A stretch of DNA of 41,454 nt from a virus: the IMG/VR virus record IMGVR_UViG_3300037504_000709, positions 1 through 41,454 of that record. One strand, given 5' to 3'. The notes under the pieces are model-generated. The model did not search any database, was not told the origin of the DNA, and worked only from the letters and a program-made list of their open reading frames with translations. Positions 1 through 41,454 of the stretch are shown here, piece after piece. The translations under genes and the position numbers were made by a program. Position 1 is the first letter of the stretch. Each line of letters opens with the position of its first letter.

Positions 1-117
1 AGTTAGCAGAAAGAGAAACTGTCCCGTCTGCGTTGATGTATGTTTCATCCATTGCTCCGTTAGGTATGCCTGTAAAGTTTGTACCGTCAAATGTTGGGCT
101 GGAACCACTTGTCACGT
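1..117. repeat. Terminal direct repeat, left copy
   Basis: These 117 bases are identical to 41338-41454. The repeat lies inside a fibre gene and the reading frame continues perfectly across the join, so it most likely marks a circular or circularly permuted genome closed by an assembly overlap rather than a biological long terminal repeat. Confidence 0.95.
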
Positions 118-322
118 CTTGGTCTATAAGGGTGTGACTGCTGCCATCAGATGAGATGTGATCGTAACTTTCAATTATTTGTGTAACAGTAACATCATTA
201 CCATCAACTTGATTATCAAAAAGCGTTAAATCATCACCACTAACTGTTCCTCCATATATGGATTGACCACCAACTCTTCCCTTTGGTTTTACTCCACTTT
301 GTCTTAATTTAATATTACTCAT
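1..322 (-). CDS. Tail fibre protein, N-terminal part (continues at 41337-40163)
   Basis: The gene starts with ATG at 322-320 (MSNIKLRQSG) behind an AGGAGGTAAT-type ribosome site and runs off the left end. Joined to the right-end segment through the 117-bp overlap it encodes about 498 residues. The first 75 residues have no recognised domain and probably attach the fibre to the virion. The segment SSPTFDGTNFTGIP is shared with the fibre encoded at 13644-14786, showing module exchange. Function as a fibre is inferred from the repeats in the C-terminal part and from the neighbours. Confidence 0.8.
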   Translation of the reverse strand, partial: MSNIKLRQSGVKPKGRVGGQSIYGGTVSGDDLTLFDNQVDGNDVTVTQIIESYDHISSDGSSHTLIDQDVTSGSSPTFDGTNFTGIPNGAMDETYINADGTVSLSAN

Positions 323-332
323 AAATTACCTC

Positions 333-737
333 CTAAATTAACGCTCCCTTATAAATAGTTTGACTAGCAGTTCCACTAATTGCATATAAAGCGTTATCAG
401 AATCATTGTATGACAGCTCTAACACATCTCCTGCATCTAATTTAGCTATAACTCCAGTTCCATCAGTTGCAACTCCGGTTTTTCCTATATAAATATAATC
501 TGTGTTAGATTGATCTGCCTGAATTAATACTGATTCTGTTTTGCCCGTAAATGTAATTTCTACCTCACTAGTTCCTACGGTTACTGCTCCTCCCTCTACA
601 TCTTCGCTGATTCCCGTTCCGCCAACAATTGTGCCATCTGGATTCACGATGCGTACTGCTGGTACATCTGATCCATCCACATCAACTGCTGTAAATTTGC
701 CATGCTCTCTATCTGTTATGTGATTTGAAATACTCAT
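333..737 (-). CDS. Small virion appendage protein (134 aa), function unknown
   Basis: The 134-residue product is acidic and rich in Gly, Thr, Val and Asp, with alternating hydrophobic pattern typical of an all-beta phage surface protein; there is no signal peptide or membrane segment. It has an AAAGGAG ribosome site just upstream and is followed 10 nt later by the fibre gene at 322. I do not recognise a family. Position between internal virion proteins and a fibre suggests a head- or tail-decorating protein. Confidence 0.7.
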   Translation of the reverse strand: MSISNHITDREHGKFTAVDVDGSDVPAVRIVNPDGTIVGGTGISEDVEGGAVTVGTSEVEITFTGKTESVLIQADQSNTDYIYIGKTGVATDGTGVIAKLDAGDVLELSYNDSDNALYAISGTASQTIYKGALI

Positions 738-750
738 AATCTCCTTTCGT

Positions 751-1194
751 TTAAGATCTTCTGTTAGCCATAGAATGTGCTATAGCAACTGCTTGATCTT
801 GAGGATATCCCTCATTTCTTAAAATTGGTATTTTGTTTTGAATAAATTTTTGATTTCCACCACCACCCATGTCTTTATAATATCCTCCACCCATAGGTAA
901 TTGTGGTGTAGGTTCTGCTGGTGTAGCAGCCTGTGTTTTTAGTTTGTTATTAGTTTTTAGTGTATCAATCAGTGCTTTAATAATCATTTCACTTTCTGGA
1001 TCACTAGTAGCTTGACTTCCAGCTTTAGGAATACTGGGTTGCCCCATCTGGCTAGGATTCATCGGTTGTACGGGATTATCAACAGGAGCTTGAGGCGAGA
1101 CCTGTGATAGTTGTGGGGTAGCTCCTCCAGCCTGTCTTCTTTGTAGTGCCTGTTGTACTGCACTTGATAGTCCTGCATTTGGTTTTACTGGCAT
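751..1194 (-). CDS. Virion-associated protein with QAVAIA C-terminal motif (147 aa)
   Basis: The N-terminal two thirds is a low-complexity Gln/Pro/Ser-rich linker. The last 30 residues contain NEGYPQDQAVAIAHSMANR, a helix motif (G-x-P-x-x-Q-A-v-A-I-A) that recurs at the ends of many phage structural and internal proteins. It lies 6 nt after the 786-residue gene and is probably co-transcribed and co-packaged with it. The exact role is unknown. Confidence 0.7.
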   Translation of the reverse strand: MPVKPNAGLSSAVQQALQRRQAGGATPQLSQVSPQAPVDNPVQPMNPSQMGQPSIPKAGSQATSDPESEMIIKALIDTLKTNNKLKTQAATPAEPTPQLPMGGGYYKDMGGGGNQKFIQNKIPILRNEGYPQDQAVAIAHSMANRRS

Positions 1195-1200
1195 AATTTC

Positions 1201-3561
1201 CTATTTATATAAAAATGGTCTACTTTGTAATTGCTTATAATCATAATCTACACTCGGTGTTAATTTTAAACTTGGCATTCCGCCACCTTGATCTAATGAT
1301 TTGCTTTCACCCAAATTTAATGATGGGTTTTGTTGAATTTGTTCTTTTGCCTTATTCATTGATTCTTTATCTGGATTTGAATTTAAACCTTCATATAAAT
1401 CAAAAGCACTCACTCCTCTAGCACCAGCTTTAAGAGTTTGTTCACCAACGGTCATTGGTATACCATCCTTCATAGCTCCCATTAAAAGAGCTCTCATTCT
1501 TTGTTTTGTTTGAGCAGTTCTAGGCATGTTCTTTAATACTTTAAAAGCGGATTGATAGAATTTCGTTTTGTGTTTTTCTGGTAACGCTTTACTAAGTACA
1601 TCGTATCCTTTTTTTGTATAGAAAAATGTTGGATTAACTCCATATAATGCAGCATCCCAAATAGTAAGCACATCTTTTAAAGCGTTCTTTTGTTTGGCTT
1701 TTTCTATTGCTTCAGTTCCCAGTTCATCAAGTAAAAATGTAAAACGTGATTTTAAATTAGTTCCCACATATTCTTTACCATATTTTTCTGTTAAATATTC
1801 TTTTATTTTTCTTTCTGCCGCTCCAATAACTGCTTTTTTAGGTGAGGCATAATGACCACTAACATCATGTGCAATATCAGCCATACCCTTCTTTATTTTT
1901 TGTAATTCTATATCTGGAATGTAATTATTCTTTGATAGATCAAGTAATTCTTCCTTATATTCTTCTAAAGCCTTTATTCCTTTACTTACCTCTGGTCCTT
2001 TAGCAATCTTTTTTGCATTCTCAATTCCATCATCTATTAATTTTATAGCATCATCTTTTTTTATTTTTCCAGTTAACAGCTTTTTAAATGTATTCTCATT
2101 ATTTTCTTTAATTATTCCAGCAGCTTTAGATATCTTTTCTAAATCACCAGCATCTCCAAATTTTAGCAAAGCTTCTGAAACACTAACTCCAAATTGTTTT
2201 TTGAATAATGCATCTTCTTTAGGAGTTATATTATAAAGATTTTTAATTTTTCTTATTCCTTGATTTTCAAACCATTTTGATAAACCTTTAGTACTACCAT
2301 CAGTTTCTCTCATTAAACGCTCTAAAAATTCACCGCCAGATGATTCAATAAATTCTTTAGTTGAAATATCTCCAAGCTCTTTACCAGCAGTTTGCATTGT
2401 TTCTCCTGCTGCTTTTTTCAATCCTGCTTCTGTTATTTCTCCACCAAACTTTTCGATTCCTTCTTTCATTCCAGCTTCAAGCAATTCTTTACCAATAGCT
2501 TCTGTTCCCTCTTTTGCTCCCTGTTTGAATATTAATCCAAAACCTTTACCAGCAATTTTACCAACACCCATAGTTAAACCCGAAAATGCAGCATCCACTA
2601 AACCTTCTGTTAGAACAGCTTGTGCTGATCTTGTTAGGCTTGTTTCATTAGGATTGAGTAAATTTAACAACCCCTGTTTGGCTGCTTCTCCAGCCATTGC
2701 CCCACCAGCACCGCCAATTAATCCTCCACCAAATATACCTCCAGTTATACTGCCTGCGATTGGTAAAAACTCACTATTTGCTAAAAAATTAATTAATTTA
2801 CTATCAATAGCACCAGTTGATTTTTCCTCTCCAGTTTCTTCATCCACAGTTTTTACTGTTTTAAAAACATCTGGATCATAAGGCAAATCTTCAACTTTTT
2901 GTAAAACTCCACTTTCTTTATTATATGTCCAATCACCCACATCTGCTACTTCCCCCTCGAGATTTAAAACTGGTTTTATATTTACACCAGTTGCTTGCTC
3001 CCCACCTAAAGATAGTGATGGAGTGCTCATATCAGTTTGCATTTCTAAATTAGCATTTTGTGATAAAAGCATTTTTGTGGTATTGAACCAATCTCTTGCC
3101 TCTTGTTCTGTTGAAGTTTCATCTGGAATATTTTTTAATAATGCTTCTAATTCAGTTTTCTGTGGAGCACCAGCACCAATTGCCCTATTAATCAGTGGAA
3201 TAGCAAGATCTCTCATTGCTTTATATGATCTTATTTCTTGTTGTTGCTGTGTTGGTCCAGTAATACCACTAAACAAACCCCTTCCCAATCTTTTGCCCCT
3301 AGCTAAAATATTTCTTCCTTCTGCTAAATCTCCACCAAAATATTTCTGTTCCATTAAACTAATCGCATTTAAAGCCTTTCTACCCTCTTCTTGCGTTTCT
3401 GTTGTTTGACTGGATGGAGACTGTAATTCTCTTAACGTAGCTTGCTGTTTTGCTCTATTCAGTATTTTCTTTTCTATTTCTTCATCAGATTTACCATACG
3501 ATCTTGCAGTTTGTCTGAATTTTTCTACATCTTGTGGATTTAAAAAGTTTAATGATGGCAT
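1201..3561 (-). CDS. Large internal virion (ejection-type) protein, 786 aa
   Basis: The product begins MPSLNFLNPQDVEKF and is mostly helical and Lys/Glu-rich. One Gly/Ala-rich hydrophobic stretch at about residues 270-300 (SITGGIFGGGLIGGAGG) could insert in a membrane. No tape-measure-like periodicity, peptidase or transglycosylase motif is visible. The size, helical composition, amphipathic glycine segment and position in the tail/internal cluster of a podovirus-like genome fit an internal protein ejected with the DNA. The short motif S-L-x-L near both termini (PSLNF, PSLNLG, PSLKL) recurs and could be a sorting or interaction peptide. The assignment is by context only. Confidence 0.65.
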   Translation of the reverse strand: MPSLNFLNPQDVEKFRQTARSYGKSDEEIEKKILNRAKQQATLRELQSPSSQTTETQEEGRKALNAISLMEQKYFGGDLAEGRNILARGKRLGRGLFSGITGPTQQQQEIRSYKAMRDLAIPLINRAIGAGAPQKTELEALLKNIPDETSTEQEARDWFNTTKMLLSQNANLEMQTDMSTPSLSLGGEQATGVNIKPVLNLEGEVADVGDWTYNKESGVLQKVEDLPYDPDVFKTVKTVDEETGEEKSTGAIDSKLINFLANSEFLPIAGSITGGIFGGGLIGGAGGAMAGEAAKQGLLNLLNPNETSLTRSAQAVLTEGLVDAAFSGLTMGVGKIAGKGFGLIFKQGAKEGTEAIGKELLEAGMKEGIEKFGGEITEAGLKKAAGETMQTAGKELGDISTKEFIESSGGEFLERLMRETDGSTKGLSKWFENQGIRKIKNLYNITPKEDALFKKQFGVSVSEALLKFGDAGDLEKISKAAGIIKENNENTFKKLLTGKIKKDDAIKLIDDGIENAKKIAKGPEVSKGIKALEEYKEELLDLSKNNYIPDIELQKIKKGMADIAHDVSGHYASPKKAVIGAAERKIKEYLTEKYGKEYVGTNLKSRFTFLLDELGTEAIEKAKQKNALKDVLTIWDAALYGVNPTFFYTKKGYDVLSKALPEKHKTKFYQSAFKVLKNMPRTAQTKQRMRALLMGAMKDGIPMTVGEQTLKAGARGVSAFDLYEGLNSNPDKESMNKAKEQIQQNPSLNLGESKSLDQGGGMPSLKLTPSVDYDYKQLQSRPFLYK

Positions 3562-3562
3562 A

Positions 3563-4183
3563 TTATTTCCTCATATATTCTAATGCTTCTTCTCTTGTTT
3601 TAAACCTAGGCTCTCTTCTTAATCTTTTTCTCATATTCATAATTGGCATAGATATATATTTTTCAAGAAATGATGTTGAGTCTTTGGGAGTCTGATTATC
3701 TATATTCTCAATAGAAATATTAGAATTTGGAGTTAGTATTGGAGCTTTAGATTGCTTATTTTCAGATTCTTTCATAGCTGGAGTTTGTCTAAACAAATCT
3801 TCTTTAGAAGCTTCTCCAGACACCATATAGTCTGATAATGATGGAGATTGCTGTTTTGCCATCTCTTCTGGATAAGCTGTACTAAAACCATAATCACCCG
3901 ATGGAAGTTCTACTTGTACCTCATTAGTACCAAATTCAACATCAGGAAATCCTTCCTGACCACTAGCTTGTTGCTCTATTATTCCCCAATCACTAGATCC
4001 AGTATCACCATATTGTAATTCTAAAGCTCTTTCTCTTAATGCTCTATCTCTTTTTTCATTCATTTGTTGTGCATAAAGAGCTAAAAAATTATTTAAACCC
4101 GCACTAATAGCAGCATCAGACACACCTTGCTCTTTTGATTTTTGAATAGCTCGTGCTAATTGATCTGATAATGTATCTGGCAT
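3563..4183 (-). CDS. Probable internal virion protein, 206 aa
   Basis: The 206-residue protein is hydrophilic, with an N-terminal helical region (about 1-60) and a disordered Ser/Gln-rich middle, ending in a basic helix. It starts one base after the preceding stop and abuts the 786-residue gene, so the three genes look like one translational unit. No known domain is recognised. Confidence 0.65.
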   Translation of the reverse strand: MPDTLSDQLARAIQKSKEQGVSDAAISAGLNNFLALYAQQMNEKRDRALRERALELQYGDTGSSDWGIIEQQASGQEGFPDVEFGTNEVQVELPSGDYGFSTAYPEEMAKQQSPSLSDYMVSGEASKEDLFRQTPAMKESENKQSKAPILTPNSNISIENIDNQTPKDSTSFLEKYISMPIMNMRKRLRREPRFKTREEALEYMRK

Positions 4184-4184
4184 T

Positions 4185-4865
4185 TTAAAATATCTCCTTG
4201 TAATAATTTGTTCTTAATACATCTGCCAATCTTCCTTTAGGCGTATAATACTCTAAATCTAAATGCTGTCCCGTCTTTCCTGCAGTATTTCCTGTAGCTC
4301 CAGTCTCTCCTATCACATTTCCACCCTTAATGGTTTGTCCCGGTTTAACAAACACACCGCCTGGTCGCAAATGACTAAATCTTAGCATTTCACCTGTATC
4401 TTTATTTCTAACTAACACAGAATTGCCGTATCCTCTATTTAAGCTGGCTTGGACGTTTCCAGGTCCACCAACTGTTGCTTTGTCAAAACTCTCTATTACT
4501 TGCCATTCACCCTTAGGCAGTTTAGCCTGTGTCCCTCTTGGTACTGCAAAATCTGTTCCATAATTGACACCACCACTATATTTTTCATGAGCACCTCTGG
4601 CTCCAAAAACCTGTGTAATAGTAGGTGTTACATTTTGTCTTTTGTTTTTTCCTGGCATAGGACCAATAATTGGTTGATTTAAATTCATACCAGTTGCATC
4701 CATTTTACTAGGGCCTATAGGAGGCTTTGTAATTCTTGGTAAATTCATATTTACATTAGCTCCCATAAAATCAACTTCTGTAGGACTTGGTTTCATATAC
4801 TTACTCAAATCATCTAATCTAGTTTGTTTTCTATATTTTGGTAGTTTAAATCCAAAATTTTGCAT
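4185..4865 (-). CDS. M23 (LytM-like) peptidase-fold virion protein with degenerate metal site
   Basis: Residues about 85-215 (numbering from 4874) follow the M23 fold: GVNYGTDFAVPRG, FSHLRPGG, VKPGQTIKGGNVIGETGATGN and GQHLDLEYY. The canonical Zn motif HxxxD reads N-Y-G-T-D and the HxH motif reads H-L-D, so two of the three usual Zn ligands are replaced; catalysis is doubtful. I prefer the ATG at 4865, which overlaps the upstream stop as TAATG; an alternative ATG is at 4874. It probably acts as a structural or cell-wall-binding component of the tail or internal complex. The intact M23 enzyme of this phage is at 38389-39399. Confidence 0.8.
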   Translation of the reverse strand: MQNFGFKLPKYRKQTRLDDLSKYMKPSPTEVDFMGANVNMNLPRITKPPIGPSKMDATGMNLNQPIIGPMPGKNKRQNVTPTITQVFGARGAHEKYSGGVNYGTDFAVPRGTQAKLPKGEWQVIESFDKATVGGPGNVQASLNRGYGNSVLVRNKDTGEMLRFSHLRPGGVFVKPGQTIKGGNVIGETGATGNTAGKTGQHLDLEYYTPKGRLADVLRTNYYKEIF

Positions 4866-5602
4866 TACAACCATCCCGTGCCAACTTCACCAAATAAGTT
4901 TTCCATAAAAACCCCCTGCTCGGCTATAAATTCTTGATCTAAATCCTGTGTAAACTCCATCTCTTCTAATCTATTTTCAAAATCTTGTTCTTGCATAGCT
5001 AGTTGGTGTAATCTATTTTGCTCTGCTTGATCCAGTTGCATACCCATTTGAGCATTGTTAAGCAAGCGATTTAATTCCATCTCTTTACCAAACGTCCAAC
5101 CAGTCATTTCTCTTGCTTGATTCACGTTCATTAAATCATATTTCTGTTGCCAAGGCATGAGTTCTCTGTTCTGTTGGGCTTGTTCTAGTCCCATCATTGT
5201 TCCCAATTGTCTTTCTCTTTGGCTTATCTGTTGTGCGGTTTGTGCTCCAAGTGTGCCTACATCTTGTAAGCCTTGAAGCAGTGGCTCTTGTTGCTTTTGT
5301 ATTATTCTTTGTCTCTGTGGATCTGTAACCAAACTTTCTCTAGTTCTTCCTGCTACGTCTTCTGGTAATGCTCTGATTTGGCTTGCTAGATTTCCTGCTA
5401 ATTCTGAATAATCTTGTTCTCTTTCTCTTAGCTGTGGTAGTCCAAAAGTTTCTGCATACCTCTCCCTCATAGCAGGCAATCTTTCTTGCCCTGCTAGAGC
5501 TTTCCTAAAACCTGATAGGTATTGTTCTTGTTCTTTTTTTTGTTTACCCAAATCAAATTGTGTGTCTAATTTTGGTATATCAAATTCACTGTATGTTGGC
5601 AT
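4865..5602 (-). CDS. Gln/Glu-rich helical internal virion protein, 245 aa
   Basis: The product starts MPTYSEFDIPKLDTQFDLG and is almost wholly helical and rich in Gln, Glu, Arg and Leu. Its pattern of heptads suggests an extended coiled coil. There is no signal peptide. It is the first gene after the terminator hairpin at 5611-5634, and its stop overlaps the start of the M23-like gene (TAATG). Family not recognised; internal core protein inferred from context. Confidence 0.65.
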   Translation of the reverse strand: MPTYSEFDIPKLDTQFDLGKQKKEQEQYLSGFRKALAGQERLPAMRERYAETFGLPQLREREQDYSELAGNLASQIRALPEDVAGRTRESLVTDPQRQRIIQKQQEPLLQGLQDVGTLGAQTAQQISQRERQLGTMMGLEQAQQNRELMPWQQKYDLMNVNQAREMTGWTFGKEMELNRLLNNAQMGMQLDQAEQNRLHQLAMQEQDFENRLEEMEFTQDLDQEFIAEQGVFMENLFGEVGTGWL

Positions 5603-5610
5603 AATATATA

Positions 5611-5634
5611 AAAAATACTCCCATGAGGGGAGTT
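5611..5634 (-). terminator. Intrinsic terminator in the late operon
   Basis: On the minus strand the stem ACTCCC/GGGAGT with a short loop is followed by a run interrupted once (GTATTTTTTATA). It is one of three near-identical late hairpins (see 10812 and 17463) and probably reduces rather than abolishes transcription of the internal-protein genes. Confidence 0.75.
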
Positions 5635-5666
5635 AATACATCCTAATAAACTGATTATAGCATAAA

Positions 5667-5927
5667 TTAACTAAAGCTAACAGACTTCCAAGATCCGCTA
5701 TTATAAAAATATAGCTTATCTTCATCAGTTGCGTAATAAAAAAGCGATGTTGGTGTTTCTGGTCTACTAGCTATTCCGCCGATTTGTATTAAATACCTAT
5801 TAGCCTCTAAGTGCCTCTGCTTTATAGTTCCTGGCACTATTTGCGATTGATGAATAATATTTTCATCTTGTTTTTCATCAATAGGATCTAATTTTCCCAT
5901 AAACACATTTTCATGTCTTTTAGGCAT
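5667..5927 (-). CDS. Short tail appendage protein (86 aa)
   Basis: The product starts MPKRHENVFMGKL and ends in a segment, RPETPTSLFYYATDEDKLYFYNSGSWKSVSFS in part, of the kind seen at ends of phage fibre and tail-tip proteins (an S-x-Y-Y-x-T-D-x-x-x-L-Y-x-Y pattern). It overlaps the end of the 1303-residue tail gene by 8 nt, implying translational coupling. A role as a small tail-tip or fibre-linking subunit is inferred. Confidence 0.65.
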   Translation of the reverse strand: MPKRHENVFMGKLDPIDEKQDENIIHQSQIVPGTIKQRHLEANRYLIQIGGIASRPETPTSLFYYATDEDKLYFYNSGSWKSVSFS

Positions 5928-8900
5928 GTCTTCCCCTATCTGCTGCCATTTCTAAAGTGAGTCCTGTTAAGATAATAGGATCTCCTTGCTCGCTTTCTAA
6001 ATCAACTCCAAACTGTAATTCTTTTAATCTACCTCTTAATGTTTCCCTGGCACTGGTTTGCCCTAGTCCATTCTGTTCTGTAAGAATAGTCCAATTTTCA
6101 TCTCTGTTTTTTTTGTATTTTAACTTTACACTTTGTCCACTAGTTAATTCTTCAAATTCAGCTCTTATTACTAATCCAACCTTTTTATCATCACTAATTA
6201 AATCAGAATCAGTCATAAGTAATTCTAGACTAGCTTCTTCAAAACAATCGTTTGTAATTGAAATTTTATCAAGTCCATATCCTCCAACTTGTCCCCATGA
6301 CATATATAATTCTGAACCAAATGGATGAACCATACCAACTTTTATATCACTATCAGTCTGTGTTCCAAGACTAGTGCTATATTCAAACCCTAAACTCATT
6401 GGATAAGATGTGTTTAATTTACCATAAGTATAAGCTCCCTTGTATACTTCTTCACTATCTGTATCTAAACTTCCACCAATAATAATATTACCCCTCCACA
6501 TTGTCATTGCTCCTGGTGCAATTTCTAGAGTCTCATCTAAATCAACACCAGGGATTTTATGAACTATGCTTGCTCCCTCACCACCATTATAGGCTAGGAT
6601 TTTACCCTGATATCCTGCTATTGCATAAAGTGTGTTTTTTCTTGTAAATAATGCGTTAATACCACCTTCAGGTACTTTTACAAAAAAGTTATAAGTATCA
6701 CTAGTTCCATCCCAGAAGAAGATGTAGCCTTCATCATAATCTGTAATCGCATCACCTCTAGTAACTCCAATTGCTAAATATTCTCTCCATTTAGCAAAAC
6801 ATCTAACTCGATAAGAGCTAGGCAAAATTATGTGATTAGGTTCAAAAATACCACCGCCTTCAAGTTTTCCTACGTATCGCTCATTTCCTATCACAATAAA
6901 ATTTAGCATTTGTGTCATAGGATGATATGCATCATCTATCAAAAATTGGTAATATAAAAAGTATCTAGCTGTTGATAGGTCATCATTAACACTACTAACT
7001 ATAGCAGCATCACTCACGCTGCTGGTGACGTGAATATGATAGGTTCTGCCAATTGTCGGTCTCCACACATCATCGAAAATAAACTCATAAAGCCCAGTAT
7101 AGAGTTCTTCATTTTCAACGGTAAGACTTGCCACCGTGTTATTGCTAGCATCATGAATTGTGATAGTCCAATCTCCAGTACCTACAGTATCTATGTCTAA
7201 AATCAAGCTTTTTTGCGGATCTTTAGTTGGAGTTATTTCAATTTTCTGATCTGCTTCTTCATTAATAATAGTAAGTAATGTGTATGTATCTCCTGTGACA
7301 TCATTACTTAAATCTAAATCATTTCTATCTGTAATTCCATAAAATGGAACATCATCACTAAAATCAAGTTGTGCATCAGTTTCCTGTGTAATGCTTCCTA
7401 TGCTATCCTCTTGCAAAATTTTACTTGAATCATCTTCTTGCAAGATCAGATCAACACTGCCTCCACTGCTATTAGCTGACAGATTATTATTAGCAGACGC
7501 TTGACTGTCAACAAGTGTTTCATCAAATTTATAATAAGCTACCAAATTGTTTTCTTCACCATTTAATATTTTGTCATTATTATTAACCATTTCACTATCA
7601 GTTCGTTTGTCACTCCAAACACGAACATCATCAATTTTTCCATCATAAAAATTCTCTGGACTGGCTGATCCGTCTAAACTTGCTCCAACCAAAAAGTCAC
7701 TATTATTATCATCTATGGATGTGTTCGACCCAGTACGAGTTCCCAAAGATATACCATTCTTGAAAAATTCTGCACTAGAAGTACTTGCATCCCAAACTAC
7801 TCCCCACCTTTTCCACACTCCTGTTTCTATTTGATCTGATATATCAACGGAATATCGCTCAAAACTAGTTCCATCATCTGAAATGTCTAAAAATAGAATT
7901 AAATTATCTGCATCTGCAAGAGAGCTGTCTTTTGTTGAGGTTTCTCCCCAGCCACCGCCAGTAAAGCTAGTTCCATAATCAACATGACTTCTGCCTCTAC
8001 CACCGTCTCCGCCTCTTGTATTATATTCAGGATCTGCAGGAGCTCCATCTCCTCCGCTTCCACCATTGTATGTAACGTTTATATCAGAAAAATCACCAGT
8101 ATTCATCTTTATTAAAATACTACCTCCCGCTCCTCCACCACAACCTCCTCTATCATGATATGGGGGTACATCTGCTCCGTCTTGTCCATCACTTGTAATA
8201 GCTCCTGTTCCTGTAAAATTGTTTCCAAAAAGCATTAAAGCACCACCACCGTCTCCTGCATACAAGGCACTCAAAGATTTAGTTCCCCTGCCTTTACCGC
8301 CGCCTCCACCACCTGCTCCCAGATGCACTCGTGACAATTGTGCATCTCCATAAGTGCTACCAGAATTTCCACCATATCCATTTAAATCAGGATTAATAGG
8401 ATCTGGAGCATTCTCACCCTTAGTCCCATAACTGCCACCAGCTCCGCCTGCACCCACATCATCATGTCTGCTTCCTGCTCCACCTCCACCTCCACCACCA
8501 ATGGGTGGCACTACATCTGAAACCGTACAAAATGGATAAGGATTTCCCTCATCCACTAACCTAACATGAAATCCATTATAATATTGATTAGCAAATGCAT
8601 TGCTAGCATCATATGTAGTTGGTCTATTGGTAATTTTTTGATCTTCACCAGACTGACCTGCTCCAGGGCAAAAATCATCGCTGTGACACTGACATTCAGG
8701 ATCCATCTCTGTGAGCGTGTTCATAGCCCCACCTCTAAAGCCTTTGTGTGAAGCATTGATTGTTCCATTAATAGTAACTGTGCCCTTAGCTTTCCACACC
8801 ATCACACCGCCTACTGTTCCATTCCAATCTTTACAACTCCACGTTGCTCCACTATTTACTGTTACATTGTTGTATTGAGGAATTACTATGACTTGTGTTC

Positions 8901-9831
8901 TAACTGCATTTCCGCTTTGTAAATAATCGCCTGAAGAATAAGTTAATTGAAGAGGTTTAACTGTTGTAATAGTTCCTGCTGTATATGATTTAATTTCATT
9001 TAACTCATAGTATCCTGAAATATTTCCTCTATTTTGAATAATTAAAATCTGCTGTCCTGCTGAAAAACTACTATTAGTAGCACTCAATGTTTTTGTCCCC
9101 GCAGTGCCACTACAGGTACTATCAATCGGATCCCATTCTGTATTTGAGCTAATTGTGATATCTCCATCTGAACCATCTCCAAAAAAATCATCTGCTGTAC
9201 CTATACCAAATCTATAGCTTCTCTTATTCCCGTTCTCATTCCACTTAGATAAAATTATTTGCTCTTCATCTCCTGAAGGCAAACTTTCAGGTTTAATATA
9301 TGCCTCAAAAGACAAGTCTCCTGTAAGGCTAAGACTAGTGGTATCAGTTTTATTTAAATATTGAGAGCTATCAGCTTCTAAGATAAGTGATGCTTGATTG
9401 GTGGGATCTCCACCTTCACTTGCTAAATAGTCGTCTATAAAATTATCCTCTGTACACGGATTGGAGAGCCTTCCTAGCGTTTTATCCTGTGCATAATACA
9501 AAGCATCCTCTTCACCAAAATAAATAAGTCCATTACCTGATGAATTGGCTGCTGTATGCACCAAACTTGTAGTATCTGATTCTCGTAAGTAAATATTTCC
9601 TGATTGATCATAAAAATACAATCTATCACAGGCTCTTTGTCCCCAAAGAATTAAATCTTTTACCTGATTGTTAGAAATATTTTCACTTTTAGGATTAATA
9701 CGAACGCTCGTAGGATCACTCCTGTGATCTATGTTAAGTCCAAATGCAAATGAATTGGGTATACCTTGCTTTTTGCTTATAGCAATACCACCAGAGAAGT
9801 TTGTTTGACTGCCTATTGATTTTTTACTCAT
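5920..9831 (-). CDS. Giant tail protein: beta-propeller with nested LamG and glycine-rich modules (1303 aa)
   Basis: I choose ATG at 9831 (MSKKSIGSQTNFSGG), 2 nt after the adaptor stop; an upstream in-frame ATG at 9861 lies inside the adaptor gene. Numbering from 9861: residues 20-145 and about 980-1313 show repeated short beta motifs such as LYFYDQSGNIYLRES and LYAIAGYQGKILAYNGG, typical of propeller-type podovirus tail nozzle proteins. Residues about 155-222 and 650-790 are the two halves of a concanavalin/LamG-type domain (SLSFEAYIKPESL-like start, DGKIDDVRVW end). Between the halves is a 425-residue insert, its second part dominated by Gly runs (about 455-640) like polyglycine receptor-binding tips. 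Likely the tail hub/nozzle carrying the receptor-binding surface. Confidence 0.75.
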   Translation of the reverse strand: MSKKSIGSQTNFSGGIAISKKQGIPNSFAFGLNIDHRSDPTSVRINPKSENISNNQVKDLILWGQRACDRLYFYDQSGNIYLRESDTTSLVHTAANSSGNGLIYFGEEDALYYAQDKTLGRLSNPCTEDNFIDDYLASEGGDPTNQASLILEADSSQYLNKTDTTSLSLTGDLSFEAYIKPESLPSGDEEQIILSKWNENGNKRSYRFGIGTADDFFGDGSDGDITISSNTEWDPIDSTCSGTAGTKTLSATNSSFSAGQQILIIQNRGNISGYYELNEIKSYTAGTITTVKPLQLTYSSGDYLQSGNAVRTQVIVIPQYNNVTVNSGATWSCKDWNGTVGGVMVWKAKGTVTINGTINASHKGFRGGAMNTLTEMDPECQCHSDDFCPGAGQSGEDQKITNRPTTYDASNAFANQYYNGFHVRLVDEGNPYPFCTVSDVVPPIGGGGGGGAGSRHDDVGAGGAGGSYGTKGENAPDPINPDLNGYGGNSGSTYGDAQLSRVHLGAGGGGGGKGRGTKSLSALYAGDGGGALMLFGNNFTGTGAITSDGQDGADVPPYHDRGGCGGGAGGSILIKMNTGDFSDINVTYNGGSGGDGAPADPEYNTRGGDGGRGRSHVDYGTSFTGGGWGETSTKDSSLADADNLILFLDISDDGTSFERYSVDISDQIETGVWKRWGVVWDASTSSAEFFKNGISLGTRTGSNTSIDDNNSDFLVGASLDGSASPENFYDGKIDDVRVWSDKRTDSEMVNNNDKILNGEENNLVAYYKFDETLVDSQASANNNLSANSSGGSVDLILQEDDSSKILQEDSIGSITQETDAQLDFSDDVPFYGITDRNDLDLSNDVTGDTYTLLTIINEEADQKIEITPTKDPQKSLILDIDTVGTGDWTITIHDASNNTVASLTVENEELYTGLYEFIFDDVWRPTIGRTYHIHVTSSVSDAAIVSSVNDDLSTARYFLYYQFLIDDAYHPMTQMLNFIVIGNERYVGKLEGGGIFEPNHIILPSSYRVRCFAKWREYLAIGVTRGDAITDYDEGYIFFWDGTSDTYNFFVKVPEGGINALFTRKNTLYAIAGYQGKILAYNGGEGASIVHKIPGVDLDETLEIAPGAMTMWRGNIIIGGSLDTDSEEVYKGAYTYGKLNTSYPMSLGFEYSTSLGTQTDSDIKVGMVHPFGSELYMSWGQVGGYGLDKISITNDCFEEASLELLMTDSDLISDDKKVGLVIRAEFEELTSGQSVKLKYKKNRDENWTILTEQNGLGQTSARETLRGRLKELQFGVDLESEQGDPIILTGLTLEMAADRGRHA

Positions 9832-9833
9832 TA

Positions 9834-10796
9834 TTATTCTACCGTCACATCTAATGCCCAATTTTGATATTCAAAAGGTTTTTGCTTTGGTTTATTAGTA
9901 TATACTATTTGACTAGTATTTCTGCCTTGGTTATTATACCTATATTTAGCACCAAGATAACCACCCCTGATATAATTGGTTTTATTATTGTTATTAAAAT
10001 CTTCTGTGAAAAAATAATTACTCCAATTTTGTGCTTTAGTCATATCAGACCTGTAGCCTGCATAATAAAGAGATGCTACTCGGTAAGGAATAAATCTATG
10101 AAATTCTTGAGGAATATCTGGAGATTGTCCTATATTAAAAGAGAGTCCAGTAGCAGTACTTCCCTCATAATTTTTTGCCAGTTCAATTGTGTCTGAATCT
10201 GTGACACTAGCAATTTTATAAAAATAACTATCATTTTCTGATTTAAAATAAGCTCCCACCATCCAATCATCAAAAACCGTATCAGTTCCCTCAACAGTAG
10301 TACTACCATTAGTCACATCAACTTCACCATTATTCTCATCTAGATGTGACATTGGTGAAGAATGAGTGTTGATAACAAGAGTAATAGTTAAATCATCAGT
10401 GCTTGGAGTTGGGTATATACCCACATCATCGCCTCTAAAAAAGATATATTGAGGAATTGTCACACTCATCACATCAATTTCTTGTGTTTCATCCCAGGCT
10501 ACTTGGTCGTGAATAAATCTTAAAGGATAATCAATACCATTCAGCTCTAGTGTAGCACTCTCTATCTGATTAACATCTATTGGTAAATCATAATAAATTT
10601 GATCTTCAACAGTGTCTAAAGTTATTCTTTCTTTTGTTTTAAAAATTCCACAATCTGCTTTTATAAATTCAACTGTTTGATTAATTGAATTTTTAATAAA
10701 ATCTTCCACAGATTCGATGCCTCCATAACTGATAGAGTTGTCATCAAATGCTAGATTTTTACTATCTTGAATAAGTTGGCTAAATGTACGTCTCAT
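9834..10796 (-). CDS. Podovirus-type head-tail adaptor / tail tubular A-like protein (320 aa)
   Basis: ATG at 10796 (MRRTFSQLIQDSK) follows an AGGAAAAG ribosome site; the in-frame ATG at 10826 overlaps the terminator stem and is unlikely. N-terminal helices are followed by a beta-rich body with RITLDTVEDQIYYDLP, FFRGDDVGIYPTPS and a C-terminal PQEFHRFIPYRVASLYYAGYR segment. This arrangement is common in adaptor proteins that join the portal to a short tail. Its stop lies directly before the large propeller protein, matching the adaptor-nozzle pair of podoviruses. Confidence 0.7.
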   Translation of the reverse strand: MRRTFSQLIQDSKNLAFDDNSISYGGIESVEDFIKNSINQTVEFIKADCGIFKTKERITLDTVEDQIYYDLPIDVNQIESATLELNGIDYPLRFIHDQVAWDETQEIDVMSVTIPQYIFFRGDDVGIYPTPSTDDLTITLVINTHSSPMSHLDENNGEVDVTNGSTTVEGTDTVFDDWMVGAYFKSENDSYFYKIASVTDSDTIELAKNYEGSTATGLSFNIGQSPDIPQEFHRFIPYRVASLYYAGYRSDMTKAQNWSNYFFTEDFNNNNKTNYIRGGYLGAKYRYNNQGRNTSQIVYTNKPKQKPFEYQNWALDVTVE

Positions 10797-10811
10797 AAAT
10801 TCTTTTCCTAT

Positions 10812-10838
10812 AAAAAAACTCCCCATCAGGGGAGTTTA
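10812..10838 (-). terminator. Intrinsic terminator before the adaptor gene
   Basis: On the minus strand ACTCCCC-TGAT-GGGGAGT is followed by TTTTTTT: a 7-bp stem, 4-nt loop and 7-T tail. It separates the 11-12 kb gene group from the adaptor and propeller genes, whose expression must come from read-through or a local promoter I could not identify. Confidence 0.85.
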
Positions 10839-10875
10839 AACTTCCAACAATAAATTTATTATAATTCAATTTTTC

Positions 10876-11043
10876 CTATTTTTCTAGAGTATCAAGTTCT
10901 GTTGCAATAATTTTAATCATTTTAATAATACTTTTTAGATCTACTCGACCTAAACTATCCATTTTATCTATATACACATCCATTGTCTCTTCATCGCTTA
11001 TAGATTGTCCAAAAATTGTTTCAAATTTCTTTCTTAGTTTCAT
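10876..11043 (-). CDS. Small hypothetical protein, 55 aa
   Basis: A 55-codon gene starts with ATG at 11043, nine bases after a GGGAG ribosome site, and overlaps the end of the 189-residue gene in another frame. The product MKLRKKFETIFGQSISDE... is a helical, charged peptide with no recognised family. The good ribosome site and the coding overlap support it being real. Confidence 0.6.
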   Translation of the reverse strand: MKLRKKFETIFGQSISDEETMDVYIDKMDSLGRVDLKSIIKMIKIIATELDTLEK

Positions 11044-11590
11044 CGCTAATTTCTCCCATTAATTTTGCTTTTTTCTTATAAATTTTGTCTCCAATAGAGT
11101 CTAATATATCTTCTCTGATTCCTTTTTGGTGTATTATATCTTCTTGAGGCTCTTCATAGGTGTCTTTGCCGTGTTCTTTGACTACTCCTAACCAAATCTT
11201 ATCTGCATATTTTTGCCACACTTCTCTACCTTTGTAGTTGTTAACAGTTATAGCTTGCTGTTGTTCATATTTATGAATATATTCGCCTTTATTAAATTCT
11301 TTTTTATACTCTTCCCACCATTTTTTCCATTTCACATTAATAATGTGTTCCATCAATTCTTTTAAAAATTTTTCTGCTACAAATCTGGGTAAATCTTGAT
11401 TGCCTTTACCATATCCTACATCTTTTTTATATGCTGGAACAACCCATTTTTGTCCACTAATAGCCATATTCCACTTTACCGCTCTATCTTGAGCAGTTAC
11501 ATTGTGAACTCTAATAATATCAAGGCTTCTTCTTTCTGCTTCCGCCCGTTTTTTTAATTGTTTGCTTGAAACTGGTTTATATGCCATCAT
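11021..11590 (-). CDS. Hypothetical structural-region protein, 189 aa
   Basis: The product (MMAYKPVSSKQLKKRAEAERRSL) is basic and rich in Lys, Trp and Tyr with a central EHIINVKWKKWWEEYKKEF helix. No membrane segment or catalytic motif is evident. Its start overlaps the previous gene by 14 nt, indicating coupling. It sits in the tail cluster between coiled-coil proteins and the adaptor; a role in tail assembly is possible but unproven. Confidence 0.6.
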   Translation of the reverse strand: MMAYKPVSSKQLKKRAEAERRSLDIIRVHNVTAQDRAVKWNMAISGQKWVVPAYKKDVGYGKGNQDLPRFVAEKFLKELMEHIINVKWKKWWEEYKKEFNKGEYIHKYEQQQAITVNNYKGREVWQKYADKIWLGVVKEHGKDTYEEPQEDIIHQKGIREDILDSIGDKIYKKKAKLMGEISDETKKEI

Positions 11591-11771
11591 CTCTATATTT
11601 TGCTATTATCTTAATAATTGGTTTGTTAATAAGAAAAATGCCCTCATCATCTTTAATAGTTTCTACCTCTTTTACGATAGTTGATAATTCAATATTATTA
11701 TCCTGTAAAAATTTATTCAATAAAGTGTTAGCACTTTTCTTTTCTGGTATTTTTTTAGTTTTCTTTGGCAT
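11577..11771 (-). CDS. Small basic protein, 64 aa
   Basis: MPKKTKKIPEKKSANTLL begins with a Lys/Pro-rich tail followed by a helix-strand region (NNIELSTIVKEVETIKDDEG). It overlaps both neighbours by about 14-17 nt, typical of a coupled phage operon. No family is recognised. Confidence 0.55.
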   Translation of the reverse strand: MPKKTKKIPEKKSANTLLNKFLQDNNIELSTIVKEVETIKDDEGIFLINKPIIKIIAKYRDDGI

Positions 11772-12105
11772 TTATCTTTTCCTCTCTATTGTCAAGCTCC
11801 ATCTCTCTTTTGTCAAGCTCTTTTTCTCTTAAATCTAATACATCTTGTTTCTCTTCTAAAGCGTTAATTTCACTGCTAAGTAAGCTTAATTCATCTTTAA
11901 TTCTCTTTTCACGAAGATCAATATCATTTAATCTACGATTAGCCTTATTTTTAATTTTGAGGTTTTGTTCTTTACGAAGTACAATTTGACGCTCTTTTTT
12001 ATCTAAAAATTCTTCTCGCTCATCAAGCTTCTTTGTATAATCTTGTATAACAGATAGAAGTTTTTTAAGACTATCAAGCTTAACTAATACTTTTTTTAAG
12101 TCCAT
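11755..12105 (-). CDS. Coiled-coil protein, 116 aa
   Basis: Almost the whole sequence is a heptad-bearing coiled coil rich in Leu, Lys, Asp and Glu, with near-repeats such as LDLREKELDKREMELDNREEK. This could form a trimeric or dimeric rod joining appendage proteins or serve as a chaperone. It overlaps the next gene by 17 nt. Function is not identifiable beyond the coil. Confidence 0.65.
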   Translation of the reverse strand: MDLKKVLVKLDSLKKLLSVIQDYTKKLDEREEFLDKKERQIVLRKEQNLKIKNKANRRLNDIDLREKRIKDELSLLSSEINALEEKQDVLDLREKELDKREMELDNREEKINAKEN

Positions 12106-12120
12106 GTAATTTATTATACA

Positions 12121-13011
12121 CTAAGTTGTCTTACTTGTATAACAGGGAATATAATGGATTGTTCCATTAATATTTACTTTTTCCCACGCATTTACAGTTC
12201 CTGGTGTACTTTTAGTAGTTCCTGCGTCGATACAAACATGAGTGCCAGCGTCAGCATCAAATCTCATAACTGCTCCATCAGTAATAGTAATAGTTCCTGA
12301 AGTTTCAGTTTTACTTACATTATCTATTAACAAATAATTATGTCTGGTAACAGTATGATCTCCTCCATCAGTTACTGTATATGCAGGGGTAATTTGAGCT
12401 TTACTACTAGTATTATCCGTTACATCTCCAGTTAAGGTTTGGTCTTCTGTGATTACTAAGAGATCATTAAAGGTTGTGTTAGTATCATTAATTGTGAAAT
12501 TATTATCAGAACCTACATAAAAGTTTATAGGACGAGTTGAGGTGCTACTGGTTAAATAGTATTCATCATTATCCTCATCAAACCCCATCTTAATTTCTCC
12601 ATCAGTCCCTGCTCCTGCACTTGTAGTAATGCTTAATAAGTCTTCTGTTCCAGTTGTTGCACTGCCTTGAATATGAAAAAGTCCAGATCCAGCTGTAGTT
12701 GTGTTAACTAACACACTTCCTGAGTCAACAAAAAGCCCGTCTCCTGAAGAATCAGTTAACTTTAATCCATCAGTATCTCTAGCTTGAATTTGATCTGTAA
12801 TGATTTTGTTAGCATCTCCTGTATCCCAATCTGCTGATAGCTCTACAGAACCATCAGTTTGGATAAATTTGTCTAAAGTGTTGCCTGCCGTAATTTTTTT
12901 TGTTGTACCACTAGCAGCTTGAGATGTATCAGACACATCTACAATTGCTAGAGTATCACCTGATGCCCAACTTGTTATTTCTGTTAGTGATGTTATTTTG
13001 CTGTCTGCCAT
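12121..13011 (-). CDS. Tail fibre-like protein, 296 aa
   Basis: The product has an N-terminal Ser/Thr-rich beta region (ITSLTEITSWASGDTLAIVD, typical of phage structural adhesins) and a central block VELSADWDTGDANKI...DGLKLTDSSGDGLFV that matches the fibre encoded across the contig join. Its last 110 residues (TGDVTDNTSSKAQITPAYTV to VNINGTIHYIP) are homologous to the C-terminus of the 380-residue protein. A trimeric fibre with an exchangeable terminal domain is likely. Confidence 0.7.
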   Translation of the reverse strand: MADSKITSLTEITSWASGDTLAIVDVSDTSQAASGTTKKITAGNTLDKFIQTDGSVELSADWDTGDANKIITDQIQARDTDGLKLTDSSGDGLFVDSGSVLVNTTTAGSGLFHIQGSATTGTEDLLSITTSAGAGTDGEIKMGFDEDNDEYYLTSSTSTRPINFYVGSDNNFTINDTNTTFNDLLVITEDQTLTGDVTDNTSSKAQITPAYTVTDGGDHTVTRHNYLLIDNVSKTETSGTITITDGAVMRFDADAGTHVCIDAGTTKSTPGTVNAWEKVNINGTIHYIPCYTSKTT

Positions 13012-13019
13012 AATTTCCT

Positions 13020-13628
13020 TTAATAAATTACTACATTTGATTTTCTTACTCTAGTAGTTATAAAATTGTCTGAATTATTAATTAGGTTATAAGTTAATTC
13101 TGCTTCTTCTTGAGGAATTTCATATCCTCTCAATCTTGCTTCTGCAATTATACCTCTAAACTGATTATAAGCTGTTACTGCACCGCCACCACAAGTTGGA
13201 TAACCACCACCATCATCATTTTGTGGTCTAATTCCAAATGATACATCTCTTGCCGTACATTCACTTGGACTAGATCCAGCTTTGGGACTATTTGTATCTT
13301 CTGTGCCATTAATATATAAATGCATATTATTTGAAGAATCCATTGTAGCCACCAAATAGGTATATGAATCAGTAGGTATTGTTATAGAGCTAGTAAGAGT
13401 GGTAGTTCCACTACTGCTAGCTTCTTTATATTCAACAGTATTTGTATCAATTAAAGCTCTATTTTCTTGAAAAGCACCTTCTACATTTTCTGAGGTTATT
13501 AGATCTCCTGAATCTGCTATATCAACATCACTAGCATCCACATCAACTGTCAAGTTTTCAATATCATCTGTAGTCCATTTAGCTCCATACTTTACAAGAG
13601 GACTATAGTTTTTTGCTTTTAAACTCAT
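13020..13628 (-). CDS. Fibre/appendage protein with shared virion-anchor domain, 202 aa
   Basis: Residues 1-65 (KWTTDDIENLTVDVDASDVD and flanks) are nearly identical to the N-terminus of the neighbouring 380-residue protein, so both probably dock on the same virion site. The remainder is a beta-rich domain with TYLVATMDSSNNMHLYINGT, similar in pattern to LamG/sugar-binding folds. The pair gives the phage two appendages with one anchor. Confidence 0.7.
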   Translation of the reverse strand: MSLKAKNYSPLVKYGAKWTTDDIENLTVDVDASDVDIADSGDLITSENVEGAFQENRALIDTNTVEYKEASSSGTTTLTSSITIPTDSYTYLVATMDSSNNMHLYINGTEDTNSPKAGSSPSECTARDVSFGIRPQNDDGGGYPTCGGGAVTAYNQFRGIIAEARLRGYEIPQEEAELTYNLINNSDNFITTRVRKSNVVIY

Positions 13629-13643
13629 AAAATCTCTCCTTTA

Positions 13644-14786
13644 TTAACTATCTGCATAAAGTGCTATATGATAAAGTGTTCCATTAATATTTACCTTAAT
13701 TGATCCTCCTACCGTATTCCCTGTTTTATCAGTATTAGTTGTAGCTTGATGTGTACCCAAATCTTCATTAAATCTAAATAAACAAGCATCACTAACTGTC
13801 AGACTTCCTGCTCCAGTATTACTGGCTGTTAGGTTTATTATGTTCATGTAATTATGCCTTGTAATAGTAAAACTAGATGCGTCGTTTGCCGTATAAGAAG
13901 GATAAAGAGTTAAGCTACTAGAATAATCATCAGTGACACTTCCTGTAATTGTTTCTGTATCTTTAAGTCCAGCAGTACCAGTAACTTCTAATTTATAATT
14001 AAAATCTTGATTTCCAATACCAACATCTCCATCATAATTAAAAGTAATATATTTACCTGGTCCCACTTCAAATATTAAATAATCATTAGCCCAATCATTC
14101 ATAATGGTTGCTTTTTGATTTTCACCTCTAAAAAATGTTATATATCCCCATTCATCAGACGTTGCTCCAGTCCCCACCTGATCATAATCCGCTCTTATTC
14201 TCAAAATTGCTGCTCTTTGATCTGATATAATTTCCAGTGAAGCTTGATTTGTGTTATTTTTTATTTCAAAATCAGCACCAACCTCATTGCTATCAATTTT
14301 AAATGCACTATTTGCAGTAATTAAAGCGTCTGTATCACTAAAAGTAAATCCTTCACCACCATTTACACCAATATATCCGCCACTTGCAACATAAATATTA
14401 TCTGCTGTTATATCATATCCACTCACATCCAAATCACCAGTCAATGACACCGATCCATCGGCAAGTAAATAAGTTTCATCTAAAGCACTATTTGGAATAC
14501 CAGTAAAATTAGTCCCATCAAAAGTAGGACTAGAATTTGTAGTAACATCTTGATTTATATATAAATGATCTTCACCAGTACTAGTTGTATGGTTTGTATT
14601 ATCATCAATCAACCCTCTATTTTCTTGCAAAGCTCCTTCTGCATTTTCTGCAGCAATTAAACTACCAGAATCTGCTATATCAACGTCACTTGCATCCACA
14701 TCAACTGTTAAGTTTTCAATATCATCTGTAGTCCATTTAGCTCCTTGTGTGACAGCTGGACTATAATTTCTTGCTTTGAGTGTCAT
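13644..14786 (-). CDS. Tail fibre protein, 380 aa
   Basis: Three modules are visible: an N-terminal anchor (1-65) shared with the 202-residue protein; a middle with SSPTFDGTNFTGIPNSALDETY shared in part with the 498-residue fibre; and a C-terminal domain (SVTDDYSSSLTLYPSYTAND to VNINGTLYHIALY) shared with the 296-residue protein. The start ATG overlaps the upstream stop (ATGA). No chaperone or enzymatic motif is seen. Fibre function is inferred from the modular mosaic. Confidence 0.72.
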   Translation of the reverse strand: MTLKARNYSPAVTQGAKWTTDDIENLTVDVDASDVDIADSGSLIAAENAEGALQENRGLIDDNTNHTTSTGEDHLYINQDVTTNSSPTFDGTNFTGIPNSALDETYLLADGSVSLTGDLDVSGYDITADNIYVASGGYIGVNGGEGFTFSDTDALITANSAFKIDSNEVGADFEIKNNTNQASLEIISDQRAAILRIRADYDQVGTGATSDEWGYITFFRGENQKATIMNDWANDYLIFEVGPGKYITFNYDGDVGIGNQDFNYKLEVTGTAGLKDTETITGSVTDDYSSSLTLYPSYTANDASSFTITRHNYMNIINLTASNTGAGSLTVSDACLFRFNEDLGTHQATTNTDKTGNTVGGSIKVNINGTLYHIALYADS

Positions 14787-14989
14787 TCTTCTTTCCTTAT
14801 TACTATTTTTCTAACTTGTTTATCTTCTTTCATAATTTTCATTAAATCACTAAAAAAACCCAAAGTTTCTTCATCCATAGGAGAACTCATTTTATCAAAG
14901 TTATAAAAAGCCTGATCCTTGTTAATATTAAGACTACCCTTTATAAACCTTTTGCCATTTTTTATGTCAATTATAAATTTATATCTCAT
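14783..14989 (-). CDS. Small protein, 68 aa
   Basis: MRYKFIIDIKNGKRFIKGSL suggests a small alpha/beta fold with a helical C-terminus (LGFFSDLMKIMKEDKQVRK). It is coupled to the downstream fibre by an ATGA overlap. No family recognised; it may be a fibre assembly factor by position only. Confidence 0.55.
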   Translation of the reverse strand: MRYKFIIDIKNGKRFIKGSLNINKDQAFYNFDKMSSPMDEETLGFFSDLMKIMKEDKQVRKIVIRKEE

Positions 14990-14997
14990 ATTTCATA

Positions 14998-15456
14998 CTA
15001 CTCATATTTCATACTAAACCAATTAGTTCCATTAGAATAAAGAAATAAATTTCCATCTGCACCAATTGAAGCCGTTGCTGATCCATCAATGGTTTCACTT
15101 CCTTCTGTTGAAACTGTAATATTTCCAAGTCCGCCTTCATCTTTAATAATTACCAATCGTCCTGCTTCAACAGTAGCTGTTCCTAATTCAATATTAGCTC
15201 CCCCCTCAGGATCACCTACTCCCACAATATAATCGCTTGTGGTGGTTGTATAATTTTCAGATTTACTTATGTATCCTACAACTACTCCATTCATGGTGGT
15301 TTGACCTGTGTTTGTTACGCTTCCAGATTGAGTTACACTTCCAGATTGAGTTAAGTTTCCAGAAAGTGTTACATCTCCTGAAAAACTAACGTCTTTATCT
15401 GAGTTTACTCCTTGTTGATTGACTACTGGAATAAATTGTTCTAATTTTAAACTCAT
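14998..15456 (-). CDS. Short fibre-like protein with SGxVTxSG repeats, 152 aa
   Basis: The N-terminal half contains VTLSGNLTQSGSVTQSGSV, a repetitive beta pattern of trimeric fibre shafts. The C-terminal half (ITVSTEGSETIDGSATASIG...FLYSNGTNWFSMKYE) resembles a small beta-prism or head-fibre knob. It has an AAAGGAAA ribosome site. Likely a surface fibre or head decoration. Confidence 0.65.
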   Translation of the reverse strand: MSLKLEQFIPVVNQQGVNSDKDVSFSGDVTLSGNLTQSGSVTQSGSVTNTGQTTMNGVVVGYISKSENYTTTTSDYIVGVGDPEGGANIELGTATVEAGRLVIIKDEGGLGNITVSTEGSETIDGSATASIGADGNLFLYSNGTNWFSMKYE

Positions 15457-15490
15457 ATATTTTTCCTTTTTTTTGTTTAATTAACAAATT

Positions 15491-15519
15491 CTAGTCTCCC
15501 TGAGCGTAAGAGAGACTAG
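15491..15519. other. Intergenic hairpin between decoration and fibre genes
   Basis: CTAGTCTC pairs perfectly with GAGACTAG around a 13-nt loop. There is no clear T-run on the minus strand, so it looks more like an mRNA processing or stability hairpin, or a weak terminator, separating capsid from appendage genes. Confidence 0.5.
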
Positions 15520-15528
15520 ATTTATCAA

Positions 15529-16245
15529 TTAAATATATTTGTCATTTAATTTCAAGTAAACTGGTTGATATTCAGTAGCAACTCCTGCAGAGCCGTATAC
15601 TGTACCTAAAACCTGTTCACCAGCAGCGTCTGCAGCTTCAACAGCTCCAGCAACCCCTGTGCCGATTGTCACATCAACACCAGCAGCAACTGCTTCATCA
15701 AATAAAACACTGCATGGTCCACCAACTTGTAGCCAACCATAATAATTCTTGGTTATAGCTACAACCGGAACACCAACTGCCATATCTGCCTGATCTGTAG
15801 CACTAATCACAACACCACTTAAAGGATGTGCGACTAAATCTACATTAGTTTCACTAGCAGCACCATCAGTATCAATAGCCTCATCCAGATAAACCGTACA
15901 AGTACTATCAGCATCAGCAGCCAAGTTACCGGCAACCCTATAGCTTCTTCCTTCTCCAGTTCCATCTTGAACGACTAACTGACCTCCCTTGTAATAGTCT
16001 GCAGTTGCTGCAGTCCCACCAAGAGTAACCTTAACGGTTGTGTCTCCATCTGAAGGAACAGTTGCCCAGCTCATATCCTCATGGTCTGCGACCTGAGTTG
16101 GAGCTACTACAACTTTTCCTCTTGCAAGATTAGTGCCACCTGCTTTTGCATATACAAAAGTCTTATCTCTAAAGTTGGCAATTGTGCCTAAAGCGTTTTC
16201 TGCCACAGAAGATGTTTCTGTGAAAAAACTTGAACTTGCACTCAT
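15529..16245 (-). CDS. Capsid decoration-like protein, 238 aa
   Basis: The Ala/Gly/Val/Thr-rich, all-beta product (MSASSSFFTETSSVAENALG) lies directly after the capsid gene. Motifs KGGQLVVQDGTGEGRSYRVAG and YYGWLQVGGPC followed by VAAGVDVTIGTGVAGAVEAA are typical of head decoration proteins adjacent to HK97-fold capsids. It has a strong GGAAAGGGAAAA ribosome site, consistent with high expression. Confidence 0.7.
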   Translation of the reverse strand: MSASSSFFTETSSVAENALGTIANFRDKTFVYAKAGGTNLARGKVVVAPTQVADHEDMSWATVPSDGDTTVKVTLGGTAATADYYKGGQLVVQDGTGEGRSYRVAGNLAADADSTCTVYLDEAIDTDGAASETNVDLVAHPLSGVVISATDQADMAVGVPVVAITKNYYGWLQVGGPCSVLFDEAVAAGVDVTIGTGVAGAVEAADAAGEQVLGTVYGSAGVATEYQPVYLKLNDKYI

Positions 16246-16267
16246 AATATTTTCCCTTTCCTAACTA

Positions 16268-16306
16268 CCTAGTACTCTAGGTGTTAGAGATCTCTAGTAC
16301 TCTAGA
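16268..16306. other. Three adjacent palindromes between capsid and decoration genes
   Basis: CCTAG-TACT-CTAGG, then the perfect palindrome TAGAGATCTCTA, then TCTAG-TACT-CTAGA. The outer two have the same loop and a compensatory C/G to T/A change at the base of the stem. They would form hairpins in the capsid-decoration mRNA, perhaps setting stability or processing. Confidence 0.55.
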
Positions 16307-16333
16307 AATCTATAATTTTTAATAATGTAATCC

Positions 16334-17425
16334 TTAAGCTACTCCAGTAATTCCTGTCAATTTCCCCAGTCTTCTAGGTTGTGTGCTAAGTAATTGTCCT
16401 ACAGCATACATTCTAGCAATGATTCCTGCCTTATTTGGCATCATCATTTCGTTCTGATAGAAAAATCCGTGTGAAGAACTTGGTTTATTTGGTTGATTTT
16501 CAATTACTTTAGTTTTACCCAAATTCACTTTCTTCATGAATGATTTATATTCAGCAGGAGTCTTGGTTCTACCATACCAGTTTAAATAATTTTCATTTAA
16601 CAAGTACATGGTTTGTGCAGGACATGCTTTATCTCTCAAAATTGGAATACCTCTATAAGTTAAAACAGTGAAGCCTAGTCCACCCTTTAGTTCTGCAGGT
16701 CTACTAATGCTTGAATCTTGAATACCAAGTTTTTGATATCCTACATTTTGTGCATTTGAAACTACTGTAGGATTAAGTAAACTCTCATAAAGAGTCCAAA
16801 TGTCCCAAGTAGTAGCAAACAAAGTTGGCATTTCTTTTCTGCCTGTGTCTGCCACATCATCAAATAATGCACCCATCTTGGATAGTGATAAATCACCACC
16901 AGATGCAGTTGAGGTAGCATTTAACTGACTGTATGTTGATCTGCTCTGACCACCATATGTACTAACATTAGTGCCATCATCAACAATAGCCTCTAAACCT
17001 AATGGTTTTTCACCAGCTCCAGTGCCATAAAAAGCTTCTGCTAAATCATCGATCATTTCTTCGATTGCTTCTTCTTTTCTGAATTGATATTCATCAATAG
17101 TCTGATCTGGAGTACTTCTTGCAAATGCTTCATCCATAATATCAACAATTGCATGCTGATATAAATTGTGTGAAAACTCAATTTGAATAGTAGTATCCAC
17201 AGCTGCTGAATTAAGAGTTGTAAGTCCTCTAAAGAACTGTCCTTGTTCGGTTTTTTCAACCTTAATTGTTTTTAATATTGTTTGTGAGTTAAATGGTTTT
17301 CCCATTCTCATAAAGCGACAAGCTAATGTGCTTGAATCTAGGATTGCGTCCACAATCATAGCAGCTTCACGAGGGGTCGAGAAATGTTGAACTCGATTAC
17401 CATGTTGTATGCCGTCTAAAGCCAT
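16334..17425 (-). CDS. Major capsid protein, HK97-like, 363 aa
   Basis: The product has an N-terminal region leading to VEKTEQGQFFRGLTTLN (N-arm/E-loop-like), a long spine-type helix (QFRKEEAIEEMIDDLAEAFY) and a C-terminal domain with GLGFTVLTYRGIPILRDKAC and YLLNENYLNWYG, the pattern seen in HK97-fold capsids. Length is typical. An AAAAGGAAAA ribosome site precedes the ATG. It follows the scaffold-like gene and a leaky terminator, so its high dose probably depends on read-through or a local promoter. Confidence 0.85.
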   Translation of the reverse strand: MALDGIQHGNRVQHFSTPREAAMIVDAILDSSTLACRFMRMGKPFNSQTILKTIKVEKTEQGQFFRGLTTLNSAAVDTTIQIEFSHNLYQHAIVDIMDEAFARSTPDQTIDEYQFRKEEAIEEMIDDLAEAFYGTGAGEKPLGLEAIVDDGTNVSTYGGQSRSTYSQLNATSTASGGDLSLSKMGALFDDVADTGRKEMPTLFATTWDIWTLYESLLNPTVVSNAQNVGYQKLGIQDSSISRPAELKGGLGFTVLTYRGIPILRDKACPAQTMYLLNENYLNWYGRTKTPAEYKSFMKKVNLGKTKVIENQPNKPSSSHGFFYQNEMMMPNKAGIIARMYAVGQLLSTQPRRLGKLTGITGVA

Positions 17426-17462
17426 ATTTTCCTTTTTTTTACTATTTTACTAATTTATAAAT

Positions 17463-17487
17463 AAAAAAACTCCCGGCTAGGGAGTTT
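17463..17487 (-). terminator. Hairpin terminator between scaffold and capsid genes
   Basis: On the minus strand AAACTCCC-TAGCC-GGGAGTTT with a following TTTT run gives an 8-bp stem. It belongs to the same hairpin family as 5611 and 10812. Location upstream of the capsid gene suggests either attenuation or protection of the capsid mRNA 5-prime end after processing. Confidence 0.75.
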
Positions 17488-17541
17488 ATTCATCCTTATT
17501 AATATAATCTTATTATAAAGCTAAAAGCGTTTTAGGTCAAA

Positions 17542-18219
17542 CTATAACCCAAGTTTCTTTCTTGCAGCTCTGATTTCCTCATAAGTATAGTCATCTTCTG
17601 ATTGTGTTTGATTACTGGCAAAGTTACCAAAAACAGGTGCGTTTGCTCCAGCAGGAGCTTTGTCATAATGCTTATGATATGCTTTATATAAACTAGTATT
17701 GTTCTCATAAGCTAGATCTCTTAACTTTTGCCAAGTCTTTATTCCTTTGGACTTTTTCATCTCATCTTGTCCTAATTGTTCGCCTTTTTTGAGTTTCTCC
17801 AAAACCTCATCTTCAATTTGAACTTTACCCTCTTCTATTAAATCCATGAAATCTCTACTGTATTCTTGCTGCTTTTTTAGCATTTTCTTTTTGTATTTCT
17901 CTGATTCTTGTTTTTTAGCTTGTTCTCTTCTTTTCTCTAATTCATTAAGTTTTTTATCAAAAGCTTTTTGAGCTCGCTTGTAAGCCTTCTCTTCTGCAGT
18001 TTTGATTACCTGTTGCCAACTATCTGGATCTTTCTTACCTTCTTTTTCCCAAGGTAGGGCATCCTCTTTTCTGCCAGCCAGAGAACTAATCAGCTCTTCT
18101 TTTAATTTCTGAGCATTCTCTTGACTCTTTTTACTTGCTAACTCTTCGGCTTTTTTTAAAACCTTCTCTTCTGTTAGCTTACTATTATTATCGTTTTGTT
18201 TTGTTGTATTATCTTGCAT
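17542..18219 (-). CDS. Probable scaffolding protein, 225 aa
   Basis: The product is highly charged (Lys/Glu-rich) with a long central coiled coil (AYKRAQKAFDKKLNELEKRR) and a C-terminal YTYEEIRAARKKLGL helix, a frequent ending for scaffolds that bind the capsid. It lies between portal and capsid, the standard scaffold position. No Shine-Dalgarno sequence is visible before its ATG; the upstream bases are TACAATTTAATATAT. Confidence 0.75.
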   Translation of the reverse strand: MQDNTTKQNDNNSKLTEEKVLKKAEELASKKSQENAQKLKEELISSLAGRKEDALPWEKEGKKDPDSWQQVIKTAEEKAYKRAQKAFDKKLNELEKRREQAKKQESEKYKKKMLKKQQEYSRDFMDLIEEGKVQIEDEVLEKLKKGEQLGQDEMKKSKGIKTWQKLRDLAYENNTSLYKAYHKHYDKAPAGANAPVFGNFASNQTQSEDDYTYEEIRAARKKLGL

Positions 18220-18224
18220 ATATA

Positions 18225-20168
18225 TTAAATTGTATCATTTTTATCTAAATGTCTGAAGTTGTTAAACCAGGATTTATTCTGCGGTTTATCTTTGTGTGCC
18301 ATCACACGATTGTTGTTAGGCATTCCTCCTCCCATTGGAGGTCCTTGAGGATTCTGGTTTGTGTTTTCTAATTGCCTATTTCTTCTTATTAATTCTTGTG
18401 CCATTCCTTTAGTGTCTCTTTTTTGTAAATATTTTTGTATATATAATTCTGGACTAGACTGGAATAGCATTAAACGCAGTGTTCGCTCTTCTGGTTTAGT
18501 TACCTCTGTATCCTCAAAGAATGTTAAAGGATCAGTCATACCCATACGGGCTCGCTCATATGCTTCCCTTCTTTTTTGCATTTTATCTACAGAACTTGCT
18601 CCAACTTCAATCTCCATCCCGTCTTCTACATAATCATTGACTATATTGATATATAAATCATTTCCCTCTTCACCCAAAACTCGAACCATATGAGGTTTTT
18701 TATAGAAAAGCTTTATAAACTGAAGTGTCCACTCTGCCATCCATTCACTAGCCTGATTTATAGTATCATCAACCATATCATCAATCACACCAAAATCCTG
18801 CTCCCTCATCATCTGTCTTGCACCCAAAGTTTCATCACCAGCCTCTCTAGTGCCTCGAGTTGTGGCATTGAGTGCTAACATTTCAAAAGCTATTGATCTA
18901 TCAATGTTTTTTGCACTATACAATTGACTTGGTGCAGGAGGACTTGAAATATAACTATAAACATCTCTGATATTACCATCAACGACAATAGCTTGATCTG
19001 GATCATTATAATCTGTTGATTCTATTGTTTCTTTTTTGATAGCCTGAGTATTAAATACGTGTTTACCCCTACTTCTAGCATTCATCTCATGGATTTGTCT
19101 GCCTTCAATATTAATATTATCCTGAAGCTCTAATACTTGTTCGTAATTTGTAGTTTCATCAACTGGTTTATCCCAATTTTGATATGTCATGATAAAATAT
19201 GGTTTTCTTGGATCTTTAAAGAAATTTTGAAATTCTTTATTTCTAACTAAATTCTGATCATTTCCACCAAACATCTTTTCAAAAAACTCTACGTCGCTAA
19301 TTTCTTTTTTCTTTCCTAAGTGATCATATTTAAAATAATGAGGTTCACCTTCAAAATCAAAATAAGGATTTTTAATTTTTTCCAAAACCAACGAATCAAG
19401 CATCCACAATACACCACTGATTTTTTCAAATTGTTCATCTTCTACTTCCTTGTAATAATCAAACCAAACTTCTTGACAATCAACTAAATTTTGATAAAAA
19501 TCTTCCTTTTTAGTATCGCCACCCTCAACAAAGCCTAATTCTTCCAAAATTTGTGTTTTCTTTTTAGGAAACATCATAATCAGCTTATGAACTGACAGTT
19601 TTTTCTTTTCTGCCAAAAAGCTCATCTTATCTGCATTCGGGGTTTCTACAAAAGGATCAAGCAAAATATTTTTAGGAGACACATTCACAAACTCATAATT
19701 GCCATTTGCTCCCAACTCTGGATTCCACCTGGCTTTGATAACTGCATAAAAACTAGCAGGACGCTGAACGTATGCTTTGCCTAAAATGTTTTTTCTCTCT
19801 CTTTTGCTAAAATCTCTCTCTATTAGACGAGTTAAAGCCTTAGCATTTTCTGGATTTGCTTGAACGTTCCCAGGTTTGATAATGATATCTGGAATTCTGC
19901 TGACTGCTATTGCTTTATTTCTTACATGCGTTTCCCACAGAATATTTTCTTTATACGGCATTTGATATGATCTTAGATTTTTAGGTAATTGATCACCAAA
20001 GAGATAGGCTTCTAGTTTTTCTTGCCTTTCTCTTAAATCAAATTTAGCCCACTCATTTTGAGCCTGGGCTATCCTATCATACACAAATTTGCCTAATTCA
20101 TAATCGGGTATCTCTAAACGAATGGGGGATAAATCTCTTGGATCATTGTTGGAATTATAATCTTTCAT
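18225..20168 (-). CDS. Portal protein, 647 aa
   Basis: Size, acidic/aromatic composition and the sequence of motifs fit portals of large podovirus/siphovirus type: an N-terminal clip region (YLFGDQLPKNLRSYQMPYKEN), central QNWDKPVDETTNYEQVLELQDNIN segment in part, and a helical crown with ARQMMREQDFGVIDDMVDDT. The C-terminus is Asn/Gln/Gly rich and disordered. It follows TerL and the zinc-ribbon gene. TATAAT (20181-20176) ends 7 nt before the ATG and no ribosome site is seen. Confidence 0.85.
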   Translation of the reverse strand: MKDYNSNNDPRDLSPIRLEIPDYELGKFVYDRIAQAQNEWAKFDLRERQEKLEAYLFGDQLPKNLRSYQMPYKENILWETHVRNKAIAVSRIPDIIIKPGNVQANPENAKALTRLIERDFSKRERKNILGKAYVQRPASFYAVIKARWNPELGANGNYEFVNVSPKNILLDPFVETPNADKMSFLAEKKKLSVHKLIMMFPKKKTQILEELGFVEGGDTKKEDFYQNLVDCQEVWFDYYKEVEDEQFEKISGVLWMLDSLVLEKIKNPYFDFEGEPHYFKYDHLGKKKEISDVEFFEKMFGGNDQNLVRNKEFQNFFKDPRKPYFIMTYQNWDKPVDETTNYEQVLELQDNINIEGRQIHEMNARSRGKHVFNTQAIKKETIESTDYNDPDQAIVVDGNIRDVYSYISSPPAPSQLYSAKNIDRSIAFEMLALNATTRGTREAGDETLGARQMMREQDFGVIDDMVDDTINQASEWMAEWTLQFIKLFYKKPHMVRVLGEEGNDLYINIVNDYVEDGMEIEVGASSVDKMQKRREAYERARMGMTDPLTFFEDTEVTKPEERTLRLMLFQSSPELYIQKYLQKRDTKGMAQELIRRNRQLENTNQNPQGPPMGGGMPNNNRVMAHKDKPQNKSWFNNFRHLDKNDTI

Positions 20169-20175
20169 AACTACA

Positions 20176-20183
20176 ATTATATA
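20176..20183 (-). promoter_or_regulatory. TATAAT box directly before the portal ATG
   Basis: Minus-strand TATAAT overlaps the stop codon of the zinc-ribbon gene; the sequence TATAATTGTAGTTATG closely resembles TATAATTGCAGTATG before TerL. A transcript starting here would be leaderless. No good -35 is evident. Confidence 0.4.
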
Positions 20184-20419
20184 CTAAAGAAATGATAAAT
20201 TGCACCACAATTTTTATTTGAACACTTAATACTCATGGGCATAGCAAATGGCTGCATTCCAGGAAGTATTGCTATTACCCTTCTGGTGTGCATACAAATA
20301 GGATTTCTACAATACGGGCAAAAAAATTTAGTTGACCTATCTTGATCTTGCAAGAATACAGATACATGTCTATCTTTAATTCCATGCGTTTCTCTATACT
20401 TTTTATTAGTTTGAGTCAT
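20177..20419 (-). CDS. Zinc-ribbon protein, 80 aa
   Basis: Two metal-binding knuckles are visible: FFCPYCRNPIC and KCSNKNCGAIY. Its ATG overlaps the TerL stop (ATGA), so it is translationally coupled to TerL. Small zinc proteins between terminase and portal occur in several phages; a role as a nucleic-acid-binding packaging accessory is inferred. Confidence 0.7.
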   Translation of the reverse strand: MTQTNKKYRETHGIKDRHVSVFLQDQDRSTKFFCPYCRNPICMHTRRVIAILPGMQPFAMPMSIKCSNKNCGAIYHFFSI

Positions 20420-23400
20420 AATGTTCTCCAGTCTGATGATTTTTTTCTTAATCTTTTAGCACTAAAACCTTCAGGATCAATTGTAAACTTATCAGATTTT
20501 TCATCAAAATTTGTAATACGTTTTACCTTACTTGATCCAGTACCAAATTTATAACTACCAGGAGCTACATTAATGTATTTTACACGGCTGAGAAGATAAA
20601 CACTTGAATCGTAAGCGTGATCCTCTCCTGTGGTATCTACTAGATCAACACGGTGTTCATCATATCCAAGCATAGGAATAGTTCTAATCCAATTAGTACA
20701 AGTATTAGTAACTAGCAAGTAAGGCAAGCCATCTGGTCCCATAGATAACCAATTATGCATCCTAGCTACATTAGCCAACCTGTTATTGTTGCCTTTAGTG
20801 ATATTTACCCTAATATTGTGTGTACCAAACCTCTTTCTCATGATATCTGCAATAGAAATACTGCTATCCGATCTGGAGTTATGCATAGCAGGATCAGTAA
20901 TAACTTTACTCAAAGGAATATCATTACTAACCAAAAATTCACTAATTATATCCACCCATTCATCTGGTGTTTTTTGATTACCATAAAACTCTTTATAAAA
21001 AATCACACGATTAAAATCATCTCCAGCATCAGTAACTTGCGGTATAATTGCCACCAAGTAAGCTGCGAACGCACTATTCTTTGAATATCCCCAGTCCATA
21101 CACAATAAATGCGTAAAACTTCTTGAAGGTATTACAGGATCTATCACGTGTTTGTCTCTATTGAATTCTCCAAAAACCTGACCTTGAAACACATCCCAAT
21201 CTCCAAACCTCCAGGCTTTATAAGTCTGAGGATCTGTCTCTTTTAACATCTCTATGTTGTGAACGTAACCTGGATCAGTTTTTATTAATTTTGGATTATC
21301 ATCCATGGTAGCGTGGATAAACACACGACATCTCTTGTAAGTCTTACCCAAGACCTTAAACTCCTCACAAAAGGGTTCTCCCCATGGACCTACATCAATA
21401 AACCTTTTTTTGACCCAGGAATTACCACTCAAGAACACAGTTCCGTTTTGTCTTAAATAGAATCTATGAACATCTTTTATTCCTAAACAATAAACCCAAC
21501 CTTTAAAATATTTCTTTTTAATATTTTTTTTCTCTATCCATCCCAATTTATTTTCTTTAAAAGAAACATCATAAGAAAGACCAATTCTGTTTTTTCTTTG
21601 TCTACTAGATAAATAGATTCTAAAACCTAATTTTAAACCTATTTCACACATATCATCTGCTAATTGTTTTGAAATAGTATAATAATGATTTTTATGACCG
21701 TCTCCCATCATAATGGTTTTATAAAAAAGTTTTAATTGTTGTTTAGTAGCATTTTTAATAATTTGTGGTACATATTTATCTCTTGCTTTTCCAAATTTAC
21801 TAAGAAATCCAACCCAAGAACGTGAATAAATAACACAATTAACTCCATTCCAGTTGTAATGAAAACCAATTCTTTTTAATAGTTTACTAATTTTAATTCT
21901 ATTCTTTTTCTTGGCTTGTGCAATTGAAAAACTTCCAGTTTTTTGACTAAAAGAACCTTCTGCCAAATACCATCCCATAAGCTCGCAAAAATCATCTCCC
22001 TTTAATTTTAAAGGTTGAGGATACTTTTTCTTTCTTGATTCTTGATACTCTACATCAAACTCGTTTACGTGTTTCCCCTTCCACAAACCAATTTTAGGTA
22101 ATCTAGTAACCTTATTTAAATTTTTAACCTTTATTAAACTGGGGGGATGAAAAGTGCGTTCTGATTTATTTTTAGTTTCTGTTACCCTTACAATTTTATG
22201 ATTAGGAGTGCATTCAAATCTAGCAGACCAATTATCTGATTTATATAAAAAACCCTCATACCACTCTTTAATTGTTTGATCTACTTTTCTAAAACAAGTT
22301 TCACCATCAACATCAGTTAAACACAAATCTCCTTCTTTTATTTTAGAAATATCTTTCCAACCATCTGGTGTTAATACCTCCCCTCCAGGTACACAGTGAC
22401 CTGTGCCACCAGGGTTAGTGGTAGCAAAAACCCTAGGCTCTAAATCTTTTATGGTTGATCTACAACTAGACAGAATCCTTAAATAATCTCTTTCTCTTGG
22501 AATTTGTGTTAGCTCTTCTACTAAAATACGCTGATACTCATGACCCTGGTATTTAGTATAAGAATCAGAATCTGCCAGGTGTCCAGTTCTGAAAATACAT
22601 CCTGACGGTCCTATAAACTCAGGAGGGTTGCCACGCTTATTAAATCCAAGGCGTGAATACATCCTCCAGGCTCTGTCTATCCAGTCTTCTAAATCTGTTG
22701 AATTACGTCTCAAAATTAACGCTCGCAAATCCGGGTTATGTGACTCACGAAGCAACCAAGCTATTCCTGCATCGGTATTGTGAGTTACTGTGTAATCATT
22801 TGTTAAATATAACCCATCTTTTTTTTCTACTCTAATACAAACACATTCTTTTTTTTCTTTTACTTTTATACTTTTTATTCTCTTTCCTAAGAGACTTATC
22901 CCGCCATTATATGGTTTCATTCTTTTTCTTTTTCTTTTTAATCTAAAGGGAATAATTTCATTATTAAATCGTATATAAAGACGAAATCTATATCCATTAA
23001 AGCAAAGTTTAGAATATCCACCAAGAGATAGAACTAATTCTCTTACTCCTTGGGCTAAATCCTTACTAATACTTGTGTATTCCATGTGTCCTCTTTTATC
23101 TATATACCCATCTGTATCCATCAACCCTTGCAGAATACCCAATCTAACTTCAGATGTATTATATATGTATTCTTTTGGTATAAATTTGGTAGCACTTTTA
23201 CTTCCTTTTAAACCTAAATCTTTTAATTTTCCAAAAAGAGAATCTTTATGAGCCACAAATCTTCCATAAGAATCTCTCCTGGCAGAATGTCCCATCCCAA
23301 TAGAATAATCACAACCTTGTTTAAATCTAACTTTTAATCCAATAGATTTAAAAAAGTCTAGAATCTCTTTGTCTTTAGTACTAAATTTAACACTCCGTTT

Positions 23401-23898
23401 TGCTATATACCCATCACCCAAAATTAACCCTAATAAATAAGGATCCATCAATACTTCTCTTTTTTTATATTCAACAGGAAAGGTGAGCGGCACATAAGCA
23501 AAAACACCCCTAGTAGAATCTAAAATATCTAGAATTTTTTTTGTACAATAAATGCCATCTTGCCTTTTGGTATTACTAAAATGAATCCACCACAAATGAT
23601 CAAAAGTACTCTCTACAACACTACCATCATTAAAGACAATCTCACAAACCTGTTTCTTTCCTTGAGGATAAATCCCAGTAACCCTAGTGTTTCCACCAGT
23701 AGGACTGCAAACACAATCGCCTACTTTTAATTCTCCTATCTTTTTTTTACCAGAAGGCGTAATCACAATTGAATCTAAGGGTTGTGCTTTGCCTCCACCC
23801 CTAGCTCCACCATATAAAACCTCAAACTCAGTACGCTTTAAAGCCTCAGTCTGTGCCCCAGGATGGGGTTTCCACAATACTTCTCTTTTCTTGCTCAT
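20416..23898 (-). CDS. terL: Terminase large subunit with two inteins, 1160-aa precursor
   Basis: ATP-driven DNA packaging motor and nuclease. Exteins are residues 1-37, 375-501 and 827-1160, giving a 498-residue mature protein. Walker A is GGARGGGK-T, split by intein 1 between K37 and T375; Walker B is RILVEEL (457-463); the coupling motif ATTNPGGTGH is followed by intein 2 at H501/S827. The nuclease carries CMDWGYSK (D935), VITDPAMHN (D1002) and GEDHAYDSSVY (D1093, D1097). Without splicing neither ATPase motif is assembled, so packaging depends on both splicing events. No Shine-Dalgarno is present; an extended -10 TGTTATAAT ends 6 nt before the ATG. Confidence 0.95.
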   Translation of the reverse strand: MSKKREVLWKPHPGAQTEALKRTEFEVLYGGARGGGKAQPLDSIVITPSGKKKIGELKVGDCVCSPTGGNTRVTGIYPQGKKQVCEIVFNDGSVVESTFDHLWWIHFSNTKRQDGIYCTKKILDILDSTRGVFAYVPLTFPVEYKKREVLMDPYLLGLILGDGYIAKRSVKFSTKDKEILDFFKSIGLKVRFKQGCDYSIGMGHSARRDSYGRFVAHKDSLFGKLKDLGLKGSKSATKFIPKEYIYNTSEVRLGILQGLMDTDGYIDKRGHMEYTSISKDLAQGVRELVLSLGGYSKLCFNGYRFRLYIRFNNEIIPFRLKRKRKRMKPYNGGISLLGKRIKSIKVKEKKECVCIRVEKKDGLYLTNDYTVTHNTDAGIAWLLRESHNPDLRALILRRNSTDLEDWIDRAWRMYSRLGFNKRGNPPEFIGPSGCIFRTGHLADSDSYTKYQGHEYQRILVEELTQIPRERDYLRILSSCRSTIKDLEPRVFATTNPGGTGHCVPGGEVLTPDGWKDISKIKEGDLCLTDVDGETCFRKVDQTIKEWYEGFLYKSDNWSARFECTPNHKIVRVTETKNKSERTFHPPSLIKVKNLNKVTRLPKIGLWKGKHVNEFDVEYQESRKKKYPQPLKLKGDDFCELMGWYLAEGSFSQKTGSFSIAQAKKKNRIKISKLLKRIGFHYNWNGVNCVIYSRSWVGFLSKFGKARDKYVPQIIKNATKQQLKLFYKTIMMGDGHKNHYYTISKQLADDMCEIGLKLGFRIYLSSRQRKNRIGLSYDVSFKENKLGWIEKKNIKKKYFKGWVYCLGIKDVHRFYLRQNGTVFLSGNSWVKKRFIDVGPWGEPFCEEFKVLGKTYKRCRVFIHATMDDNPKLIKTDPGYVHNIEMLKETDPQTYKAWRFGDWDVFQGQVFGEFNRDKHVIDPVIPSRSFTHLLCMDWGYSKNSAFAAYLVAIIPQVTDAGDDFNRVIFYKEFYGNQKTPDEWVDIISEFLVSNDIPLSKVITDPAMHNSRSDSSISIADIMRKRFGTHNIRVNITKGNNNRLANVARMHNWLSMGPDGLPYLLVTNTCTNWIRTIPMLGYDEHRVDLVDTTGEDHAYDSSVYLLSRVKYINVAPGSYKFGTGSSKVKRITNFDEKSDKFTIDPEGFSAKRLRKKSSDWRTL
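21421..22395 (-). mobile_element. Intein 2 of TerL with LAGLIDADG endonuclease (325 aa)
   Basis: Residues 502-826 of the precursor. It starts with Cys (CVPGGEVLTPDGWKDI), has a block-B ECTPNHKIV (T564, H567), and ends VFLSGN before Ser827. The usual penultimate His is Gly. LAGLIDADG motifs are LMGWYLAEGSF (640-650) and FYKTIMMGDGHK (725-736), both with their acidic residue, so homing activity may persist. The insertion site, after NPGGTGH, is a conserved terminase ATPase motif. Confidence 0.92.
22777..23787 (-). mobile_element. Intein 1 of TerL with LAGLIDADG endonuclease (337 aa)
   Basis: Residues 38-374. It begins with Ala (AQPLDSIVITPSG), carries a block-B like STFDHLWWI (T98, H101) and ends NDYTVTHN before Thr375. 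An Ala1 start belongs to the non-canonical intein class that bypasses the first acyl shift. LAGLIDADG motifs are YLLGLILGDGYI and LGILQGLMDTDGYI, with both catalytic Asp residues. It splits Walker A between Lys and Thr. Confidence 0.93.
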
Positions 23899-23904
23899 AC
23901 TGCA

Positions 23905-23913
23905 ATTATAACA
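23905..23913 (-). promoter_or_regulatory. Extended -10 promoter of terL, probably leaderless transcript
   Basis: TG-T-TATAAT reads on the minus strand with the box ending 6 nt before the ATG. No ribosome site lies between. No convincing -35 is present at 17 nt; hairpin 1 of the first 46-nt unit occupies that region, so regulation by a protein or structure there is plausible. Confidence 0.55.
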
Positions 23914-23915
23914 AA

Positions 23916-24053
23916 TGTGTTAGCCTTTAGCTAACAACCTATTTAGACTAAGTTTAGATATTGTGCCAACCTTTGGTTGGCAATCTGATTAGATATAATC
24001 TAATCATTGTGTCAATTTTTAATTGACAACCTATTTAGACTTAGTCTAAACAT
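23916..24053. repeat. Three tandem 46-nt double-hairpin units
   Basis: Units at 23916, 23962 and 24008, each exactly 46 nt and opening TGTG. Hairpin A: GTTAGCC-TTT-AGCTAAC, GCCAACC-TTT-GGTTGGC, GTCAATT-TTT-AATTGAC. Hairpin B: ATTTAGAC-TAA-GTTTAGAT, GATTAGAT-ATA-ATCTAATC, TTTAGAC-TTA-GTCTAAA. Arms differ between units yet still pair, with one mismatch and two wobbles in unit 1. Every loop is three nucleotides. Confidence 0.85.
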
Positions 24054-24060
24054 TGTGATA

Positions 24061-24500
24061 AAATAAACCTACCTGGTGATAACAATAGAGCAAGGGGAAC
24101 TCTTGGGATTATCGAGGAATAACTCATACCTCAATAAAAAAGACAGAATCCCAAATAATTCCCAAACACTTATCTGGTGCTAGATGATATACAAATAGCA
24201 TCTAACACAAAAAAAGAAAGCTAGAAAAAACCAGTCTAGAGACTCTTACTTTTTTTAAGAAAAATACTAAAGGGGGTTGCCTCTTTTATCTAACACAATC
24301 AAATGCAAACCCCATCTATTTGTATGTACAAGATTAAGGGCGATTGTGTCTAAATTACATTTAGACAATCTGTCAGTCAAAGACTGACATTACCCTTAAA
24401 TTGTGAAATCCTGATAGATTAGCAGTACTAACTATCACTTTCACAGTTGGAGAGAGAAAACTCCTGCAGACTTGAAAATCCCTCAATATTAAGGGTGTTC
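24061..24500 (+). ncRNA. Highly structured non-coding region, candidate RNA
   Basis: No open reading frame is supported here. Complementary segments nest extensively: TTGGGATT 24103-24110 with AATCCCAA 24147-24154, enclosing GAGG/CCTC; TAGATG 24181 with CATCTA 24199; GGGGTTGC 24273-24280 with GCAAACCCC 24305-24313 (one bulge); TAAGGG 24335 with CCCTTA 24393 around a 46-nt unit; TGTGAAA 24402 with TTTCACA 24439 around GATAG/CTATC. The loop at 24189-24198 (ATACAAATAG) is fully complementary to 24316-24325. Unpaired bases are A-rich on the plus strand, suggesting that strand, but a promoter and terminator were not identified. Confidence 0.45.
24345..24390. repeat. Fourth 46-nt double-hairpin unit, inverted
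   Basis: GTCTAAAT-TAC-ATTTAGAC and GTCAGTC-AAA-GACTGAC. Read on the minus strand the order is the 7-bp TTT-loop hairpin followed by the 8-bp hairpin, as in the tandem units, so this copy is inverted relative to them. It is preceded by ATTAAGGGCGAT. Confidence 0.75.
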
Positions 24501-24546
24501 TGTGCTAAATTTTAATTGGCAATGTGTCAATTTTTAATTGAACGAT
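24501..24546. repeat. Fifth 46-nt unit, degenerate
   Basis: It opens TGTG and holds two TTT-loop hairpins: GCTAAAT-TTT-AATTGGC (one mismatch, one wobble) and TCAATT-TTT-AATTGA. It is preceded by ATTAAGGGTGTTC, matching the flank of the fourth unit. Confidence 0.65.
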
Positions 24547-24550
24547 TGGG

Positions 24551-24670
24551 GAAAATTAAGAAGCGGTTCAAACTTAGGAAAAATTAGGAAGGCGGGCAAA
24601 AGAAGCAGGATCAAAAACTAGAGAAAATTAAAAAGCGGGGTCAAAAAATACAGAAAATTAAAAAGCGGGG
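24551..24670. repeat. Four imperfect A-rich direct repeats ending in GCGGG
   Basis: GAAAATTAAGAAGCGG (24551), GAAAAATTAGGAAGGCGGG (24578), and two copies of GAAAATTAAAAAGCGGGG (24623, 24653). Spacings are 27, 45 and 30 bp. They resemble iteron-like protein-binding sites and lie between the hairpin array and terS, where a packaging initiation (pac) site recognised by TerS could be. Confidence 0.6.
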
Positions 24671-24919
24671 TATGGGACCCATTTTATTAGGTACCATCCT
24701 AACCCCTTCTCACCTAAGAAAACTCTTCTTTAGAAAAATCTATCGCTTTGTCCAATTGGCTACTAGCCACAGGAAAATAAGCCTTATAAAAAATATATAT
24801 ACATATATATATAAAGGAAAAAACATACATCCTCTTTGAGTTTGCCCCATTGACCGGGAAAAACAGCAGTATCAAGTGTTTTGGTCCATTGGGTAAGAAT
24901 TTTGATCAAAATTTAAAGT
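24671..24919. other. Non-coding, AT-rich segment upstream of the repeats
   Basis: It contains a possible long stem GGGGTATGG/CCAT..ACCCC (24667-24705), an alternating TA tract around 24788-24813 and the perfect palindrome AATTTTGATCAAAATT near 24899. No gene is supported. It would be the 3-prime region of the terS transcript. Confidence 0.4.
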
Positions 24920-25381
24920 TTAGCCCTTTGATCCATTATTTTCATCAGGCAGAGGTATAACATAATCAACATTCTGATTGGTGTTGACATTGTGCGTAGT
25001 TTCCACCATTTTGTGGTTGACGTTAAGCATAAATTTACTCATCGAAGAGGAAAAATCCTTGGTCAGTCCGTTGTTGATGATTAGCTCTTTTTGAATTTGT
25101 TGCAGGTATGAAATTGCTTTGCCGAATTGAAGGTACTTGTCTCGCCACCTATACATTGTAGCCTCGTCATGCCCCAAGTAGTTTGCAAGCCCAGCAATCG
25201 TTGGAACTTTGTTTTTTTCTTTTCTCTCCACAACAAAATCGACTGCTTTTTTAGGATAATCATCCTTATATTCAGGCTTTTTCCCAGCAAGACAAGCGTA
25301 TTTACTCGTCCTATTTTCCTTGATGTTGTCGAGGAGTTTTTTGGTTTTTTTTATTTTTCTCTTTTTCTTTTTTTTTGCCAT
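24920..25381 (-). CDS. terS: Terminase small subunit, P22 gp3-like, 153 aa
   Basis: DNA-recognition subunit of the packaging motor. After a very basic N-terminus (MAKKKKKRKIKKTKK) comes an HTH-like region VPTIAGLANYLGHDEATMYR, then the family-typical LIINNGLTKDFSSSMSKFML and NVNHKMVE oligomerisation segment, and an acidic tail. Length matches the family. It is separated from terL by 1 kb of non-coding repeats, which is unusual. No Shine-Dalgarno precedes the ATG. Confidence 0.88.
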   Translation of the reverse strand: MAKKKKKRKIKKTKKLLDNIKENRTSKYACLAGKKPEYKDDYPKKAVDFVVERKEKNKVPTIAGLANYLGHDEATMYRWRDKYLQFGKAISYLQQIQKELIINNGLTKDFSSSMSKFMLNVNHKMVETTHNVNTNQNVDYVIPLPDENNGSKG

Positions 25382-25427
25382 ATAACTTTTTTTATATTTA
25401 AAATTGATAATTTGTTTAAATACTAAA

Positions 25428-25463
25428 ACAACTCTATGTTTTTTTATTTTACAACTCTGTGTT
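25428..25463. promoter_or_regulatory. Two 13-bp direct repeats upstream of terS
   Basis: ACAACTCTATGTT (25428-25440) and ACAACTCTGTGTT (25451-25463) differ at one base and start 23 bp apart. Two helical turns of spacing suggests a regulator bound on one DNA face, controlling terS. Confidence 0.5.
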
Positions 25464-25483
25464 GTTTTTGATTATATCATAAA

Positions 25484-25514
25484 AAAAAGACTGAGTGATT
25501 AGCCCAGTCTTTTT
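25484..25514. terminator. Bidirectional terminator between accessory genes and terS
   Basis: AAAAAGACTG pairs with CAGTCTTTTT around an 11-nt loop, leaving T-runs in both directions. It isolates terS from the leftward accessory operon, so terS needs its own promoter. Confidence 0.85.
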
Positions 25515-25528
25515 GTTTTGTTTTTGTC

Positions 25529-25771
25529 CTATTTTGTTTTGAAAATCATCTTGTAGCCATATTTTTGATATCTTTTGATGATCTTGTTTTTCTGTTCACT
25601 CACGGCTAGCCTCGAGTGCAAATTCTGATATGTGCTCCAATATGTGTTCATATCAGAAGTGTATCCATCATCCAACATATACATGTTTGAGACCTTAATG
25701 TCTGTGATCCCGCAAATCACTTGTAACACCCTGTTTTCTTTTCTTAGCTTGTAGCGTTTTTGTATTTTCAT
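25529..25771 (-). CDS. Accessory protein, 80 aa, unknown
   Basis: MKIQKRYKLRKENRVLQVICG is basic and likely a compact alpha/beta protein. A perfect GGAGGATAAAAAATG start and its own promoter at 25808-25837 point to strong early expression. No family recognised. Such short, strongly expressed genes often act on host processes, but that is inference. Confidence 0.65.
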   Translation of the reverse strand: MKIQKRYKLRKENRVLQVICGITDIKVSNMYMLDDGYTSDMNTYWSTYQNLHSRLAVSEQKNKIIKRYQKYGYKMIFKTK

Positions 25772-25807
25772 TTTTTATCCTCCTGTGTTTTTTTCTAATA
25801 TACATCC

Positions 25808-25837
25808 ATAATCTCATACATTGTTGCATATTGTCAA
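25808..25837 (-). promoter_or_regulatory. Promoter, TTGACA-18-GATTAT with extended TG
   Basis: Minus-strand TTGACA (25837-25832) and TGA-GATTAT (25813-25808). Upstream AAAAACTGCTC and downstream GTATATTAG match the promoters at 26306 and 27460. Confidence 0.7.
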
Positions 25838-25870
25838 GAGCAGTTTTTATAATATACAAATACAAAAAAA

Positions 25871-25891
25871 GACCAGGTGGCTAGCCTGGTC
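25871..25891 (-). terminator. Terminator after the 119-aa accessory gene
   Basis: GACCAGG pairs with CCTGGTC; on the minus strand it is followed by TTTTTTTG. A clean 7-bp stem with a 7-nt loop. Confidence 0.85.
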
Positions 25892-25913
25892 AATTTAATT
25901 TTTGCTACTCAAT

Positions 25914-26270
25914 CTATTCAAATTCAATTATGAATGATGTAGTCAATATATTTTTTTCATCTATGTATTTTTTCAAATACAAAAGAGTCATCAAAGCGTG
26001 CCATTCTTGAAAATCTTCAAGACTTTTCATGTCATCAAGTTTCACAAAATCAAAATTTGTATTCAAAATCTTGATGACACCGACAATCTCTTTTTCATCT
26101 TTATATATTTTTTCTCTGTTTCCCACATAAGGTCCGAAACCTTGAACCTTACCGTTTTGAAAAATCAGTAAATCATAATTTGCATGAGGTTTCTGGGTAT
26201 GCAAATATGAGAAGGCCTCTTTAACTATTTCTTTTACCTCTTGATATTTTATTTTTACAATGTTTGACAT
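25914..26270 (-). CDS. Accessory protein, 118 aa, unknown
   Basis: I choose the ATG at 26270 (MSNIVKIKYQEVKEIVKEAF), after GGGGGGACAAA; the upstream ATG at 26303 lies in the leader. It is probably a mixed alpha/beta domain with GKVQGFGPYVGNREKIYKDE. Own promoter at 26306-26334. Family not recognised. Confidence 0.65.
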   Translation of the reverse strand: MSNIVKIKYQEVKEIVKEAFSYLHTQKPHANYDLLIFQNGKVQGFGPYVGNREKIYKDEKEIVGVIKILNTNFDFVKLDDMKSLEDFQEWHALMTLLYLKKYIDEKNILTTSFIIEFE

Positions 26271-26305
26271 TTTGTCCCCCCTATATTTTTTTGTAATATA
26301 CACCT

Positions 26306-26334
26306 ATATTCTCATATCTTGTTCATATTGTCAA
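26306..26334 (-). promoter_or_regulatory. Promoter, TTGACA-17-GAATAT with extended TG
   Basis: TTGACA at 26334-26329 and TGA-GAATAT at 26311-26306 on the minus strand, overlapping the end of the upstream gene. Flanks TTGCTC and GTATATTA match the family. Confidence 0.7.
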
Positions 26335-26788
26335 GAGCAATTAAGTCATTAAGATCAATAAATTCATCTTTGATTAAAAACCAAGCCCAGTTTTCTATAT
26401 CCACACCTTCACTTTTGAGAAAATGCAAAAAACTATCAAAGCCCGATTCTCGAAAATAGTTCATGTTTTCCCAATCGGATTGAAAATTTGAAATCAAACC
26501 AAAATTGATTTCTTGGGCCAATAATTGAAAATTGACTTTTTCTAAAAAATATTTTCCAGACACTCTTTTCAAATTAAAATCAAGCCTCCGATCTTCATCA
26601 TCAAAAATCTTTTGATTTTTTGACAATTCTCGAACATAATTTTGAAAACAAAATAAAGCTCTGTCTGCGTCCATTGGTTCTTTTAAAAAATCAATCTTAT
26701 ACAACCAACTATAAGGTTGGTTTTCCATTAATTGTTCAAAAATTTTGTAAATTTCAAGTGTGTTTGAGTTCATCCAATTTACTCTCAT
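26312..26788 (-). CDS. Accessory protein, 158 aa, unknown
   Basis: MRVNWMNSNTLEIYKIFEQL is acidic, aromatic-rich and helical. ATAGGAGGATAAAAA precedes the ATG. It lies 11 nt after the small HTH gene in one operon with the DUF7249-like gene. No catalytic motif is seen. Confidence 0.65.
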   Translation of the reverse strand: MRVNWMNSNTLEIYKIFEQLMENQPYSWLYKIDFLKEPMDADRALFCFQNYVRELSKNQKIFDDEDRRLDFNLKRVSGKYFLEKVNFQLLAQEINFGLISNFQSDWENMNYFRESGFDSFLHFLKSEGVDIENWAWFLIKDEFIDLNDLIALDNMNKI

Positions 26789-26799
26789 TTTTTATCCTC

Positions 26800-26985
26800 C
26801 TATATTTTCTTTTTATTTTTTTTATTTTTGTATTTTTTGACCAATCGGTCAACCTCTTTTTGATCAATCAACCAGTCTCTACCTGGTTTGATAGCCTCCA
26901 CATATCCTTTTTGGATATATGAATAGATTGTTGTTTTCTTGATTGGCAAGAGGTCTGCTACCTCTTGTATTGTTTTGTATTTCAT
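26800..26985 (-). CDS. MerR/excisionase-type HTH protein, 61 aa
   Basis: KTIQEVADLLPIKKTTIYSY followed by GYVEAIKPGRDWLI is the helix-turn-helix 17 pattern; the C-terminus is poly-Lys. The ATG overlaps the previous stop (ATGA). With no integrase present, a regulatory DNA-binding role is more likely than excision. Two other HTH-17 proteins are at 32601 and 36138. Confidence 0.8.
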   Translation of the reverse strand: MKYKTIQEVADLLPIKKTTIYSYIQKGYVEAIKPGRDWLIDQKEVDRLVKKYKNKKNKKKI

Positions 26986-27419
26986 TCTTCTACCCCCGCC
27001 ATTTCCTTGAAATATTGAATATCTTCTATGTGCGTATCATATTCGTCCTGTAGCCAATCTTGTAGGGTTTTGTATTCCTCTTGAAGACTGGAGTCTTGAG
27101 AAAACTCATGTTCTAGATTTTCCCACAGAGAAAAGTTCAGATGCGTCGATATCTCATACCAGTTAACTTGATTAAGAAATGATCGAGCATACGACTCAAC
27201 CATATGCTCTACAGCATTTTCTGGAAATTCTCTCGATCCAAAAAGAAAATCAAGCACATACTGTTTTACATTTGTAGAAGTGATTGGCTCCATATAGAGA
27301 CGTCCAGCATAGAACGCCTCTTCAATCTTTTCTGCATCCATATCTGCAAATATTTCTAGGTTGATTCTCCAGGTGGCGTAGTTTGTCCACCCGTTATAGT
27401 TTTTAATTTTTTTTGACAT
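26982..27419 (-). CDS. DUF7249-like protein, 145 aa
   Basis: The N-terminus NYNGWTNYATWRINLEIF is the hallmark of a small family common in phages and plasmids. I choose ATG 27419 after CATGGAGGAGGACTC; an upstream ATG at 27488 lies in the promoter. The rest is acidic and helical with EEFYAGR-like and YEISTHLN segments. Acidic proteins of this type are sometimes proposed as anti-restriction factors; not proven here. Confidence 0.7.
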   Translation of the reverse strand: MSKKIKNYNGWTNYATWRINLEIFADMDAEKIEEAFYAGRLYMEPITSTNVKQYVLDFLFGSREFPENAVEHMVESYARSFLNQVNWYEISTHLNFSLWENLEHEFSQDSSLQEEYKTLQDWLQDEYDTHIEDIQYFKEMAGVEE

Positions 27420-27459
27420 TTTGAGTCCTCCTCCATGACTACTTTTTAATATACGCTTT

Positions 27460-27488
27460 ACTATACATGACATGCTACACATTGTCAA
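27460..27488 (-). promoter_or_regulatory. Promoter of the accessory operon, TTGACA-17-TATAGT
   Basis: TTGACA at 27488-27483 and TATAGT at 27465-27460 (minus). It carries the AAACTGCT upstream box and the GTATATTA downstream element. Confidence 0.75.
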
Positions 27489-27498
27489 CTAGCAGTTT

Positions 27499-27580
27499 CA
27501 AGATACACTATACATATATTGAAAATACACTACATACATATATTCAAGATACACTATGTACATATTGAATACATATTCTT
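27499..27580. repeat. Three and a half direct repeats of about 23 bp
   Basis: ATACACTATACATATATTG, ATACACTACATACATATATT and ATACACTATGTACATATTG start at 27503, 27525 and 27549, with a partial ATACATATTC at 27570. Period 22-24 bp. They sit just upstream of the accessory-operon promoter and beside an AT-rich, low-melting region: operator array or origin iterons. Confidence 0.7.
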
Positions 27581-27787
27581 GTAATTTTTGCAAGAAAAAA
27601 CCAACTACAAACAGTGAAAATTTCAAAAATTATTTAAAAATACCCCCGCGCGCGTGTGTGTAAACGCTTGCTAACACAGTTGGTGATAAAACTTTTACTC
27701 TTTTTTCTTTTAAATCTTTGAAATTTTAGATAACTTGTTGAAACTTTTTCTTGATATATATATATATTTGGCGGGCAAACACACGGG
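27568..27787. other. Non-coding region with alternating purine-pyrimidine tract
   Basis: No gene is supported. It holds CGCGCGCGTGTGTGT at about 27646-27661, unusual in this AT-rich genome and able to adopt left-handed DNA, ACCAACT (27600) complementary to AGTTGGT (27679), and an alternating TA tract. Together with the direct repeats this is one of the two best origin candidates. Confidence 0.4.
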
Positions 27788-28150
27788 TTACTTGGTCTTT
27801 TCTAGATTATCCCAGTTCTCAATGTCCCCCTTCCACACATTCTTTGCTTTCTTGACCTCTTTTTGTGTGAGTTTTCCATCCTCAACCATCCTTTCTGTTT
27901 GTGTAGGATACAGCTTAGCGTATTCACGAGAGAACTCATTACCCCTAAATGGCTGCAGGAGGCTCTTAGCGTACTTATTTCGTGATTTTTTTATACTTTC
28001 TGGTATATACTCCTTCACTGAACCTAAATCGTTAAAATGAGCCCCACAGCCCCATCCATCCACTATTCCCTTTTTTGTCCTCCATCTTTTGTGCCTCCAG
28101 GATTCATGTTCGTGTTCCTTCCCACAAACACAGCAATACATTTTTTTCAT
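27788..28150 (-). CDS. Zinc-binding accessory protein, 120 aa
   Basis: I choose ATG 28150 (MKKMYCCVCGKEHEHE). CCVC, nearby His residues and WGCGAHF form a probable zinc site; the C-terminal half has YPTQTERMVEDGKLTQKEVK, a helical segment. TATAAT ends 7 nt before the ATG and no Shine-Dalgarno exists, so the mRNA may be leaderless. An upstream three-arm switch lies at 28229-28265. Function unknown. Confidence 0.65.
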   Translation of the reverse strand: MKKMYCCVCGKEHEHESWRHKRWRTKKGIVDGWGCGAHFNDLGSVKEYIPESIKKSRNKYAKSLLQPFRGNEFSREYAKLYPTQTERMVEDGKLTQKEVKKAKNVWKGDIENWDNLEKTK

Positions 28151-28157
28151 ATAAACC

Positions 28158-28166
28158 ATTATAACA
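28158..28166 (-). promoter_or_regulatory. Extended -10 promoter TGTTATAAT
   Basis: The minus-strand box is identical to that of terL, including the preceding TTT. A -35 TTGTAC at 18 nt is possible. Two AGTACTTGTTTTG direct repeats (about 28186-28212) lie immediately upstream and could be operators. Confidence 0.55.
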
Positions 28167-28228
28167 AACAAACAAAACAAAGTACAAAACAAGTACTTAC
28201 AAAACAAGTACTAAGGGAGCAAAAAAAA

Positions 28229-28265
28229 GACCGCCGGGAGGCGGTCGTCTTTTTTTGCGACCGCC
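28229..28265. terminator. Three-arm terminator / anti-terminator switch
   Basis: Arm A GACCGCC (28229-28235), arm B GGCGGTCG (28240-28247), arm C CGACCGCC (28258-28265). A:B is a strong terminator with T-runs in both directions (TCTTTTTTT plus, TTTTTTTT minus); B:C is an alternative 8-bp hairpin excluding it. On the minus strand a promoter lies just upstream at 28274-28302. Confidence 0.75.
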
Positions 28266-28316
28266 CTTATAATATTATAGACTTCATATATATTTCGTCT
28301 AATAATATTATATAAG
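28266..28316. repeat. AT-rich 51-bp imperfect palindrome
   Basis: CTTATAATATTATAGAC is nearly complementary to GTCTAATAATATTATATAAG around a 14-nt spacer. It sits in the divergent intergenic region between leftward accessory and rightward early genes and also contains a minus-strand promoter. It is a candidate origin or operator. Confidence 0.65.
28274..28302 (-). promoter_or_regulatory. Promoter TTAGAC-17-TATAAT feeding the three-arm switch
   Basis: Minus-strand TTAGAC (28302-28297) and TATAAT (28279-28274), 17-nt spacer. Transcripts would begin near 28267 and immediately contain arms C, B and A, ending at the T-run unless terminated late or antiterminated. Confidence 0.55.
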
Positions 28317-28433
28317 CCTGGTTGAATTGAGACTAATGTTATCAAATAGTTTTTTAATGTTATACAAAATAATGGATTATTCTTGGGGTCTAACTCTGGT
28401 TTTTTAATATTGGTGTTTATTTTACTAATAGTA

Positions 28434-28462
28434 TTGACTTATAAGCACTGATGTGGTTTAAT
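28434..28462 (+). promoter_or_regulatory. Rightward early promoter, TTGACT-17-TTTAAT
   Basis: TTGACT at 28434-28439, TTTAAT at 28457-28462 with TGG extended -10, 31 nt before the first early ATG. It would drive the replication genes with host sigma-70-type polymerase. Confidence 0.7.
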
Positions 28463-28492
28463 CTTAATTAATTATCAACAAAAAAAGGAAAT

Positions 28493-28810
28493 ATGAAGTA
28501 CATTAAGGTATACACTTTTCTATTAAATTCTGACATAGAATTGTCAACGGCAGAGAAGATGTTACTATCAATTATTTTGAGCCAATATGAATTTAAAGGC
28601 TTTTGTGATTGGTCTAATAAGAGGTTTGCTGATTGTTTAGGTTTTTCAGCAGCCTATATCTCAAGAATGGTTAATCATTTAAAAGTTGAAAACTTTATCA
28701 AAGAAATTAACAAAAAATATATTAGAAGAGCTTTAGCTCCAACCACTGAATTTTTAAATTTAGAAGTATATAAAGAAGCTAGGAGTTTTAAGAAAAGAAA
28801 GGTAGAATGA
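28493..28810 (+). CDS. Winged-helix replication/regulatory protein, 105 aa
   Basis: First early gene, with AAAGGAAAT before the ATG. Residues about 20-75 (LSTAEKMLLSIILSQ, then NKRFADCLGFSAAYISRMVN) form a winged-helix domain like those in phage replication initiators and MarR-type regulators; no ATPase domain follows. It overlaps the next gene by 4 nt (ATGA). Origin binding or early regulation is inferred. Confidence 0.7.
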   Translation: MKYIKVYTFLLNSDIELSTAEKMLLSIILSQYEFKGFCDWSNKRFADCLGFSAAYISRMVNHLKVENFIKEINKKYIRRALAPTTEFLNLEVYKEARSFKKRKVE

Positions 28811-29034
28811 TAGATACAAGAATAAAAATATATTTGGATTACATCCATAATCTATTTGAATACAATCTTGCTAAACTAGAAAAACCTGAAGATGAAAAAA
28901 TAAAAAAAGCATGGCATTTCATATCACTTCAGAAAAAAATATTAGATGAACCAGAAGAATTACAAAAAGAAGTTAATCCAGAAATTCAAGAAAAGATTAA
29001 TTTTTTTCTAAATGAGTCTGAACGCTTTTTATAA
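28807..29034 (+). CDS. Small helical protein, 75 aa
   Basis: MIDTRIKIYLDYIHNLFEYN is helical and acidic. Coupled by ATGA to the winged-helix gene and followed by the primase-helicase, so possibly a replication partner such as a helicase loader fragment. No family recognised. Confidence 0.6.
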   Translation: MIDTRIKIYLDYIHNLFEYNLAKLEKPEDEKIKKAWHFISLQKKILDEPEELQKEVNPEIQEKINFFLNESERFL

Positions 29035-29058
29035 ATAAAAAAAACGAAAGGAAAAAAA

Positions 29059-29091
29059 ATAAACACTTCCCTGTTAAAGAAAAGTGTTTAT
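29059..29091 (+). other. Leader hairpin before the primase-helicase
   Basis: ATAAACACTT pairs perfectly with AAGTGTTTAT around a 13-nt loop. The ATG at 29107 has no nearby Shine-Dalgarno; the only one, AAAGGA (29047-29052), lies before the hairpin. It may be an operator or a translational control element. Confidence 0.55.
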
Positions 29092-29106
29092 CATGAATAG
29101 TATAGT

Positions 29107-30921
29107 ATGAATAATATTATAACAGAAAAAATCAACCAAGTCAAACTCGAGAACGTTCCCCAAGTACTAAAGTCAAAAAAACAATGGATATTGTGGAAAT
29201 ATAAATTGATAGGTGACAAGCTAACAAAAATACCCATCAATCCTAAGACTTTGAAAAACGCTAGCACCACAGATCCTTCTAGTTGGACCTCATTTGATTT
29301 TTGCATTACTAAATTAAGCGGTAAGTTTGGGCTAGGCTTTGTGTTTGCTGGCAAAACGGTTGGAATAGACATTGATCATGTTTTTGAGAATGAAACGAGC
29401 TTTAAGGTAGATCAAATCTTGAGTAGGTTTTCTAACACATACATTGAATATTCCCCATCTGGTTTGGGGTTTCATATTTTCTGTGTTGGCAAGAAAACCA
29501 CTGATAGATGCAAGAATACTAAGTTTGATTTTGAATACTATGACCAAAAAAGATTTTTTACATTTACAGGAAATTGGTATACCAAATCATCAAGATCAGT
29601 TACAGCTTGCAGTGAGGCTTTAGCTTGGTTTGAAAAGACTTATTTTAAGGAAAAGACAAAAACGAACACAAACATTGCTACCTCACCTACTCTCACCAAT
29701 CACACGATCCTAAACAAAGCCTTTAAGGCTACTAATGGTGCTAAAATCAAACGTTTGTATGAAGGTGATACATCTAATTATGCTTCTAGAAGCGAAGCTG
29801 ATTTAGCACTAGCTAGCTTGCTTGCTTTCTATACGCAGGATAGGACAACACTCAAACAATTGATGTGTGGAAGTGGGTTGAATAGACCTAAATTTAAAAG
29901 AGATGATTATATGGATAGCACAATAACAAAGGCTATAGAATCTTTAACAGAGACATATTCTGATCGACAAAGGGTAACCCCATTTGAGTTTGAGAGTAAT
30001 AGTTTTTCTGCTTTAATCAAAAAACAAAGGAAAGAGGCTAACAAACCACCATTTCTGTGTGGATACAGTGAAATTGATGAGGTTTTAAATGGGTTTCGCT
30101 ATAGAAACCTTTATTTAGTTTCAGGTTTAGAAAAATCAGGTAAATCAGCATTTTTGATGAACATGTTAAATCAAAAACTTAACTCAGATAATAGGATTTT
30201 GTTTATTAACACGGAACTGCCAGCGATTGAGTTTGCTACACGAATGACCAGTTATGATTTAGGTTTACCCGAAGAGGAGATAACAGACAGACAGGTTGAT
30301 TTTTGGGTTGAGAAAAACATTAGTAAATTTGAATACATTGGGGTTGAGGATTTGATTAAACTGGATGATCCAATGCTCTTGCTTGAGCTAATTAAAAAAA
30401 AGATAGAAAACATAGATGCAATTGTGTTTGATAATATAACCAGTTTAGCTTCAGCTGTTTTTCAGGTTGGTAAAGAAGACTATCAGGTAACTGCTCACTT
30501 TATGGATGAGTTGGGGAAAATTACTAAAACACATCAGGTAGTTAGTTTTGTAGTGCTTCATGCTAAAAACTCAATCAGGGTCAGCAGTAATTTGAGATTT
30601 AAAAAAGCGTGGATAGAAAATCCTTGGGGAATTATTGATAAAAAATTCAATTACATCAAAGATCCTACTACTGCTGATATCTATGGTGGTGGACAGATGC
30701 TATCTCAAGCATCAGGCATCATCTTTGTTTGGAGACCTTTTCAAGATTATCAGGATCAAAAAATGAGTAGTGTGGCTATCATTAAGCTAATGAGCATGCG
30801 ACATGCAAAAACCACCAATTCTAAGGTGTGTTTTAATTTTGATTTGAATACTGGTAAATTCAAAATTAATAAAAAGAAGGAAAATGATCGAATGTTAGAC
30901 AAATTAAAGCGTGAAGCATAA
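29107..30921 (+). CDS. Primase-polymerase fused to DnaB-type helicase, 604 aa
   Basis: N-terminal archaeo-eukaryotic primase (PrimPol) domain: KKQWILWKY and KIPINP entry motifs, catalytic GIDIDH (D88, D90), SPSGLGFH (118-123) and FEYYDQKRFFTFTG (142-155). C-terminal RecA-like helicase: Walker A SGLEKSGKSA (about 338-347), FINTELP, Walker B IDAIVFDN (about 435-443), VVLHAKN and a late QASGIIFVWRP. This one protein would prime and unwind phage DNA. No DNA polymerase gene is present, so elongation uses the host enzyme unless the PrimPol domain contributes. Confidence 0.85.
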   Translation: MNNIITEKINQVKLENVPQVLKSKKQWILWKYKLIGDKLTKIPINPKTLKNASTTDPSSWTSFDFCITKLSGKFGLGFVFAGKTVGIDIDHVFENETSFKVDQILSRFSNTYIEYSPSGLGFHIFCVGKKTTDRCKNTKFDFEYYDQKRFFTFTGNWYTKSSRSVTACSEALAWFEKTYFKEKTKTNTNIATSPTLTNHTILNKAFKATNGAKIKRLYEGDTSNYASRSEADLALASLLAFYTQDRTTLKQLMCGSGLNRPKFKRDDYMDSTITKAIESLTETYSDRQRVTPFEFESNSFSALIKKQRKEANKPPFLCGYSEIDEVLNGFRYRNLYLVSGLEKSGKSAFLMNMLNQKLNSDNRILFINTELPAIEFATRMTSYDLGLPEEEITDRQVDFWVEKNISKFEYIGVEDLIKLDDPMLLLELIKKKIENIDAIVFDNITSLASAVFQVGKEDYQVTAHFMDELGKITKTHQVVSFVVLHAKNSIRVSSNLRFKKAWIENPWGIIDKKFNYIKDPTTADIYGGGQMLSQASGIIFVWRPFQDYQDQKMSSVAIIKLMSMRHAKTTNSKVCFNFDLNTGKFKINKKKENDRMLDKLKREA

Positions 30922-31212
30922 ATGAATAAACAAAAATTAGAAATGCTTAAATGGCAATTGTTCAAAATTGAACACAAATACGAACTATTTTCAAACTTAA
31001 ATTATAAAAGATACAAAATGGGTGAGTGGGCTTTAGCTATCACAAAGACAAAAACTATTTCTTTTATTCAGAGACGTAAAATTAAGAATAAATACAAAAA
31101 AGATATTAGATATTTTAAAACTCAATCCAACAGACATAAGGCTCTTTCTCAATCAAAAATCTATAAAATTTATCAAGAAATATACAAACAAGTACTTGAC
31201 AACTCTCACTAG
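30922..31212 (+). CDS. Small basic protein, 96 aa
   Basis: MNKQKLEMLKWQLFKIEHKY is Lys/Tyr-rich and helical, with no recognised motif. Its ATG directly follows the primase-helicase stop. The promoter for the SSB gene lies over its last codons. A nucleic-acid-binding role is possible from its charge. Confidence 0.6.
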   Translation: MNKQKLEMLKWQLFKIEHKYELFSNLNYKRYKMGEWALAITKTKTISFIQRRKIKNKYKKDIRYFKTQSNRHKALSQSKIYKIYQEIYKQVLDNSH

Positions 31213-31224
31213 TAGTAGTAATAT
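31196..31224 (+). promoter_or_regulatory. Promoter for the SSB gene, TTGACA-17-TAATAT
   Basis: TTGACA at 31196-31201 and TAATAT at 31219-31224. It would boost expression of the SSB, needed in stoichiometric amounts. The 31225-31290 leader has no other feature beyond AGAAAGGAAAGC. Confidence 0.65.
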
Positions 31225-31290
31225 TACATTATATTAACAATATAGCCTCCAAGTGTCCAAGAAAAGACCAAGAGAGCAAGAAAGGAAAGC

Positions 31291-31803
31291 ATGAGTTTCA
31301 TGCCAGAAAAAGTAAAAAACAAGTTAACTGCCAATGATGGTGGTGGCTTTTTTGATTTTGAAAAGGGTGACAATACCTTTAGATTTGTCTGTAACCCAGT
31401 TTGGGGATACAGATATACTTACGATTTTCGTGAAGAAGATAAAGAGGAAGAATATCCTTTTTATGAATTTGGAGCAAAAGGTGTTGACGAAGACAAGATG
31501 AAAATTGTGATGAAAGCCGTGGTTTGGGATGTTGAAAATAAAGATCTTAAGTTCATTGAGATCTCTCAAAACACAATTATCAATGCTATTCAAGCATATT
31601 CTGATAATGATAAATATGGTGATCCAAAGGGTTACAATATTGTTGTTAGAAAAACTGGAGAAGGCAGAGACACACGTTACAGTGTGATTGCAGAACCTCC
31701 AGAAGATCAGTCAGAAGATTTAAAAGAAGCTTTAAACAAGGTTGAGATAAACCCAGATAGCTTTTTTTACAACCTTGGAGAGGTAATAGTAAAAAAAAAT
31801 TAA
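31291..31803 (+). CDS. Single-stranded DNA-binding protein, short form (170 aa)
   Basis: The product opens MSFMPEKVKNKLTANDGGG; it then has beta-rich GDNTFRFVCNPVWGYRYTY, KAVVWDVENKDLKFIEIS and YNIVVRKTGEGRDTRYSVI, a pattern of phage gp32-like/OB-fold SSBs. The zero-frame stop comes directly after GTA AAA AAA AAT, lacking the expected acidic tail. That tail exists in the -1 frame (31797-31892). GGAGAGG (31777-31783) precedes the slippery site by 7 nt. Confidence 0.8.
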   Translation: MSFMPEKVKNKLTANDGGGFFDFEKGDNTFRFVCNPVWGYRYTYDFREEDKEEEYPFYEFGAKGVDEDKMKIVMKAVVWDVENKDLKFIEISQNTIINAIQAYSDNDKYGDPKGYNIVVRKTGEGRDTRYSVIAEPPEDQSEDLKEALNKVEINPDSFFYNLGEVIVKKN

Positions 31804-31892
31804 AAACAAAATTAAGCAGGGATGAGAACAAAATCGTGGAAGATTCGTTTGATGATATAGACGAATTAAATCCAGATAAAATCCCTTTTTAA
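31791..31892 (+). CDS. Minus-1 frame extension encoding the SSB acidic tail
   Basis: A-AAA-AAA at 31791-31797 is in the zero-frame register required for -1 slippage. After a slip the ribosome reads 31 codons: KLKTKLSRDENKIVEDSFDD then IDELNPDKIPF and TAA. The end (acidic run, then D-x-I-P-F) matches the conserved partner-binding tip of bacterial SSBs (consensus DDDIPF). The full product would be 200 residues. Transcriptional slippage or a sequencing indel in A9 could give the same picture. Confidence 0.7.
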   Translation, partial: KKKLKTKLSRDENKIVEDSFDDIDELNPDKIPF

Positions 31893-31899
31893 AAACTGC

Positions 31900-31928
31900 T
31901 TGACAAGTGTCAATAGCAATGCTTAAAT
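31900..31928 (+). promoter_or_regulatory. Promoter of the sigma-like gene, TTGACA-17-TTAAAT
   Basis: TTGACA at 31900-31905, TTAAAT at 31923-31928 with a TGC extension, and the AAAACTGC upstream box. It begins 8 nt after the SSB tail stop. Confidence 0.65.
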
Positions 31929-31937
31929 AGATAATAC

Positions 31938-32011
31938 AAGACCCAGCACTAGAATTTACAAAAATTTAGAGTCCTCCGATTTTAATATTAAATTCTATAT
32001 AGCTGGGTCTT
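31938..32011 (+). ncRNA. Long leader hairpin presenting CCTCC
   Basis: AAGACCCAGC (31938-31947) pairs perfectly with GCTGGGTCTT (32002-32011), and TAGAATTT (31950-31957) with AAATTCTA (31990-31997); AAAAT/ATTTT may extend it. The apical loop shows GAGTCCTCCGA, complementary to Shine-Dalgarno GGAGGA. It begins about 9 nt after the -10 box and ends 21 nt before the ATG. A riboregulator or small RNA is suggested. Confidence 0.65.
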
Positions 32012-32032
32012 CATCTAAAGAAAGGAAATCTT

Positions 32033-32368
32033 ATGAACAAAAACTTTATTTCACTAAAAAAAAGTTATGAGAATTACAAACTGATAAAAAAGTACAATAC
32101 AGCTACTTATAAAGAAATTGGAGAGCTTTTAGGTGTTAGTCGCCAGCGTGTCCAGCAGATTGTGGTTAAACTAAAAAAGAACAATTTAGATGTTGTTGAA
32201 TTAATGGATGAGTACAAAACTTATTCAAGTTTGCCAGTTTCGGTTGTTAGATTGTTGAAAAGCAATAATTACTCAGCAGAAAAAACTAGAAAATCAACTA
32301 AGGAGGATTTACAAAAAATTAAAGGTATAGGACCTAAATTTGCAGAAATGATCAAGGAAATTGCATGA
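32033..32368 (+). CDS. Sigma region-4-like HTH fused to alpha-CTD-like domain, 111 aa
   Basis: Residues 24-48 (ATYKEIGELLGVSRQRVQQI) follow the sigma-70 region 4.2 pattern. Residues 66-111 (SVVRLLKSNNYS, then EDLQKIKGIGPKFAEMIKEI) form a helix-hairpin-helix domain like the RNA polymerase alpha C-terminal domain. Both are the host modules that contact promoter DNA. It could redirect host polymerase to phage promoters. AAAGGAAATCTT precedes the ATG. Alternatively a generic HTH plus HhH DNA-binding protein. Confidence 0.65.
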   Translation: MNKNFISLKKSYENYKLIKKYNTATYKEIGELLGVSRQRVQQIVVKLKKNNLDVVELMDEYKTYSSLPVSVVRLLKSNNYSAEKTRKSTKEDLQKIKGIGPKFAEMIKEIA

Positions 32369-32604
32369 TAGTTTTGTTAACTGCAATTATTTTCTTTTTT
32401 ATCGGAAGATTTTCACTCAAATCAAATGAGGAAATTATACAAAAAACAAAAGAATTGAGTAAAAAGATTACTCAAAAAAATGAAAAACAAAAAGAAGACA
32501 CATTAGAACCTGGATTTTACAAGTTTGGTGTGATAGACAAAAAGGAAGAGGAAAAGAAAAAAAGACTAAGAGAACTGATAGAGACTGGTAAGATCAAGCC
32601 TTAA
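32365..32604 (+). CDS. Small membrane-anchored protein, 79 aa
   Basis: A single N-terminal hydrophobic segment (IVLLTAIIFFFIGRFSL, residues 2-18) is followed by a charged Lys/Glu-rich cytoplasmic-type helix. It is coupled by ATGA to the sigma-like gene and its 3-prime end overlaps the convergent HTH gene by 4 nt. Function unknown; membrane tethering or superinfection exclusion possible. Confidence 0.65.
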   Translation: MIVLLTAIIFFFIGRFSLKSNEEIIQKTKELSKKITQKNEKQKEDTLEPGFYKFGVIDKKEEEKKKRLRELIETGKIKP

Positions 32605-32957
32605 AATTCAAAATATCCATCTTCATTATCATCTTCAACTAATGTTTGCTTATTTTCATTGGTAAAGTTTTCATCTGATACACTGCCTAAATGATGGTTG
32701 CCTCGTTTCTTATCTTTTTGATCTTGTTTCTTTTTTAATTTAGAAATTTCACTAATAAACATACCAGTTTTTTTATATTTTTTATAAAATTGCTCATCAG
32801 AAAATACAAAGTTTTTTAGATCCTGCAGAACAATGATATAAGATCCCGCCATGTTTTTGGTGGCTTTGAGCCTACCATCACGAATATAACCTCTGATTGT
32901 GCTAGGGACAACATTTAAAGCTTTTGCTGCTTCTTTTGTGCTTAAGAATTGTTTCAT
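32601..32957 (-). CDS. MerR/Xis-type HTH regulator on the opposite strand, 118 aa
   Basis: MKQFLSTKEAAKALNVVPST and IRGYIRDGRLKAT form an HTH-17 domain; the C-terminus is acidic (VEDDNEDGYFEF). It is the only leftward gene inside the early block, so it is independently expressed, from TGTTAAAAT 8 nt before the ATG, with no Shine-Dalgarno. It is divergent from the 33055 gene and could repress it, like a leaderless repressor of the lambda cI type. Confidence 0.75.
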   Translation of the reverse strand: MKQFLSTKEAAKALNVVPSTIRGYIRDGRLKATKNMAGSYIIVLQDLKNFVFSDEQFYKKYKKTGMFISEISKLKKKQDQKDKKRGNHHLGSVSDENFTNENKQTLVEDDNEDGYFEF

Positions 32958-32965
32958 AATAATTT

Positions 32966-32974
32966 ATTTTAACA
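32966..32974 (-). promoter_or_regulatory. Extended -10 TGTTAAAAT before the HTH regulator
   Basis: TG-T-TAAAAT on the minus strand ends 8 nt before the ATG. The leader would have zero or one base. Confidence 0.45.
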
Positions 32975-32995
32975 TATTTATTTTTAAATTAAAAC

Positions 32996-33023
32996 TTGAC
33001 AACATATGATTATTGAATATACT
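32996..33023 (+). promoter_or_regulatory. Promoter of the transglycosylase gene, TTGACA-16-TATACT
   Basis: TTGACA at 32996-33001 and TATACT at 33018-33023. Overlaps the divergent promoter area of the HTH regulator; GATAGTATACTAATA nearby is an imperfect palindrome and possible operator. Confidence 0.7.
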
Positions 33024-33054
33024 ATTGATAGTATACTAATAATTATAAGGAAGT

Positions 33055-33660
33055 ATGAAAAAAATACCCCACTTAAAAGAAAAAGAACCTCAGATCGAGG
33101 TTGACATAGACTTGAGGAAAGTATCTATTTTTATCCTCGTTTTTTTATCATTTATAATAATTGCTGCTATTTTGATTAGCAGATGGTTTGACAAAAATAG
33201 ATTAGATTTTAGAACACCAGTGGTTCTGCAAAATCCTGTGTTAATTAGTAAAAGGAAGCCCAAAACTGTAACAGTTACTGTCGAAAAAATAAAAACTGTG
33301 TCTGTTGAAAAAACAGTTAGCAGCGATAGTTTGGATGAAGTTAGCGAGTATATTCCTAGTGCTAACACACTAAAACTCATTGAAAAATTCCCTAGTACAG
33401 CAGGAAAAATAAAAAAGCATTTTAAAAGTGAATGGAGGAAAGCTGCCGAAATCATCGGTAGGGAAAGTTCGTTTCAGAATGATGCGGTTAATGCCAGTAG
33501 TGGAGCTTGCGGACTAGGTCAATTTTATCCGTGCAGTAAGCTAAATTGTTCTTTAAAAGACGTTGACTGTCAGTTAGCAGAAATCAAGGCTTATATTCAC
33601 AAAAGATACGGTACGGTTAGTGCTGCCCTAGCTTTTCATGATAAAAATGGATGGTATTGA
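33055..33660 (+). CDS. Membrane-anchored lytic transglycosylase-like protein, 201 aa
   Basis: A cytoplasmic head is followed by one membrane segment (IFILVFLSFIIIAAILISRW, about 26-45), a linker with TVTVTVEKIK-type strands and a C-terminal lysozyme-like domain: KAAEIIGRESSFQNDAVNAS (catalytic Glu in GRESSF), GACGLGQFYPCSKLNC and YGTVSAALAFHD. It would cleave peptidoglycan from the outer face of the membrane. Early expression argues for remodelling or superinfection exclusion rather than final lysis. Confidence 0.75.
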   Translation: MKKIPHLKEKEPQIEVDIDLRKVSIFILVFLSFIIIAAILISRWFDKNRLDFRTPVVLQNPVLISKRKPKTVTVTVEKIKTVSVEKTVSSDSLDEVSEYIPSANTLKLIEKFPSTAGKIKKHFKSEWRKAAEIIGRESSFQNDAVNASSGACGLGQFYPCSKLNCSLKDVDCQLAEIKAYIHKRYGTVSAALAFHDKNGWY

Positions 33661-33668
33661 AACTGCTC

Positions 33669-33695
33669 TTGACATAAGGGTTTACATGTTATAAT
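33669..33695 (+). promoter_or_regulatory. Promoter TTGACA-15-TATAAT with extended TG
   Basis: TTGACA at 33669-33674, TGTTATAAT ending at 33695. Upstream AAACTGCTC is shared with promoters at 25808, 26306, 27460 and 31900. Short spacer is offset by the TG extension. Confidence 0.65.
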
Positions 33696-33728
33696 ATATA
33701 AACATATTATTAATAAAAGGAGGACGAA

Positions 33729-33908
33729 ATGAAAATACAAATTTCAAATTATGAAGACTACAGGCTTTACAAGGAAGCTTTGGAAGATAAAGAATATTCT
33801 GATGAGGGAGTAAAAAACCCTGAATTAGAAAATGATAGACAAGGTGAGGGAGAAGAGATAGAAAGTAATTCTACATATGCAGGACCAGTTCCTAGCATAT
33901 ATAGATAG
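33729..33908 (+). CDS. Small acidic protein, 59 aa
   Basis: MKIQISNYEDYRLYKEALED starts after AAAGGAGGACGAA. It has 15 acidic and 7 basic residues, net about -8, and no Cys or membrane segment. Strong promoter and ribosome site imply abundance. Acidic small early phage proteins can mimic DNA, but nothing here proves it. Confidence 0.65.
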   Translation: MKIQISNYEDYRLYKEALEDKEYSDEGVKNPELENDRQGEGEEIESNSTYAGPVPSIYR

Positions 33909-33920
33909 GAGGATTTTAAA

Positions 33921-34211
33921 ATGATAAAAATAACAAAAGACAATTTATCAAAAGTACTATCTAAATATATAAAAGATAGCGAACAACTTTTAAAAGCTAT
34001 TCAAGATTTAGAGATGCAAGATCAGGATTTTCTAGATTTTTTAGAAAGTTGTGATGAAGAAAAGAATTTAAGCTGGTGTTGTGCAGCAGAGTTAAAAAAT
34101 GGTTTCTGCACCAGCTGTGGAGAGCACGCACACAGTATTTATGAAGAAAAAAGATTGGCAGATAAGAGTTTACAAAGCGTTCCAAAAGATATCATGAACG
34201 CTAACACTTAA
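33921..34211 (+). CDS. Zinc-knuckle protein with shared N-terminal motif, 96 aa
   Basis: Residues 6-30 (TKDNLSKVLSKYIKDSEQLL) match the N-termini of the repeat proteins at 34480 and 35404 (LTKTLSKYISNSDQLL). A CCAAELKNGFCTSCGEH zinc site follows. GGAGGATTTTAAA precedes the ATG. The shared motif suggests a common partner for this protein family. Confidence 0.7.
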   Translation: MIKITKDNLSKVLSKYIKDSEQLLKAIQDLEMQDQDFLDFLESCDEEKNLSWCCAAELKNGFCTSCGEHAHSIYEEKRLADKSLQSVPKDIMNANT

Positions 34212-34279
34212 TTTTATTATAAATGACCTGGGTCAAGTCAAAAAACTGACCTTTATTTAAAAAATAGGAGGATAAAAAA

Positions 34280-34483
34280 ATGGAAAAATTTAAAGACATA
34301 ATTATTAGAACATATTTTGTATTCAAATGGGGGTTGTTTTTGCTATTAGCTTTAAGTTTTATAGCATACACTTTTAAAGGCGAAACATCCATTGTGGAAG
34401 CGTGTTTATATCTATTAGGATACATAATAGTAACATGGATTTTTGAAGCAACAGTTATTTATATTATTGAAGGAGAAATATGA
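34280..34483 (+). CDS. Small membrane protein, two TM segments, 67 aa
   Basis: Hydrophobic segments at about 15-31 (FKWGLFLLLALSFIAYT) and 40-62 (EACLYLLGYIIVTWIFEA). GGAGGATAAAAAA start. It overlaps the first repeat gene by ATGA. Unknown role; membrane-based exclusion or stress is possible. Confidence 0.65.
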   Translation: MEKFKDIIIRTYFVFKWGLFLLLALSFIAYTFKGETSIVEACLYLLGYIIVTWIFEATVIYIIEGEI

Positions 34484-34962
34484 AAAACTTATCAACATCA
34501 GAAACATGGAATAAATTTAAAGAATTTAGAAGAAAAGGAAATAGAATGAACAAATATAAATTAACAAAAACACTATCAAAATATATAAGTAATAGCGATC
34601 AACTACTTGCTGTAGTTGAAGATATTTTAAATGAAAAAATTACATCATTGCCAACACCAGAAACTTGGGATAAATTTATCGAATACAGAGAAAATGGTAT
34701 ACCATGCAACATCCCAAGTGAAGAAATACAACTTGCTGCTGTTGAAAAGAAGAATTTGGCTATTAGATATATTCACAATCCAAGTGAAGAAGTACAAATT
34801 GCCGCTGTTAAAAAATATGGTTGTGCTATTAAATACATTCACAATCCAAGTGAAAAAGCACAACTTGCTGCTGTTGAAAAGAATTGTTTGGCTATTCAAT
34901 ACATTCACAACCCAAGCAAAAAAGTTAGAAAATTATTTGAAAGGAAATGTGAAAATAAGTAA
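34480..34962 (+). CDS. 22-residue-repeat protein 1, 160 aa (3 repeats)
   Basis: Start ATG has GAAGGAGAAAT. Residues 1-22 (STSETWNKFKEFRRKG) look like the remnant of another copy; residues 23-47 are the LTKTLSKY motif; then TPETWDKFIEYRENG and three 22-aa repeats of the form IHNPSEEVQIAAVKKYGCAI, capped by NPSKKVRKLFERK. The repeats are HEAT/DUF4116-like helical hairpins, suggesting a protein-binding solenoid. Confidence 0.7.
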   Translation: MKNLSTSETWNKFKEFRRKGNRMNKYKLTKTLSKYISNSDQLLAVVEDILNEKITSLPTPETWDKFIEYRENGIPCNIPSEEIQLAAVEKKNLAIRYIHNPSEEVQIAAVKKYGCAIKYIHNPSEKAQLAAVEKNCLAIQYIHNPSKKVRKLFERKCENK

Positions 34963-35407
34963 AACACTACCAACACCAGAAACATGGGAAGAGTTTATAA
35001 AGTATAGAAAAAATGGTATACCATGCAACGACCCAAGTGAGGAAATACAACTTGCTGTTGTTAAAAAAGGTAGTTGGTCTATTCATTACATTCACAATCC
35101 AGGTGAGAAAGTACAGTTAGCAGCAGTTAAACGGAGTGGTTTAGCTATTGAATACATTAACAATCCAAGTAAGAAAGTACAATTAGCAGCTGTTAAACAG
35201 AGTAGTTTAGCTATTGAACACATTAATAACCCAAGTGAAGAAGTACAGTTAGCAGCTGTTAAAAAATATGGTTGGAATATTCAATATATCCACAATCCAA
35301 GTGAAAAAGTACAAATTGCTGCTGTTAAACAAAGAAGACAGGCCATTCAACATATCCACAATCCCAGTAAGAAAGTTAGAGAGTTATTTGAAAAGGAAAT
35401 AGAATGA
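34949..35407 (+). CDS. 22-residue-repeat protein 2, 152 aa (5 repeats), GTG start
   Basis: GTG at 34949 follows GAAAGGAAAT and overlaps the previous gene. It lacks the LTKTLSKY motif but starts at the TPETWEEFIKYRKNG motif, then has five 22-aa repeats and the NPSKKVRELFEKE cap. A longer open frame upstream is the shadow of gene 1 repeats and is not expected to be used. Confidence 0.65.
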   Translation: MKISKTLPTPETWEEFIKYRKNGIPCNDPSEEIQLAVVKKGSWSIHYIHNPGEKVQLAAVKRSGLAIEYINNPSKKVQLAAVKQSSLAIEHINNPSEEVQLAAVKKYGWNIQYIHNPSEKVQIAAVKQRRQAIQHIHNPSKKVRELFEKEIE

Positions 35408-36141
35408 ACAAACATAAATTAACAAAAACACTATCAAAATATTTAAAATACAATTTTGAATTACTAAAAGTAGTTAAAGATATTTTAAATGGAAAAACCA
35501 CATCATTGCCAACACCTAAAACTTGGGATAAATTTAAAGAATTTAGAAAGAAAGGAATAGCTTGCAACAATCCAAGTGAAGAAATACAACTTGCTGCTGT
35601 TAAAGAAAGTGGTTTTTCTATTCATTACATTCACAATCCAAGTGAGGAAATTCAGATTGCTGCTGTTCAAAAATATGGTTGTGCTATTCATTGCATTCAC
35701 AATCCAAGTGAAAAAGTACAACTTGTTGCTGTTAAAAAAAATGGTTTGGCTATTAGATATATTCACAATCCAAGTGAAGAAGTACAACTTAATGCTGTTC
35801 AAAATAATGGTTCAGTTATCCAATATATAAACAACCCTAGTGAAGAAGTGCAACTTAATGCTGTTAGACAAGATGTTTTGGCTATTAGATATATTCACAA
35901 TCCAAGTGAAAAAGTACAACTTGCTGCTGTTAAAAAAGGTGGTTGGGCTCTTGATTATATTCACAATCCAAGTGAGGAAATACAACTAGCAGCAGTTAAA
36001 CAGAGTGGTTCGTCTATTGTACACATTCACAATCCAAGTGAGGAAATGCAACTTGCTGCTGTTAAACAAAACAGACAGGCTATTCAATATATCCACAACC
36101 CAAGTAAGAAAGTTAGAAAGTTATTTGAAGGAAAAATATGA
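35404..36141 (+). CDS. 22-residue-repeat protein 3, 245 aa (8 repeats)
   Basis: Full architecture: LTKTLSKYLKYNFELLKVVKDIL, TPKTWDKFKEFRKKG, eight IHNPSEEVQLAAVKKxG-type repeats, and the NPSKKVRKLFEGK cap. Its start AGGAAATAGAATGAACAAA is the same as the internal start of gene 1. The family has expanded by tandem duplication, with repeat number 3, 5 and 8. Likely a decoy or binding scaffold for host factors. Confidence 0.7.
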   Translation: MNKHKLTKTLSKYLKYNFELLKVVKDILNGKTTSLPTPKTWDKFKEFRKKGIACNNPSEEIQLAAVKESGFSIHYIHNPSEEIQIAAVQKYGCAIHCIHNPSEKVQLVAVKKNGLAIRYIHNPSEEVQLNAVQNNGSVIQYINNPSEEVQLNAVRQDVLAIRYIHNPSEKVQLAAVKKGGWALDYIHNPSEEIQLAAVKQSGSSIVHIHNPSEEMQLAAVKQNRQAIQYIHNPSKKVRKLFEGKI

Positions 36142-36338
36142 AAATTGATACAGAAAAATGGACAACCGTTGCGAAAGCACATAAAATATTCGGTGTTGCA
36201 AGAACCACCATTCATCATTGGCTTAGAACCGAAAAAGTAAGACGTATTACAATCGGCGGTCATCCGTTCTATAATATAGAAGATCTAAAAAAAGCACAAA
36301 TTAAAAAAAGAAAAAAAGATAAAAGGAAACATGTTTAA
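36138..36338 (+). CDS. MerR/Xis-type HTH protein, 66 aa
   Basis: WTTVAKAHKIFGVARTTIHH and RRITIGGHPFYNIEDLKKAQ form an HTH-17 domain with a basic tail. It is coupled to the repeat gene and overlaps the alpha-CTD-like gene by 8 nt, so the two DNA-binding proteins may work together. Confidence 0.78.
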   Translation: MKIDTEKWTTVAKAHKIFGVARTTIHHWLRTEKVRRITIGGHPFYNIEDLKKAQIKKRKKDKRKHV

Positions 36339-36567
36339 AAAACTAAGAACAGTCATCAAAAACTGGTTTACAATTGCTGAACCTAAAATACAAACTATTG
36401 ATGATTTAGAATCAATCAGCAAAAGAGAAAAGCATTATTTAAAAAAAGGTGGCGTTCAAACTGTGGAAGATTTACTAGAAATCAAAGATCTAACACAAAT
36501 TTATCGTATTGGCGATAAAACTAATAGAAAAATACAAAATGAGTTAAAGAAAAAGGATATTATATAG
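36331..36567 (+). CDS. RNA polymerase alpha-CTD-like protein, 78 aa
   Basis: After a basic linker, residues 23-78 (IDDLESISKREKHYLKKGG, then VQTVEDLLEIKDLTQIYRI and GDKTNRKIQNEL) follow the bacterial alpha C-terminal domain: DDLE start, central GI-x-T-x-x-DL, and final helix-hairpin-helix G-x-K-x-x-x-x-I. A free alpha-CTD mimic could compete for UP elements or activators. Generic HhH is the alternative. Confidence 0.7.
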   Translation: MFKKLRTVIKNWFTIAEPKIQTIDDLESISKREKHYLKKGGVQTVEDLLEIKDLTQIYRIGDKTNRKIQNELKKKDII

Positions 36568-36630
36568 GTATATATTTAAAATCGTTTGATTTTGAATGGC
36601 TAATAGCTTCCACCTCAAGGAAAAATACAT

Positions 36631-36963
36631 ATGAACAGTAGGAATAAGGGAAAAACATACGAATTAGAAGTTGCAAATGAATTAAAAGAGTTTTTTCCAG
36701 ACGCTCACAGAAATTGGGTGGGACAAGCCGCACAGGGTGGTGTGGATTTAGCCCAAACTGGCGATTGGGGAATTGAAGTAAAGGGAGGCAAACAAGCTAA
36801 TATAGTCAAAACTAGAAAGTGGTTGGATCAGGTTGAGGAGGAAAGTGAACACAAATACAAGATTGTGATTGCAAGACCTCTTCGGGAAGAAAAATATGTA
36901 CTAATGAATTTTAGTACGTTCAAAAAAATATTAAAAAATTTGGAAGGAAAAATTGGGGGCTAG
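36631..36963 (+). CDS. PDDEXK nuclease, Holliday-junction resolvase-like, 110 aa
   Basis: NKGKTYELEVANELKEFFPD (helix with catalytic Glu), QAAQGGVDLAQTGDWGIEVK (D and E-x-K) and DQVEEESEHKYKIVIARPL (Q and strand) form the PDDEXK core. Length fits phage resolvases. It would resolve recombination or replication branches before packaging. Its stop lies within the stem of the 36953 hairpin. Confidence 0.8.
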   Translation: MNSRNKGKTYELEVANELKEFFPDAHRNWVGQAAQGGVDLAQTGDWGIEVKGGKQANIVKTRKWLDQVEEESEHKYKIVIARPLREEKYVLMNFSTFKKILKNLEGKIGG

Positions 36964-37052
36964 AATCATTTTTTCATCTAATCTATTCGTTTGTAACAAA
37001 AAATAGTAACCGTAATAATTCAACTTTTAATTTCTAGCCCCCAACTTTTTTT
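36953..37052 (+). terminator. Terminator-like hairpin with 66-nt loop
   Basis: TTGGGGGCTAGAA (36953-36965) pairs perfectly over 13 bp with TTCTAGCCCCCAA (37032-37044), followed by CTTTTTTT. The loop is much longer than in ordinary terminators and may hold regulatory RNA structure. Confidence 0.75.
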
Positions 37053-37082
37053 AAATTAAAAAATATTACAAGAAAGAAAAAT

Positions 37083-37472
37083 ATGAAAAAATTAATTGAG
37101 ACGACCTTAAAAGTACTAGGAATAATAACAATAATAATTATAATTGTAGCTGCCGTCACACCCCAAAAAGAGCCTGAGGTGATCCAACCTGTACCAGAAG
37201 AAGATCAGGTACGACCTACTAATACACCAAGAAAACCAACAGAGACACCAGTTAACAAGCCAACAATTGGTCCTACACAGAATATTTTTTATGAAAACTA
37301 TATGGAAGCATGCGGCATGGATGATTATTGTCAGTGTACCTACGACTATATGATTGATAATCATGGGTTCGATAAATTCTTGAGTTTATCAATTGATTAT
37401 GTGGAAACGCAAAAGATGCCTGAAGAATTACTAGACGCTGTTGATTATTGCTCAAAAATAAAAAGGGGTTAA
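37083..37472 (+). CDS. Membrane-anchored or secreted Cys-rich protein, 129 aa
   Basis: An N-terminal hydrophobic segment (VLGIITIIIIIVAAV, 11-25) acts as signal anchor; then a Pro/Thr-rich spacer and a domain with four Cys (EACGMDDYCQCTYDYM, VDYCSKIK), probably disulphide-linked outside the cell. Last early gene. Superinfection immunity or host-envelope modification is plausible. Confidence 0.7.
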   Translation: MKKLIETTLKVLGIITIIIIIVAAVTPQKEPEVIQPVPEEDQVRPTNTPRKPTETPVNKPTIGPTQNIFYENYMEACGMDDYCQCTYDYMIDNHGFDKFLSLSIDYVETQKMPEELLDAVDYCSKIKRG

Positions 37473-37494
37473 TTTCATTCCTCTCAATTTCCTA

Positions 37495-37525
37495 AGAGAC
37501 TCTTTAATTAGAGTCTCTTTTTTTT
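37495..37525 (+). terminator. Terminator at the convergence of early and late blocks
   Basis: AGAGACTCT-TTAATT-AGAGTCTCT, 9-bp perfect stem, followed by eight T on the plus strand. It includes the stop codon of the leftward HTH gene and mainly terminates rightward transcription. Confidence 0.9.
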
Positions 37526-37755
37526 ATGACTTTAAGGCGTCCCCCACCACTTTTTCTTGTTCTCAAAAAAGAATATAAAGAATCATCTTTTTGTACAATT
37601 TTTTGCAACTGGTTTCGAACAGTTCTTCTATGACAAGAATACATTTGTTTAACCTCTGTTGTAGTACGCTTGAATTCTCCAAATTTTTCTATGTCATTTA
37701 TCACCAACTTATAGATTTTTTTTCCGATACGACTTAGATCATTAAAATCTAACAC
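37504..37755 (-). CDS. HTH regulator, 83 aa
   Basis: MLDFNDLSRIGKKIYKLVIN leads into FKRTTTEVKQMYSCHRRTVR, an HTH with a basic C-terminus (RTRKSGGGRLKVIKKR). It is the last gene of the leftward block. A late regulator is inferred. Confidence 0.65.
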   Translation of the reverse strand: MLDFNDLSRIGKKIYKLVINDIEKFGEFKRTTTEVKQMYSCHRRTVRNQLQKIVQKDDSLYSFLRTRKSGGGRLKVIKKRDSN

Positions 37756-37768
37756 TTGTTCCTTTCGC

Positions 37769-38053
37769 TTATTTATACATTTTAGTTTTTGGAGTCAAAT
37801 TAATGATTCTTTTTGCTCCGTGAATGTTTTCTTGATCTATAAATCTTTCAATATAGTCTTTTCTATCAAGATTTTTTATATATCTTGTGATAGAAGAATC
37901 AGACATGTCAAGCACACTTTCAAATTCAGCATTTGTTGATGTACAAAACCCATCATCTAGATTAGCCATAATTAAACTCAAAATCATTAATTCTTGAAAA
38001 TTTAAATCACCATTTTGAAGTATTGTTAAATCAACCTTTATATTAGTCTTCAT
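37769..38053 (-). CDS. Winged-helix protein, 94 aa
   Basis: NFQELMILSLIMANLDDGFC, then NAEFESVLDMSDSSITRYIK and DRKDYIERF form a winged helix resembling that of 28493-28810. ATG at 38053 follows AGGGATTGATC and overlaps the previous gene. Possibly an early/late switch protein. Confidence 0.7.
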   Translation of the reverse strand: MKTNIKVDLTILQNGDLNFQELMILSLIMANLDDGFCTSTNAEFESVLDMSDSSITRYIKNLDRKDYIERFIDQENIHGAKRIINLTPKTKMYK

Positions 38054-38294
38054 GATCAATCCCTAAATCAAAATCTGTATCAATTGCTTGATGACCATCA
38101 AAAAGTGTGTTTTCTTCTACTTTTTTCATACTCAGCCAAACCAAATAATTAAGGGCTGCACCAAAGATAAGTGATAATTCAACACTTGTGTTAGCTAGGT
38201 ATTTAGCTAAAAATGAAGAGAGTCCATTGATCAAAAGGTAAAAAATCACCTTAAAATGCTTATTATTATTAAAAAACAAGAGTAGTTTTGTCAT
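38043..38294 (-). CDS. Holin-like membrane protein, 83 aa
   Basis: ATG at 38294 overlaps the upstream stop (ATGA); the longer frame to 38345 is not favoured. Two hydrophobic stretches, FKVIFYLLINGLSSFLAKYL and VELSLIFGAALNYLVWLSM, precede an acidic tail. Position after the endolysin supports a holin or GtrA-like membrane protein. Confidence 0.65.
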   Translation of the reverse strand: MTKLLLFFNNNKHFKVIFYLLINGLSSFLAKYLANTSVELSLIFGAALNYLVWLSMKKVEENTLFDGHQAIDTDFDLGIDHED

Positions 38295-38392
38295 ATGATT
38301 TCCATAATTACTAATATTGACATAATTACAAAACCTAGAATACAACCTATCCAGAAACCTATTAATATTTTATCTTTTAGACTTAATTTCAT
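38291..38392 (-). CDS. 33-aa single-TM peptide in the lysis cassette
   Basis: MKLSLKDKILIGFWIGCILG followed by FVIMSILVIMEII: one membrane helix. Its ATG overlaps the endolysin stop (ATGA) and its TGA overlaps the next ATG (ATGA), so all three lysis genes are coupled. Candidate accessory holin or pinholin. Confidence 0.65.
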   Translation of the reverse strand: MKLSLKDKILIGFWIGCILGFVIMSILVIMEII

Positions 38393-39399
38393 TTGTCAAA
38401 CCAGTTCTTTAATATTGCTAATATTCCTTTAATTTCAGTATCCTGTTTGCTTTGTTCTTCTAATTGTTCTACTCTAACTAAAAGATTGTCATTTTGTGAT
38501 TTTAGCTTTTCTAGCTTGGTTTGCTGTTCTCTTATTTCTTCTTTTAAATCTTTGATGGTTTGTTCCTTCTCATTTTCCATTAAAACAAACTTTTTTTCTA
38601 ATTTGTTATTAGCTTTTTTGTAGTTTTCGTTTTCTTGAAGTAGTCTTTCAATAGAAGCTATTATTTCACTTGTTTTTGTACCACTACCCAAGATCCTTGC
38701 TATTTGATCAAATTGATTATTTAAACTCTTTAGTTCTGCAAAAATCTCTGTATTATCCGCATCCTTTTCATCAACCAACTTTTTAAGTTTACTGATTTCT
38801 TTTTTTTTTGATTTTAGTTTTTCTTCTAATTTTTTTTGTTCTTTAATGTCTTCGTCGTAATCTTTTTCGATCTCATTTATCTCTTTTTTTAACTTTTCTC
38901 TTTCTTGTTTTAACTCCTTTACTTGAGAAATAAGCTCTTTGTGTGCATTAAGACATGCACGAAGTTCTTCTGATTGATCGGTGTTTTTTTGTAATTGTAA
39001 AATTTCTTCTTGATCTATTGTGCCACTATAGCCGTTTCCCCTATTTCTAGGAATTGGGTAATAACCCCAATGAAGATGTGGACCTGTAGAGTTTCCAGTA
39101 TTTCCAGTTTTCCCTATCAGCTGACCTTCCTTTACTGTGTCTCCAACATTCACAAATATTTCTGAAAGATGAGCTAAAATTGAACCTTCATTTTCATTTT
39201 CAATTTTTATGTATTTACCATATCCGCCTTTATCATAATGGGTTTCTAAAACTGCACCCCTGTGTGGAGCGAAAAGATTTGTTCCAATTCTGGCTCTGTA
39301 ATCTGTTCCGTTATGTCCCGCAAGACCCCATCTTTTGTAATATTCTTTGTTAACACCCCAGGGCTGAGTGATATAAACTTTTTTTAATGGATATTTCAT
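38389..39399 (-). CDS. M23 endopeptidase endolysin with long coiled coil, 336 aa
   Basis: Residues 25-120 hold an intact M23 site: GHNGTDYRAR (H29, D33), SILAHLSEIF (H77), GNTGNSTGPHLHWGYY (H108, H110). It should cleave peptidoglycan cross-links. Residues about 140-320 are a continuous Lys/Glu coiled coil, an unusual addition that may multimerise or anchor the enzyme. No signal peptide, so holin-dependent export is expected. It leads the lysis cassette. Confidence 0.85.
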   Translation of the reverse strand: MKYPLKKVYITQPWGVNKEYYKRWGLAGHNGTDYRARIGTNLFAPHRGAVLETHYDKGGYGKYIKIENENEGSILAHLSEIFVNVGDTVKEGQLIGKTGNTGNSTGPHLHWGYYPIPRNRGNGYSGTIDQEEILQLQKNTDQSEELRACLNAHKELISQVKELKQEREKLKKEINEIEKDYDEDIKEQKKLEEKLKSKKKEISKLKKLVDEKDADNTEIFAELKSLNNQFDQIARILGSGTKTSEIIASIERLLQENENYKKANNKLEKKFVLMENEKEQTIKDLKEEIREQQTKLEKLKSQNDNLLVRVEQLEEQSKQDTEIKGILAILKNWFDK

Positions 39400-39425
39400 A
39401 AAATCTCTTTTTAGCTTTTATTACT

Positions 39426-39761
39426 CTATTTTAACACGCCACTCATAATAGCACCAACAATAGCTGTGATCACAGTTGCACCAATAATTCCCAAAACCAC
39501 TTTGTATGGTTTAAACTCATTTTTGTGTACATATTCCTCTTTGCATTCCTCTAATTCTTTGCAGAAATGTTCTTCCACTTTTTTTACTTCTTGTTTTGTA
39601 GCATATTCACCTCGAAGTAATGCGAGTGTCTTGTTGATAGTATCCATGCTTTTTCTCATCTCAGCTTTAAATTCTTGCAATTCGCGTCTCAAAGCAGTCA
39701 TTTGTTCATTCAGTCTTGTAATTTGTATTTGATTGTGGTTCACCTGATCTGTGTTAGGCAT
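39426..39761 (-). CDS. XhlA-like coiled-coil membrane protein, 111 aa
   Basis: An N-terminal coiled coil (QITRLNEQMTALRRELQEFK) is followed by a C-terminal membrane helix (VLGIIGATVITAIVGAIMSG, 90-109). This is the layout of haemolysin XhlA-type holin partners, directly upstream of the endolysin. It probably aids lysis. Confidence 0.72.
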   Translation of the reverse strand: MPNTDQVNHNQIQITRLNEQMTALRRELQEFKAEMRKSMDTINKTLALLRGEYATKQEVKKVEEHFCKELEECKEEYVHKNEFKPYKVVLGIIGATVITAIVGAIMSGVLK

Positions 39762-39762
39762 A

Positions 39763-40119
39763 TTATTCCTCTATCAGAAAATCTATAGCCATCAAATCGT
39801 TGGGCTTCATTTTAATACCTTTTAATTTTTTTAATTTGATTTTCAAATCAGGATACTCTTCTTCTATATTAAGTAGCTTTTCTAATGCTTTCATCCCCTT
39901 CTTATTAGATGGTTTTAACATTTTTTTGCCATCTATTTCTTCACCATATTTGTTGATGATTTTATTTTTTTCTTCATTCAAAAGCGTTAGTTTTTCCTCT
40001 ACTGCTTTAGCAAACTTTCTTAGCTTCCACGATAAAAGAATGTCTAAATCTTTATCCAGTAATGTTTTTAATGAAGACAGAGTAGCCTTGTTTAGAATTT
40101 TGTTATTTTTTATTTTCAT
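39763..40119 (-). CDS. Small helical protein, 118 aa
   Basis: MKIKNNKILNKATLSSLKTL is basic and helical, with a Lys/Leu-rich end. It ends one base before the XhlA-like gene. It may belong to the fibre or lysis module; family not recognised (fibre chaperone possible by position). Confidence 0.55.
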   Translation of the reverse strand: MKIKNNKILNKATLSSLKTLLDKDLDILLSWKLRKFAKAVEEKLTLLNEEKNKIINKYGEEIDGKKMLKPSNKKGMKALEKLLNIEEEYPDLKIKLKKLKGIKMKPNDLMAIDFLIEE

Positions 40120-40162
40120 ATAGAATCTATTATACCATCTTTATTCCTGTGGGTCTTTAATC

Positions 40163-41454
40163 TCAAATTGCACTAAAATCTACTAATGTAGTTGTTTTAG
40201 TATTACCTCCTGCTGTTATTTTCATCATAATATCCCCATCATTACCTGATCCTGTTCCATCAGATTGCCAAATAACATGACTGCCTTCATCAGGATCACT
40301 TGGATCTGCTGATAGCTCTCTTCTGGTCACCGCACCGTTCACATCTAACCTAGTATCAGGCTCCGTCGTCCCGATGCCGACGTTGCCGCCGTTTAGCCAA
40401 CTGTCTGAATCCGAAGCTATTCTTATATTCTCAGTCTCGTTAGTATCATATATTGACAGTGCTCCGTCTCCGTCTAGATTTTCAACTACTTTAAATAATT
40501 GTTGATCGGCTGATGATTGTTCTATGAATAATACACGAGTGTTTGTAGACGGTGATTTTATATGGAATTTGTAATCAGGCTCCGTTGTCCCGATGCCGAC
40601 GTTGCCTGATGTATCTATAACCATCCTTTGAGACGGCGAGAAAGTATTTCCATCTGTTAAAGAATCATCAGTTTTGAAATATATTTCTCCATTAGTTAAG
40701 CTTATCTGCGATGATTCTGTTGACCTAGCATACCAGCTTCCAGACGAGTATTCACTCCCACTTGAAATTAATAATTGATTATCTGTTGTTGATGTAAAGT
40801 ATCCTCCTTCATTATCAGCTTCTCCAATATGCAAAGCAGAATTTGTTGTTGTGTCTGTTACAATGTCTAATTTATTTCCTGGCTCCGTCGTCCCGATGCC
40901 GACGTTGCCGTCTTTGTCTATTACCATTCCATATCCAAAAGCTCCATTTTTGGACACGTTAAAGATAAGCTTCCCACTATCATCTGCCCCGTCTCTTTCA
41001 GCGCCGATGTAAGCGATATCGTCTCCACCTGCGTCATCTTCTATTGCAAAGAGAAAAACACCTCCAAAACCATCACTCATATTGCTATCTTTAGTTACCT
41101 TCAATCGCTGTGTTCCATATATAATGTCGCTATCAACCCCATCCCGCTCCACAGTCATTACTGACGGATTAGAACCTACAACATGTAATGGTGCACTCGG
41201 CTCCGTTGTCCCGATGCCGACCTGTCCACCGTCCTCCACAAAGATTCCATTACCGCCATCTTCGTACAGTTTCAGGCCAGCACCATCTCTTGCTCTTATC
41301 TCATCTGCTTCTATTCTATAACCATCGCCTATGTCCCAGTTAGCAGAAAGAGAAACTGTCCCGTCTGCGTTGATGTATGTTTCATCCATTGCTCCGTTAG
41401 GTATGCCTGTAAAGTTTGTACCGTCAAATGTTGGGCTGGAACCACTTGTCACGT
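40163..41454 (-). CDS. Tail fibre protein, C-terminal part (start at 322 across the join)
   Basis: Joined protein is about 498 residues. The body has four to five VGIGTTEP repeats (trimeric beta shaft with L-x-V-x-G flanks) and ends in ITAGGNTKTTTLVDFSAI without a chaperone domain. The repeat codons are GC-rich (GTCGGCATCGGGAC type) within an AT-rich genome. The segment LSANWDIGDGYRIEADEIRA matches the 12121 fibre. Receptor binding is inferred. Confidence 0.8.
   Translation of the reverse strand, partial: VTSGSSPTFDGTNFTGIPNGAMDETYINADGTVSLSANWDIGDGYRIEADEIRARDGAGLKLYEDGGNGIFVEDGGQVGIGTTEPSAPLHVVGSNPSVMTVERDGVDSDIIYGTQRLKVTKDSNMSDGFGGVFLFAIEDDAGGDDIAYIGAERDGADDSGKLIFNVSKNGAFGYGMVIDKDGNVGIGTTEPGNKLDIVTDTTTNSALHIGEADNEGGYFTSTTDNQLLISSGSEYSSGSWYARSTESSQISLTNGEIYFKTDDSLTDGNTFSPSQRMVIDTSGNVGIGTTEPDYKFHIKSPSTNTRVLFIEQSSADQQLFKVVENLDGDGALSIYDTNETENIRIASDSDSWLNGGNVGIGTTEPDTRLDVNGAVTRRELSADPSDPDEGSHVIWQSDGTGSGNDGDIMMKITAGGNTKTTTLVDFSAI
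40359..41220. repeat. Four 22-29 bp GC-rich repeats inside the fibre gene
   Basis: Copies at 40359, 40578, 40881 and 41199 share GGCTCCGTYGTCCCGATGCC and encode VGIGTTEP. Their nucleotide identity exceeds what the protein repeat requires, so recombination or gene conversion between copies is likely. Confidence 0.85.
41338..41454. repeat. Terminal direct repeat, right copy
   Basis: Exact duplicate of 1-117; see left copy. The genome length after removing one copy is 41,337 bp. Confidence 0.95.

Follow-up and report, generated by a model that had tools for sequence, protein, structure and literature searches.

Alternating, covarying hairpins between terS and terL of a tailed-phage genome: a structure-conserved array with likeness to single-strand initiation sites

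Few DNA elements are known that are read by their structure. The early promoters of bacteriophage N4 are short hairpins with 3-nt loops. In the IncQ plasmid RSF1010, the hairpin of the single-strand initiation (ssi) site ssiA measures 21 nt and has a GTG 3 nt to its 3' side (PMC4434180), and in the pRN1 origin stem-loop the structure is kept and the sequence is not, a stem mutation being rescued by a compensating change (PMC4234260). GTG is also recognised by NrS-1-type primase-polymerases, NrSPol working best on GTGA or GTGG (PMC8718748), although the start sites of these enzymes in phage genomes have so far been poorly defined. Selfish double-hairpin elements are known from the mitochondria of fungi and of other organisms (PMC2800124, PMC10085805), and RepA_N-type iterons, for example repeat 3 of PLE, are semi-palindromic repeats that converge on an A/T tract (PMC7145576).

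The window that we analysed is a 41,454-nt virus record from IMG/VR. In the locus described here two kinds of hairpin alternate, A of 19 nt and B of 21 nt, both with 3-nt loops and separated by 3-nt linkers, so that one A-B unit measures 46 nt; this unit is present in three tandem copies, one inverted copy about 290 bp off and one degenerate remnant. Among known systems, and by likeness only, the array would appear to work most like an ssi site or a stem-loop origin. With RSF1010 ssiA/ssiB it shares a hairpin of ~21 nt with a GTG 3 nt 3' (each of the 21-nt hairpins B1-B3 is followed by TT+GTG, whereas no GTG follows the inverted B4), an AEP-type primase that bears a helix-bundle domain and is encoded in the same replicon (here at 29107-30921) and repeats that are iteron-like, as iterons are found in the RSF1010 origin; it differs in being a tandem string plus an inverted unit, RSF1010 having a single 40-nt site per strand, and in carrying both of its ATTGTGA sites on the same (+) strand. 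The origin stem-loop of the pRN1 family (ORF904 primase) is likewise conserved in structure and not in sequence and goes with a GTG and an AEP primase bearing a helix-bundle domain, but it is one stem-loop of ~100 nt beside the replication gene, whereas the present array has many hairpins of 19-21 nt, and the primase gene lies some 5 kb away. Mitochondrial DHE/RHE elements also consist of two adjacent hairpins, occur as tandem, inverted and degenerate copies and are intergenic, yet DHEs are dispersed over the genome, while here the units are regularly spaced within one 1-kb region of a phage. RepA_N-type iterons keep their sequence, whereas in the array pairing is kept, the sequence varies and two hairpin types alternate.

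The earlier note on this DNA had drawn an analogy to the hairpins used by the N4 virion polymerase. The array hairpins are similar in size and loop, but their stem sequences are not conserved and no gene starts at each of them. Moreover, an N4-type promoter was rejected because it calls for a virion RNA polymerase of ~3,500 residues, and the largest ORF in this genome, the assembly of which looks complete, encodes 1,313 aa. The array thus belongs to none of the families that were tested in full, the N4 promoters being set apart by the polymerase, the double-hairpin elements by their dispersal and Rfam by having no family match at gathering score. The earlier statement that no such element had been described holds for the layout as a whole, which we did not find described; mitochondrial double-hairpin elements, RSF1010 ssi and the pRN1 stem-loop are nevertheless partly similar, and they are described DNA elements whose structure is conserved.

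The genome and its noncoding region between terS and terL

The first and last 117 nt of the record are identical (1-117 and 41338-41454, an exact direct repeat), which makes it probable that the assembly is complete and circularly closed, at ~41.3 kb. An ORF crosses the junction of this end repeat. The genome encodes tailed-phage proteins, including a P22-like portal, a phage major head protein, TerS (24920-25381, - strand; P22 gp3-like packaging protein, PF16677, 1.2e-11) and TerL (20416-23898, - strand). In an annotated phage collection the portal found two matches only, at 22-26% identity: a Manatee Spring phage and a phage of TM7 (Saccharibacteria). The portal was also sought in 380 genomes of the phylum to which a Patescibacteria MAG belongs, with no match, and a host assignment finds no support there.

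Two intein-like inserts lie in frame within terL, the first immediately behind the Walker A GGGK, and match LAGLIDADG and intein-splicing families; with both removed, the protein has ~499 aa and is 52% identical to that of relative L003. Between terL and the portal, 20177-20419 (-) encodes a small four-cysteine, zinc-ribbon-like protein, the position of which is conserved in several relatives (L002, L003 and L005) and which matched no family convincingly. An Ogr/Delta-like activator, with TGT..ACA sites, was considered for this gene and found no family support.

The 1,021 bp separating terS and terL (23899-24919) are by far the largest intergenic gap of the genome, the next ones measuring 299-332 bp. 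Besides the array, the gap holds imperfect, iteron-like 30-nt direct repeats with a GAAAATTAARAAGCGG core (24551-24671, + strand) and an AT-rich stretch with 3 G/C in 40 positions (24784-24823), a candidate unwinding region judged by its AT content, which has counterparts elsewhere in the genome. Both lie downstream of the array on the + strand, and the block of 30-nt repeats adjoins terS.

Hairpin architecture and covariation between the units

On the + strand, from 23918, the order of hairpins is A1, B1, A2, B2, A3 and B3. A-type hairpins have 19 nt, 8 bp and a TTT loop (TGYYARYYTTTRRYTRRCA; consensus TGYYARYY-TTT-RRYTRRCA), and B-type hairpins have 21 nt and 9 bp (TRWYTARAYNWARTYTARWYA; consensus TRWYTARAY-NWA-RTYTARWYA). 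A1 (23918-23936) pairs TGTTAGC with GCTAACA, and B1 (23940-23960; TATTTAGAC-TAA-GTTTAGATA) contains two G.T pairs on the + strand and is followed by TTGTG. A2 (23964-23982) reads TGCCAACC-TTT-GGTTGGCA, B2 (23986-24006) reads TGATTAGAT-ATA-ATCTAATCA and is again followed by TTGTG, A3 (24010-24028) reads TGTCAATT-TTT-AATTGACA and B3 (24032-24052) reads TATTTAGAC-TTA-GTCTAAACA. Hairpin centres in this tandem block are 23 nt apart, and repeat analysis agreed with the earlier note that units 1-3 are in tandem at exactly 46 nt. The two hairpins that it had seen in each unit were also recovered, with the correction that they are not an arbitrary pair, one being always of A type and the other of B type; likewise, its 3-nt loops hold in general but not in A1, where a C-A mismatch at the loop opens it to 5 nt on the + strand. 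B3 can also cross-pair with B1, enclosing A2-B2-A3 as a cloverleaf; a tRNA-like cloverleaf was discarded, as ARAGORN found none.

The inverted unit consists of B4 (24347-24367, -, located by the covariance model) and A4 (24371-24389, -; TGTCAGTC-TTT-GACTGACA), and its orientation was borne out by the model, which scored 63.6 bits on the - strand against 26.8 on the +. An outer 7-bp stem (24334-24399), TTAAGGG (24334-24340) with CCCTTAA (24393-24399), encloses B4 and A4 in a three-way junction. The motif ATTGTGA ends both structured blocks, directly 3' of the tandem block at 24052-24058 and directly 3' of the unit-4 junction at 24400-24406, both copies on the + strand. Unit 5 (24500-24548, +) is degenerate, as had been proposed: it looks like two degenerate A hairpins (24503-24521 and 24525-24541) and matched the covariance model weakly (19.1 bits, E 0.045). 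Over the whole genome, the model found no copy outside 23915-24548.

The 1,021-bp region contains six stems that reach 7 bp or more and carry 3-nt loops, where 0.13 are expected, the maximum in 500 dinucleotide shuffles being 2. DNA folding of the tandem block (23905-24060) gave z = -8.5, and RNA folding of the whole array gave z values of -7.8 and -9.2 for the two strands. When units 1-3 and the reversed unit 4 were aligned, 97.1% of the cells were paired, two-sided changes were found at 10 of the 17 pairs (shuffle mean 5.2; 2 of 500 shuffles as high), and the covariation score was 0.627, compared with 0.328 in shuffles, none of the 500 reaching it, and with at most 0.196 in slid controls. 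Since the test compares repeat copies within one genome, what it measures is pairing kept between copies and not across species. At variable cells the two arms of a hairpin agreed in 19/20 cases (A) and 17/20 (B), whereas arms mixed between hairpins agreed in ~11 and 10.5; the variation is by transitions, except at one B column. Unit identity is roughly 60-75%, while lengths, loops and linkers stay fixed. The array is therefore a real element whose structure is conserved, and the earlier view that pairing rather than sequence is constrained was supported. Such covariation, seen here between repeat units of one double-stranded DNA phage genome, argues strongly for an element that is read by its structure.

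Occurrence in related phages

Relatives were gathered from IMG/VR with portal and terL baits; among other baits, TerS and the primase returned 0 relatives and the major capsid protein 1. The median terS-terL distance was near zero among 160 terL-bearing loci (our own included), most terL relatives having a small gap or none, and in those with 40-55% identical terL the two genes overlap or abut and no array is present. Large apparent gaps in L146, L147, L150 and L161, among the closest relatives, turned out to be coding when read; several more distant loci have gaps of 300-550 nt. No comparable hairpin cluster was seen in the relatives examined, and the best hit of the covariance model among them was a 17-bit chance match, in searches from which very close relatives were possibly left out. 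The earlier note had proposed that the 46-nt pattern be sought in viral contigs, and nothing beyond chance came of it there: when IMG/VR was scanned with patterns of the unit, the matches were of chance level only and lacked palindromes. Distant blastn against phages and plasmids found nothing meaningful, and an array covariance search of genomes of the Patescibacteria phylum, run with stricter filters and no positive control, found 0 of 380. Because most relatives have little or no gap, and no hairpin cluster or match to the model beyond chance was seen among them, the terS-terL region is probably specific to this lineage.

A candidate replication element and the rival explanations

The reading that we put first, with a probability of about 35%, is by analogy: the array would be an ssi- or origin-like landing site for the phage's own primase-polymerase. 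The gene at 29107-30921 (+) encodes an AEP primase-polymerase whose helix-bundle domain is of NrS-1 type and which is fused to a DnaB-type helicase (PF22763, 5.7e-13; NrS-1 structures, 5e-18), and is the proposed user. We favour this reading because of the primase type, its class's recognition of GTG, the parallels with ssiA and pRN1 and the TT+GTG placement. The array would be a structure-recognised DNA element forming part of a replication origin as a cluster of ssi sites. Once the region is opened, the exposed strand would fold into a string of 8-9-bp hairpins with 3-nt loops, the primase-polymerase/helicase would be positioned by a hairpin together with the GTG(A) that lies 2-3 nt beyond the 3' side of the B hairpin, and primer synthesis would start at that position; the 30-nt direct repeats could act as initiator-binding sites and the AT-rich stretch as the unwinding element. 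These repeats and that stretch share the largest noncoding gap of the genome with the array, and the gene at 28493-28810, not far away, codes for an O/DnaD-like replication initiation domain. Against an origin, the array was absent from all relatives searched and so is not general in these phages, and a rival candidate exists at 27489-28492, where triple 24-nt repeats adjoin replication genes. The ATTGTGA match was noticed post hoc, the motif being common genome-wide (20 copies) and its first copy inherited with the unit; the NrS-1 motif TTTGGTTA is not in the array and occurs elsewhere at chance frequency. GC skew tracks gene direction and was of no help in locating an origin. If the ssi/origin reading is true, the array would be a naturally occurring hairpin template for primase-polymerases of the NrS-1 type. 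It is possible, albeit doubtful, that it represents a new class of tailed-phage cis element in which alternating, covarying double hairpins of fixed geometry are read by shape in single-stranded or cruciform DNA and position either a primase-polymerase replisome or the packaging motor.

A packaging site (pac/cos), bound by TerS and cut by TerL, with hairpins or duplex palindromes and the 30-nt repeats forming a recognition complex, is rather unlikely: the position of the array exactly between terS and terL, the P22 gp3-like TerS, the direct-repeat block next to its gene and an end overlap of the assembly such as permuted or cohesive-end phages give would all suit it, but relatives with 40-55% identical terL and no array place the element outside the shared packaging machinery, and perfect arm pairing with changing sequence is unexpected of a duplex site read by sequence. 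Next in probability, and unlikely, comes a selfish or mutational repeat akin to the mitochondrial double-hairpin elements, that is, palindrome pairs that multiply and stay palindromic through correction by template switching, without a function for the phage. It would account for the two-hairpin unit, for copies in tandem, inverted and degenerate form within a noncoding insert specific to the lineage and for between-arm variation that is almost all transitions; nevertheless, no copy occurs elsewhere in the genome or in the relatives searched, and the absence of indels in loops, linkers and unit length despite 25-40% divergence suggests selection on geometry.

Control of terL has to be considered because of the promoter that sequence features predict there, although we regard it as improbable. 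The gene lacks a Shine-Dalgarno sequence, and an extended -10, TGTTATAAT (23905-23913, -), ends 6 nt before its ATG and fits a transcription start at the ATG itself; the start TATAATTGYAGT(T)ATG is common to terminase and portal. A TATAAT at -12 to -15 without a Shine-Dalgarno sequence is found at the genes at 23898, 20168 (portal), 12105 and 40119 (-), whereas most others have a Shine-Dalgarno sequence, and given the same layout at the last three, leaderless transcription of terL is likely. The array begins 20 bp upstream, and its hairpin A1 covers the -35 region; at about -20 to -155 the array could, bound by a regulator or extruded under supercoiling, control transcription of the terL operon. 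Yet the leaderless-type genes at 20168, 12105 and 40119 have no upstream hairpins, the 23-bp period corresponds to 2.2 helical turns and would not keep sites on one face, the inverted unit some 450 bp upstream fits poorly, and sites for a homodimer need not keep identical arms. The same predicted promoter leaves the array upstream of the terL transcript, which favours a role at the DNA level and counts against the least probable reading, a structured RNA, transcribed either as the 3' portion of terS mRNA or on its own as a noncoding RNA, with the hairpins serving for example as stability elements or as a protein decoy. Strong folding of both RNA strands and covariation of the kind found in structured RNAs speak for it, but Rfam has no such family, the promoter scan revealed none that would convincingly drive a dedicated RNA, and the departures from Watson-Crick pairing (G.U/A.C), counted from the sequence, split evenly between the strands and do not point to RNA on either one. 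The earlier note had judged a DNA element to be as likely as an RNA, and this was supported, a structure at the DNA level being no less likely than one in RNA.

Other repeats and small genes were noticed in the window. Three 24-nt tandem repeats (27497-27565), which lie within a gap (27489-27787) close to the divergent switch to the replication genes, are a rival origin or operator candidate. Two small winged-helix proteins (28493-28810, +, and 37769-38059, -) resemble the N-terminal domain of phage replication initiators, and long 66-nt tandem repeats at 34714-36113 encode repeated 'NPSEEIQLAAVK..' motifs in adjacent ORFs.
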